DNA of 49,002 nucleotides. It comes from Pseudomonadota bacterium. GTDB lineage: Bacteria > Pseudomonadota > Alphaproteobacteria > Caulobacterales > Caulobacteraceae. The number at the start of each line of letters is the position of its first letter. The stretch's first letter is position 1. Below the pieces are notes generated by a model. The model was not told the DNA's origin. It saw only the letters and a list, made by a program, of their open reading frames with translations, and did no database searches. The position numbers were made by a program, and so were the translations under genes. This document shows positions 1 through 49,002 of this stretch, one piece after another. The DNA is taken from positions 1-49,002 of the forward strand of contig JAHWJX010000011.1 in NCBI GenBank assembly GCA_019348195.1. The letters are read 5' to 3'.

Positions 1-2
1 CC

Positions 3-77
3 GCCCTCCTGCTGTGCTGGGTTCTGTCCGGTCGCCAGAGGCGCGCGGCGGTCGGGTTGCGGACTGCCCCGGCCTGA
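3..77 (+). CDS. Possible 3' end of a membrane protein gene (partial)
   Basis: An open frame enters from the left edge and stops at a TGA at 75-77. The visible tail begins with a hydrophobic, Leu-rich stretch (ALLLCWVLSG) followed by Arg-rich residues, which looks like a last membrane helix with a cytoplasmic tail. It would converge with maeB, whose stop lies 43 bases further on. Only 24 codons are visible, so the reading is weak and no family can be named. Confidence 0.25.
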   Translation, partial: ALLLCWVLSGRQRRAAVGLRTAPA

Positions 78-119
78 CTCCCGCTGCTTGGCCCCGATGC
101 CGAAGCCGGCCCACCGTCC

Positions 120-2411
120 CTATCCCGCCCCCGCCTCCGTGCCGTCATAGGCCGCGAAGGTGGCGAGGGTCAGGAGCTGGCTGACGTTGGCCGACAAGGG
201 CGCGATCTGGACGGACTTGGAGGCGCCCAGCAACAGCGGGCCGATCACGGTGGCGGCGCCCAAAGACTGGATCAGCCGGGTGGCGATCGAGGCCGAGTGG
301 ATGGCGGGCATGACCAGCACGTTGGCGGGCTCGCTCAGGCGCAGGAAGGGGTAGTTGGCGCGGGCCGAAGCGGGGTCCAGCGCCACCTCGGGCGGCATCT
401 CGCCATCGTACTCGAAGTCGACGTCCGTGCGCCGGTCCATCAGCTCCACCGCCTGGTGGATGCGGTCGCCGCGTTCGCCCGGCGGATTGCCGAAGGCGGA
501 GTAGCTGAGGAAGGCCACACGCGGCGTATAGCCCATGGCGCGGACGGCCCGGGCGGCGCCCACCGCGATGGAGACCAGCTCCTCCGGGCTGGGCAGCTCG
601 TTGACCGTGGTGTCGGCCACGAAGATGGGTTGGCCCTTGGCCAGCACGATGCTCATGCCCATCAGCCGTTGGTCCGGCGCGGGCTCGATGATGCGGCTCA
701 CCTCCGCCAGGGCCTGGTCGAAGCTGCGGGTCACGCCCGTGACCAGGGCGTCGGCGTAGCCCAGCGCGAGCATGGAGGCGGCGAAGCTGTTGCGGTCCTG
801 GTTGATCAGCCGCTGAACGTCGCGGCGAAGGAAGCCCTGGCGCTGCAGCTTGCCGTAGATGTGGTCTACGAACTCCTCGTTGCGCTCCGACAGCCGCGCG
901 TTGATCACCTCGATCTTGGAGCAGTCGGCCGGGTCCACGCCGGCGCTGCGCATGTTCTCCAGGATCAGCTCCTCCCGGCCCACCAGGATGGCGTGGCCCA
1001 GGCCCTGAGCTTCAAAGGCGCAGGCGGCGCGGATGACGGCCGGATCCTCGCCCTCGGCGAAGACCACGCGCTTGGGGGGCGCGGCCTGCACGGCGCCGGT
1101 GATCTTCTGCAGAAAGGCCGCGGTCGGATCCAGGCGCTGCGCCAGCCGCTCGCGATAGGCGTCCATGTCGGCGATGGGGGTGCGGGCCACGCCCGTGTCC
1201 ATGGCCGCCTGGGCCACGAAGGGCGGAACATAGGAGATCAGACGCGGGTCGAACGGCGTGGGGATGATGTATTCGGGCCCGAACTTGAGCCGGCGCCCCG
1301 CATAGGCCGCGGCCACCTCGTCCGGCACGTCCTCGCGCGCCAGCCGGGCCAGGGCCTGGGCGCAGGCGATCTTCATCTCATGGTTCACGCGCCGGGCGCG
1401 CACGTCCAAGGCGCCCCGGAAGATGTAGGGGAAGCCCAGGACGTTGTTGACCTGGTTGGGATAGTCCGACCGGCCGGTGGCCACGATCGCGTCCTGGCGG
1501 ACCGCATGGACCTCCTCCGGCGTGATCTCCGGGTCGGGATTGGCCATGGCGAAGATGATCGGCCGGGGCGCCATGGTCCGGACCAGTTCGGGGGTGAGCG
1601 CGCCCTTGACGGACAGGCCGATGAAACAATCAGCGCCGTCCAGCGCTTCCGCCAGGGTGCGCTTGTCGGTGTCCACGGCGTGGGCGGACTTCCACTGGTT
1701 CATGTCCTCGGGGCGGCCCGTCCACAGCACGCCCTTGCGGTCCACGGCCAGCACGTTCTCGTGGCGGACGCCCAGGGCCTTGATCAGCTCCAGGGTGGCG
1801 ATGCCCGCTGCGCCTGGGCCGTTCAGCACGACGGTGACGTCCTCGATCCGCCGGCCGGTGATGTGGCAGGCGTTGATCAGGCCGGCCGCGGTGATGATGG
1901 CCGTGCCGTGCTGGTCGTCGTGGAAGACAGGGATGTCGAGCAGTTCCTGCAGCTGCTGCTCGATGATGAAGCATTCAGGGGACTTGATGTCCTCCAGATT
2001 GATGCCGCCGAAGGTCGGGCCGATGTTCTTGACGACGGTGATGAGTTCGTCGGGATCTCTGGTGGTCACCTCGATGTCGATGCTGTCGACGTCGGCGAAC
2101 CGTTTGAAGAGAACGGACTTGCCCTCCATGACCGGCTTGGAGGCCAAGGCGCCCAGGTCGCCCAGCCCAAGGATGGCGGTGCCGTTGGAGATCACGGCCA
2201 CGAGGTTGCCTTTGGAGGTGTATTCGTAGGCGAGGTCCTCGTCCGCGGCGATCGCGCGAACGGGGACGGCCACCCCCGGAGAGTAGGCCAGCGACAGGTC
2301 GCGCTGGGTGGCCATGGGCTTGGTCGCGGCCACGCCGATCTTGCCGGGCGTGGGCCAGCGGTGGAAGTGGAGCGCCTCCTCGTCGGTGAAGGTCTTCTTC
2401 TCGGTGTCCAT
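120..2411 (-). CDS. maeB: NADP-dependent malic enzyme with C-terminal phosphotransacetylase-like domain
   Basis: Oxidative decarboxylation of malate to pyruvate with NADP, in the cytoplasm, linking the TCA cycle to gluconeogenesis and NADPH supply. The 763-residue product has the MaeB layout: malic enzyme N-terminal domain (about 15-160, with SPGVAVP near 44 and the metal-site stretch FHDDQHGTA near 163), an NAD(P)-binding domain with GPGAAG near 198, then from about 430 to the end a phosphotransacetylase-like domain, which in this family is regulatory (acetyl-CoA sensing) rather than catalytic. The ATG at 2411 precedes [14 protein letters not shown], typical of the family. It is the last gene of a minus-strand group after rlmH, with a 67-base gap, so it may have its own promoter. 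Confidence 0.97.
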
Positions 2412-2478
2412 GAACGCAGCTTCCGTAAGGGCGCATGGAGGCTAGAGGGGCGGGCCGCAGGGAGCAACCGGGGCGGCG

Positions 2479-2946
2479 CTAGGCGCGGTGGTAGGGCGAG
2501 CCGGCCAGGATGGTGGCGGCCCGATAGAGCTGTTCCGCCAGGAGAACGCGGACCAGGGCGTGGGGCCAGGTCTGGGGGCCAAAGGCGATCAACTCGGCGG
2601 CGGCCTGGCGGACCGGCGCGGAAAGACCGTCGGCCCCTCCGATCAAAAAAGCCAGGCGGCGCTCGCCGTCGTCTCGAAGCCGGCCAAGCCGGTCGGCGAA
2701 GGAAACGGACGGCCAGGCGCGTCCGCCTTCATCGCAGGCGATCAGGCGGGCGCCCGTCGGCAGAGCCGTCAGGAGCGCCTCGCCTTCAGCGTCGCGGCCG
2801 GGCTTGCGACCTTCGACCTCGACGATCTCGACCGGGCCCAGGCCCAGCGCGCGGCCTGCAGCGGTTGCGCGCTCGGCGTAATCCTGGGCCAGGGCGCCCT
2901 CGGTGGTGCGCCCCAGCCGACCCACCGCCACGATGGTGATGCGCAC
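2479..2946 (-). CDS. rlmH: 23S rRNA (pseudouridine-1915 N3)-methyltransferase RlmH
   Basis: A SPOUT-class methyltransferase that modifies pseudouridine 1915 in helix 69 of 23S rRNA on the assembled 70S ribosome. The 155-residue length matches the family (E. coli 155). Visible marks are the N-terminal strand MRITIVAVGR, the SAM-binding knot segment FLIGGADG near residue 100, and the C-terminal LAGSPYHRA, equivalent to the conserved HPYHRE-type end. The start is GTG. It begins 8 bases after the rsfS stop, so the two are almost certainly co-transcribed, an order common in bacteria (nadD-rsfS-rlmH). Confidence 0.96.
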   Translation of the reverse strand: MRITIVAVGRLGRTTEGALAQDYAERATAAGRALGLGPVEIVEVEGRKPGRDAEGEALLTALPTGARLIACDEGGRAWPSVSFADRLGRLRDDGERRLAFLIGGADGLSAPVRQAAAELIAFGPQTWPHALVRVLLAEQLYRAATILAGSPYHRA

Positions 2947-2954
2947 CGGCCGGC

Positions 2955-3434
2955 TTAGATGCCGGCGGCCACGTGCGTCCGGTGCGGCGCGTCCACCGCC
3001 CAGATTTTCTCGAGGTTGTAAAAAGCGCGGACCTCGGGGCGGAACAGGTGCACGATCACGTCGCCGGCGTCGATCAGGACCCAGTCGCAGTGAGGCAGGC
3101 CCTCGACCCGCGCCTTGCCCAGGCCGGCGTCCTTGAGGGCGCGCAGGAGGTGGTCGGCCATGGCGCCCACATGCCGGTGCGAGCGGCCGGACGCCACGAT
3201 CATGTGGTCGGCCACCGAGGATTTGTCGCGAAGGTCGATGCGGACGATCTCCTGCGCCTTGTCGTCGTCGAGGCGGGACTCGATCAGCGCGGCGAGGTCG
3301 TCGGGGGCGATGGCCTGCGTCACATCGAGAGGGGCGGCCGGGTGCGCGAGGTGCGCGGCGTCGTCGGTCAGCGTGAGCTCCCTGCGGGATGGGTCCCGAA
3401 GCTCAGATATAGCACGGCTTCGGGTGGAAATCAC
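2955..3434 (-). CDS. rsfS: Ribosomal silencing factor RsfS
   Basis: RsfS (Iojap/YbeB) binds ribosomal protein uL14 and blocks subunit joining when nutrients are low. The core reads from ALIESRLDDDKAQEIVRIDL through ADHMIVASGRS and HCDWVLIDAGDVIVHLF, then FYNLEKIW, all typical RsfS signatures. I place the start at the GTG at 3434 because it overlaps the nadD stop in a GTGA quartet, giving 159 residues; an internal start would shorten a poorly conserved N-terminal extension of about 40 residues. Its neighbours nadD and rlmH are the usual partners. Confidence 0.92.
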   Translation of the reverse strand: MISTRSRAISELRDPSRRELTLTDDAAHLAHPAAPLDVTQAIAPDDLAALIESRLDDDKAQEIVRIDLRDKSSVADHMIVASGRSHRHVGAMADHLLRALKDAGLGKARVEGLPHCDWVLIDAGDVIVHLFRPEVRAFYNLEKIWAVDAPHRTHVAAGI

Positions 3435-4009
3435 GCGGCGTCCGCCGGCGCGCGCAGGGCGGTGGAGGAAGCCGGGTGGAGCGGACTCTCCAGATAGGTC
3501 CAGGCGGGAGGCCGAGCGTGGGCCAGGCGGCTGGCGGCGCGTGCGGGCAGGCGGGCGTGGGCGAAGCGGCGAGCGGCGGGCGACAGGCGGCCGGCCAGCA
3601 ACTGGGCGGCGGTCCCGCCCGGGCGGGCGACCACGGCCACGGGAATGGTGCGCAGGATGTCGGCCCAGCCGCGCCACCCGGAAAACTGGCGCAGGTTGTC
3701 GCCGCCCATGATCCACACGAAGCGCACGCCGGGGTGGCGGGCGCGGAGCCAGCGCAGGGTGTCGACCGTGTAGCGCGCGCCGATGCGGGTCTCGAGGTCG
3801 GAGACCACCATGGCGGGGCCGCGCGCCTGGGCGCGGGCGGAGGCCGAGCGACGGTCCAAGGGGGCGGCGGCGTGGGGCTTCAACGGGTTCTGAGGCGAGA
3901 CCAGCCAGAGCACGCGGTGCAGGCCCAGGCGGCGGCGGGCGGTTTCGGCCACGTGGGCGTGGCCGGGGTGGGCGGGGTCGAACGAGCCGCCGAACAGGCC
4001 CACGCGCAT
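3431..4009 (-). CDS. nadD: Nicotinate-nucleotide adenylyltransferase
   Basis: Converts nicotinate mononucleotide and ATP to deamido-NAD in NAD biosynthesis. The 192-residue product starts MRVGLFGGSFDPAHPGH, with the nucleotidyltransferase GSFDPxHxGH motif, and shows the PQNPLKP segment near 39 and WIMGGDNLRQF near 99 found in NadD. The C-terminal ISxTxIR-like end is recognisable only as SSTALRA. The ATG at 4009 was chosen because it sits directly before the first strand; a GTG 16 codons upstream (4057) is an alternative. The gene lies 86 bases after obgE and overlaps rsfS by 4 bases. Confidence 0.94.
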   Translation of the reverse strand: MRVGLFGGSFDPAHPGHAHVAETARRRLGLHRVLWLVSPQNPLKPHAAAPLDRRSASARAQARGPAMVVSDLETRIGARYTVDTLRWLRARHPGVRFVWIMGGDNLRQFSGWRGWADILRTIPVAVVARPGGTAAQLLAGRLSPAARRFAHARLPARAASRLAHARPPAWTYLESPLHPASSTALRAPADAA

Positions 4010-4095
4010 CCCGGGGTGGAGAAGGAGGCCCGAACGGAGGCCGCCGGGGCGGTGGACCGGCGCGCGCGGGGCGCAGCCGGAGGTGAGCCGGGGCC

Positions 4096-7182
<3,087 letters not shown>

Positions 7183-7227
7183 GGGCCGCTTGCCGAGTTG
7201 GGCCGCCGCCCGTAAGCCAAACGGGTC

Positions 7228-7911
7228 ATGCCAACCCCGCCTATTATCGCGCCGTCGCTTCTGTCGGCGGACTTCGCGCGCCTCGGCGAGGAGGTGCGCG
7301 CGATCGAGGCCGCCGGGGCCGACTGGCTTCACCTGGATGTGATGGATGGACGCTTCGTACCCAACATCAGCTTCGGGCCGGGCGTCATCGGGGCGCTCCG
7401 CCCGCATACCGCCCTGCCGTTCGACGTGCATCTCATGATCGCGCCGGCGGACCCGCACCTGGAGGCTTTCCGCGAGGCCGGCGCGGATTGGATCAGCGTG
7501 CATCCCGAAGCGGGACCGCACCTGCACCGCACCCTGCGCCGCATCCGCGAGCTGGGCGCCCGAGCGGGGGTCGTGCTGAACCCGGGCACGCCCGCAGAAG
7601 TGGTCGACAACGTGTTGGACGAACTCGATCTGGTGCTGGTGATGTCCGTCAACCCGGGCTTCGGCGGGCAGTCGTTCATCGAGGGGCAGTTACGCAAGGT
7701 TTCGCGCATCCGGCGGATGCTGGACGGGGCGGGGCGGAGCGAAGTCGTGCTGCAGGTGGATGGAGGCGTGAACGCGGACACCGCACGGCGATGCGTCGAG
7801 GCCGGGGCCACGGCGCTGGTGGCGGGTTCGGCGGCCTTCCGCGGCGGTCCCGACCGGTACCGCGACAACATCGCGGCCCTGCGAAGCGCGCCCGAGCGCG
7901 CGGCGGCCTGA
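7228..7911 (+). CDS. rpe: Ribulose-phosphate 3-epimerase
   Basis: Interconverts ribulose-5-phosphate and xylulose-5-phosphate in the pentose phosphate pathway. The 227-residue TIM barrel shows the start IIAPSLLSADFARL, the metal-binding strand HLDVMDGRFVPNISFG, HLMI near residue 70, the flexible-loop sequence MSVNPGFGGQSF near 141, and the phosphate-binding VDGGVN and AGSAAF near the end. Length and order fit the family fully. It is followed 7 bases later by the heparinase-like gene. Confidence 0.98.
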   Translation: MPTPPIIAPSLLSADFARLGEEVRAIEAAGADWLHLDVMDGRFVPNISFGPGVIGALRPHTALPFDVHLMIAPADPHLEAFREAGADWISVHPEAGPHLHRTLRRIRELGARAGVVLNPGTPAEVVDNVLDELDLVLVMSVNPGFGGQSFIEGQLRKVSRIRRMLDGAGRSEVVLQVDGGVNADTARRCVEAGATALVAGSAAFRGGPDRYRDNIAALRSAPERAAA

Positions 7912-7918
7912 GCCGAGC

Positions 7919-9676
7919 ATGACGGGGGGCGCGCCGCCCGACTGGAGCCTGCCCTTGCTGGCCGCGGGCGCCCGCGTTCGCCGGCAGGCCGGCTATGAAT
8001 GGAGGGGCTCCGCGCCGGCTGAGGCCTTGCGTCGCCGACTGACCGCGCCAGGGCTGGCGGGCGCCCCACGGAGCTTTCGCCCGGCCGACCCGGAACGTGG
8101 CCTGGACATCCTGGACGGCCGCTGGCGGCTCGCGGGCGCGCTGCTCGATGTGGGCCAGGGCGGCGACCCCTGGGACCGGAGCAGCCCGACCAAGCGGTTC
8201 GCAGAGGCGCTGCACCGGTTCTGCTGGATGCGCGACCTGCTGGCTGGAGGCGAACCGGGCGCGCGGGAGGGATTGCGTCTGTTCCTGGACTGGGAGCGGA
8301 GTTTCGGGCGGTGGTCGGCCTTCAGCTGGTCGGGGCCGGTGATGGGCCGCCGGGTGATGGAGCTGGCCTGCGCGGCGGGCCGGCTGGGCGGCGTTGCGGA
8401 CCCTGAAGCGCGGGGCGTGCTGCTGGCCAGCCTGCTGCGCCAGGCGGACGGGCTGGTGCGCGACGAGGGGGAGCCGGTCGGGGCGGCCGAGCGGGCCTGC
8501 GCGGCCGCCGTGGCCGCTTCGGCGCTGGAAGGCGAGGCCGCGGGCCGGGTCGGCGCCCAGGCGCTTGCACGCCTGGTCAAGGCGCTGGAGGTGGCGGTGC
8601 TCCCGGATGGCGGGCACCGTTCGCGCTCGCCTCAGGCCGCCCTGGAGCTGTTGTTGGATCTCATGACGCTGGACGACCTGCTGCTGCAGCGCGGGCGCGA
8701 GGCGCCGGCGGCTGTCAGCCGCGCGCTCGACCGGCTAGGGGCGGCGGTGCGCTTCTTCACCTTGGGTGACGGCCGGTTGGCGGTGTTCCAGGGCGGCGAG
8801 GCCGGAACGGCGGCGGCGGTGACCGCCACCCAGGCCGACGCGGAGGAGGAGACGCCCAGGCCCCGGCCCTTCGGCTATGCGCCGCACAGTCGCTACCAAC
8901 GGCTGCAGGGGAGCCGGCTGCAGTTGATGGTGGATGCGGGACCGCCGGCCGCCGGGGCCTGGAGCACGGCGGCCTGCGCCCAGCCGCTGGCCATCGATGT
9001 GAGCGGCGACGGCGACCGATTGATCACCAACGGCGGCTGGAGCCCCGAGGCGGCGGGACCGCAGGCCTGGCGCTTGTCGGGCGCGGGCTCGACGGTGACC
9101 GTGGACGAAGCCAGTCCGGGCGCGCCGGTCGCGGCGGGGCTGGCCGGGGTGCTGGGTCCGCGGCTGCTTGGCGGCGCGCGGCGGGTTGAGGCTCGGCGCA
9201 ACGAGGTGACGGGCGGCGTCTGGCTGACGCTCAATCACGACGGCTGGGCGCCTATCTACGGGCTGATGCACGAGCGTCGCCTCTACCTGGACGCCGCCGC
9301 TGACGAGCTGCGCGGCGAGGATCGACTGGCCCCGGTCGGCGGACGCCCCACTGCCTCGGCGCCGTACCAGGCGCGCTTTCACCTGCATCCGGACGTCAAG
9401 GCGAGCTTGGCCCGTGACGGGCGCAGCGTGCTGCTGTTCGGACCGTCCGAGCGCGGCTGGTGGTTCCGCAACGACTCTTCCGACGTGCAGCTGGAGGCTT
9501 CCGCCCATTTCGAAGGCGGGCTGGCCCGTCGGTCCACCCAGATCGTGCTGCGCGGCCAAACGCGGGGCGGGACGGGCGCGCGGGTCAGATGGAAGCTGGC
9601 CCCCGCCGAGTCGGAGGCGGGCCGGAGCCTGGGCGGCGGTGCCGCGGCGGCGGCTGCCGAGGAGGTTAGACGGTGA
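7919..9676 (+). CDS. Heparinase II/III family protein
   Basis: A 585-residue protein resembling the alpha-proteobacterial heparinase II/III-like family: an all-alpha toroid-like N-terminal half (KRFAEALHRFCWMRDLL, ERSFGRWSAFSWSGPVMGRRVM) and a C-terminal beta-rich half with the family-like stretch FGYAPHSRYQRLQGSRLQLMVDAG and NHDGWAPIYGLMHERRLYLD. Members are polysaccharide lyases or glycan-associated proteins; the true substrate here is unknown. No obvious signal peptide is seen, unusual for a secreted lyase. The stop is shared in a GTGA overlap with the next gene, so the two are translationally coupled, suggesting a joint role in a cell-surface glycan. Confidence 0.85.
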   Translation: MTGGAPPDWSLPLLAAGARVRRQAGYEWRGSAPAEALRRRLTAPGLAGAPRSFRPADPERGLDILDGRWRLAGALLDVGQGGDPWDRSSPTKRFAEALHRFCWMRDLLAGGEPGAREGLRLFLDWERSFGRWSAFSWSGPVMGRRVMELACAAGRLGGVADPEARGVLLASLLRQADGLVRDEGEPVGAAERACAAAVAASALEGEAAGRVGAQALARLVKALEVAVLPDGGHRSRSPQAALELLLDLMTLDDLLLQRGREAPAAVSRALDRLGAAVRFFTLGDGRLAVFQGGEAGTAAAVTATQADAEEETPRPRPFGYAPHSRYQRLQGSRLQLMVDAGPPAAGAWSTAACAQPLAIDVSGDGDRLITNGGWSPEAAGPQAWRLSGAGSTVTVDEASPGAPVAAGLAGVLGPRLLGGARRVEARRNEVTGGVWLTLNHDGWAPIYGLMHERRLYLDAAADELRGEDRLAPVGGRPTASAPYQARFHLHPDVKASLARDGRSVLLFGPSERGWWFRNDSSDVQLEASAHFEGGLARRSTQIVLRGQTRGGTGARVRWKLAPAESEAGRSLGGGAAAAAAEEVRR

Positions 9677-11529
9677 GCCGGCGTCCCTTGTTGTTCGAGT
9701 CCAGCCCGCGGCTGATCTACGCCCACGACCTGTTCATGGCCGGTTCGGCGATGGCGCTGACTCTGGTCACCCGGTTCGCCTTGGAGGGCAAGCCGATCCC
9801 GGGCTCCCTCCTGCCAACCAGCATTCTCGTTTTTGTGCTGATCTGCGCCGTGATCTTCCCGCTGTTCGGGCTGGGCAAGGGCATCTGGCGCTACACGGCG
9901 TTGCGCGACGTGTGGCGGATCTTCCTGGCGACCGCCGCAGCCAATCTGCTGACGCTGCTGATCATGTTCCTGTTCACCCGGGCGGCGGAATTTCCCCGAT
10001 CCACCCCCATCGTGGTCACCCTGCTGGCCACCGCACTGTTGAGCGCCGGGCGGGTGCTTGCCGTGGCGCTGTCCACTGGAGGGCGGCTGCTGGGCTGGGG
10101 GTTCGAGGACCGGAGCCGGCCGGCCTCGGTGATCGTGGGCGACCCGGAGATGGTGGCCGAGTATCTGACCGGCACTCGGGCCAAGCTGTCGCGCGCAGCG
10201 CCGATCGCGGGCATGGTGACCCTGGGGCCGGCCCGGAGCGGGCGCACCGTCCGCGGCGTGCCGCTGCTGGGAGACATCCGCAATCTTGCGGCGATCCTGA
10301 AGGCGGTGACCGCGCGGGACGCCCGGCCTCCACAGGTGGTGGTGGCCGATCCCCGCCCCACCCGGGCGGTGTTGGACGCGGTGGTCACGGCTGCGAGTGA
10401 GGCCGGCGCCACCGTGGCCCGCGCTCGGCCCACCAGCGGCGGCGAGACCCAGCTTTCGCCTGTCCAGGCGGCCGACCTGCTGGCGCGTCCGCCACGCAAG
10501 CTGGATCCGGAGCGGGCGCGGCGGCTGATCAATGGACGGCGCGTGCTGGTGACGGGCGCGGGCGGCACCATCGGGGGGGAGCTGACCCGGCAGGCCGCGC
10601 GGCTGGGGCCGGCGCATCTGATCCTGGTGGATGCGTCCGAGTTCAACCTTTACGCCATCGACGCCCAGCTTCGAGAGGAGAAGCTGGAGGTCCCTTGGAC
10701 AGCCGCGCTGGGCGACATCCGCGATCCCGCACGAATGAAGGAGGTCTTCGACCTGGGACGCCCGGACGTGGTGCTGCACGCCGCCGCCCTGAAGCACGTG
10801 CCCTTGATGGAGACCCACCCGGCCGAGGCCGTGCTGACCAATGTCGCCGGGGCCATCTATGTGATGCAGCTCGCGCGCGAGCGGTGCCAGGCCTTTGTGT
10901 TCATCTCCACCGACAAGGCGGTGAACCCGACCAACGTCATGGGCGCCACCAAGCGCGTAGCCGAGCGTGCGGTGCGGGCGCTGGCGGCGGGCGGGCGAGC
11001 GCGGACGGCGGTGGTTCGGTTCGGCAATGTGCTGGGCTCGGCCGGGTCGGCGGTTCCCTTGTTCGAGCGGCAGATCGCGCACGGCGGGCCTGTCACCATC
11101 ACCGATCCTCAGATGGTGCGCTGGTTCATGACGGTGCAGGAGGCCGCAGCCCTGGTGCTGGAAGCCGGCGCCCTGCCCGAGGCCGACGACGCCGGAGCGG
11201 TGTTCGTGCTGGACATGGGAGATCCGGTGCGGATCGACGACCTGGCGCGCCAGCTGATCCGGCTGCACGGCCTGACGCCCGACCGGGACATCCCCATCCG
11301 CTACACGGGGCTGCGCCCCGGCGAAAAGCTGTCGGAGGAGATATTCTACGCCGCGGAAGCCGTACGCCCGACGGCGGCGGACGGCGTGCTGGCGGCCGTG
11401 GACCCGGCGCCGGACTGGGCGGCGTTGGAACCGGAGGTGCGGGTGTTGATCCATGCGGCCGAGCGACGCGACGAGTCCGCCGTGTTGGCCGCCTTGCAAC
11501 GGCTGGAGCCCGCGTTCCGGCCGGGTTAG
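9673..11529 (+). CDS. Membrane nucleotide-sugar dehydratase, CapD/FlaA1/WbpM family
   Basis: Probably a membrane-bound UDP-N-acetylhexosamine 4,6-dehydratase that starts synthesis of a deoxy-sugar for surface polysaccharide. The 618-residue protein has about four N-terminal membrane helices (residues ~15-135), a CoA-binding-like Rossmann domain (~150-260), and a C-terminal extended SDR domain with the nucleotide motif [15 protein letters not shown] near 290, [18 protein letters not shown] (active-site region with MGxxK) near 410, and [10 protein letters not shown] near 555. The GTG start overlaps the heparinase stop. The window gives no glycosyltransferase or Wzx/Wzy partner, so the final sugar is unknown. 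Confidence 0.93.
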
Positions 11530-11537
11530 AGGGCCGC

Positions 11538-13139
11538 ATGACCGCGTCCTTCCCCCAGTCTCCCGACCAGCTTCCCGTGCGACGGGCCCTGATCTCCGTG
11601 TCGAACAAGACAGGGCTGGTCGAGGCCGGTCGCAGGCTGGCCGCGCTCGGCGTCGAGCTGATCTCCACGGGCGGCACCCGGGCGGCGCTGCAGGCGGCGG
11701 GTCTCCGCGTGCGCGACGTGGCCGAACTGACCGGCTGGCCTGAGATGATGGACGGGCGGGTCAAGACGCTGCACCCGGCCGTGCATGGCGGGCTGCTGGG
11801 AGTGCGCAACGCACCAACTCACGCCGAAGCCATGGAGCGGCACGGCATCGGCGGGATCGACCTGCTGTGGGTCGATCTTTACCCTTTTGAGCATGCGTCC
11901 GCCACCGGCGCCCCCTACGCCGAAGTTGTGGAGCAGATCGACATCGGCGGACCGGCCATGATCCGCTCCGCCGCCAAGAACCATGGCTACGTGGCCGTCT
12001 GCACCGCGCTGGAACAGCTCGAGCAAGTCGTGCAGGTTCTGGAGGCGGAGGGCGGGACCAGCATCGAGCTTCGGCACGAGCTCGCCGCAGCCGCTTTCGC
12101 CCGCACTGCCGCCTACGACGCCGCCATCTCCGCGTGGTTCATGAACCGGCTTCGCGGCGAAGCTCCCGTCCGCAAGGTCATCGCCGGAAGGCTAGGTCAA
12201 ACCCTTCGCTATGGGGAAAATCCTCATCAGCGAGCCGCTTTCTATCGCACCCATGACGGGTCATTCGGTGTGGCCACCGCCCGTCAGGTTCAGGGCAAGG
12301 CTCTGAGCTACAACAACATCGTTGACACGGACGCCGCCTTTGAGCTGGTCGCAGAATGGGAGCCTTGGGAACCGTGGGCACCGGCCGCGGTCGCCATTAT
12401 CAAGCACGCCAATCCCTGCGGTGTGGCGCTGGGCGACACTGTAGAGGGAGCATATCGCCGTGCTCTTCAGTGTGATCCGGTCTCGGCCTTCGGCGGCATT
12501 GTCGCCACCAATCGTACCTTGGATAGTGCTGCGGCGCAGGCCATCGTTGAGGTCTTCACGGAGGTCGTCATCGCGCCCGAGGCCGACGAAGAGGCGCTCG
12601 CTGTCTTCGCCGGAAGAAAGAACCTCCGGCTGCTGCTGACCGGAGGGTTTCCGGCTCACGATCCGCAGTCCTTCGAGGAGGTGTTCCGTAGCGTCTCGGG
12701 GGGCTTCCTTGTTCAAAGCCGAGACAACTCGACGATCGGCCCCGAGGACCTGAAGGTCGTGACCCGTCGCCAGCCCACGGCGGCCGAGGTCGCCGACATG
12801 CTGTTCGCCTTCACCGTAGCCAAGCACGTCAAGTCCAACGCCATCGTCTATGCTCGCAACGGCCAGACGCTGGGGGTGGGCGCGGGGCAGATGAACCGAA
12901 AGGACTCCGCCCGGATCGCGGCGCTGCGGGCCGCCGACTTCGGGCTGGACCTGCGCGGCTGCGCCTGCGCGTCGGAGGCCTTCTTCCCGTTTGCGGACGG
13001 ACTGCTGGAGGCCGCGGCGGCGGGGGCCACGGCGGTGATCCAGCCGGGCGGCTCGATGCGGGATGCGGAGGTGATCGCGGCTGCCGACGAGGCCGGGATC
13101 GCCATGGCCTTCACCGGCGTGCGGGTGTTCCGCCATTAG
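11538..13139 (+). CDS. purH: Bifunctional AICAR transformylase/IMP cyclohydrolase
   Basis: Catalyses the last two steps of IMP synthesis. The 533-residue product starts at ATG 11538, eight bases after the dehydratase stop. The N-terminal MGS-like cyclohydrolase domain shows [20 protein letters not shown] and [13 protein letters not shown]; the C-terminal transformylase domain shows [50 protein letters not shown] and [12 protein letters not shown], and ends GVRVFRH. The reading frame is intact. Third codon positions in the middle of the gene are much richer in A/T than in its flanks, for example 16 of 32 codons in 12180-12275. Confidence 0.98.
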
Positions 13140-13191
13140 CGCGCCGCCCACCACCGCCGAGCTCTGGGCGCAACTGGAGCCGCACATTGAG

Positions 13192-13917
13192 GTGCACGGC
13201 CCGACCGACGGGCTTCGCCGGCCGGCGGTGCTGCTGTTCCACGGCTGCGGCGGCGTGCGCGGACATATGGCGGAGTACGCGCAGGCGGCCGCGGCGGCCG
13301 GCGTCCGGGCGTTCGTCATCGACAGCTTCGCGCCGCGAGGCTGGGGGTATGGTTTCGGGGTCGCCTTTGTGTGCACGGGCGCCCGGTTCTGGGGACGGGA
13401 GCGGGCCGGCGACGTGCTGGCGGCGCTCTGGGGCCTGACCCGGCGGGCGGATGTGGATCCGGAGCGGATCTGCCTCGCCGGCTGGAGCCACGGCGGCTGG
13501 ACGATCATGGACCTCATGACCATGCCCCTGACGCAGCCGGGAGAGGCGGCGCTGGCCGATCCGAACCCGGGGCTCCTGGCCGGCGTCCGCAGCCTGTTCC
13601 TCGCCTATCCCTACGGCGGGTTCGGCGCGCTGAGCCGGCGACGGCCGTGGCTGCGGGGTCCGGAGGTGCTGGGCGTGGTCCCATCGTGGGATCACGTCAC
13701 CTGCCGCGCGGACGTCGAGCTGATCTATGCTCCAGTCCGGCGGGGCGGCGGAGCGCTCGAGCTTTGGGAGATGCAGGCCGGGTCGCACAGCTTCGACGAG
13801 CCCGCGCCGCAGTTTCCTATGCGCCGCCATCCGGAGATGGCTGGAGAGTCGCGGCGGCGGTTCGCCGCCTTTCTGACGCGAACGCTCGAGCCTCAGCCCG
13901 CCATGCAGTCGACATAA
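13192..13917 (+). CDS. Dienelactone hydrolase-like alpha/beta hydrolase
   Basis: An alpha/beta hydrolase of the dienelactone hydrolase or prolyl-oligopeptidase-like group. Visible are the oxyanion strand VLLFHGCGG, the nucleophile elbow AGWSHGG and a late AGSHSFDEP that likely carries the catalytic His, so a catalytic triad is plausible. The GTG at 13192 gives 241 residues but cuts into the likely N-terminus: the frame stays open upstream to a stop inside purH, and the only upstream start-like codon is an ATT at 13135 that overlaps the purH TAG stop. The 3' end overlaps the convergent lipoprotein gene by 25 bases. The substrate is unknown. Confidence 0.85.
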   Translation: MHGPTDGLRRPAVLLFHGCGGVRGHMAEYAQAAAAAGVRAFVIDSFAPRGWGYGFGVAFVCTGARFWGRERAGDVLAALWGLTRRADVDPERICLAGWSHGGWTIMDLMTMPLTQPGEAALADPNPGLLAGVRSLFLAYPYGGFGALSRRRPWLRGPEVLGVVPSWDHVTCRADVELIYAPVRRGGGALELWEMQAGSHSFDEPAPQFPMRRHPEMAGESRRRFAAFLTRTLEPQPAMQST

Positions 13918-14333
13918 GGGCCGTCGCCGAGCCCGGTGAGCGTGGCGCCCGCGCCCTCGGCCGACAGGGTGGCGCCGGAAGCGTCGTCGGTGAACAGCAC
14001 GGCGTCCGAAGCGCCCTTATGCGCCAGGATGCGGACGTCGCCGGCGGCGGCGACCACCACCGAATTGCCGTGCTCGGGGAAGGTGGCGGTGAAGCTGCGG
14101 TCGTCGGAGCAGCTGTAATTCACCGGCATGACCAGGGCGTCCTCCGCGTCGGCCACCTGCACCAGCAGGCCTTGGGGCTCGAGTTCGGCCACCGAGGCCT
14201 CCACGGCGGGCGCTTCGGCCAGCGGGGCGGCGGCGGTGGAGGCGATCTCGGCTTCCGGCGAGGCGCAGGCAGCCATGACCAGAAGGGCGGAGGCGAGGAC
14301 GGCGGAGGAGAGGCTGCGGATCACGTCGTTCAC
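13893..14333 (-). CDS. Small lipoprotein, MliC-like C-terminal domain
   Basis: A 146-residue protein starting at GTG 14333 with a lipoprotein signal (hydrophobic SSAVLASALLVMAACAS, lipobox Cys near residue 23), an Ala/Glu-rich linker to about 60, then a globular part with YSCSDDRSFTATF, VRILAHKG and a terminal YVDCMAG. The paired cysteines and overall pattern resemble MliC-type lysozyme-inhibitor domains, but the match is by eye and weak. Processing would place it in the outer membrane facing the periplasm. It converges on, and overlaps by 25 bases, the hydrolase gene. Confidence 0.7.
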   Translation of the reverse strand: MNDVIRSLSSAVLASALLVMAACASPEAEIASTAAAPLAEAPAVEASVAELEPQGLLVQVADAEDALVMPVNYSCSDDRSFTATFPEHGNSVVVAAAGDVRILAHKGASDAVLFTDDASGATLSAEGAGATLTGLGDGPYVDCMAG

Positions 14334-14404
14334 CGTTCGCTAAGGTTCACGAATGAGTAACCAAGCCGGAGCCGTCCGGTTCCCGAGAATGCAGCAACAA
14401 TCGT

Positions 14405-14483
14405 GGTTAACAGCCAAATGAACGAACTGCTCGTGATTCGTTAACAGTTGTTGAGCAAGACTAGCATTAACGAAGACCTTAAC
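14405..14483. promoter_or_regulatory. AT-rich upstream region with four TTAAC boxes and a GATTC site
   Basis: The 211-base gap between the divergent lipoprotein and SpsF-like genes is conspicuously AT-rich for this window. TTAAC occurs at 14407, 14441, 14467 and 14479; the first two lie in palindromic GTTAAC. The last pair is TTAA-N8-TTAAC, one base longer than the CtrA consensus TTAA-N7-TTAAC. A GATTC (14435-14439), a CcrM/GANTC methylation site, lies next to the second box. In Caulobacterales this pattern suggests cell-cycle control of the downstream gene, but the spacing is not exact. Confidence 0.4.
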
Positions 14484-14544
14484 GGGCGGGGTGCGGGGGC
14501 CTGGAGCGGCTCCGATCCAGTCCTGCCGATCGGGAGTTGGTGTC

Positions 14545-15231
14545 GTGATCTTGGGTGTGCTGCACGCGCGAATGTCGTCGAACCGGATGCCCGGAAAGGT
14601 GCTGGCTCCGATCCTCGGCGAGCCCATGATCATCCGGCAGTTGGAGCGCATACGTCGGGCCCGAACCCTGGATCAGGTCGTCGTGGCCACCACGCGCGAT
14701 CACGGCGACGACCCCCTGGCCGCCTATCTGGCCCAGCGCGACATCCCTGTGTTCCGCGGCAGCGCGGACGATGCGGTGCTGCGATGCGCCAAGGCGGCCG
14801 AGGGCGCCGAAGACGTCACCCACGTGGCCCGCTTTTTTTGCGACAATCCCCTGATCGACCCCGACGCGATCGATGCTGCCGTGACCCTGGCCCGCGTGTC
14901 AGGCGCCGCTTACGTCGGTACGGGTGAGCACGGCGGGGTGGAGGTGATCGCCGCGGACGCGCTGGCCGAGGCGGCCGCCGAGCCGCGGGGCGCGCGCGAC
15001 CGGCGCGACCTGCGCTTCTTCTTCGGGCCACGGGCGGACCGCTTCGCCCGGGCCGAGCTGGACGACGGCGCCCCTCGCTGGACCGTGGACACCCCCGGCG
15101 ACTTCGCCTTTGTGCGGGCGGCGTATGAGGCGCTGCACCCGACCAAGCCCGACTTCGGCGCCCAGGACGTGCTGGACTGGCTTTGCGCTCGCGAAGGCGC
15201 GGGCGTGCGTCCGGCCAGCAAGGCGGCCTGA
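14545..15231 (+). CDS. SpsF-like cytidylyltransferase family protein
   Basis: A nucleotidyltransferase of the SpsF/CMP-sugar synthase fold. The N-terminus MILGVLHARMSSNRMPGKVL matches the family's QARMxSxRLPGKVL signature, followed by VVVATTRDHGDDPLAAYL and FRGSADDAVLRC, and WTVDTPGDFAFVRAAYE near the end. I chose the GTG at 14545 (228 residues) because GGGAG lies 8 bases before it and the family begins just here; an upstream start at 14491 adds unrelated residues. Such enzymes activate acidic or amino sugars for surface glycans or flagellin glycosylation, but no pathway partner is adjacent, so the substrate is unknown. Confidence 0.87.
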   Translation: MILGVLHARMSSNRMPGKVLAPILGEPMIIRQLERIRRARTLDQVVVATTRDHGDDPLAAYLAQRDIPVFRGSADDAVLRCAKAAEGAEDVTHVARFFCDNPLIDPDAIDAAVTLARVSGAAYVGTGEHGGVEVIAADALAEAAAEPRGARDRRDLRFFFGPRADRFARAELDDGAPRWTVDTPGDFAFVRAAYEALHPTKPDFGAQDVLDWLCAREGAGVRPASKAA

Positions 15232-15246
15232 GCCCGCTCGGAGCAG

Positions 15247-16077
15247 TCAGGGCCCCGGGACTCGCCCGGGGGCTGCAGCCCCTGGAGGAATGGGCGCCGC
15301 CGCAGGCCCTACGGCCTGGGTGTCGAAGAATCCGCGGAGCAGGAAGAAGAGCACGCCCAGCAGGATGAGCGCCGCCAGCAGCGGCAGCAGCCACCCGGGC
15401 AGCCCCCCGCTGCTGGTCGAGGCCGGAGCGGGCGTGGCGGGCGGCTGCGCAGCCGGCGCCGGAGCGGGAAACAGGACGGCCTCTCCCCCTCCGGAAGCCG
15501 CCGCCGCTTCGGCGGCGACGACGCGGTCGACCGCGTCCGCCGTCACGGCGGCGGACGCGCGCTCGGGAGCGGCTGCGGGGGTGGGCGGCTCGGCGCCGCG
15601 CAGGTCGAAGCCCGGCGGGAAGGCGCGTTCCACATTGTTTTCCTGTTCGCGCAGGGTGCGGCCCAGGGTGTCGGCGTTCAGCGGCGTGGGGGCGATCCGC
15701 GCGAAGGCGCCCAGCGCCAGGGGCGTGAGCATCGCCAGCAGGGCCGCCGCGGACTCCGGACGGATGCGGGCGAAGCCGGCGAGCCGGTCTTCGAGGTCGT
15801 CGGCCAGAAGGTCCGGGTCGGGACGGGCGCCGGCCTGCAGCCGGCTCAAGGGGTCGGCCAGCGCGCGCGCCGCCCCCGTTCGACGCATGGCGCCCAGGAG
15901 AGCGTCCGCCCCGCCTGGCGCGCGCCCCCGCTCGATCAAGCGCCAGAGCACGGCGGGAACCGCGGCCCCGGCGGCGCGTCCCAGCGCGTTGGGCTCCTCG
16001 TTCAAGCGTTCGCCGGCCCGGGAGAGCATGTCCGGGCCCAGCGCCCCTTGGACCAGGTCCACGACATTGGGGGTCAT
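15247..16077 (-). CDS. DUF937 domain protein with C-terminal membrane helix
   Basis: A 276-residue protein whose N-terminal 150 residues resemble the DUF937 (YidB-like) family: [20 protein letters not shown] and two repeat-like helical blocks ([27 protein letters not shown]). A Pro/Ala-rich linker follows (~160-225), then a single hydrophobic helix ([19 protein letters not shown]) and a short Pro/Ala tail. It is probably anchored by that helix. The biochemical role of the family is not established. It converges with the SpsF-like gene 15 bases away and lies downstream of the ald terminator on the same strand. Confidence 0.8.
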
Positions 16078-16144
16078 CTCGGCTCCTGTTCACCGCTCAG
16101 CGCCCTTAGCGCGAAGCTCCGGCCGGTGTTCCCCGTGTCCAGCC

Positions 16145-16174
16145 AAAAGGCCCCGGAGCGGTGTTCCGGGGCCT
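16145..16174 (-). terminator. Intrinsic terminator downstream of ald
   Basis: A perfect 10-bp stem (16148-16157 with 16165-16174, AGGCCCCGGA/TCCGGGGCCT) closes a 7-base loop. Read on the minus strand it is followed by TTTT (16145-16148, partly within the stem foot), the form of a Rho-independent terminator. It lies 139 bases past the ald stop and about 70 bases before the DUF937 start. Confidence 0.75.
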
Positions 16175-16312
16175 CGTCTTGCTCTGAACTGGGCGTCTCA
16201 GCGCATGCAGTGTCCGCAGTCGCGCCGTTCGTGCCGATCAGCACAAGCGCGAGGTCCGAATCCATGTTCGCGTCGCCCACGACACACGCCTCACGGGCTA
16301 GTGATCGCCGGC

Positions 16313-17434
16313 TCAGGCCGCCTGGGCCCAAGCCCCGTAGGGGTCCACGAACTCCGCCCCCATGGCCTGCGCCACCGCCGGGTGGGCCAGCTTGCCCCCC
16401 AGCACGTTGAGGCCGCGCGCCAGGTGCTTGTCGCGGCGCAAGGCCTCGAGGCCGTGGTCGGCCAGCGCGAGACCGAAGGGCAGAGTGGCGTTGTTCAGCG
16501 CCTCTGACGAGGTGCGCGGCGCCGCTCCGGGCATGTTGGCCACGCAATAGTGGACCACGCCGTCGATGGTGTAGGTGGGGTCGTTGTGGGTGGTGGGCCG
16601 CGAGGTCTCGAAACAGCCGCCCTGGTCGATGGACACGTCCACCAGGACCGAACCCGGCTTCATGCGCGACAGGTGCTCGCGCCGGACCAGCTTGGGCGCA
16701 TTGGCGCCGGGGATCAGCACGGCCCCGATCACGACGTCGGCCTTGAGGATTTCTTCTTCCACCGCCGCGATGGAGCTGTAGCGCGTCAGCACCCGGCCCA
16801 TGAAGATGTCGTCCAGTTCGCGCATGCGGGGGATGGAGCGCTCCATCACCACCACCTCGGCGTTCAGGCCCATGGCCATCCGCGCCGCGTTCATGCCCAC
16901 CACGCCGCCGCCCAGCACGACCACGCGGGCGGGCGCCACGCCCGGCACGCCCGACAGGAGCAGGCCCATGCCGCCATTGTGCTTCAGTAGGGTTTCGGCC
17001 GCGGAGAAAACCGCGATCCGTCCGGCCACCTCCGACATGGGCGCCAGCAGCGGCAGGCCGTTGCGATTGTCCGTCACCGTTTCATAGGCGATGGCCGCGC
17101 AGCCGCTCTCCAACAGGCCTTTAGTCTGGTCGGGGTCAGGCGCCAGGTGAAGGTAGGTGAACAGGATGTGCTGCGGCCCCAGCCGCTTCCATTCCACGCC
17201 CTGCGGCTCCTTCACCTTCACAATCATGTCGCTGTCGCGGAAGACGGATTCCACGTCCGGCTCCAGCCTGGCTCCGGCCTTGACGAAATCGTCGTCGCTG
17301 AAGCCTGCGCCCAGGCCCGCACCGGTCTGCACCATGACCTGGTGGCCGTGCGAGACGTATTCGCGGACTGCGGTCGGGGTCAGCCCCACCCGGTATTCGT
17401 CGGACTTGATCTCGCTGGGCACGCCTACGCGCAT
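16313..17434 (-). CDS. ald: Alanine dehydrogenase
   Basis: NAD-dependent interconversion of L-alanine and pyruvate plus ammonium. The 373-residue length matches the family (about 371). Seen are the start [20 protein letters not shown], the substrate-site KEPQ near 75, HLAPD near 95, the nucleotide-binding [15 protein letters not shown] near 173, and [18 protein letters not shown] near 270. The ATG at 17434 has GGGAG 8-12 bases upstream. It is divergent from gabD over 202 bases that presumably hold both promoters, and is followed by a strong terminator. Confidence 0.97.
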
Positions 17435-17636
17435 GGTTTCGCTCCCGGGGTGTGTTTTGCTGGGACGCTTAGACCGTCCGAGAGCGGGAGCAAAGCGGGG
17501 CGGGCCGGCGCACCGCAAGAGTCGCCGCTCACGGACGCGCCCCGACTACGCTCGCCCGCCTCCTGGGCGCCCGGACGGGCGGACGCTCGGAACAAGTCTC
17601 CAGGTGAGGTTCTAAGTGGGAAGCAGGGAGATCGGC

Positions 17637-19088
17637 ATGGATATGGCGGACGGAGGGCGGGCGCTCGTCCGCGAGCATGCGCTGATCGCGGGGCGTCCGG
17701 TCACGGCCACCGAGACCATCCGCGTTGACGACCCTGCGGAAGGGACCACGCTGGGCGCCGTGCCCAAGCTCTCGGCCCAGCAGGTGGAGTCCGCTGTGGC
17801 CGCCGCCGTCGGGGCCTTTCCCGCCTGGGCCGCGACGCCGGCCTTCGAGCGTGCAGGGGTGCTGCGTCGTTGGGCCGCGTTGATCGAGCAACATACCGAT
17901 GCGCTGGCCGCCGTCATGTCGCTGGAGAACGGCAAGCCTTTCGGCGAGGCTCGCGGCGAGATCGCCTACGCCAATCAGTTCGTGCACTGGTTCGCGGGCG
18001 AGGCGGAACGCATGGGCGGTCACGCCATCGAAAGCTGGAGCGGCGCCGACCGGGTCGTCACCTTCAAGGAACCCGTGGGGCCTGTGGCGGCGATCACGCC
18101 CTGGAACTTTCCAGCGGCCATGGTGACGCGCAAGCTCGCGCCCGCCCTGGCCGCCGGCTGCACGGTGGTGCTGAAACCGGCTTCGGCCACCCCCTTCACC
18201 GCCATCGCCTTGGTGGAGCTGGCGCTGGAGGCGGGAGCACCGCCGGCCGCGCTGAACGTGGTCACGGGGGACAGCGGGACGGTGGGCCGCGTGCTGACCG
18301 GCTCGCCGGACATCCGCAAGCTCAGCTTCACCGGCTCCACTCCAGTGGGACGCAAGCTGATGGCCGACTGCGCGCCCACCTTGAAGCGGCTCTCCATGGA
18401 GCTGGGCGGCTCCGCGCCGGGGATCGTCTTCGACGACGCGGACCTGGAACGGGCGGTCGACGGCGTGACCAAGGGCAAGTTCCGCAACACGGGCCAGAGC
18501 TGCGTGTCGATCAATCGGGTCTATGTGCAGCGACCGTTGCTGGAAACCTTTGTGGCGGGAGTGGAGGCGCGGATGCGCACGCTCAAGGTGGGCCGCCCCT
18601 TTGAGGACGGGGTCGAGATCGGCCCGCTGATCGACGAGAACGGCGTGCGCAAGGTCGAGGAGCATGCGGCGGGCCTGCGGGAGGGCGGCGCGCGTTTGGT
18701 GATAGGGGGCGGGCGGCACGCGCTCGGCGGCCTGTTCTTCCAGCCGACGCTGCTGGTGGGTGGCGATGGAACCCTTCTGCGCGGCGAGGAGACCTTCGGC
18801 CCGCTGATGGCCGTGTTCCCCTTCGACGACGAGGCCGAGATCCTCCAGCGGGCCAACGCCACCGAGTTCGGGCTCGCGTCCTACGTCTTCACCGAGAGTC
18901 TGGACCGGGCGTTCCGGGCCGCCCGCCGGATTGAGGCAGGCATGGTGGGCGTCAACACGGGCGTGATCAGCCACGCCGCCAACCCTTTCGGCGGGATCAA
19001 GCAGTCGGGGTTCGGGCGCGAAGGCTCGATCCACGGCCTGGACGAGTATCTGCAGATAAAGGCAGTGACGCTGGCCGGGGTGGGTTAG
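17637..19088 (+). CDS. gabD: NAD(P)-dependent succinate-semialdehyde dehydrogenase
   Basis: Aldehyde dehydrogenase superfamily enzyme, most like GabD, oxidising succinate semialdehyde to succinate (4-aminobutyrate breakdown). The 483 residues fit GabD (about 482). Visible are ITPWNFPAAMVTRK, FTGSTPVGRKLM (cofactor loop), the general-base segment MELGGSAP, the catalytic Cys at residue 289 in NTGQSCVSINR, EETFGPLMAV and FGGIKQSGFGREGS. I chose the ATG at 17637 because GGGAG (17626-17630) lies 6 bases upstream; a GTG at 17616 is in frame but has no such site. Specificity for succinate semialdehyde is inferred from overall resemblance; no gabT is nearby. Confidence 0.92.
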   Translation: MDMADGGRALVREHALIAGRPVTATETIRVDDPAEGTTLGAVPKLSAQQVESAVAAAVGAFPAWAATPAFERAGVLRRWAALIEQHTDALAAVMSLENGKPFGEARGEIAYANQFVHWFAGEAERMGGHAIESWSGADRVVTFKEPVGPVAAITPWNFPAAMVTRKLAPALAAGCTVVLKPASATPFTAIALVELALEAGAPPAALNVVTGDSGTVGRVLTGSPDIRKLSFTGSTPVGRKLMADCAPTLKRLSMELGGSAPGIVFDDADLERAVDGVTKGKFRNTGQSCVSINRVYVQRPLLETFVAGVEARMRTLKVGRPFEDGVEIGPLIDENGVRKVEEHAAGLREGGARLVIGGGRHALGGLFFQPTLLVGGDGTLLRGEETFGPLMAVFPFDDEAEILQRANATEFGLASYVFTESLDRAFRAARRIEAGMVGVNTGVISHAANPFGGIKQSGFGREGSIHGLDEYLQIKAVTLAGVG

Positions 19089-19101
19089 GCGGACGTCGCC
19101 G

Positions 19102-19124
19102 ATCCTCCCCCGCCAATGGAGGAT
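19102..19124. terminator. Weak hairpin between convergent gabD and can
   Basis: A 7-bp perfect stem (ATCCTCC/GGAGGAT) with a 9-base loop lies in the 37-base gap between the converging genes. It lacks a T tract on either strand, so terminator function is only a possibility. Confidence 0.3.
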
Positions 19125-19125
19125 A

Positions 19126-19746
19126 TCATGACGCGAACACCCGATCGAAGTCGTCGCGACCGCTGACCGATACCTGCAGGTCGGTGATCAGGCCCGTGTG
19201 GAGGGAATAGATCCAGCCGTGGACGCACAAGGCCTGGTCCCGCGCCCAGGCGTCCTGGACGAAGACGTCGGACGCCACGTTCTCGACCTGGCGCACCACG
19301 TTCAGCTCGCAGAGCCGGTTCTGCCGCGCGCCCGGGTCGGCGATCGCCGCCAGCTCCTCGCGGCGCTCCTCAGCGATGCGGCGGATGGGGTGCAGCCAGT
19401 GGTCGATCAGGCCGTGGCGCTCGCCGTCCACGCTGGCGATCACGCCGCCGCAGCCGTAGTGGCCGGTGACGATGATGTCGCGGACCTGGAGCACCTCCAC
19501 CGCGAACTGCAGCACGGAAAGATAGTTGGCGTCTTGCGGCGGGGCCTGGTTGGCGACATTGCGGTGCACGAACACCTCGCCGGGATCCAGCCCCACGATC
19601 TGATTGGCGGGCACGCGCGAGTCCGAGCAGCCGATCCACAGGTACCGGGGCCGCTGTTGCCGGGCCAGCCGTGCGAAGAAGTCGGGGTCGGCCTCCAGGC
19701 GGGCGGCGGCCCAGTGGCGGTTGTTCTCGAGCAGATGGGCGACCAT
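19126..19746 (-). CDS. can: Beta-class carbonic anhydrase
   Basis: Hydration of CO2 to bicarbonate, supplying carboxylases. The 206-residue protein has the zinc ligands and dyad in WIGCSDSRVPANQI (Cys, Asp-Arg) and VTGHYGCGGV (His, Cys), with FVHRNVAN between, plus the late VRDIIV and LHTGLITDL. This is the E. coli Can/YadF subgroup. The ATG at 19746 starts MVAHLLENNRHWA, as expected. The 168 bases upstream to the maiA stop carry no recognisable gene and probably hold its promoter. Confidence 0.96.
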   Translation of the reverse strand: MVAHLLENNRHWAAARLEADPDFFARLARQQRPRYLWIGCSDSRVPANQIVGLDPGEVFVHRNVANQAPPQDANYLSVLQFAVEVLQVRDIIVTGHYGCGGVIASVDGERHGLIDHWLHPIRRIAEERREELAAIADPGARQNRLCELNVVRQVENVASDVFVQDAWARDQALCVHGWIYSLHTGLITDLQVSVSGRDDFDRVFAS

Positions 19747-19914
19747 GGCCGGTGTCTAGGCGGGACGGGCGGCCAACGGCAAGCGCCTCAGCGGGGATAG
19801 GCGCACCTGATCAGTTCCTGGCCGATCTGGTTGAACACGACGGCAGCTGGGCGGCTCGTCCCCCGCGAGTGAAGTTCAAGAGAGAGGACGCGGCTATCCC
19901 GATCAGCTACCCGG

Positions 19915-20565
19915 TCAGCTGGCCCGGTCCGCGTCGGGCTGGGTGTCCGGATGGGCTTGAACGAAGGCGGGGTGTAGAGCGGCCCGCTCCGCCGCCGCGC
20001 GCAGGCGCGGCCAGGGCGCGAGATCCAGGCCGAAGCGGCCCGCGGAGTAGATCTGCGGGGCCAGATAGACGTCGGCCAGCGTCAGGGCGTCCTCAAAGGC
20101 GTAGTTCCCTCCGCGCCGCTCGACCAGACGCTCCAGGGCGTTGAAGCCGGCCGTGATCCAGCGGCGCGGCCAGGCCTGGACCGCCGCCTCATCCGCTCCA
20201 TAGTCGGCGCGGAGCGTCTTGAGCACGCGCAGGTTCTGCAGCGGATGGATGTCGCAGCCGATCAGGGCGCACATGGCGCGCACCTCTCCCCGCGCGAAGG
20301 GTGCGGTCGGCAGCAGCGGCGGATGGGGATAGGCCTCCTCCAGCCATTCGAGAATGGCCGGACTTTGGGTCAGCACCCCCTCGGGGGTCACCAGAGCCGG
20401 CACCAGCCCCTGCGGATTGAGTTCGGTGAAGCCGGCCTCGGACTGGGCGCCCGTGCGCAGGTCCACGCCCACCTGGCGGTAGGCGACGTTCTTCAGATTG
20501 AGCGCGATGCGGGCGCGGTAGCTGGTGCCGGAGCGCCAGTAACCGTGCAGCACCAGTTCGCTCAC
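19915..20565 (-). CDS. maiA: Maleylacetoacetate isomerase (zeta-class glutathione S-transferase)
   Basis: A 216-residue GST-zeta protein that isomerises maleylacetoacetate to fumarylacetoacetate in tyrosine/homogentisate breakdown. The N-terminal thioredoxin-fold domain shows the family motif LHGYWRSGTSYRARIALNLK (catalytic Ser region), then NPQGLVPAL and TQSPAILEWLEEAYP; the helical domain has GCDIHPLQNLRVL and LTLADVYLAPQIY. The GTG at 20565 overlaps the gdhZ stop in a GTGA quartet, so translation is coupled to gdhZ and both serve amino-acid catabolism. Other hgd/fah pathway genes are not in the window. Confidence 0.93.
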   Translation of the reverse strand: MSELVLHGYWRSGTSYRARIALNLKNVAYRQVGVDLRTGAQSEAGFTELNPQGLVPALVTPEGVLTQSPAILEWLEEAYPHPPLLPTAPFARGEVRAMCALIGCDIHPLQNLRVLKTLRADYGADEAAVQAWPRRWITAGFNALERLVERRGGNYAFEDALTLADVYLAPQIYSAGRFGLDLAPWPRLRAAAERAALHPAFVQAHPDTQPDADRAS

Positions 20566-23500
20566 GCGGCCAGCTCGCGCAGGGCGGCGTTGGCGATGGT
20601 CAGCTTGGCGAAGCTCCAGCCGCCGCCGGAGGCTTCCACCTCCTCGACGTTCCTGAGCGCGCGCCGGGTCTGGGCCTCGCGGCCGGCTATCCAGGCCTCC
20701 ACGGCCGCGCGTGCGGCTTCGTTGCTGGCGCCCGCTTCCGGCGGCGCTTCCGCGAGGACGGCGGCGGCCAGGGCGGACTGTTCGGCCAGCATGTCCTCGA
20801 TCAGCCGGCGCACGGCCAGCCGTTCGAAATGGTCGCTCCGGGCCACCCCTCCGGCCGCGAAACGCAGCCGGTCGAAGCCGAAGGCGGCGCCCGTCTGGTG
20901 GTAAAGCCGCGCAACCTCTTCCACCGGTCGTCCGGCCTCGCGGGCGAGGTCGGCGATGTCTGTTGTCGCCGTGAGAGGCCGCAGCACCGCCACTTCGCGG
21001 GCGAGGGCTCCGGGCGCGCCCAGCTTGACGAAACGCTCCACCCGGCGCTCGACCTGCACGGTCTCGAAGTCCGACAAGGGCTCGGCGCCCAGGGCCTGCA
21101 GCGCGTCGGCCGGGGCGCGGTAGGCGTCGATCAGCCCCTGCACCGTGGCGTCCGTACGGCCAACGCCGCGGGCCAGCCAGAAGGACTGCTGGCGCAGCAC
21201 GCGCGATATCTCCAGGTACAACGCCGTTTGCGCCTCGGCCGGAACCTGTAGATCGAGCGAGGACACCGCGTGCCAGGCCTTCCCCAGGCGGAAGATGCTG
21301 CGCGCCGCTTCGAAGGCGATCACCAGGGTGGCCGTGTCGCACCCCGCGCTGGCCCGCAAACGGGGCGCGAAGGTGGGCCCGCCCATGTTGACGATCTCAT
21401 TGGCCAGAACCGTGGAGATGATCTCGCGCCGCAGCCGGTGCCGCTTCATGGCCTCTTCGTAGCGGGCCAGCGGCTCGGGGAAGTAGGCGCTCAGCGTGGT
21501 CTCGAACCAGGGGTCGTCCGGCGCGGTGGAGCCGACCACGTCCTCGAACAGGGTGAGCTTGCCATAGGCCAGCAGCACGGCGAGCTCCGGCCGGGTCAGG
21601 CCCTTGTTCTGCGCCTGGAGCTCCAGCATGGCGGCGGCGTCCGGCAGGCCTTCGACGTGACGGTCGAGCTTTCCGGCGGATTCCAGCTCGGCCATGAAGC
21701 GGGCCTGAGCGTCCAGGTCAGGGCGCGCGGCGGCCTCCATCAGCGAAAGCGCCAGGGTCTGGTCGTAGTTGTGTTGCAGCACCTTGGCCGCGACCTCGTC
21801 CGTCATGGAGGCCAGCAGCCTGTTGCGGGCCGGACGGTCCAGCTGGCCCGCAGCCTCGACCGCGCCCGTCAGGATCTTGATGTTGACCTCGTTATCCGAG
21901 CAGTCGACGCCCGCACTGTTGTCGATGAAGTCGGTGTTGATCCGCCCCCCGCTGCGCGCAAAGGCGATCCGGCCGGCCTGGGTCAGGCCCAGGTTGGCGC
22001 CTTCCCCCACCACCTTGACCCTGAGCTCCGGGCCGTCGAGGCGGATGGCGTCGTTGGCCTTGTCGCCGACCTCGGCCTGGGTCTCCTCCGGCGCCTTCAC
22101 ATAGGTGCCGATGCCGCCCAGGTAGAGCAGCTCGGCCGGTGCGCGGAGGATGGCGCGCATCACTTCGGCCGGCGTGGGCGTCGCGGACGTGATCTCCAGC
22201 AGGGCGCGGGCTTGCGGCGACAGGGCCACCGTCTTGGCCCCCCGGGGGTAGACGCCGCCTCCGGGCGAGATCTTGCTGCGGTCGTAATCGTCCCAAGACG
22301 AGCGCGGCAGCTCGAACATGCGCTTGCGCTCGTCCCAGCTGGTGGCCGGATCGGGCTCGGGGTCGATGAAGATGTGCCGGTGGTCGAAGGCGGCCAGCAG
22401 GCGGATCTGCTTGGAAAGCAACATGCCGTTGCCGAACACGTCGCCGCTCATGTCGCCCACTCCCACCACGGTGAAGGGTTCGGACTGGATGTCCTTGCCC
22501 ATCTCGCGGAAGTGCCGCTTGACCGCCTCCCAGGCGCCCCGGGCGGTGATGCCCATCACCTTGTGGTCGTAGCCGGCCGAGCCGCCAGACGCGAAGGCGT
22601 CGCCCAGCCAGAAGCCGTAGTCATCCGACACCGCGTTGGCGATGTCCGAGAAGGTGGCCGTTCCCTTGTCCGCGGCGACCACCAGGTACGGATCGTCGCC
22701 TTCGTGCGCGATCACCTGCGGCGGCCGGACCACCTCGCCCGAGGCGGTGATGTTGTCCGTCAAGTCCAGCAAACCGCAAAGAAAGGTCTTGTAAGCGGCG
22801 ATGGCGGCTGCGCGGATCTCCTCGTTCGGCCCGCCCCGCGGGAGCGCCTTGGGATAGAAGCCCCCCTTTGAGCCTACGGGCACGATCACCGCATTTTTGA
22901 CCTGCTGCGCCTTGACCAGGCCCAGCACCTCCGTGCGGAAGTCGTCGCGCCGGTCGCTCCAGCGCAGCCCCCCGCGCGCCACCGGGCCGAAGCGCAGGTG
23001 CACGCCCTCGACATGCGGGGCCCAGACGAAGATCTCCCGGTACGGCTTGGGCGCCGGCAGCTCCTCCAGCTCGCGGCTGGCCACCTTGAAGCTGATGTAA
23101 GGCTTGGCGGAGCCGGTCGCGTCCGGCTGATAGAAATTGGTCCGCTTCAGCGCGCGCACTAGAAGCGCCAGCCGCCGCAGCACGCGGTCGTGGTCGAGGC
23201 TCTGCACCGTCTGCAGCGCCTCGACGATGGAGCTGAAGGTGATCTCCGCAGTCGCCGCCCGGTCCTCCAGGCTCATGTCCAGCGCCGGGTCGAACTTGAT
23301 GCGGAAGAGCTCCAGGATCAGCCGCACCACCCCCGGGTGTTCGGACAGCGCCTCCTCCTGCACCGCCTGGCTGGGGTCCAGTCCTGACTGGCCTCGGTAG
23401 CGAGCCAGCGCGCGCACCAGCGCCGCCAGCCGCCAGGGGACGCCCAGCTCCAGCACCAGCCGATTGAAGCCGTCGTTCTCCGTTTCGCCGCGCCAGACGG

Positions 23501-25412
23501 CTTCCACCGTGTCCTCGAAAGCGGCCTTGACCTCCTCGAACACCAGCTCCCCGCCGCGTGGGTCGTTCAGCTCGAATTCGTGAACCCAGGTCACGGACTC
23601 CGAACCGTCGGCCAGCCGCCGGCGGATGGGAAAGCCTTCCTCCTGCTGCGCCTTCAGCCCCAGGCTTTCCAGAATGGGCAGAACGTCCGCCAGCGGCGCT
23701 GGCTTCTCGGGCCGGTATAGCTTGAACCGGAACACGGTCGGGCCGTCGTCCGGGCGCCGCGAGGCCCGCACCCGCACCGCCTCCTCCGCCTGCAGCGATT
23801 CAATCACCGCGACGTCCGCCAGAGCTTCCGCGGCGTCGTACAGGTCCTGGTAGCCCACCTCGAAGGCGTCCGGACCGTAACGTCCCAACAGGTCGGTCGC
23901 GGGCACGCCGTCCACCCGGCCCTGCTCTCGCACCACCTCGTCGAAACGGTCGCGCCAGTTGCGGGAGGCTTCCGCCAAGGCGTTCTCGAGCGCGACCAGA
24001 TCGGGCTCCCGGTGCTCCCCGGGCTTGACCCCGATGATGAAATGCACCCGCACCAGCCCCGTCTCCGTGTGGAACGGATACCAGGCCGACACATGCCCGC
24101 CCCACGCCTCGGCGAGGATCTCGCCGGCGCGCGCGCGCAGGTCGCTGTCGTAGCGGTCGCGCGGAAAGAAGGCGAGCGCCGAGATGAACCGGTCGAACGG
24201 GTCGCGTCGCACGAACAGCCGCGCTCTCGGGCGGTCATACAGATGCAGGACGCCCAGCGAGGTCTCGAGCAACTCGTCCTCGGTGGCCTGGAAGAGCTCG
24301 TCGCGTGGGTAGTTCTCGACGATGTTGCGCAGCCGCTTGGCGTTGTGCCCGCCCGGCATACGCACCGCGCGCTCCAGGATCCGCGCCGCCTTGCGCCGGA
24401 TCAGCGGCACCTCCAGCACGGGCCGGTCGTAGGCTTCGGCGGTGAACAGGCCCACCACGCGCACTTCGCCCGAGGGGCGGCCGTCCGGCCCGTACCGCCG
24501 GATGGAGATGTAGTCCATCTTGTTCCGGCGATGGACCCGACTGTTCAGGTTGGACTTGCCCACCGTCACCGGCTCGTCGAGGTCGATCTCGCGCTGCAGC
24601 TGGGCTGTCAGCAGCGCCGGTTCGTTGGCGCGCCGCAGGATGAGCCGCTCCGGATCCCGGAGCACGCCCAGACAGGTTTCCGGGGGCGTGTTCAGCACGG
24701 CTTGGGCCTCGTAGCCCCCTTCCGCGGTGCGCGGATAGTCGTAGGCCCGCGCGCCCAGGAACACGAAGTGATCCGCCGACAGCCAGCGCAGAAAACGCAA
24801 GGCCTCTTCCAGCGCTTCGGGGTCCTTGCGCGGGGGCGCTTGCTGCAGCTCGGCGGTGGCGTGCTCCACCAGCGCCACCATCTCGGGAAAGTCGGTCACG
24901 GAGGCGCGGACGTCCGCCAGGGTCTCCTGCACGCCCTGGATCAAAGCCTCCCCGCGATCCTCGCCGACAGGCTCCAGCCAGACCTGGATCAGACTCTCCG
25001 GTCCGGCGCTTCGGCTGTCCAGCTCCACCACCGGGTGGAACATGGCCCGAACGCGCATCCCTTGCGCCCCGAGTTCGCCCATCACGCTGTCCACCAGGAA
25101 AGGCGCATCTGGCTGCACCACCTCCAGCCGGTCGCGTTTCAGGTCTCGGCCGTCCGCTCCAAAGGTGGGGGCCAGGCGGACCCTGGGGTCGAAGCCGCCG
25201 GAGGTCGAAGCGTCCTGGGCGAAGCGCCAGAAGTCCAACAGGGCCGCGGCCAGGTCCTGCGCGTTCATGTCCGGGAACTCGCCCGGGCCGCAGTCCTCGT
25301 GCACCTGGTCCAGGAAAGCCGCTTGGTCCGCGCCCAGACCGGTTCCGGTCAGGGCCGTAAAGGCCGCCGCCAGGGTCGAGCGGGAGAAGCAGAACTGGGA
25401 AGCGCCGTCCAT
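20562..25412 (-). CDS. gdhZ: NAD-specific glutamate dehydrogenase, large (180 kDa) type
   Basis: Oxidative deamination of glutamate to 2-oxoglutarate by the L_180 class. The 1616-residue protein has a long N-terminal region with ACT-like segments (~1-600), then the catalytic part: GPVARGGLRWSDRRDDFR and VGSKGGFYPK near 850-890, followed by VVAADKGTATFSD, GGSAGYDHK and VGVGDMSGDVFGNGML near 1000, and a long helical C-terminal extension. In Caulobacter this protein (GdhZ) also restrains FtsZ together with KidO, so it couples glutamate use to division; whether that holds here is inference. It begins at ATG 25412 and ends overlapping maiA. No frameshift is seen over nearly 5 kb. Confidence 0.97.
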   Translation of the reverse strand: MDGASQFCFSRSTLAAAFTALTGTGLGADQAAFLDQVHEDCGPGEFPDMNAQDLAAALLDFWRFAQDASTSGGFDPRVRLAPTFGADGRDLKRDRLEVVQPDAPFLVDSVMGELGAQGMRVRAMFHPVVELDSRSAGPESLIQVWLEPVGEDRGEALIQGVQETLADVRASVTDFPEMVALVEHATAELQQAPPRKDPEALEEALRFLRWLSADHFVFLGARAYDYPRTAEGGYEAQAVLNTPPETCLGVLRDPERLILRRANEPALLTAQLQREIDLDEPVTVGKSNLNSRVHRRNKMDYISIRRYGPDGRPSGEVRVVGLFTAEAYDRPVLEVPLIRRKAARILERAVRMPGGHNAKRLRNIVENYPRDELFQATEDELLETSLGVLHLYDRPRARLFVRRDPFDRFISALAFFPRDRYDSDLRARAGEILAEAWGGHVSAWYPFHTETGLVRVHFIIGVKPGEHREPDLVALENALAEASRNWRDRFDEVVREQGRVDGVPATDLLGRYGPDAFEVGYQDLYDAAEALADVAVIESLQAEEAVRVRASRRPDDGPTVFRFKLYRPEKPAPLADVLPILESLGLKAQQEEGFPIRRRLADGSESVTWVHEFELNDPRGGELVFEEVKAAFEDTVEAVWRGETENDGFNRLVLELGVPWRLAALVRALARYRGQSGLDPSQAVQEEALSEHPGVVRLILELFRIKFDPALDMSLEDRAATAEITFSSIVEALQTVQSLDHDRVLRRLALLVRALKRTNFYQPDATGSAKPYISFKVASRELEELPAPKPYREIFVWAPHVEGVHLRFGPVARGGLRWSDRRDDFRTEVLGLVKAQQVKNAVIVPVGSKGGFYPKALPRGGPNEEIRAAAIAAYKTFLCGLLDLTDNITASGEVVRPPQVIAHEGDDPYLVVAADKGTATFSDIANAVSDDYGFWLGDAFASGGSAGYDHKVMGITARGAWEAVKRHFREMGKDIQSEPFTVVGVGDMSGDVFGNGMLLSKQIRLLAAFDHRHIFIDPEPDPATSWDERKRMFELPRSSWDDYDRSKISPGGGVYPRGAKTVALSPQARALLEITSATPTPAEVMRAILRAPAELLYLGGIGTYVKAPEETQAEVGDKANDAIRLDGPELRVKVVGEGANLGLTQAGRIAFARSGGRINTDFIDNSAGVDCSDNEVNIKILTGAVEAAGQLDRPARNRLLASMTDEVAAKVLQHNYDQTLALSLMEAAARPDLDAQARFMAELESAGKLDRHVEGLPDAAAMLELQAQNKGLTRPELAVLLAYGKLTLFEDVVGSTAPDDPWFETTLSAYFPEPLARYEEAMKRHRLRREIISTVLANEIVNMGGPTFAPRLRASAGCDTATLVIAFEAARSIFRLGKAWHAVSSLDLQVPAEAQTALYLEISRVLRQQSFWLARGVGRTDATVQGLIDAYRAPADALQALGAEPLSDFETVQVERRVERFVKLGAPGALAREVAVLRPLTATTDIADLAREAGRPVEEVARLYHQTGAAFGFDRLRFAAGGVARSDHFERLAVRRLIEDMLAEQSALAAAVLAEAPPEAGASNEAARAAVEAWIAGREAQTRRALRNVEEVEASGGGWSFAKLTIANAALRELAA

Positions 25413-25784
25413 GAACCATGCCCTTGCGATCGGGCCCCGACCCTAGCGGGCGGCGGGCCGCAGTCCAAGCTGGGACTTCGGCGCTTGTCATAGTGAATAA
25501 CTGGGCGCGCCGGTTTGGGCGACCACTCGAGAAGGACGGGGCCCGCTCCGAGGTCAGCCCCGTCGCTCACCCCGTCAAACGAAAACGCCGTCGGACGCGG
25601 GGGGCGTCCGACGGCGCGGGTCAGGCCGCCGAAGGGGGGAACGGCGGCCGGGACCGTAGGGCGCCTCCGGTCTCGGAAAGACGGGGAGACGAGGCGCCTT
25701 GGCCCGGGCTACAGGGGGGGACGGCCCGGGCTTGGCGAGGAGATAGGCGCCCGTCTGCAGGGTGGAAGACCGCGCCGGAACCCA
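25413..25784. other. Non-coding stretch between gdhZ and the AI-2E permease gene
   Basis: This 372-base gap separates two minus-strand genes. The gdhZ-proximal part (25413-25580) should hold the gdhZ promoter; I see AT-rich sequence around 25485-25502 but no convincing boxes. A strong minus-strand terminator lies at 25582-25616. Between it and the permease stop (25617-25784) I see no credible gene, only GC-rich sequence with two GGCCCGGGC copies. That section would be the 3' untranslated region of the permease mRNA. Confidence 0.6.
25582..25616 (-). terminator. Strong intrinsic terminator after the AI-2E permease gene
   Basis: A perfect 13-bp stem (25586-25598 with 25604-25616, CGCCGTCGGACGC/GCGTCCGACGGCG) with a 5-base G loop. 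On the minus strand it runs directly into TTTTCGTTT. It is the best terminator in the window and marks the end of the transcript carrying the permease, 168 bases past its stop codon. Confidence 0.85.
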
Positions 25785-26951
25785 TCACGCCTTCGTGTTG
25801 GGGCCGATTCTCCCCAGCGCCCGCGACCGGCTCGAAGCGGGCTTGGCGTGAGCGAGGTCTCCGCGTGCGCCGTTCTCGTTCGGGTCGGGGTTGCCGTCCT
25901 GGGACAGCAGAATGGCGATCCAGCGGGATCCCTGGAACTGCGCCAGCAGGATCATGGCCACCACCGTCAGCGGCGTGGACAGAAAGGCGCCCGTGATCCC
26001 CCACAGCGCGCTCCAAAAGGCCAGGGAGAGCAGCACCACCACCGGGTCCACGTTGAGCCCCTTGGACTGCATGCGCGGATAGATGACGTTGCCCACGAAG
26101 AAGTTCACAGCCTGGTTGCCCGCAAACACGAGCAGCGGCGGCCCATAGCCCTCGAACTGCACCAGGGCGAACACGGCCGGCAACGCCGTCCCCAGCGCGG
26201 GCCCCACGATGGGGATATAGCCGGTCAGGAAGATGAAAAAGGCCCAGAACAGCGCCCGGTCCAGCCCCACCGCCAGCATGACCACGTAGCAGGCCACCGC
26301 GATCATCGCCCCCGTGACCGTCTGGATCCACAGATACTGCTGCGCGCCCGAACGGATCTCGTCGAAGATGCGCCCGGCCTCCCGCCGGTCCTCGCGCGAT
26401 CCGAACAGGGCGCGCTGCTTGGCCTGGAAACTCTGGCGCGAGGCCAGCAGGAAGCCCAGGTAGATCAGGATGAACAGCGCGTCGGAGGCCAGCCCCTGGA
26501 TGGCGGCCACGAACGGACCCAGGAAGCGCTGCGGGTTCAGCTGACGGAAAAGCTCGCGCAGGGTAGGCGCCTCGTCGATGCCCACCAGCCGGGCGACGTC
26601 GCCGATGAGCCCGTTCAGCCGGGTCGCATAGCTGTTCTGCCCGCCGGGCCCGGTGGTGGTCAGGTCGCCCGCGAAGCTCGCGATGTTGGAGGCCACCACA
26701 TAGACCGAAACGCCGAAGGCCAGCAGGATCAGGCCGATAGCCACCGTCAGCGGCGCCCACCCCGGAAGCCTAGGCAGCCGCTGGCGGATCTTGCCTTCCA
26801 GCCCGTCGATCATGATCAGGAGGAAAAAGGCCAGGGCGAAGGGGGTAAGAATGCCCCGAAGCCAATAAAGCGCCGCGCCCGTCACCACCACGGCGATGAC
26901 CACATCGGCGTTGCGACTGGTGGGAGAGGCGGCGGGGGCGGGAGGGCTCAT
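25785..26951 (-). CDS. AI-2E family transporter (PerM-like permease)
   Basis: A 388-residue polytopic membrane protein of the AI-2E/PerM family. Hydrophobic segments pair at the N-terminus (VVIAVVVTGAALYWL, FALAFFLLIMI, VAIGLILLAFGVSVYVV), with a soluble region at about 85-160, and a C-terminal membrane block with the family signature FLTGYIPIVGPALGTALPAV and a PLTVVAMILLAQF helix. Members export varied small solutes; some are Na+/H+ antiporters. The true substrate is unknown. It starts 9 bases after the stop of the protease-family gene, so the two probably share a transcript ending at the terminator at 25.6 kb. Confidence 0.92.
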   Translation of the reverse strand: MSPPAPAASPTSRNADVVIAVVVTGAALYWLRGILTPFALAFFLLIMIDGLEGKIRQRLPRLPGWAPLTVAIGLILLAFGVSVYVVASNIASFAGDLTTTGPGGQNSYATRLNGLIGDVARLVGIDEAPTLRELFRQLNPQRFLGPFVAAIQGLASDALFILIYLGFLLASRQSFQAKQRALFGSREDRREAGRIFDEIRSGAQQYLWIQTVTGAMIAVACYVVMLAVGLDRALFWAFFIFLTGYIPIVGPALGTALPAVFALVQFEGYGPPLLVFAGNQAVNFFVGNVIYPRMQSKGLNVDPVVVLLSLAFWSALWGITGAFLSTPLTVVAMILLAQFQGSRWIAILLSQDGNPDPNENGARGDLAHAKPASSRSRALGRIGPNTKA

Positions 26952-26960
26952 GGCCGGACC

Positions 26961-27383
26961 TTAACGCAAGACTCCTGCCGAGGTCGCTCCTGGATCAATC
27001 AGAACGTTCCATCCAGCCAGCGCCTCCCGTCCCACCAGCAGCCGAAAGCGCATCAGCGGCCTGGCTGTGAGCGAAATCTCCACCTCCCGAGCCGGCAGCC
27101 CGGCCAGGCTCAGCGCCGTGCGGATAAAGGGGCGGGCCTCGCTGACGCCGTTGGAGCTGGTCACACCTCGGCGGTCCGCCAGGGCGGCCTCGCAACGCAG
27201 GACGCCATCGGGAGTCTCGGGCAAGGGATGCAGGGTGAAACGCACCCGATCGCCTTGCACGGTGATCTCCGTGGCGTGCAGGGCGGTCCCGCGCGCGCCC
27301 GTGTCAAGCTTGGCCGCCACGGCGGCGGCGCCCAGCTCCGGCAAGCCGGCCGTCTCACGCCAGGACAGGACGACCCGGGTCAG
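26961..27383 (-). CDS. Retropepsin-like / RimK-associated ATP-dependent zinc protease family protein
   Basis: Small protein of the PF05618 type. The core AAKLDTGARGTALHATEI carries the DTGA aspartic-protease-like motif, followed by REVEISLTARPLMRFRLLVGREALAG (the family's RxxLlGR segment). Alignment with the family implies the protein begins near LTRVVLSWRE, but no ATG, GTG or TTG lies in frame between the tRNA-Gly 3' end and that point. The first candidate is CTG at 27383 (140 residues). The frame itself runs on into the tRNA to a TTG at 27449, which is implausible, while a TTG further in (about codon 16) would delete the first strand. An ATG at 27394 is in another frame and stops after four codons. 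Confidence 0.75.
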   Translation of the reverse strand: MTRVVLSWRETAGLPELGAAAVAAKLDTGARGTALHATEITVQGDRVRFTLHPLPETPDGVLRCEAALADRRGVTSSNGVSEARPFIRTALSLAGLPAREVEISLTARPLMRFRLLVGREALAGWNVLIDPGATSAGVLR

Positions 27384-27404
27384 GTGCGTTTCATGACAGA
27401 AGAT

Positions 27405-27479
27405 TGGAGCGGGCGAAGAGATTCGAACTCTCGACCCCAACCTTGGCAAGGTTGTGCTCTACCACTGAGCTACGCCCGC
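27405..27479 (-). tRNA. tRNA-Gly (GCC)
   Basis: Read on the minus strand from 27479: acceptor GCGGGCG, D arm GCTC AGTGGTA GAGC, anticodon stem CAACC/GGTTG around loop TTGCCAA (anticodon GCC), T arm GAGAG TTCGAAT CTCTT, acceptor CGCCCGC, discriminator T and an encoded CCA. All four stems pair, and the length is 75 with CCA. The GCC anticodon reads GGC and GGT. Confidence 0.97.
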
Positions 27480-27516
27480 TTGGCGCCGGACGAACCCGTC
27501 CGCGGTCTGGGCGGCG

Positions 27517-27545
27517 CTTATGACGGGAAAGTTTCAGGAAGGCAA
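27517..27545 (-). promoter_or_regulatory. Candidate sigma-70 promoter for tRNA-Gly
   Basis: On the minus strand TTGCCT (27545-27540) and CATAAG (27522-27517) are separated by 17 bases, and the -10-like box ends about 38 bases before the tRNA 5' end. The spacing is right, while the -10 match is only fair. Confidence 0.4.
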
Positions 27546-27560
27546 GCCGGTGTCCGGGTT

Positions 27561-27594
27561 CAGCACATATGAGACGGCGGGGTCTCGTGTGCTG
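27561..27594. repeat. Interrupted inverted repeat between the DUF6065-like gene and tRNA-Gly
   Basis: CAGCACA (27561) pairs with TGTGCTG (27588-27594) and GAGAC (27571) with GTCTC (27582-27586), leaving a 3/1 internal loop and a 6-base loop. There is no T tract on either strand. It lies in the 232-base gap between two minus-strand transcription units, so it may end the upstream transcript or be an operator. Confidence 0.45.
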
Positions 27595-27711
27595 GCGGCG
27601 TCTCTGCGCCCTGGAGCTTGGTGGGTGTTGATTCGAGGACCTGTTCGCGGGGGCGGCAGCGCGCCAATCCCGCCACGACCCCCGGCCTCCGCCGGTAAGG
27701 GCGCTCACGAG

Positions 27712-28455
27712 CTACCGCCCGAGCCTAGGGGGCTTCAGTCGGCGCTTGTTGGTGTGGGTCGGCGGCGCCTTGCCGAGGTCCTCGGGAACCTCGCCTTTGA
27801 AGTAGAAGCGCTGCCAGGCGTCGCGCATCGCGCCGGGTTCCTGGTTGTGCAGGGACTTGTTGAAAGCGTCGCGTGAGGTGCGCCAGGCCTCGTACTGCTT
27901 GTTCAGCGGAAGGTCGCTCGCCAGTGAGCGGCGGACCGGCTGCACGGCGTCCAGCGGCTGCGACTGCACAAGCGTGAGAAAACAAAAGGGCTCCCCCTTT
28001 TCGAAGCGGATCCGCCCCGGGCGGGTGAAGATCCAGTTCATGGTGAAGGGAAAGGGCAGCCAGTCGGTTTCGACCAGCCCCGTCAGCGGATAGACGCCGT
28101 CCTTGGGCAGGTTGGGCGGGCCTGAGGTCCACACCGACCACCCGGGGGGCGTGCGGAACAGATAGCCCGTGTGAAAGGTCAGCACGCCGTGGCTGAAGTG
28201 CGATGACACATACTCGCCCGCCTGCGCGTTCGGCCGGTCGGGGGTGATGGTGATGTCACGCTGGTGGGTGCCGCCGTTCCACTCGGCGCTGAAGCCGAAC
28301 GGAGTCAGGATCTCCCAGCCGGAGGTGTTGGCCATGGTCAGCGGCAGGCAGCGATAGGGATGGCGCGCGCTGAAATGATCCATCCATTGACGCGCCGGCC
28401 CGCCCGGCACCAGCTCCGGCGGCCGCGCCACCACCGAGAAACACTCAAGCTCCAT
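27712..28455 (-). CDS. DUF6065-like family protein
   Basis: A 247-residue cytoplasmic protein with no signal or membrane segment. The N-terminal motif block [42 protein letters not shown] and the later [22 protein letters not shown] and [12 protein letters not shown] match, from memory, the DUF6065 family, often found beside Fe(II)/2-oxoglutarate oxygenases or repeat proteins; no such partner is present here. The ATG at 28455 has GGAGGT about 7 bases upstream, which decides it against the in-frame start at 28530. The C-terminus is basic ([12 protein letters not shown]). The function is unknown. Confidence 0.75.
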
Positions 28456-28616
28456 CCGCAGACCTCCAGGGCGCGAGGGGCCGAGCCCGTTCGCCTCCCC
28501 AGTTTGCGCGGGGCCGTCCTGGCGGATCAAGCGGTTGGGGGCGAAAAGACTCGGCGGAAACCCTCGCCGAGGCTGGCCGGGTTATCACCGGTCCCGAAGT
28601 GGGTTCAGGAGGTGTC

Positions 28617-29198
28617 TTGGAGAAACAGTCCGCAGACGGTCGCGTGCTTTTCGACCGGAACGGTCCCGCCGCCCGGGCCGAACTGTTCGCCTTTCTAGAC
28701 CGGCACGGGATTGCGCACCGCACGCTGGAGCATCCGCCCGTGTTCCGCGTGGAGGAAGGCCGAGAGATCAAGGCCGCCCTGCCGGGCGGGCACACCAAGA
28801 ACCTGTTCCTCAAGGACGCCAAAGGGCGGCTCTGGCTGGTCTGCGCTTTGGGCGACACCCGCGTGGACCTGAAAGCGCTTCCCGCGGCGATCGGCTCGGC
28901 CCGGCTGTCTTTCGGCTCCGCCGAGCTCATGAGGGAAGTGCTGGGCGTGGAGCCGGGGTCGGTCACGGTCTTCGCCCTGTTGAACGACCCGGGGGGGCGC
29001 GTGTCCTTGGTGCTGGACCGGGCGCTGGTGGACGCCGATCCTGTCAACTTCCACCCCCTCTCCAACGACGCCACCACCGCCTTGTCGCAGGCGGGCCTGC
29101 AGGCCTTCCTCCGGGCCCTGGGCGCCGAAGCGCCCGTGGTGGACTTCTCCGGCGCGGCCCCCCTCCGTTGCGGGACGGCGCCCACGGGACCATCTTGA
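28617..29198 (+). CDS. YbaK/ProX-type aminoacyl-tRNA deacylase
   Basis: A single-domain trans-editing deacylase of the YbaK/PrdX superfamily, which clears mischarged tRNA (Ala- or Cys-tRNA-Pro types). The sequence shows [15 protein letters not shown], the catalytic-Lys region [43 protein letters not shown] (GxxPG-type loop) and [14 protein letters not shown], which is the ProXp-ala/PrdX pattern. The start is uncertain: a TTG at 28617 has AGGAGG 4 bases upstream and gives 193 residues; a GTG at 28599 would add six residues. It is divergent from the DUF6065-like gene. Confidence 0.88.
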
Positions 29199-29224
29199 GG
29201 GCGGATCACGGGAGCAAGGATTTC

Positions 29225-30139
29225 ATGCTGGGCGGCGCGCAGAACACGACCGGAGGCGGCAACAGCGGCCACATCAAGGACAGCGGCGACGCCGGCTTCC
29301 TGGCCGACGTGATCGAGGCCTCGCGTAGCCAGCCCGTGATTGTCGACTTCTGGGCGCCCTGGTGCGGTCCGTGTCGCCAGCTGACCCCCGCTCTCGAAAA
29401 ACAGGTCAACGCCGCCAAGGGCGCCGTGAAGCTGGTCAAGATCGACATCGACAAGAACCCGCGCGTGGCGACCCAGCTGCGCATCCAGTCGATCCCGACC
29501 GTCTACGCCTTTGTGGACGGCCAGCCGGTGGACGGCTTCCAAGGAGCCCTGCCCGAAAGCCAGATCAAGGCCTTCATCGAGCGTCTGTCAAAGGCGGGGC
29601 CAGGCGCAGACGGCGCGGCCGACATCGAGGCGCTGCTAGCCATGGCGGCCGAGTCCGCCCAGCTCGGGGACCTCGGCGGCGCGGCCCAGGCCTACGCCCA
29701 ACTGCTGCAGCTGGACCCTGAGAACGCCAAGGCCATCGCCGGCCTGGCGCGTGTCTACCTCGCCAGCGGCGACCTGGAACGCGCGGAGGAGATTCTGTCC
29801 ATGGCGCCGGCAGGCGCGAAGGACCCCGAGCTGGACAGCGTTCGCGCCGCCTTGAAGCTCGCCAGGGCGGCCCCGGCTTCAGACTTCGCCGAGTTCGAGG
29901 ATCGGCTCAAAGCGGATCCGAACGATCACCAGGCCCGCTACGCCCTGGCCGAGGCCCTGGCCGCCTCCGGGCGGTTGGACGAGGCGGTGGACGCGCTGCT
30001 GCACATCTTCGCCCGCGATCGCGAATGGAACGGCGGCGCGGCCCGCGCCAAGCTGGTGGAGATTTTCGAAGCCGCAGGGCCAAACAGCGACGTGGCCAAA
30101 ACCGGCCGCCGGCGCCTCTCGTCCTTGATGTTCAGCTGA
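29225..30139 (+). CDS. cnoX: Thioredoxin-TPR protein CnoX/YbbN
   Basis: A co-chaperone that protects proteins from oxidative (HOCl) damage and hands them to GroEL/DnaK in E. coli. Residues ~20-130 form a thioredoxin domain with WAPWCGPCRQ and a cis-Pro in QSIPTVYAF; residues ~135-304 hold TPR-like helices (LLQLDPENAKAIAGLARVYLASGDLERAEEIL, HQARYALAEALAASGRLDEAV). Unlike E. coli YbbN, both active-site cysteines are present, so it should be redox-active. The ATG at 29225 has GGGAGCAAGGA just upstream. Its stop overlaps the next start by one base (TGATG). Confidence 0.93.
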   Translation: MLGGAQNTTGGGNSGHIKDSGDAGFLADVIEASRSQPVIVDFWAPWCGPCRQLTPALEKQVNAAKGAVKLVKIDIDKNPRVATQLRIQSIPTVYAFVDGQPVDGFQGALPESQIKAFIERLSKAGPGADGAADIEALLAMAAESAQLGDLGGAAQAYAQLLQLDPENAKAIAGLARVYLASGDLERAEEILSMAPAGAKDPELDSVRAALKLARAAPASDFAEFEDRLKADPNDHQARYALAEALAASGRLDEAVDALLHIFARDREWNGGAARAKLVEIFEAAGPNSDVAKTGRRRLSSLMFS

Positions 30140-30819
30140 TGAGCGCGGGCGCGATCGCGGGAGGCTCTGCGCGGGTGGAGGACCTGCCGGCGATCCTGCC
30201 CGTCTTTCCGCTGGACGGCGCCCTGCTGTTGCCCCGGGGCGGTCTGCCGCTCAACATCTTCGAGCCGCGCTATCTGAACATGGTGGACGACGCCATGGCG
30301 GGCGATCGCAGCATCGGCATGATCGCTACGCAGTCGGGCGGAGACCGTGCACGCCCGGCGCTGGCCCCGCTGGGCTGCCTCGGCCGGATCACCAGCTTCA
30401 GCGAGACCGCCGACGGCCGTTACCTGATCACGCTCACAGGCGTCTGTCGCTTCGCGGTGGTGGAGGAACTGCCCGTCACCACGCCCTACCGGCAGGTTCG
30501 GGCCGACTATTCCGCCTTTGGCGAGGACCTGGAGCCGGCGCCCTTCGATCTGGAGTTCGGCCGCGACCGCCTGCTGGAGGCGCTCCGCGCCTACCTTGAC
30601 CGGCGCGGTCTGGAGATCGAGTGGGACACCGCTCGCGGCGCTCCGGCCGAAGCCTTGATCAACAGCCTGTCGATGGCGCTGCCCTTCGCCTCCGCCGAGA
30701 AGCAGGCTCTGCTCGCGGCCGCCGACCTGGTGGAGCGCGAAACGGCTCTCGTAGCCTTGCTGGAGATCGAAGCCGCAGGCTTTGATGACGAGGACGACGG
30801 CCCTCAAACCCTGCAGTGA
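30139..30819 (+). CDS. Lon N-terminal (LON substrate-binding) domain protein
   Basis: A stand-alone LON domain of 226 residues without ATPase or protease parts. The start [38 protein letters not shown] and [24 protein letters not shown] are typical of the PF02190 fold; the rest is helical ([22 protein letters not shown]). Such proteins are conserved in alphaproteobacteria directly after cnoX, with unknown biochemical role, perhaps substrate recognition. The ATG at 30139 shares its A with the cnoX TGA. Confidence 0.92.
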
Positions 30820-30823
30820 CCCG

Positions 30824-31030
30824 ATGACCGACCCCCCAGCGAGACCGCACCACCAGCCTCAGGTCGACCCCCGGCTGTTGGAGGTGCTTGTTTGTCCCGT
30901 CACCCACGGCCCGCTCGAGTACGACCGCGAAGCCGGGGAGCTGATCAGCCGCAGCGCCCGCCTAGCCTACCCGATCCGCGACGGCGTCCCCGTGATGCTC
31001 CCGGAAGAGGCTCGCGAGCTGACGGACTAA
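30824..31030 (+). CDS. Trm112/UPF0434 family small protein
   Basis: A 68-residue protein with [42 protein letters not shown], the YcaR/Trm112 pattern. In eukaryotes and archaea Trm112 activates several methyltransferases; bacterial roles are less clear. Only one Cys of the possible zinc site is kept. The ATG at 30824 lies 4 bases after the LON-domain gene stop. Its TAA stop shares three bases with the TAG of the convergent ubiH-like gene. Confidence 0.9.
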
Positions 31031-32274
31031 ACCGGCTCGCCGCGCAGCAGCCGGGGCAGGTCGCCCACGGCGCCCCCCGCCTCGGACATGAAGAAACGGC
31101 GGGCGGGCCCGATCCGGTTCACCGCCGCCAGGCCCAGGCCCCGGGCCAGCCGAAGGGGTGGGAAATCGTTGCTGAACAAGCGGGTGAAGACGTCCGTCGC
31201 TCCCGCCAGGGCCACCGTGTCGAACCGCCGCCAGGCGGCGTAGCGCTCCACCACCGCTTCCGCACCGATGTCCTCGCCGCGCCGGCCCGCGTCGGCCAGG
31301 GTCTCGGCCAAAGCGGCCACGTCTTTCAGCCCAAGGTTCAACCCCTGCCCGGCGATCGGATGGATGGCGTGCGCCGCGTCGCCCAGCAGCGCCACCCGAG
31401 GCGCCGTCCACTGCTCCGCCAGCAGCAGGCCCAGCGGGTAGGTAAAGCGCGGCCCCTCGACCCCGACCTCGCCCAGGAAGTCGCCGAACCGCCGGCGCAG
31501 GTGCGCCTCGAAGGCCTCCGGGGAGGCCGCGGCCAGGGCCTCCGCCCGCCGTTGCGGTTCGGTCCAGACCAGGCTGGCTCGGTTCTCCGTCAGGGGCAGG
31601 ATCGCGAACGGCCCGCCCGGCAGGAAGTGTTCGTAGGCCACCCCGCCGTGCGGGCGCGCGTGTTGCACGGTGGCGACCACGCCGGACTGCCTGTAGCTCC
31701 AGCCCGTCACGCCGATCCCGGCCAGGTTTCGAACCGTGCTGCCCCGCCCCTCCGCGCCCACAACCAGCACCGCCTCCAGCGCGCGCCCATCGGCCAGCCG
31801 CACCCGTGCCGAAGCCGGCCCAACCTCGACAGCCTCCACCCGAGCAGGCGTCAGAACGGCGACGCCTGAAGCCGCCACCGCCTCGGCCAGCGCGGCTCGG
31901 ATGCGGCGGTTCTCGACCATATAGCCCAGCGGCTCGCCCCCGGAACGGCCGGCGATCTCCTCGGCGGCGAAGCGCAGGTGGAAGGGCGGAGGGCTCCCCG
32001 CTGCGGCGCCGGGCGCGCGCCCGTCAGTGACCAGGATCTGCTCGATCCGGCACGCCTGCGGCTCCAGGACCTCGCCGGCTCCCAGGGTGCGCAGCATGCG
32101 AAAGCTGCTGTAGGCGATCGCCGACGCCCGTCCGTCGAAGGTGGGCGCCAGCTGTCGTTCAAAGGGCTGGGGATCGACCAGCGCCACGCGGAAACCGGCG
32201 GCCGCCAGGGCCAGGGCGGCGCTGGCGCCCGTCATCCCGGCTCCCGCGACGACGATGTCGAACCGCTCGGTCAC
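31027..32274 (-). CDS. UbiH/COQ6-family FAD-dependent monooxygenase
   Basis: A class A flavoprotein hydroxylase of the UbiH/UbiF/UbiL group, acting on ubiquinone precursors. The 415-residue protein has the FAD-binding [22 protein letters not shown] at the N-terminus, [16 protein letters not shown] (DG-type motif) near 165, and [21 protein letters not shown] near 275. Which ring position it hydroxylates cannot be decided by eye; alphaproteobacteria often use UbiL or UbiM with broader specificity. The GTG start overlaps the upstream beta-lactamase-like gene in a GTGA quartet. It is the last gene of the long minus-strand array. Confidence 0.92.
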
Positions 32275-33404
32275 GGGGCGGGCGCGCTCGGCCCCTCCGC
32301 CACCTGGGTCGCCGGCGTGCGCGTCCGTTCCCAGTGCGTCGCCACGGCGCGGGCCACGCTCGCAATCAGCTGCTGGCGCTCGCGCACCTGCCGATCCGTC
32401 CGGCCGATGTAGACCGCCACCGCATAGGTGCGGCCGTCTGGGGCGACCATGACGCCCACGTCATTGTAGCCGGCCGTGGTCTCGCGCCAGTCCGGCCCTG
32501 TGCCCGTCTTGTGCGACAAGCGCCAGCCTTCCGGGAGTCCCGCCTTGAGCCGAGCGGCCCCTGCGCGGCTTTCGAACATGATGCGCAGCAGGCGCTCGGT
32601 CGATTCCGGCGAGAGCAGCTTGCCTTCGTAGAGCATCTGCAGCGCATTCACCGTGCCGACCGGCGTGGCGCCGTCCGGCGGCGCACGCAGATACTGGTCC
32701 AGCGCTTGGTCGCGCACTTTGTCGGGCACCCGATCCCGAGCGCGGTTGAACAGGTCGCCGTCGATGTACTCCGGCCGCCACTCCAGGCCCGAGATGCGCG
32801 GCTGCAGCAAGCGCTCCTCCACCCCCACGCGCACGCCGCGAAGGCCTTTGCGCTCCAGCACCGCCTGGACCGCCGGTCCTCCACCGAGGCGGCGCATGAG
32901 GATGTCGGTGGCGGCGTTGTCGCTCTTGCTGATCGCCCACAGCAGCAGGCGGTCGATGGTGGTCTCCATCCGGCCGGTCTTCAGCGTCAGAGGTCGGACC
33001 ATTGGCGAGTTGAACAGGCTGAGGTCGGGCGGCGTGATCACAACCGTTTCATCCAGGCTGAGTTGGCCGCGATCCACCGCGTCCAGCACAGCCACCGCCA
33101 GCCACACCTTCATGGTGCTCTGCTGAGGAAAGGCCTTGTCGCCTTGCCAGGTTGCGGCCCAACCCTGCTGCAGGTCCTTGACCGCTACGCCCACGTCGCC
33201 GTCGAAGGGTTGAACCGCAGCCTCGATCTCGCTCTGAAAGCCCACGGGGGCGGGCTTAGGCGGCGGCGGGGGCTCCAGCGAAGCGGCTTCGGCCGAAGGC
33301 GCCGCGGCGGACAAGGCTCGATCGGCGATGTTCTCCTGATCGGGCCCGCTGCAGGCCGCGCAGGCGGTCGCCAGGAGTAGGGCGGCGACGGTGGCGAGCC
33401 TCAT
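32271..33404 (-). CDS. Class A beta-lactamase-like serine hydrolase, exported
   Basis: A 377-residue penicillin-binding-fold protein. It has a signal peptide ([18 protein letters not shown]), probably with a lipoprotein cleavage at Cys15 or Cys18, a Pro-rich linker (~43-55), then the enzyme: Ser96-Thr-Met-Lys99 (SxxK), Ser161-Asp-Asn (SDN) and Lys299-Thr-Gly (KTG). Glu196 in VEERLL sits where the deacylating Glu of ExxLN belongs, but the Asn is replaced by Leu. SDN to KTG spans 138 residues, longer than the ~104 of TEM-type enzymes, due to an insert around 200-240. It may be a true beta-lactamase or a cell-wall hydrolase. It overlaps trmB (ATGA) and ubiH (GTGA). Confidence 0.88.
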   Translation of the reverse strand: MRLATVAALLLATACAACSGPDQENIADRALSAAAPSAEAASLEPPPPPKPAPVGFQSEIEAAVQPFDGDVGVAVKDLQQGWAATWQGDKAFPQQSTMKVWLAVAVLDAVDRGQLSLDETVVITPPDLSLFNSPMVRPLTLKTGRMETTIDRLLLWAISKSDNAATDILMRRLGGGPAVQAVLERKGLRGVRVGVEERLLQPRISGLEWRPEYIDGDLFNRARDRVPDKVRDQALDQYLRAPPDGATPVGTVNALQMLYEGKLLSPESTERLLRIMFESRAGAARLKAGLPEGWRLSHKTGTGPDWRETTAGYNDVGVMVAPDGRTYAVAVYIGRTDRQVRERQQLIASVARAVATHWERTRTPATQVAEGPSAPAP

Positions 33405-34063
33405 ACGCGGACGAACTCCAGAAACAGGGGGGCCGAATCGCCGAGGCGCTTGGCTTCATAACGCGTGGAAACGTGGTCGCTCGGCGCCTCGCGCCAATCC
33501 GCCGCGCTCTCCGCGGTCCAGTGAAACTGGGGCGAACCCTGCATCCGCTCAAGGGTCCAGGCTGCGTAAGCCCGCCAGTCGGTGACGAAGCGGAGGACGC
33601 CTCCCGGGCGAAGCACGCGGGCCAGTTCGGCGATAAAGGGTTGGGTCATCAGGCGTCGCTTGTGGTGTCTGGCTTTGGGCCAGGGATCGGGGAATAGGAT
33701 GAACACTCTGTTCACCACGTCCTCGGGAAGCGCTTCCATCAGCTCACGGGCGTCGCCCGCATGCAGGCGCACATTGGTCAGCGCCCGTTCGTCGATGTGG
33801 CGGAGCGCGCTGGCCACGCCGTTCTGGAACGGCTCGGCTCCGATCAGCAGAACGTCCGGGTGGCGGGCCGCCTGTTCCGCCAGATGCTCGCCCCCGCCGA
33901 AGCCGATCTCAAGCCAGACGGGCCGGTCGTCCAAAGCCGGACGGTCGCCCAGGCGCCAGGTCAGTTCGGGCAAGCGCCTCTCGACCAGGCCGGCTTGGCG
34001 CGGCTTGATCGGTCTCGATTTGATCCGGCCGTAGGAGCGGATCGGCCCATGCTGGTGGGTCAG
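33401..34063 (-). CDS. trmB: tRNA (guanine-46 N7)-methyltransferase
   Basis: SAM-dependent m7G46 methyltransferase. The core shows [48 protein letters not shown] and [13 protein letters not shown], all TrmB signatures. The conserved N-terminus [22 protein letters not shown] is in frame but has no ATG, GTG or TTG before it; the codon in the expected place is CTG at 34063, which overlaps the metK TGA as CTGA, the same 4-base geometry used by the neighbouring genes. I therefore propose a CTG start (220 residues); the next canonical option, a TTG about 30 codons in, would cut off conserved residues. Confidence 0.9.
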
Positions 34064-35226
34064 GCCAAGCCTCGCAGCTGGTCGACCAGATCGGTGCGTT
34101 CCCAGGAGAAGCCTCCATCCGCGTCGGGCAGACGGCCGAAATGACCATAAGCGGCCGAGCGCTGATAGATGGCCCGGTTCAGTTCCAGGTGTTCGCGGAT
34201 GCCGCGGGGCGTCAGCCCGCCGATGAGGTCCGGCAGCGCCGATTCCAGCTTGGCTGGATCGATCTCGCCGGTGTCGTGCAGGTTGACGTAAAAGGAAAGC
34301 GGCCGGCTTACGCCGATGGCGTAACTGACCTGCAGTGTGCAGCGGCGCGCCAGGCCGGCCGCCACCACGTTCTTGGCCAGATAACGAAGCGCATAGGCAG
34401 CTGATCGGTCGACCTTGGTAGGGTCCTTGCCTGAAAAGGCGCCGCCGCCGTGCGGAGCCGCCCCGCCGTAGGTGTCCACAATGATCTTGCGGCCTGTCAG
34501 ACCCGCGTCGCCGTCCGGCCCGCCGATCTGGAAGGCGCCCGTCGGATTGACCATCCACTCGGTCTCTTCCGTCAGCAGACCTTCGGGCATCACCGCGCGG
34601 ACGTGCGGTTCGATGAGCGCGCGTACCTCCGCGCTCTCCAACCGGTCCGTGGTCTGGTGCGAGACCACGATCTTGAGCGCCCGCACAGGGCGACCGTCCT
34701 CGTACTGGAGCGTGACCTGGCTCTTGGCGTCCGGCTGCAGCGCGCGCTCGCCTCCATGGCGCACCTCGGCCAGCCGGCGCAGGATGTTGTGGCTGTATTG
34801 CAGGGTGGCCGGCATCAGCTCGGGCGTTTCGTCAACCGCATAGCCGAACATGATGCCCTGGTCGCCTGCGCCCTCGTCCTTGTTGCCCGCCGCGTCCACG
34901 CCTTGGGCGATCTCGGCGGACTGGGCATGCAGGTGGCTGGCGAAGTCGGCCTCCTCCCAGTGAAAGCCCTCCTGCTCATAGCCGATCTCGCGCACGGCGG
35001 CGCGGGCGCGCTCTTCCAGCAGCTCAGGCGTGACCGAGGCCGGGCCCCGGACCTCGCCCGCCAGCACGATCCGATTGGTCGTCACCAGGGTCTCGCAGGC
35101 CACCCTCGCTTGCGGGTCGGCTTCCAGAAAGGCGTCCACCACCGTGTCGCTGATGCGGTCCGCGACCTTGTCGGGATGGCCTTCGGACACGCTTTCGCTG
35201 GTGAAAATGTATGACGGACGGATCAA
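34060..35226 (-). CDS. metK: S-adenosylmethionine synthetase
   Basis: Makes S-adenosylmethionine from methionine and ATP. The 388-residue protein shows [60 protein letters not shown] and [19 protein letters not shown]. The start is TTG at 35226, with GGGAG 9-10 bases upstream; no ATG or GTG fits. Directly upstream lie a hairpin overlapping that Shine-Dalgarno and a perfect 16-bp palindrome, so expression is probably regulated apart from the genes before it. The stop overlaps trmB. Confidence 0.97.
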
Positions 35227-35238
35227 GAGCGGGCTCTC

Positions 35239-35259
35239 CCGGCGGGGACGAGCCGCCGG
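35239..35259 (-). promoter_or_regulatory. Hairpin in the metK leader overlapping the Shine-Dalgarno
   Basis: CCGGCGG (35239-35245) pairs perfectly with CCGCCGG (35253-35259) around a 7-base loop. On the minus strand the 3' arm includes the first two bases of GGGAG (35240-35236), the ribosome-binding site of metK, so folding could limit translation. Confidence 0.5.
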
Positions 35260-35260
35260 T

Positions 35261-35276
35261 ATAAAGATATCTTTAT
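35261..35276. promoter_or_regulatory. Perfect 16-bp palindrome upstream of metK, candidate operator
   Basis: ATAAAGATATCTTTAT is a complete palindrome and an AT-only island (apart from the central G/C pair) in very GC-rich sequence, 35 bases before the metK start and 22 bases after the stop of the xre-type gene. It has the look of an operator for a dimeric winged-helix repressor; ArsR-family methionine-cycle regulators (SahR/SamR type) are the natural candidates, by inference. Confidence 0.6.
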
Positions 35277-35298
35277 GTCCGGCAAGCGGCGGGGCGCC

Positions 35299-35784
35299 TC
35301 AGCCCGTCCGGTCGTCCGATCCTTCAGTCCCCTCGCCGGCCAGCTCCCTTACGAGTTCGAGCACCCGGCGACGCATGCGCTTGCGGGTGATCGAGCGGAA
35401 GGCGGCCAGCAGCTCCGCCTCGTCTGGCGTGCGGCTCAGCGGGTCAAAGGCGAGCGGGTCGACTTCGGACGCTGCGTCCAAAGGCTCCCGGGGCGGCAGG
35501 CCGTCGAAGAAGAAGGGAATGTCGACCTGCAGCGCGGCGGCCGTGTCGAAGAGTTTGGAGGCGCTGATCCGGTTGGCGCCCCGCTCGTACTTCTGCACCT
35601 GCTGGAAGGTGAGCCCCAGGGCGTCGGCCAGGCGATCCTGACTGAGCCCCAGCTGTTTGCGGCGGGCGCGCACGCGCTCGCCGACGTGGCGGTCCACAAG
35701 ATTGGGCTGACGGTCCCCCGGCGGCCGCGTCCGTGGCGGCTTGCCGCCTGCTGCCGAGGACACCGGTGTCTTGTGCTCAGCCAT
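35299..35784 (-). CDS. XRE-family helix-turn-helix regulator
   Basis: A 161-residue regulator with an N-terminal Pro/Arg-rich stretch and one HTH domain at about 30-90 (VGERVRARRKQLGLSQDRLADALGLTFQQVQKYERGANRISASKL), the strongly conserved alphaproteobacterial form found between lnt and metK. The C-terminal part (~100-161) is acidic then helical and basic. I chose the ATG at 35784 (MAEHKTPVSS), which has GGAGG 11 bases upstream; a GTG at 35841 would add 19 residues. It probably represses its own operon or metK; the target is not evident from sequence alone. Confidence 0.88.
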   Translation of the reverse strand: MAEHKTPVSSAAGGKPPRTRPPGDRQPNLVDRHVGERVRARRKQLGLSQDRLADALGLTFQQVQKYERGANRISASKLFDTAAALQVDIPFFFDGLPPREPLDAASEVDPLAFDPLSRTPDEAELLAAFRSITRKRMRRRVLELVRELAGEGTEGSDDRTG

Positions 35785-35846
35785 TTCCGTTTCAGCCTCC
35801 TTGCGGACCCTCTCTAAGCCTCGAAAGCGGCGATTTGTCACGCTTT

Positions 35847-37424
35847 TTACGCGGGTCGCTGACGAAAGCGTGGCAGCAGCGCGACAAGCGCCCCGGCCGC
35901 GACGAAGATCCAGAAGGGCAGGTTGCCCCAGCGGTTGAAAAGCGTCGGGCTGAGCGGGGCGGGAAGGGCGGCGTCGATCACGCCTGCCTGCCCGATGCCC
36001 AGCACCTGGCCGGCGGGTATGCGGCCGTAGGGATCGATCATGGCCGACACGCCGGTCGGCGCAGACCGTACGATTGGAACTCCGTGCTCAATGGCGCGAT
36101 AGGCGCCCAGGTTCAGGTGCTGCCAGGGACCGCTTGTGGCGCCGTACCAGCTGTCATTCGAGGGCAGGACCATCCAAGCGGGCCTGGGTCCGCGCTCGCC
36201 CACCGCATCCATGAAGATGCTCTCATAGCAGATCATGGGTTGCAGCAACGGCAAACCGGGCAATGCGATCGGCGCCGGCGGGGGTCCGGGCGCGTAATCG
36301 GCCGGCATGTTCACGAGCGAGCGCACGCCCAGTCGCGTCATCAAATTCCCCAGGGGAAGGTACTCGCCGAAGGGCAGGAGGTGGTGCTTGTCGTAGAAGC
36401 CGTTCACCCGCAATCCGGCGGGCTCGCGCTGCAGAAAGGCGAGGCTGTTGAAGTAGTAGGCGCCGCCTGGGCCGGCGCGGCTGACGCCCATGAACAGGTG
36501 CTGCCCGGGGCGGAGCGCATCCGGGATGCGGCGACCCAGCTCCACGCCCGGGGACGCGGGGTCGAACAGGTATTCCAGCGAGGCGGGCAGGGCGCCCTCC
36601 GGCCAGACCACCACGTCGACCGTCTCCAGCCCTGGCGATTGGCTGAGACGCACATGGGTGTCCACGATCCCGGGCAGCGCGCCTTCACGCCACTTCTCCG
36701 CTTGCGAGATGTTGGCCTGCACGATGCGGATCCGGGTGTCGGTGGCCCGAACCTCGGCCCCGGACAACCGCCAGGCGCCCCAGCCCCACATGGCGGTGAG
36801 CGCCAAGGCGGCGGCGGCGACCGTGCCCAGGCGGGCCCGGCGCGAGCCGGTTCCGGCCAGCACCGCGGGCGCGCCGGTGATCAGCAGGGTGATCACGGTC
36901 AAGCCCAGCGCGCCGAACAGGGCCGCGTTCTGCGAGATCGCGCCGCCGGCGGCCCAGGTCTGGCCCGCCATGTTCCAGGGAAAGCCGGTGAGCAGCCAGT
37001 TCCGCAGCCACTCGAGCAGGCCGAAGCTGGCGCCGAACACCAAGAGCCGGGCCGGTCCGGCCACGGCCAGGCGGCGGTACAGAACCGCGGCGGTCCCCCA
37101 GAACAGGCCCATCCCGGCCGGCAGGACGCAAACGATGATCGGCGCCATCCAGCCGTGCTGCTCGGCGTCGACCAGAAAGGCCTCCACCACCCACCATGTG
37201 CCCACCAGGAAATAGGCCAGGGAGAACCACCAAGCGCGCCAGAAAGCGGAGCGGAGCGGGCGCTGCGGCTCCCGCTTGCCCCGGCCGTCCAGCAACCAGA
37301 GCAGGCCGGCCCATCCCAGGACGCCCGGCAGGATGTCGAAAGGCGGATGGGCGAAGCCGGCCGCCGCGCCGAAGCCCAGGGCCAACAGAGCCGAGCCCGC
37401 CCGGCTCAGGGCGGGGTGCGTCAT
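35847..37424 (-). CDS. lnt: Apolipoprotein N-acyltransferase
   Basis: Inner-membrane enzyme adding the third acyl chain to lipoproteins. Residues ~1-210 hold six hydrophobic helices; the periplasmic nitrilase-like domain (~225-490) carries the triad Glu in VVWPEGALP, Lys in YDKHHLLPFGEYLPLG and Cys in MICYESIF. A final C-terminal helix (LPFWIFVAAGALVALL) completes the family topology. The start ATG overlaps the corC stop in ATGA. The 525-residue length is normal. Confidence 0.96.
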   Translation of the reverse strand: MTHPALSRAGSALLALGFGAAAGFAHPPFDILPGVLGWAGLLWLLDGRGKREPQRPLRSAFWRAWWFSLAYFLVGTWWVVEAFLVDAEQHGWMAPIIVCVLPAGMGLFWGTAAVLYRRLAVAGPARLLVFGASFGLLEWLRNWLLTGFPWNMAGQTWAAGGAISQNAALFGALGLTVITLLITGAPAVLAGTGSRRARLGTVAAAALALTAMWGWGAWRLSGAEVRATDTRIRIVQANISQAEKWREGALPGIVDTHVRLSQSPGLETVDVVVWPEGALPASLEYLFDPASPGVELGRRIPDALRPGQHLFMGVSRAGPGGAYYFNSLAFLQREPAGLRVNGFYDKHHLLPFGEYLPLGNLMTRLGVRSLVNMPADYAPGPPPAPIALPGLPLLQPMICYESIFMDAVGERGPRPAWMVLPSNDSWYGATSGPWQHLNLGAYRAIEHGVPIVRSAPTGVSAMIDPYGRIPAGQVLGIGQAGVIDAALPAPLSPTLFNRWGNLPFWIFVAAGALVALLPRFRQRPA

Positions 37425-38311
37425 GCGGCCGTGTCGCTGACGACCGGCCGCTCCAGCCGGCGCACCCGCAGCCGTTTCACGCGGCGCGGATCGGCGTCGA
37501 CGACGTCGAACTCATAGCCGGCGGGGTGGGCCACGATCTCGCCGCGCTGGGGTACGCGACCGGCCAGGGTGGCGACCAGCCCGCCCACCGTGTCGACCTC
37601 CTCTTCGTGATCATCCAGCGCCAGGCTTTCGCCCGCCATGGCCTCCAGGTCTTCGAGCGGGGCCCGGGCGTCGGCCTCCCAGCCCCCGGGGCGCTCGATG
37701 ATCTCCGGCGTGGTCTCCACGTCGTGCTCGTCTTCGATCTCGCCCACCACCGCTTCCAGCAGATCCTCGATGGTGACCAGGCCGTCGGTGCCGCCGAATT
37801 CGTCGATGACCAGGGCCATGTGGATGCGGGTGGACTGCATGCGGACCAGAAGGTCGGCCGCGCGCATGGAGGCGGGAACATAGAGCGCCTCTCGCCGGAG
37901 CCCGTCCAGGACGGCCGCGCTCCAGTCCGGCGCCGCGTGCTCGGGGCCGGGAGTGAGCAGCTTGACCAAGTCCTTGATGTGGACCACGCCCAGCGGCTCA
38001 TCCAGGGTCTCGCGGAACACCGGCATGCGCGAGTGTTCGGTTTCAGCGAAGCGGCGCCAGACCACGTCCAGCGGCGTGTCGAGATCCAGGGCGGCCACGT
38101 CCGCGCGGGGCGTCATGACGTCCTGGACGCGGATGCTCTGAAAGGCTTGAGCCTGGTCGACCAAGTCGCGTTCGGCTTCCGACACGGGCCGGGCGGCCTC
38201 GTCGGACTCGGTTTCCCCCAGCGCCCAGCGCCCCAGCACCCGCAGAATGCCCGGCCTTCGGGCGGACTCGTTCCCAGAACTTGGGCTTGTTGAACTGTCT
38301 GTGTCAGCCAT
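37421..38311 (-). CDS. CorC/HlyC-type CBS-domain protein
   Basis: A soluble 296-residue protein with two CBS domains (about 60-185: VQDVMTPRADVAAL, HSRMPVFRETLDEPLGVVHIKDLV, MALVIDEFGGTDGLVTIEDLLEAVVGEIEDEHD) and a C-terminal CorC_HlyC transporter-associated domain (~205-285). E. coli CorC (YbeX) belongs to the same family and sits in the same ybeY-corC-lnt order; roles proposed are Mg/Co efflux and rRNA processing. The older label 'hemolysin' is misleading. The start overlaps ybeY by 8 bases. Confidence 0.94.
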   Translation of the reverse strand: MADTDSSTSPSSGNESARRPGILRVLGRWALGETESDEAARPVSEAERDLVDQAQAFQSIRVQDVMTPRADVAALDLDTPLDVVWRRFAETEHSRMPVFRETLDEPLGVVHIKDLVKLLTPGPEHAAPDWSAAVLDGLRREALYVPASMRAADLLVRMQSTRIHMALVIDEFGGTDGLVTIEDLLEAVVGEIEDEHDVETTPEIIERPGGWEADARAPLEDLEAMAGESLALDDHEEEVDTVGGLVATLAGRVPQRGEIVAHPAGYEFDVVDADPRRVKRLRVRRLERPVVSDTAA

Positions 38312-38768
38312 GGGGAGGGACGTCGCGATCGCGATAAGGGTCCGGCGCGCCCAGCCCGGCGAGGATCAGGCGCTCGCGCCCTTCCATCGCCTCGGCCTCC
38401 GCCTCGGTCATGTGGTCCCACCCTAGCAGATGAAGCACGCCGTGCGCCACCAGGTGCTGCAGATGGTGCTCCAGCGTCTTGCCCTGATCGTCCGCTTCGC
38501 GCGCGCAGGTCTCGCGAGCCAGGGCGATGTCCCCAAGGTGGGGCGCCGCCGAAGGGGCGGCGGGGAAGGACAGGACGTTGGTGGGCGCGTCGCGACCCCG
38601 GTGATCGCGGTTGAGTTGGTGAACGCCCGCGTCGTCCGTGAGCAGCACGACGACGTCGCCCGTCGCCGTCCGATCGGAGAGAACCGCCTCCGCCGCGGCC
38701 CGTACCAGGCCTTCGACCTGGGGCAGGGCGGCGGTCCAGCTGTCCGCCTCGATTTCGACCTCGATCAT
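38304..38768 (-). CDS. ybeY: Endoribonuclease YbeY
   Basis: A single-strand endoribonuclease for 16S rRNA 3'-end maturation and ribosome quality control. The 154-residue protein carries LNRDHRGRDAPTNVLSFP and the zinc motif HGVLHLLGWDH (HxxxHxxxxxH). The ATG overlaps the phoH stop in ATGA. Order phoH-ybeY-corC-lnt is widely conserved. Confidence 0.97.
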   Translation of the reverse strand: MIEVEIEADSWTAALPQVEGLVRAAAEAVLSDRTATGDVVVLLTDDAGVHQLNRDHRGRDAPTNVLSFPAAPSAAPHLGDIALARETCAREADDQGKTLEHHLQHLVAHGVLHLLGWDHMTEAEAEAMEGRERLILAGLGAPDPYRDRDVPPHG

Positions 38769-39730
38769 TCGATGGGCTGACCTGCGCGCCGGGCCGCATC
38801 GGCGTCATAAGCCTTGACGATGCGTTCGACGAGCGGGTGGCGCACCACGTCCTCTGCGGCGAAACGGGCGATGGCCACACCTTCGACCCCGTCCAGGATG
38901 CCCAGGGCGTGAGCCAGGCCGCTATCGCGCGGATTGACCAGGTCCACCTGCGTCGGATCGCCGGTGACCACCATGCGGGCGCCTTCGCCCAGGCGGGTCA
39001 GCACCATCTTCATCTGCAGTCGCGAGGCGTTCTGCGCCTCGTCCACGATGACAAAAGCGTGGTTCAGGGTCCGCCCGCGCATAAAGGCGATAGGGGCCAC
39101 TTCGATCTCGCCCTTTTCACGACGCCGTCTCAGGGCGTCGGCCCCTACAATGTCGCTCAGCGCCTCCCAGATCGGCGCCATGTAGGGGTCGACCTTTTCG
39201 TTCATGTCGCCGGGCAGGAAGCCCAGGCGTTCGCCGGCCTCCACCGCCGGGCGGGTGATCACCAGTCGGTCCACCTCGCCGCGCAGCAGCAGGCCTGCAC
39301 CGTAGGCCACGGCCAGGAAGGTCTTGCCCGTTCCGGCCGGCCCCACCCCGAACGTCATGGCGTGCGCCCCGAGCATCTCGAGGTAACGGGCCTGGGCCGT
39401 CGTCTTGGGCGCCACGGCCCCGCGACGCCCCACGGGAAGCGGGGCTCCGTGCTCAGGGGACGCCTCGCCGCTCCGCGCCGATCCGATCGCCACACGCACA
39501 TCCGCCTCCGTAACCTCGCTGCCGGCGTCCGCGCGCTTGGCCACCGATTCGATCGCCCGTCGTGCGCCTGTGCGCCCCTTCATGTCGCCGCGCACCGACA
39601 CGCCGCCGCCCGGAGTCTCGATGAGCACGCGAAAGGCGTCCTCGATCAGGGCGGCGTGACGGCTGTTCGGGCCGGCGACGGCTCGGGCCGCGGTGTCGGT
39701 GAGCGGAAGGTAGTCCTGGGCTGCGCTCAA
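38765..39730 (-). CDS. phoH: PhoH-like ATPase
   Basis: A 321-residue P-loop ATPase of the PhoH/YbeZ family, thought to be an RNA helicase-like partner of YbeY. Seen are Walker [16 protein letters not shown] near 135, [17 protein letters not shown], Walker [13 protein letters not shown] near 225 and [11 protein letters not shown]. An N-terminal KH-like region precedes it. The start is TTG at 39730, overlapping the miaB stop as TTGA. Confidence 0.96.
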
Positions 39731-41094
39731 GCTGCGAGCTCGCCGCTGAGTTCAGCCGGCTGGGCCAGCACGCCCGTGAGGCTGCGGCTGGCGGCGGCGG
39801 TGATGGTCACGGGCGCGATCTGTCCCAGGAGGGTGTCGGGGGCTTGGAGGTGCACCGACTGAAGATAGGGGCTCTTTCCCGCGATTTGACCCGGGCGCCG
39901 TCCGCGGCGGTCGAACAACACTGGGAGGGTGCGACCGACCTGGGCGAGATTGAACTCCGTCATCTGCGCCTCCAGCAAGGCGCCCAGGCGCTGCAGCCGT
40001 TCGTTCTTCACCGCCTCAGGGACCTGCCGGCCCATGGCGGCGGCCGGCGTGCCCGGGCGAGGGCTGTACTTGAAAGCGTAGGCGGAGGCGTGCCTCACCG
40101 CCCGGACCAGGTCCAAGGTGGCCTCGAAGTCCGCCTCCGACTCCCCCGGAAATCCCACGATGAAGTCGCCGCTGATCGCGATGTCCGGCCGAGCCGCCCG
40201 CATGCGCTCGACGGTGCGCAGATAGCTTTCGGCCGTGTGCGCCCGGTTCATGGCCTTGAGCACCCGGTCGCTCCCGGCCTGCACGGGCAGGTGGAGATAG
40301 GGCATGAGCGCCTGGACCTCGGCATGAGCGGCGAACAGGTCCTCGCTCATGTCGCGCGGGTGGCTGGTGGTGTAGCGGATCCGGTCCAGCCCGGGGATGG
40401 CGGCCAGCGTCCGAATCAGACGCGCCAGGGTCCAGCCGTTGTTCAGGTAGGCGTTGACGTTCTGCCCCAGCAGGGTGACCTCGCGCACGCCCTGCTGGGC
40501 CAGGCCGGTGGCTTCGCGGATGATGTCCCCGGCCGGTCGGGACCATTCCGCGCCCCGCGTGTAGGGCACCACACAGAAGGTGCAGAACTTGTCGCAGCCC
40601 TCCTGCACGGTGAGAAAGGCCGAATAGCCGGAGCGTCGCCGCGTTGCGCCCTCCAGCCGGTCGAACTTGGCCTCCGGCGCGAACTCGGCCAGCAGCCGCT
40701 CGCCCCGGGGCCGCGATGCCCCCGCTTGCTCAGCTTGGGCGATCAGTTCGGGCAGCTGGTGATAGCTCTGCGGTCCCACGACCAGATCGACCACCGGCGC
40801 CCGGGCCATGATCTCGGCCCCCTCCGCCTGGGCCACGCAGCCGGCCACCGCCACAGTCATGCCGCCTCGGCCATCCCCCGCCTTGGCCCGCTGCAGCGCC
40901 TTGATGCGGCCCAGCTCCGCATAGGTCTTCTCCGTCGCCTTTTCCCGGATGTGGCAGGTGTTCAGCACCACCAGGTCGGCGTCGTCCGGCCTGTCCGTCG
41001 AGACGTAACCCAGCGGTCGCAGCACATCGGCCATGCGCTCGCTGTCATAGACGTTCATCTGACAGCCGTAGGTCTTGATGAAGAGGCGCTTCAC
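39727..41094 (-). CDS. miaB: tRNA-2-methylthio-N6-dimethylallyladenosine synthase
   Basis: Radical SAM methylthiotransferase acting on i6A37 in tRNA. The 455-residue protein has the UPF0004 domain ([34 protein letters not shown], three Cys of the auxiliary cluster), the radical [18 protein letters not shown] near 160, and a C-terminal TRAM domain. The start is GTG, overlapping the fur stop in GTGA. Confidence 0.97.
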
Positions 41095-41537
41095 GCCTCC
41101 CCGCCCTCCACCTGGGGCTTGCTGCTCGTGTCCGGCTCCATCTTCACGCCGTAGAGCTCCAGCCGGTGATCGACGAGCCGATAGCCCATCCGCTCGGCGA
41201 TCTTGTGCTTCAGCGCCTCAAGCTCCGCGTCGAAGAATTCGGTCACCTGTCCCGTGTTCAGGTCGATCAGGTGGTGGTGGTGGTACTCGGTCGCCTGCTC
41301 ATACCGCGACCGGCCGTCGCGGAAGTCGTGGCGCTCGATGATCCCGCCTTCCTCGAACAAGCGCACGGTGCGGTAAACCGTGGCGATGGAGATGTGCGGA
41401 TCCACCGCCGAGGCCCGGCGGTAGAGCTCCTCCACGTCCGGGTGGTCGTCGGCCTGGGACAGCACGCGGGCGACCACCCGGCGCTGCTCCGTCATGCGCA
41501 TGCCCTTCTCGAGAGCCAGCTGTTCGATGCGGTCCAT
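41091..41537 (-). CDS. fur: Fur family ferric uptake regulator
   Basis: A 148-residue metalloregulator. The winged-helix N-terminus [13 protein letters not shown] and [19 protein letters not shown] is followed by the metal-site stretch [26 protein letters not shown] and HRLELYGV. The C-terminal CxxC pair of some Fur proteins is absent, as is usual in alphaproteobacterial Fur. It starts at ATG 41537, 18 bases after the rimI stop. Being inside the array suggests constant rather than strongly autoregulated expression. Confidence 0.95.
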
Positions 41538-41555
41538 CGCGCTCAGCCTATAGCC

Positions 41556-41999
41556 TCAGGCGGCGGGGCTTGGAAGCCGAAGGCGCAGCGTCACGGCGTC
41601 CACCGCCGACCCTCCAGCACGGAGGTAATAGCCGCGGCGCACGCCCACGGCGGTGAAGCCGGACGCGGCGTAGAGCGCCGCGGCCGGCGCATTGTCGGCC
41701 GCGACCTCCAGGAAGACCGCCTCGGCGCCGTGCTGGCGAGCCGCGCTAAGGCCAGCGTCGAGCAGGGCCCGCCCGAGCCCCTGGCGGCGAAGCTCGGGGG
41801 CCACGGCCAGGGTCAGGATCTCCGCCTCCGGCCCCACGGAGCGGAGGAGGATGAAACCGGCTTCGGCGGCGAAGGCCAAGGCGCCTTCACCGTCCAGCAT
41901 CCCGGCCAGATCCTCGGCCGACCAGGGCCGCTCGAAAGATCGCGCATGCAGGGCGGCTAGGCGGGGGGCGTCCTCCGGGCCGGCCGGCGTGGGGGTCAC
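41556..41999 (-). CDS. rimI: Ribosomal-protein-alanine N-acetyltransferase RimI-like
   Basis: A 147-residue GNAT acetyltransferase. The acetyl-CoA site reads ILTLAVAPELRRQGLGRALLDAGL (QGLGRAL being the R/Q-x-x-G-x-G/A loop), followed by VFLEVAADNAPAAALYAASGF and a final VTLRLRLP strand. It sits right after tsaB, the usual place for rimI, and its GTG start overlaps the tsaB stop in GTGA. The assignment as RimI rests largely on that pairing. Confidence 0.9.
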   Translation of the reverse strand: MTPTPAGPEDAPRLAALHARSFERPWSAEDLAGMLDGEGALAFAAEAGFILLRSVGPEAEILTLAVAPELRRQGLGRALLDAGLSAARQHGAEAVFLEVAADNAPAAALYAASGFTAVGVRRGYYLRAGGSAVDAVTLRLRLPSPAA

Positions 42000-42622
42000 G
42001 CCGGCAGCTTGGCGTCGGGCGCCCGGAGGTACACGGGCCTGGCGGGCGCCAGCGGGGCGAAGGCTCCGATCCGTGCGATCACGACCGGATCGGGGGCGAG
42101 GCGCCCATCCACTTCCGAATGGTCCAGCAAGGGCGCGAGCAGCGGCCCGCCCGATCCGACCAATCTCCAGCCCCGACCGAGAGCGGCGAGGCGCCCGGCA
42201 GCATCGCAGGTCGTCAGCGCCTCGGCCTCAGCCAGTGGCGCGCCATGGAAGAAAGGCTGAACGTAGACCTGCTCGCGCCGCGCGTCGACAATGGCCGCGA
42301 CCAATCCCGCCTCGCTGGCGCTCGCCGCCAAGGCTTGAAGCGTGCCGACGCCCACGACCGGCCGCTCGAGCGCCAGTCCCAGGCCCTTCGCGAACGCCAG
42401 CCCGACCCGCAGGCCCGTGAACGATCCCGGCCCGGTCGTGACGGCGATCCGCTGGATCCGACCAAAGGCGAGCCCGGCGGCGCCCACCATCTCGGCCACC
42501 AGAGGCGCCAGCCTCTCCTGGTGACCGCGGTCCATCGGCTCGGAGCGGGCGGCCAACAGCCGTCCGCCCTCGGTCACGGCGGCCGAGCAGGCGCCCAGGC
42601 AGGTGTCGATGGCCAGGATCAC
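41996..42622 (-). CDS. tsaB: tRNA threonylcarbamoyladenosine biosynthesis protein TsaB
   Basis: Partner of TsaD in t6A37 formation on ANN-decoding tRNAs. The 208-residue protein shows the ASKHA-fold start MILAIDTCLGACSAAV, TTGPGSFTGLRVGLAFAKGLGLAL near 65-90 and VDARREQVYVQPF near 120. The start is GTG at 42622. It follows the NfuA-like gene by 15 bases. Confidence 0.94.
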   Translation of the reverse strand: MILAIDTCLGACSAAVTEGGRLLAARSEPMDRGHQERLAPLVAEMVGAAGLAFGRIQRIAVTTGPGSFTGLRVGLAFAKGLGLALERPVVGVGTLQALAASASEAGLVAAIVDARREQVYVQPFFHGAPLAEAEALTTCDAAGRLAALGRGWRLVGSGGPLLAPLLDHSEVDGRLAPDPVVIARIGAFAPLAPARPVYLRAPDAKLPA

Positions 42623-42637
42623 GCGCCCGGTCCAGGC

Positions 42638-43210
42638 CTAGAGCGTCTGTTCGACCGCCGTCACTTCCGGAACATAGTGGCGCAACATGTTCTCGACCCC
42701 GGCCTTGAGCGTCATGGCGGAGGACGGGCACCCGGCGCAGGCGCCGCGCATGTGCAGCCAGACCACGCCCGTGTCCGGCTCGAAGCGGCTAAAGGTGATG
42801 TCGCCCCCGTCCTGGGCCACGGCCGGGCGGATGCGCGTGTCCAGCAGGTCCTTGATCTCGTCCACTATGGCGGCCGCGTCCTCGTCGTACTCGCCTTCGG
42901 CATGACCGGCTGGCGCTTCGGCGGCTTGGGAGATGAGCGGCGCGCCCGACTGGTAGTGATCCATCACGGCGGCAAGGATGGGAGCGCGGATGGTCTTCCA
43001 GTCCACGCCGAACTCCTTGGTCACCGTCAGGAAGTCCGGCCCGAAGAAGACGCGGCGCACGCCGTCGATGTCGAACAAGGCCTCGGCCAGCGGCGAGGCC
43101 TGGGCCTCATACGGGGAGCTGAACTCGCGCGCACCTTCCGCCATGACCTCGCGCCCGGGGATGAGCTTGAGGGTCAGCGGATTGGGCGTGTCTTCCGTTT
43201 GGATGAACAT
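42638..43210 (-). CDS. nfuA: NfuA-like Fe-S scaffold protein
   Basis: A 190-residue iron-sulfur carrier. The N-terminal Nfu_N domain (MFIQTEDTPNPLTLKLIPG, LFDIDGVRRVFFGPDFLTVTK) is followed by the C-terminal NifU-type domain with MRGACAGCPSSAMTLKAGVENML, whose CxxC holds the cluster. This is the alphaproteobacterial/mitochondrial NFU1-like form. The N-terminal ATG is at 43210, 40 bases after uspA. Confidence 0.95.
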   Translation of the reverse strand: MFIQTEDTPNPLTLKLIPGREVMAEGAREFSSPYEAQASPLAEALFDIDGVRRVFFGPDFLTVTKEFGVDWKTIRAPILAAVMDHYQSGAPLISQAAEAPAGHAEGEYDEDAAAIVDEIKDLLDTRIRPAVAQDGGDITFSRFEPDTGVVWLHMRGACAGCPSSAMTLKAGVENMLRHYVPEVTAVEQTL

Positions 43211-43249
43211 TAAGCTGATGTGGCCCGCCGCCGGGCGCCTCGCAAGCGT

Positions 43250-43756
43250 TCAGGACAGCTCGGCGATCTCCGCGTCGGTCAGGTCGCCGGGCACCACGGT
43301 GACGGGCAGTTTGCGCCCATGATGGTTTACGCCCTCCTTGCACACGGCGCTCACCAGCGGGCCGGGGCCGCGGCCATGGGTGGCGGCGGCCAGCACCAGT
43401 ATCTTGATCTCGGGATCCTCCAGAACCAGGGCGCGGATGGCGCCGCGGATGTCGCCGTTCTCCCGGACGACGAATTCGGGAGGGTGGCCGGTCGCTTCCA
43501 TCACCTGGGCGGCGAACTTCTGCAGCAGGCTTTCCGCTTCCGCGCGCTGCTGGCGCTCCATCTCGTCGCGGACGCCGGACCAGTGCTCGAACACTGCAGG
43601 CTCCAGCACCCGCAGCAGGGTGATGCGGCCTCCGGTGGCCTTGGCTCGGGCGCAAGCGTAGCGTAGGGCGGCCGAGAACTCGGGGCTGTCGTCGGCCACG
43701 ACCAGGAACTTCCGCAGATGCGGCCCGGCGGTCCCGGCGGGGTCGGCGTCGCTCAT
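43250..43756 (-). CDS. Universal stress protein family protein
   Basis: A 168-residue UspA-fold protein. The start LRKFLVVADDSPEFSAALRYACARAKATGGRITLLRVLEP, the central FVVRENGDIRGAIRALVLEDPEIKILVLAA and the nucleotide-loop-like GRGPGPLVSAV mark a UspA domain, although the ATP-binding Gly loop is not a perfect match. It is the first gene of the minus-strand array, divergent from a small zinc-protein gene. The stress it serves is unknown. Confidence 0.87.
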   Translation of the reverse strand: MSDADPAGTAGPHLRKFLVVADDSPEFSAALRYACARAKATGGRITLLRVLEPAVFEHWSGVRDEMERQQRAEAESLLQKFAAQVMEATGHPPEFVVRENGDIRGAIRALVLEDPEIKILVLAAATHGRGPGPLVSAVCKEGVNHHGRKLPVTVVPGDLTDAEIAELS

Positions 43757-43792
43757 GGGCGCACGGTGACAGGCTCCGGTCGGGCCGACAAG

Positions 43793-43808
43793 CTGAACGC
43801 CTGTTCAG
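43793..43808. repeat. Inverted repeat in the divergent uspA / small zinc-protein promoter region
   Basis: CTGAAC and GTTCAG form 6-bp arms around a 4-base spacer, 37 bases upstream of the uspA start and 51 before the small-protein start. It looks like a possible operator for either gene; no regulator can be named. Confidence 0.3.
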
Positions 43809-43858
43809 AAACTTGAATGGGAGGGGAACAAAGGCCGCTTCCCGCGCGCTAGGCAGAG

Positions 43859-44080
43859 ATGCCACGCATCCTGACCAAGTGCCCCCAGACGGCCCGCACC
43901 GTTCCCACCGTGCTGCGCATGAGAGAGGCGGCCTTCGAGGCGCTCAGCGGCTCCCACGCTTTTCGCTGCCCCGCCTGCAACGACATTCACCACTGGGAGA
44001 AGGGCGACGCCTGGCTTGAGGGTTCGCCCGTCGTGGCCGCCGGTGCGGTCGGCGCTCCAGGGGCGGCTGTAGCCGCCTGA
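43859..44080 (+). CDS. Small Cys-rich protein, probable zinc ribbon
   Basis: A 73-residue protein starting MPRILTKCPQTARTVPT with a CPACNDIHHWEKGDAWL block. Cys8, Cys38, Cys41 and a His at 45 or 46 could make one zinc site. The layout CPxT...V, a short helix with Phe, then CPxCxxxHxW and dAWL recalls a small family seen in alphaproteobacteria whose function is not known to me. After about residue 58 it is Ala/Val/Gly-rich. The start has the purine-rich AGGCAGAG immediately upstream. Confidence 0.75.
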   Translation: MPRILTKCPQTARTVPTVLRMREAAFEALSGSHAFRCPACNDIHHWEKGDAWLEGSPVVAAGAVGAPGAAVAA

Positions 44081-44088
44081 ACGAAAGC

Positions 44089-44114
44089 GGCGGCGCCTCC
44101 GCAGAAGCGCCGCC
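44089..44114. terminator. GC-rich hairpin between convergent small genes
   Basis: GGCGGCGC and GCGCCGCC pair perfectly around a 10-base loop in the 44-base gap between the small zinc-protein gene and the Ala-rich lipoprotein gene. No T tract follows on either strand, so it is at best a weak bidirectional terminator. Confidence 0.35.
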
Positions 44115-44124
44115 TCCATTCGGT

Positions 44125-44460
44125 TTAGTGAGCCGGTTCGGCGGGGGGCGCTGCGCCTGCAGCCGGAGCGGCAGCCCCGCCCGCCGCAGCCGCGCCCGTC
44201 GCCGGCATGTCGCCCGCCGGCGCCGCCATGCCGCCCGTGGTCGTGGCGCTTGCGCCCGTCGCAGCGGCGGCCGCCGCTGCGTCCGCGCTGTTCTGCAGCT
44301 GTTGATCGCTGACCATGGACTCCGGGGCCTCGGTCTTCACCTCGGCTTCGGAGACGCCCGTTTCCGCCTCGGCTTCGCGTTCGCCGCTGCAGGCGGCCAG
44401 GCCGCCGGCCGACAGCGCCAGCACGGCCGCAAGGGCCAGGAACTTGTTACGGTCGATCAT
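44125..44460 (-). CDS. Ala-rich small lipoprotein
   Basis: A 111-residue exported protein: MIDRNKFLALAAVLALSAGG signal, lipobox LAAC at about residue 24, a Glu-rich stretch (REAEAETGVSEAEVKTEAPES), then a low-complexity Ala/Gly/Pro tail of about 60 residues. The low-complexity tail suggests a flexible extracytoplasmic spacer with no enzyme domain. The ATG at 44460 has GAGGAAAAG just upstream; an ATG at 44481 is less likely. An inverted repeat lies in its leader. Confidence 0.75.
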   Translation of the reverse strand: MIDRNKFLALAAVLALSAGGLAACSGEREAEAETGVSEAEVKTEAPESMVSDQQLQNSADAAAAAAATGASATTTGGMAAPAGDMPATGAAAAGGAAAPAAGAAPPAEPAH

Positions 44461-44476
44461 GGTCTTTTCCTCAGAG

Positions 44477-44492
44477 ATCACGAACTCGTGAT
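44477..44492. promoter_or_regulatory. Inverted repeat in the leader of the Ala-rich lipoprotein gene
   Basis: ATCACGA and TCGTGAT, 7-bp arms with a 2-base spacer, lie 17-32 bases before the start codon and just upstream of its ribosome-binding site. A second, shorter GATCA/TGATC pair follows about 20 bases further upstream. This is operator-like; the regulator is unknown. Confidence 0.4.
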
Positions 44493-44553
44493 GCTGATCA
44501 AATGCACGTGATCGTTGCGGGTTGCAAGCGCCTTCAACAAAGGCCGGGGACGG

Positions 44554-47325
44554 TCAGTGCGCCTCGTCCCAATTCAGGGCCGCGCGCGCGTCGACCACCA
44601 GGGGCACGCTGAGCGCCACGGCGGGATCGGCGGCGCGCTCCATCACCGGCCGGATCGCCGCAATCGCCGCTTCGCATTCGCAGTCGGGCGCCTCGAACAC
44701 CAGCTCGTCGTGCACCTGCAGCAGCATGCGGGTCCGCAGCCCCGCCCCCGCCAAGGCGGCCGGCATGCGGATCATGGCCCGTCGGATGATGTCCGCCGCC
44801 GTGCCCTGGATCGGAGCGTTGATCGCCGCCCGTTCGGCGAACTGGCGCTGGGCGGCCGACTTGGAGCGGATGTCGGGCACGTGGACCTTGCGTCCGAACA
44901 GCGTCTGCACATAGCCGTACCGCCGGACGTACTCCTTGGCGCCGTCCATGTAGACCCGGATGCCGGGGAAGCGCTCGAAATAGGCCTTGATGTAGGCCCC
45001 GGCCTCCGACTGGTCGATCCCGAGCTGGTTGGACAGTCCGAAGGCGGAGATTCCGTACACGATGCCGAAATTGATCGCCTTGGCCCGGCGGCGGGTCTCG
45101 GCCGGCATCCCCTCCACCGGCACCCCGAACATCTCGGAGGCCGTGGCGGCGTGGATGTCCAGCCCCTGGGCGAAGGCGCGCTTCAGCTCGGGGATGTCGC
45201 CCATGTGAGCCAGCAGCCGCAACTCGATCTGGCTGTAATCGGCGCTGATCAGCTTGTGACCAGGCGCCGCCACAAAGGCCTGCCGGATGCCTCGACCGAT
45301 CTCCGTCCGTATCGGGATGTTCTGCAGATTGGGGTCCGACGACGACAGCCGACCCGTGGTCGATGCGGCCAGATGGAAGGTGGTGTGCACCCGCCCCGTG
45401 CGGGGATGGATCGCGGCCGTGAGCGCGTCCGTGTAGGTCCCTTTGAGCTTGGACAGTTGGCGGTGCTCCAGCACGGCCTTGGGCAGGGCGTGGCCCTGGG
45501 CGGCGAGGTCCTCCAAAGTCTGGGCGTCGGTGACCCACTGGCCGGTGGCGGTGCGCTTGCCCCCGGGCAGCCCCTGCTCGTCGAACAGCAACTCGCCCAG
45601 CTGCTTGGGCGAACCCAGGCCGAACGACCGGCCCGCGAGGGCGTGCGCCTCCGTCTCCAATTCGGCGATGCGCGTCCCGAACGTCTGCGACAGGCGTCGC
45701 AGACGATCGGGGTCCACGGCGACCCCCTCCGCCTCCATGGCGGACAGAACCTGCGGCAAGGGCCGCTCCAGCGTCTCATAGACGCTCAGCACTCGAACTT
45801 CGCGCAGCTTGGGCCGGAGCACCGCGTGCAGGCGGAGTGCGATGTCCGCGTCCTCCGCGGCGGCCCCTTGCCCGAGGTCCCACGCGGCTAAGGTCTTCTG
45901 CGCCCTGGCCGACGCGGCCTGACGCGCGCCGGCAAGGGGTTCGTGGCCGAGGTGGAGCTTGGACAGCTCGGCCAAGCCATGACCGTGCAGCCCCCCTTCC
46001 AAGGCGTAAGACATCAGCATGGGGTCGTCGATCGGAGCGACCGCCACGCCCTCGCGCGCCAGAACCGCCAGGTCGTACTTGCTGTTGAACGCCACCTTCA
46101 GCACGCCGGGATGCTCCAGCAGCGGCTTGAGGCGCGCCAGGGCTTCGTCCTTGCCCAGCATGGGCGGACCCTCGGACTCCAGCTCCAGACCTTCCGGCGT
46201 GACCATGGGGATGAAGCAGGCCTGACCCGGCCCGACCGCGAGCGACACGCCCTGGAGATGGGCGTTGGCGGCGGAGAGCGCGTCCGTCTCGGCGTCCAAC
46301 CCGATCACGCCGGCGCGCATGGCGCCGGCCACCCAGTCATCCAGGGTCTGCAGGTCGCGTACGACCGGGTAGGACCGCGGATCGATGGCCTGCGGCTCGG
46401 CCAGGGCACGGGCGCCGGGCTCCACCCAGGGCTTCACGGCCGGCTGCGCCGGGCGGCCCTCGGCGATGCGCCGCGACAGCCCCTTGAACTCCATCCTCTC
46501 GAGAAAGGCGTGCAGCGCCGGACCGTCCGGCTCGCGAACCCGCAGCTCCTCCAGCGGAGCGGGCAGGGGGGTGTCGCAGTCCAGGGTGACCAGGCGCCGC
46601 GACAGCCGGATCTGGTCGGCGTAGTCGATCAGCGTCTCCCGGCGCTTCTGCTGCTTGATCTCGCCCGCGCGCTCCAGAAGCGTGTCCAGATCGCCGAACT
46701 CGTTGATCAGGGCCGACGCCGTCTTGATCCCGATGCCGGGCGCTCCGGGAACGTTGTCCACGCTGTCGCCCACCAGCGCCTGGACGTCGATCACCTTTTC
46801 GGGTTCGACGCCGAACTTCTCCAAGACCTGCTCGCGGCCGATCAGCGTCTGCTTGATCGGGTCCAGCATGGCGACGTGGTCGCCCACCAGTTGCATCAGG
46901 TCCTTGTCGGAGGAGACGATGACCACCTGCGCCCCGCTTTCGCGCGCCCGGCAGGCGTAGGCGGCGATGATGTCGTCCGCCTCATAGCCTGCCAGCTCCA
47001 GGCAGCTCACGCCGAAGGCGGCCGTGGCTTCGCGAATGATGGGGAACTGCTGCACCAGATCGTCGGGCGCGGGCGGGCGGTGCGCCTTGTAGTTGGGGTC
47101 GATCTCCGTCCGGAAGGTGCGCTCGGAGGCGTCGAACACCACCCCAAGATGGGTGGGCGCCGTGTCTCCCTTCACCTCGTTCAGGAACTTCCACAGCATG
47201 TTGCAGAAGCCCGACACCGCCCCGATCGGCAGCCCGTCCGACTTCCGCGTCAAGGGCGGCAGGGCGTGGTAGGCGCGGAAGATGTAGCCGGAGCCGTCGA
47301 TGAGGTAGAGGCGGGGGGTGGTCAT
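44554..47325 (-). CDS. polA: DNA polymerase I
   Basis: Gap filling and RNA-primer removal. The 923-residue protein has all three domains: 5'-3' exonuclease/flap (LYLIDGSGYIFRAYHALPPL, VSSDKDLMQLVG, GDSVDNVPGAPGIGIKTA; ~1-290), 3'-5' exonuclease (VIGLDAETDALS, AFNSKYDLAVL, DADIALRLH; ~320-510) and polymerase (SADYSQIELRLLAHM motif A, RRAKAINFGIVYGIS O-helix, LQVHDELVFE motif C). The proofreading acidic residues appear intact. It is transcribed from the divergent region with no gene close upstream. Confidence 0.98.
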   Translation of the reverse strand: MTTPRLYLIDGSGYIFRAYHALPPLTRKSDGLPIGAVSGFCNMLWKFLNEVKGDTAPTHLGVVFDASERTFRTEIDPNYKAHRPPAPDDLVQQFPIIREATAAFGVSCLELAGYEADDIIAAYACRARESGAQVVIVSSDKDLMQLVGDHVAMLDPIKQTLIGREQVLEKFGVEPEKVIDVQALVGDSVDNVPGAPGIGIKTASALINEFGDLDTLLERAGEIKQQKRRETLIDYADQIRLSRRLVTLDCDTPLPAPLEELRVREPDGPALHAFLERMEFKGLSRRIAEGRPAQPAVKPWVEPGARALAEPQAIDPRSYPVVRDLQTLDDWVAGAMRAGVIGLDAETDALSAANAHLQGVSLAVGPGQACFIPMVTPEGLELESEGPPMLGKDEALARLKPLLEHPGVLKVAFNSKYDLAVLAREGVAVAPIDDPMLMSYALEGGLHGHGLAELSKLHLGHEPLAGARQAASARAQKTLAAWDLGQGAAAEDADIALRLHAVLRPKLREVRVLSVYETLERPLPQVLSAMEAEGVAVDPDRLRRLSQTFGTRIAELETEAHALAGRSFGLGSPKQLGELLFDEQGLPGGKRTATGQWVTDAQTLEDLAAQGHALPKAVLEHRQLSKLKGTYTDALTAAIHPRTGRVHTTFHLAASTTGRLSSSDPNLQNIPIRTEIGRGIRQAFVAAPGHKLISADYSQIELRLLAHMGDIPELKRAFAQGLDIHAATASEMFGVPVEGMPAETRRRAKAINFGIVYGISAFGLSNQLGIDQSEAGAYIKAYFERFPGIRVYMDGAKEYVRRYGYVQTLFGRKVHVPDIRSKSAAQRQFAERAAINAPIQGTAADIIRRAMIRMPAALAGAGLRTRMLLQVHDELVFEAPDCECEAAIAAIRPVMERAADPAVALSVPLVVDARAALNWDEAH

Positions 47326-47382
47326 CGCCGGCCTATCTAGGCCAGCGGGCGCGGCAGGTCACCGGCGCCGGGCGTCGGGGGC

Positions 47383-47634
47383 TCAGGCCGACTCCGGATA
47401 ACCTTGGGTCGCCGGCGCGGCGAGCTCGGACGGCTCGGCCGGCGAGCCGCGCAGCACGAAGCGGCGGTCGCAATAGCCGCATTCCACAGAGCCGCTGTCG
47501 CCCATCTCCATGAACACCTTGGGATGGCCCAAGGCCCCGCCCACGCCGTCGCAGCTGACTCGGGTGGAGTCGACCAGCATCACCTCGGGCGGGTCGGCCA
47601 GCATGGCGTAGGGCGCTTCGTTGGGAACGGGCAT
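47383..47634 (-). CDS. CHCC-type zinc-finger domain protein (NDUFS6-like)
   Basis: An 83-residue protein with the PF10276-type motif: VSCDGVGGALGHPKVFMEM and VECGYCDRRFVL, giving Cys-His-Cys-Cys zinc ligands. The domain resembles the mitochondrial complex I accessory subunit NDUFS6, and bacterial forms are common in alphaproteobacteria with proposed links to complex I. It lies 58 bases before polA on the same strand. The ATG at 47634 was chosen as the only sensible start. Confidence 0.9.
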   Translation of the reverse strand: MPVPNEAPYAMLADPPEVMLVDSTRVSCDGVGGALGHPKVFMEMGDSGSVECGYCDRRFVLRGSPAEPSELAAPATQGYPESA

Positions 47635-47727
47635 GGCTCGGTTGGCAGGGGCGGCGGTCGGGCCTAACTAGGCCGCCCGTCCCCGGCGCGTCAACGACGC
47701 GGACGGGCGGCTCCGTTTGAAAGCGCC

Positions 47728-48702
47728 ATGGCCCAGCACTCCCCACTGCCCGACTGGGCCATCGAAGCCGAAGGCCTGGTCAAGACCTATGCGGCGGGCA
47801 AGACCTCGCCCGCCAAGCAAGCGCTCCGCGGGGTGGACCTGCGCATCCGGCGAGGCTCCATCTTCGGGCTCCTGGGTCCGAACGGCGCGGGCAAGTCCAC
47901 CTTCATCAACATCCTCGCGGGCCTCGTGCGCAAGACGTCCGGCACGGTGCGCATTTGGGGCGTGGACGTGGACGAGCACCCCCGCCAGGCGCGGGCCGCC
48001 ATCGGCGTGGTTCCCCAGGAGCTTGCCGCCGACGTCTTCTTCACGCCCCGCGAAAGCCTCGAAGTGCAGGCCGGCTTCTACGGCGTGCCCAAAAGCGAGC
48101 GGCGCACCGAGGCCATCCTGGGCGCGCTGGGTCTGAGCGACAAGGCGGACAGCTATGTCCGCGCCCTGTCAGGCGGCATGAAGCGGCGGCTGATGGTGGC
48201 CAAGGCCATGGTCCACGCCCCGCCCGTGCTGATCCTCGACGAGCCCACGGCCGGGGTGGACGTCGAGCTGCGTCGCCAGCTCTGGGACTATGTTCAGGGG
48301 CTGCACGCGCAAGGCGTGACCATTGTCCTCACCACCCACTACCTGGAGGAGGCCCAGGCCTTGTGCGATCACATCGCCATCGTGAACCGGGGCAAGGTGG
48401 TGGCCAGCGAGCCCACGCCGCAGCTCCTGTCCCGCCTCGACACGCGCGCGGTGGTGATCGCGCCCCAGGAGCCGCTGGCGGCCGCGCCGATCATAAACGG
48501 GTTCGACGCCAGGCTGCGCTCCGACGGTCGTCTGGCGGTGACCTACAAGACCGGCCAGGCCAGCGTGGAGCAGGTTCTAGCGGCTGCGCGCACCGCCGGC
48601 GTGGGGATCAGGGACCTGTCCACCGAGGAGCCTGACCTCGAGGACGTCTTTCTGGCGCTCACCTACGCCGACGAGACCCAGCCCAGCCCGCTGCAGGACT
48701 GA
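47728..48702 (+). CDS. ABC transporter ATP-binding protein
   Basis: A 324-residue ATPase of the ABC-2 (YadG-like) exporter class. Walker A GPNGAGKSTF near 50, Q-loop VPQELA, signature ALSGGMKRRLMVA near 150, Walker B VLILDEPTAGVDVELR and the H-loop TTHYLEEAQALCDH are all present; a C-terminal regulatory tail of about 90 residues follows. No ABC-2 permease gene lies downstream on the same strand: the next gene runs the other way. Its substrate is unknown; a permease may lie elsewhere. Confidence 0.95.
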   Translation: MAQHSPLPDWAIEAEGLVKTYAAGKTSPAKQALRGVDLRIRRGSIFGLLGPNGAGKSTFINILAGLVRKTSGTVRIWGVDVDEHPRQARAAIGVVPQELAADVFFTPRESLEVQAGFYGVPKSERRTEAILGALGLSDKADSYVRALSGGMKRRLMVAKAMVHAPPVLILDEPTAGVDVELRRQLWDYVQGLHAQGVTIVLTTHYLEEAQALCDHIAIVNRGKVVASEPTPQLLSRLDTRAVVIAPQEPLAAAPIINGFDARLRSDGRLAVTYKTGQASVEQVLAAARTAGVGIRDLSTEEPDLEDVFLALTYADETQPSPLQD

Positions 48703-48715
48703 GCGCCGCCCGGTC

Positions 48716-48838
48716 TCAACTGTACTGGGCCGGGTCCGCCTTGCGCCGCATGAACAGGGCCGCCACCGCGCTGAGGATCAGGCCCATGGCGAACTGACCG
48801 GCCGCGCCCAGCCCGGAAGTCCCGCCCGGGGTCATCAT
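48716..48838 (-). pseudogene. C-terminal part of a DUF4199-like membrane protein, out of frame with its upstream part
   Basis: A 40-codon frame with two adjacent ATG codons, GGTSGLGAAGQFAMGLILSA, then a membrane helix and a basic RRKAD end. It looks like the last helix of a DUF4199-type protein. Its frame differs from the upstream part (48835-49002), which stops in TGA exactly at this ATG (ATGA overlap). Read back past the ATG, the frame stays open (RAAESS) to meet the other part near 48855. Either one gene broken by a single-base shift, or two coupled small genes. Confidence 0.45.
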
Positions 48839-49002
48839 GGAGCTCTCAGCAGCCCGCCCAAGACGGCCGCCACCAGCGACACTGCGGCGCCTTCCTTGAA
48901 GCCGTCGCCGAAGGTGAATTCCCCGCTTTCCGCACGCTTGGCGGCGCGGATCGCCAGCACGATCCCTACGATGGGGAAGATCACCCCCAAAAGCCCCACC
49001 CA
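48835..49002 (-). pseudogene. DUF4199-like membrane protein, N-terminal part running off the window edge
   Basis: Open from the right edge: WVGLLGVIFPIVGIVLAIRA (membrane helix), then AAKRAESGEFTFGDGFKEGA and a second helix VSLVAAVLGGLL, ending in an early TGA at 48835. The helix / charged loop with FxFGxGFxxG / helix arrangement recalls DUF4199 proteins, where more protein normally follows. The truncation and the matching out-of-frame continuation suggest a frameshift at the GGGCGGGC run near 48850. The true start is outside the window. Confidence 0.45.

Follow-up and report, generated by a model that had tools for sequence, protein, structure and literature searches.

A Palindrome Upstream of metK in a Caulobacteraceae Genome as a Probable Operator of the ArsR-Family Regulator SahR

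The metK Locus and Its Palindrome

The window, that is, the whole 49,002-nt stretch of DNA analyzed here, carries on its minus strand the metK gene (34060–35226, TTG start codon), encoding S-adenosylmethionine synthetase with the N, M, and C domains of Pfam S-AdoMet_synt and a match to NCBIfam TIGR01034. It is overlapped by an open frame with trmB (33401–34558, minus strand, predicted start), which contains a domain of the tRNA methyltransferase family Methyltransf_4 at residues 211–370; trmB is the next gene downstream and possibly shares a transcript with metK. Further downstream of metK–trmB, a beta-lactamase-family protein is encoded on the same strand (32271–33404, minus strand; Pfam Beta-lactamase2, E = 8.7e-46). 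Upstream of metK, the open reading frames and Pfam identify a gene encoding an XRE-type HTH protein (35299–35841, minus strand). The scan for terminators between xre and metK has yielded none, so read-through into metK from lnt–xre is possible, and we only infer that metK is controlled separately from lnt–xre.

A perfect 16-bp palindrome, ATAAAGATATCTTTAT, is located upstream of metK at 35261–35276 (no strand assigned), and is considered below as the predicted SahR operator of metK, based on its sequence, recurrence in the genome, and conservation. The original prediction described it as a flawless AT-rich palindrome amid GC-rich DNA, and this is confirmed: the GC content of the window is 70.2%, 16-mers with two or fewer G/C begin only at 35260 and 35261, and among the window's four perfect palindromes (16 bp or longer) this is the only AT-rich one. 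Its placement upstream of metK also stands, but the gap to the TTG start codon (35226, minus strand) is 34 bases rather than the 35 given originally. The three other perfect palindromes are GC-rich and are found at 44260–44281 (22 bp), 15520–15537 (18 bp), and 16832–16847 (16 bp).

As the window has four such palindromes, symmetry alone is weak evidence, and the site might be taken for an AT-rich word that arose by chance or for a structural feature, e.g., of an RNA switch, no regulator being involved. This we find scarcely credible: at up to three mismatches the ATAAAGATATCTTTAT word has one match in the window versus none in 100 dinucleotide shuffles, it recurs at methyl-cycle genes, is conserved throughout the family, and tracks with SahR (see below). 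The Rfam search of the region 34800–36200 at E ≤ 5 has produced two unrelated matches below the gathering scores, neither of them at the palindrome. A SAM or SAH riboswitch at metK is rejected, as no SAM/SAH family of Rfam has a match in this region.

Recurrence of the Palindrome in the Genome

The assembly (2.5 Mb in 153 contigs, completeness 93.9%) contains three sites at up to three mismatches, against none for the reversed control. They are the metK site, one identical to it on contig 131, and a copy with two mismatches on contig 67. The contig 67 copy ends 64 bp before ahcY. On contig 131, 7 nt separate the end of the identical site from the probable ATG of a candidate sahR gene (321 residues), downstream of which, on the same strand, are metF (MTHFR), metH1, encoding homocysteine S-methyltransferase, and metH2 with the pterin-binding, B12-binding, and activation domains; we assume that sahR-metF-metH1-metH2 are present on one transcript. 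The genome search for second copies, suggested along with the original prediction, has hence led to methionine-cycle loci, namely, sahR-metF-metH1-metH2 and ahcY.

The sahR operator (contig 131; locus L034, 10959–12723) lies between sahR and a divergently oriented gene of the MlaC family, and could influence the latter gene as well.

The degenerate pattern with zero mismatches recovers only the same three sites, upstream of metK, sahR, and ahcY. When one mismatch is allowed, it yields 16 matches genome-wide versus 28 for the reversed control; being below its control, it gives no basis for claiming additional targets.

The Candidate Regulator

The protein encoded by the candidate sahR combines an ArsR-type HTH domain (Pfam HTH_5, E = 9.1e-14) with a methyltransferase domain, and scores above the cut-off of the NCBIfam ArsR/SmtB subfamily NF033788, while no NCBIfam family named SahR is among the 25 of its 32 matches listed. 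It is the only SahR-like match in the genome. The search among solved structures (E ≤ 0.001) retrieves 46 distinct chains, each corresponding to the HTH or the methyltransferase part, and none spanning both. SahR homologs with identity of 46–97% come from many alphaproteobacteria, and the closest of the named records, L203, whose SahR has 97% identity, is labelled Caulobacteraceae. The regulator favored in the original prediction, an ArsR-family SAH-responsive repressor, is therefore supported, with a good candidate encoded elsewhere in the genome, on contig 131.

Conservation of Sites and Co-occurrence With SahR

The palindrome (up to two mismatches) is present in 198 out of 199 genomes of the family, mostly in two to five copies each, and 21 of the 199 genomes have from one to two matches to the reversed control. 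SahR is found in 192 of the 198 family genomes sampled for it (E ≤ 1e-40). In the locus survey, which covered 30 family genomes picked to span 22 genera, sites with at most two mismatches are located upstream of metK in 23/30, of ahcY in 26/30, and of sahR in 25/27 loci; with at most three mismatches these numbers become 26/30, 29/30, and 26/27, respectively, and the reversed control is never nearer than five mismatches. The retention of the palindrome by relatives, on which the original prediction was to be tested, is thus observed both in the family as a whole and at the metK loci.

The metK loci lacking the site are those of G045, G013, G016, and G104, the latter with just 95 bp of upstream DNA in view; the only such ahcY locus is from G016, and the only such sahR locus, from G010. 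The sites of metK in G045 and G013 and of sahR in G010 are absent despite the presence of SahR in these genomes. G016 (about 2.0 Mb, 98% complete) is the sole family genome without the palindrome, and it has no SahR match either; it keeps metK, ahcY, and the XRE gene beside metK, with no palindromes there, and appears to be a natural case of complete loss of the SahR regulon. Five other family genomes without a SahR match (completeness 79–96%) retain one or two sites.

The same survey bears on the other regulator considered originally, the adjacent XRE-type protein, which would bind the palindrome and control metK locally. Its gene is the immediate upstream neighbor of metK, and the site (up to three mismatches) is present in 15 of the 16 metK loci with an XRE homolog in the stretch examined, but also in 11 of the 14 loci without it (at most about 1.5 kb upstream), so the XRE neighbor makes little difference to the site. 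Moreover, the two are separated both ways, as G021 keeps the metK site with no XRE homolog at E ≤ 1e-12, and G016 has the XRE gene beside metK and no site, and the same palindrome word is found at ahcY and sahR, besides metK. The XRE protein is rejected as the cognate regulator, such a role being very improbable.

At the class level, 100 genomes with SahR (E ≤ 1e-20) contain 201 sites versus 37 control matches, and 92 genomes without SahR, 365 sites versus 361 control matches; as counts at two mismatches are uninformative in AT-rich genomes, they were judged against the reversed control. In the class genomes with zero control matches, the site is present in 72 of 83 genomes with SahR and in 12 of 26 without it (Fisher p = 6e-5, a value not corrected for kinship). 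The sahR loci of the best 80 of 332 relatives were considered separately, L282 being left out due to too little upstream DNA; the site (up to two mismatches) is observed upstream of sahR in 77 of the 79 scored loci, with misses in L254 and L257, and none of the 79 has a match to the reversed control with fewer than five mismatches.

Overall, the palindrome upstream of metK very probably serves as an operator for SahR, the ArsR-family product of the contig 131 gene, in which a methyltransferase-like domain forms the C-terminal part. With good confidence, a palindrome that looked like an orphan can be placed in a regulon already published.

In one of the family genomes (G148, locus L023) an exact palindrome at 1501–1516 and a cobalamin riboswitch downstream of it (1469–1260, minus strand) are 31 bp apart; the riboswitch precedes a metE-like gene with the Meth_synt_1 domain (frame 1–1203, minus strand, cut by the locus end). 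This gene is apparently under double control by SahR and B12. The frame about 270 bp from the palindrome, on the side opposite to the metE-like gene, is presumably efp.

Positions of Operators in Predicted Promoters

Promoter regions were aligned on the operator for 81 of 87 loci, that is, for those with at most three mismatches. In metK promoters, offset –8 is occupied by TTG in 21 of 26 sequences, and TTG lies within two bases of this offset in 25 of 26, compared to a mean of 0.24 and a maximum of three occurrences at other offsets in the flanks. In most relatives a TATGGT-like word starts at the last base of the metK operator; this is weaker evidence than TTG, as the first letter of the word belongs to the operator. 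Taken together, the TTG at –8 and the TATGGT-like word at the operator end would place the operator in the promoter spacer.

In the window itself, the possible –35 hexamer of the metK promoter is TTGCCG (35280–35285, minus strand), corresponding to the TTG at –8 in relatives with a shift by one base, and the possible –10 hexamer, a weak one, is TATACC (35258–35263, minus strand), which overlaps the operator and is separated from TTGCCG by a 16-nt spacer. The sigma-70 scan of the region 30900–38500 has found no promoter; TTGCCG and TATACC are too weak to be detected by it.

The arrangement in ahcY promoters differs. TTG is observed at +23 in 23 of 29 sequences and within two bases of it in 27 of 29, whereas the other offsets in the flanks have 0.21 occurrences on average and two at most. 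TAT is observed at +46 in 20 of 29 sequences, with 17-nt spacing from TTG. This would place the operator just upstream of –35, with 5–7 bp to the conserved –35-like element and the center at about –50.

In sahR promoters, a word of the TTGACA/TTTACA type is present near –13 in 22 of 26 sequences; in 11 of the 26, TTG stands precisely at –13. ATG starts 3–14 nt past the site in 24 of 26. From these positions we infer that the operator covers the –10 region of sahR. The source genome has TTTACA-17-TTTATA at sahR, with the predicted mRNA start approximately at the ATG, which suggests that the sahR-metF-metH message may be leaderless. Messages of this leaderless kind are frequent in C. crescentus, 375 having been reported (PMC4117421).

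Tentatively, these data allow for one regulator with target-specific logic defined by operator placement, in the spacer at metK, over –10 at sahR, and upstream of –35 at ahcY. At the latter gene SahR might repress only weakly or even activate, in which case the same signal would elicit different responses of SAH removal and SAM synthesis. The differing operator position at ahcY is the part that may be new: the literature search, at the level of titles and abstract openings, has retrieved no study of SahR operator position in Caulobacter, and the passages of PMC4239095 considered here are silent on it. The geometry poses the question of whether one regulator balances SAH removal against SAM synthesis by its binding position.

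Proposed Mechanism of Regulation

At metK, SahR would bind between –35 and –10 and block RNA polymerase. Accumulating SAH would bind to SahR, which would then leave DNA, and upon this release AhcY, removing SAH, MetF/MetH, regenerating methionine, and MetK, synthesizing SAM, would rise together. SahR is also expected to repress its own expression. For SAH as the effector and for repression as the mode of action, this scheme relies on the SahR literature as cited in PMC4239095 and PMC8877191.

The operator and the regulator could be the same and the effector or the mode of action different, with response to SAM, as proposed for SamR, or activation of some targets. Both SAM and SAH are conceivable ligands of the methyltransferase-like domain, and the effector of SamR is left open in the passages of PMC4239095 describing it; however, in those passages targets in the SAM cycle, ahcY for instance, are considered indicative of response to SAH, and ahcY is a target here. 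In addition, the ahcY operator is just upstream of –35 and not over the promoter, but in Ensifer aridi sahR expression is the highest in the sahR deletion strain (PMC8877191), which fits auto-repression. We regard a different effector or mode as unlikely, and prefer repression by SahR relieved by SAH.

Comparison With Known Systems

In Proteobacteria, the published core regulon of SahR, which belongs to the ArsR family and has a palindromic operator, comprises sahR, ahcY, metH, metH2, metF, and metK, and SahR is listed there in four out of four Caulobacterales genomes (PMC4239095). The system described here is alike in having a regulator with the ArsR-family HTH domain, a palindrome at its own gene, sites at metK and ahcY, and metF–metH behind sahR; this likeness is by description, and covers the regulator domain, the operator symmetry, and the target genes. 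The SahR motif is given in the same source as a 20-bp palindrome, and taxon-specific motif changes are noted for SahR as an ArsR-family regulator (PMC5343134). SahR of Ensifer aridi (PMC8877191, as far as its regulon is described in the passages considered) differs in the bhmT site, which is not among the three sites of the source genome.

SamR of Xanthomonadales, a distant homolog of SahR, also has metK as a target. Its motif is of 24 bp, and its regulon, as outlined in the passages of PMC4239095, is without other SAM-cycle genes such as ahcY, whereas here ahcY has a site. The SAM-SAH riboswitch of Rhodobacterales (PMC4239095) precedes metK as well, in another alphaproteobacterial order; it is an RNA element, with no match near metK in the window, and metK in this lineage is linked to a DNA-binding regulator with SAH as its presumed signal, and not to a riboswitch. 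The metK palindrome is a conserved, ordinary member of the published SahR regulon, and the system it belongs to is already described.
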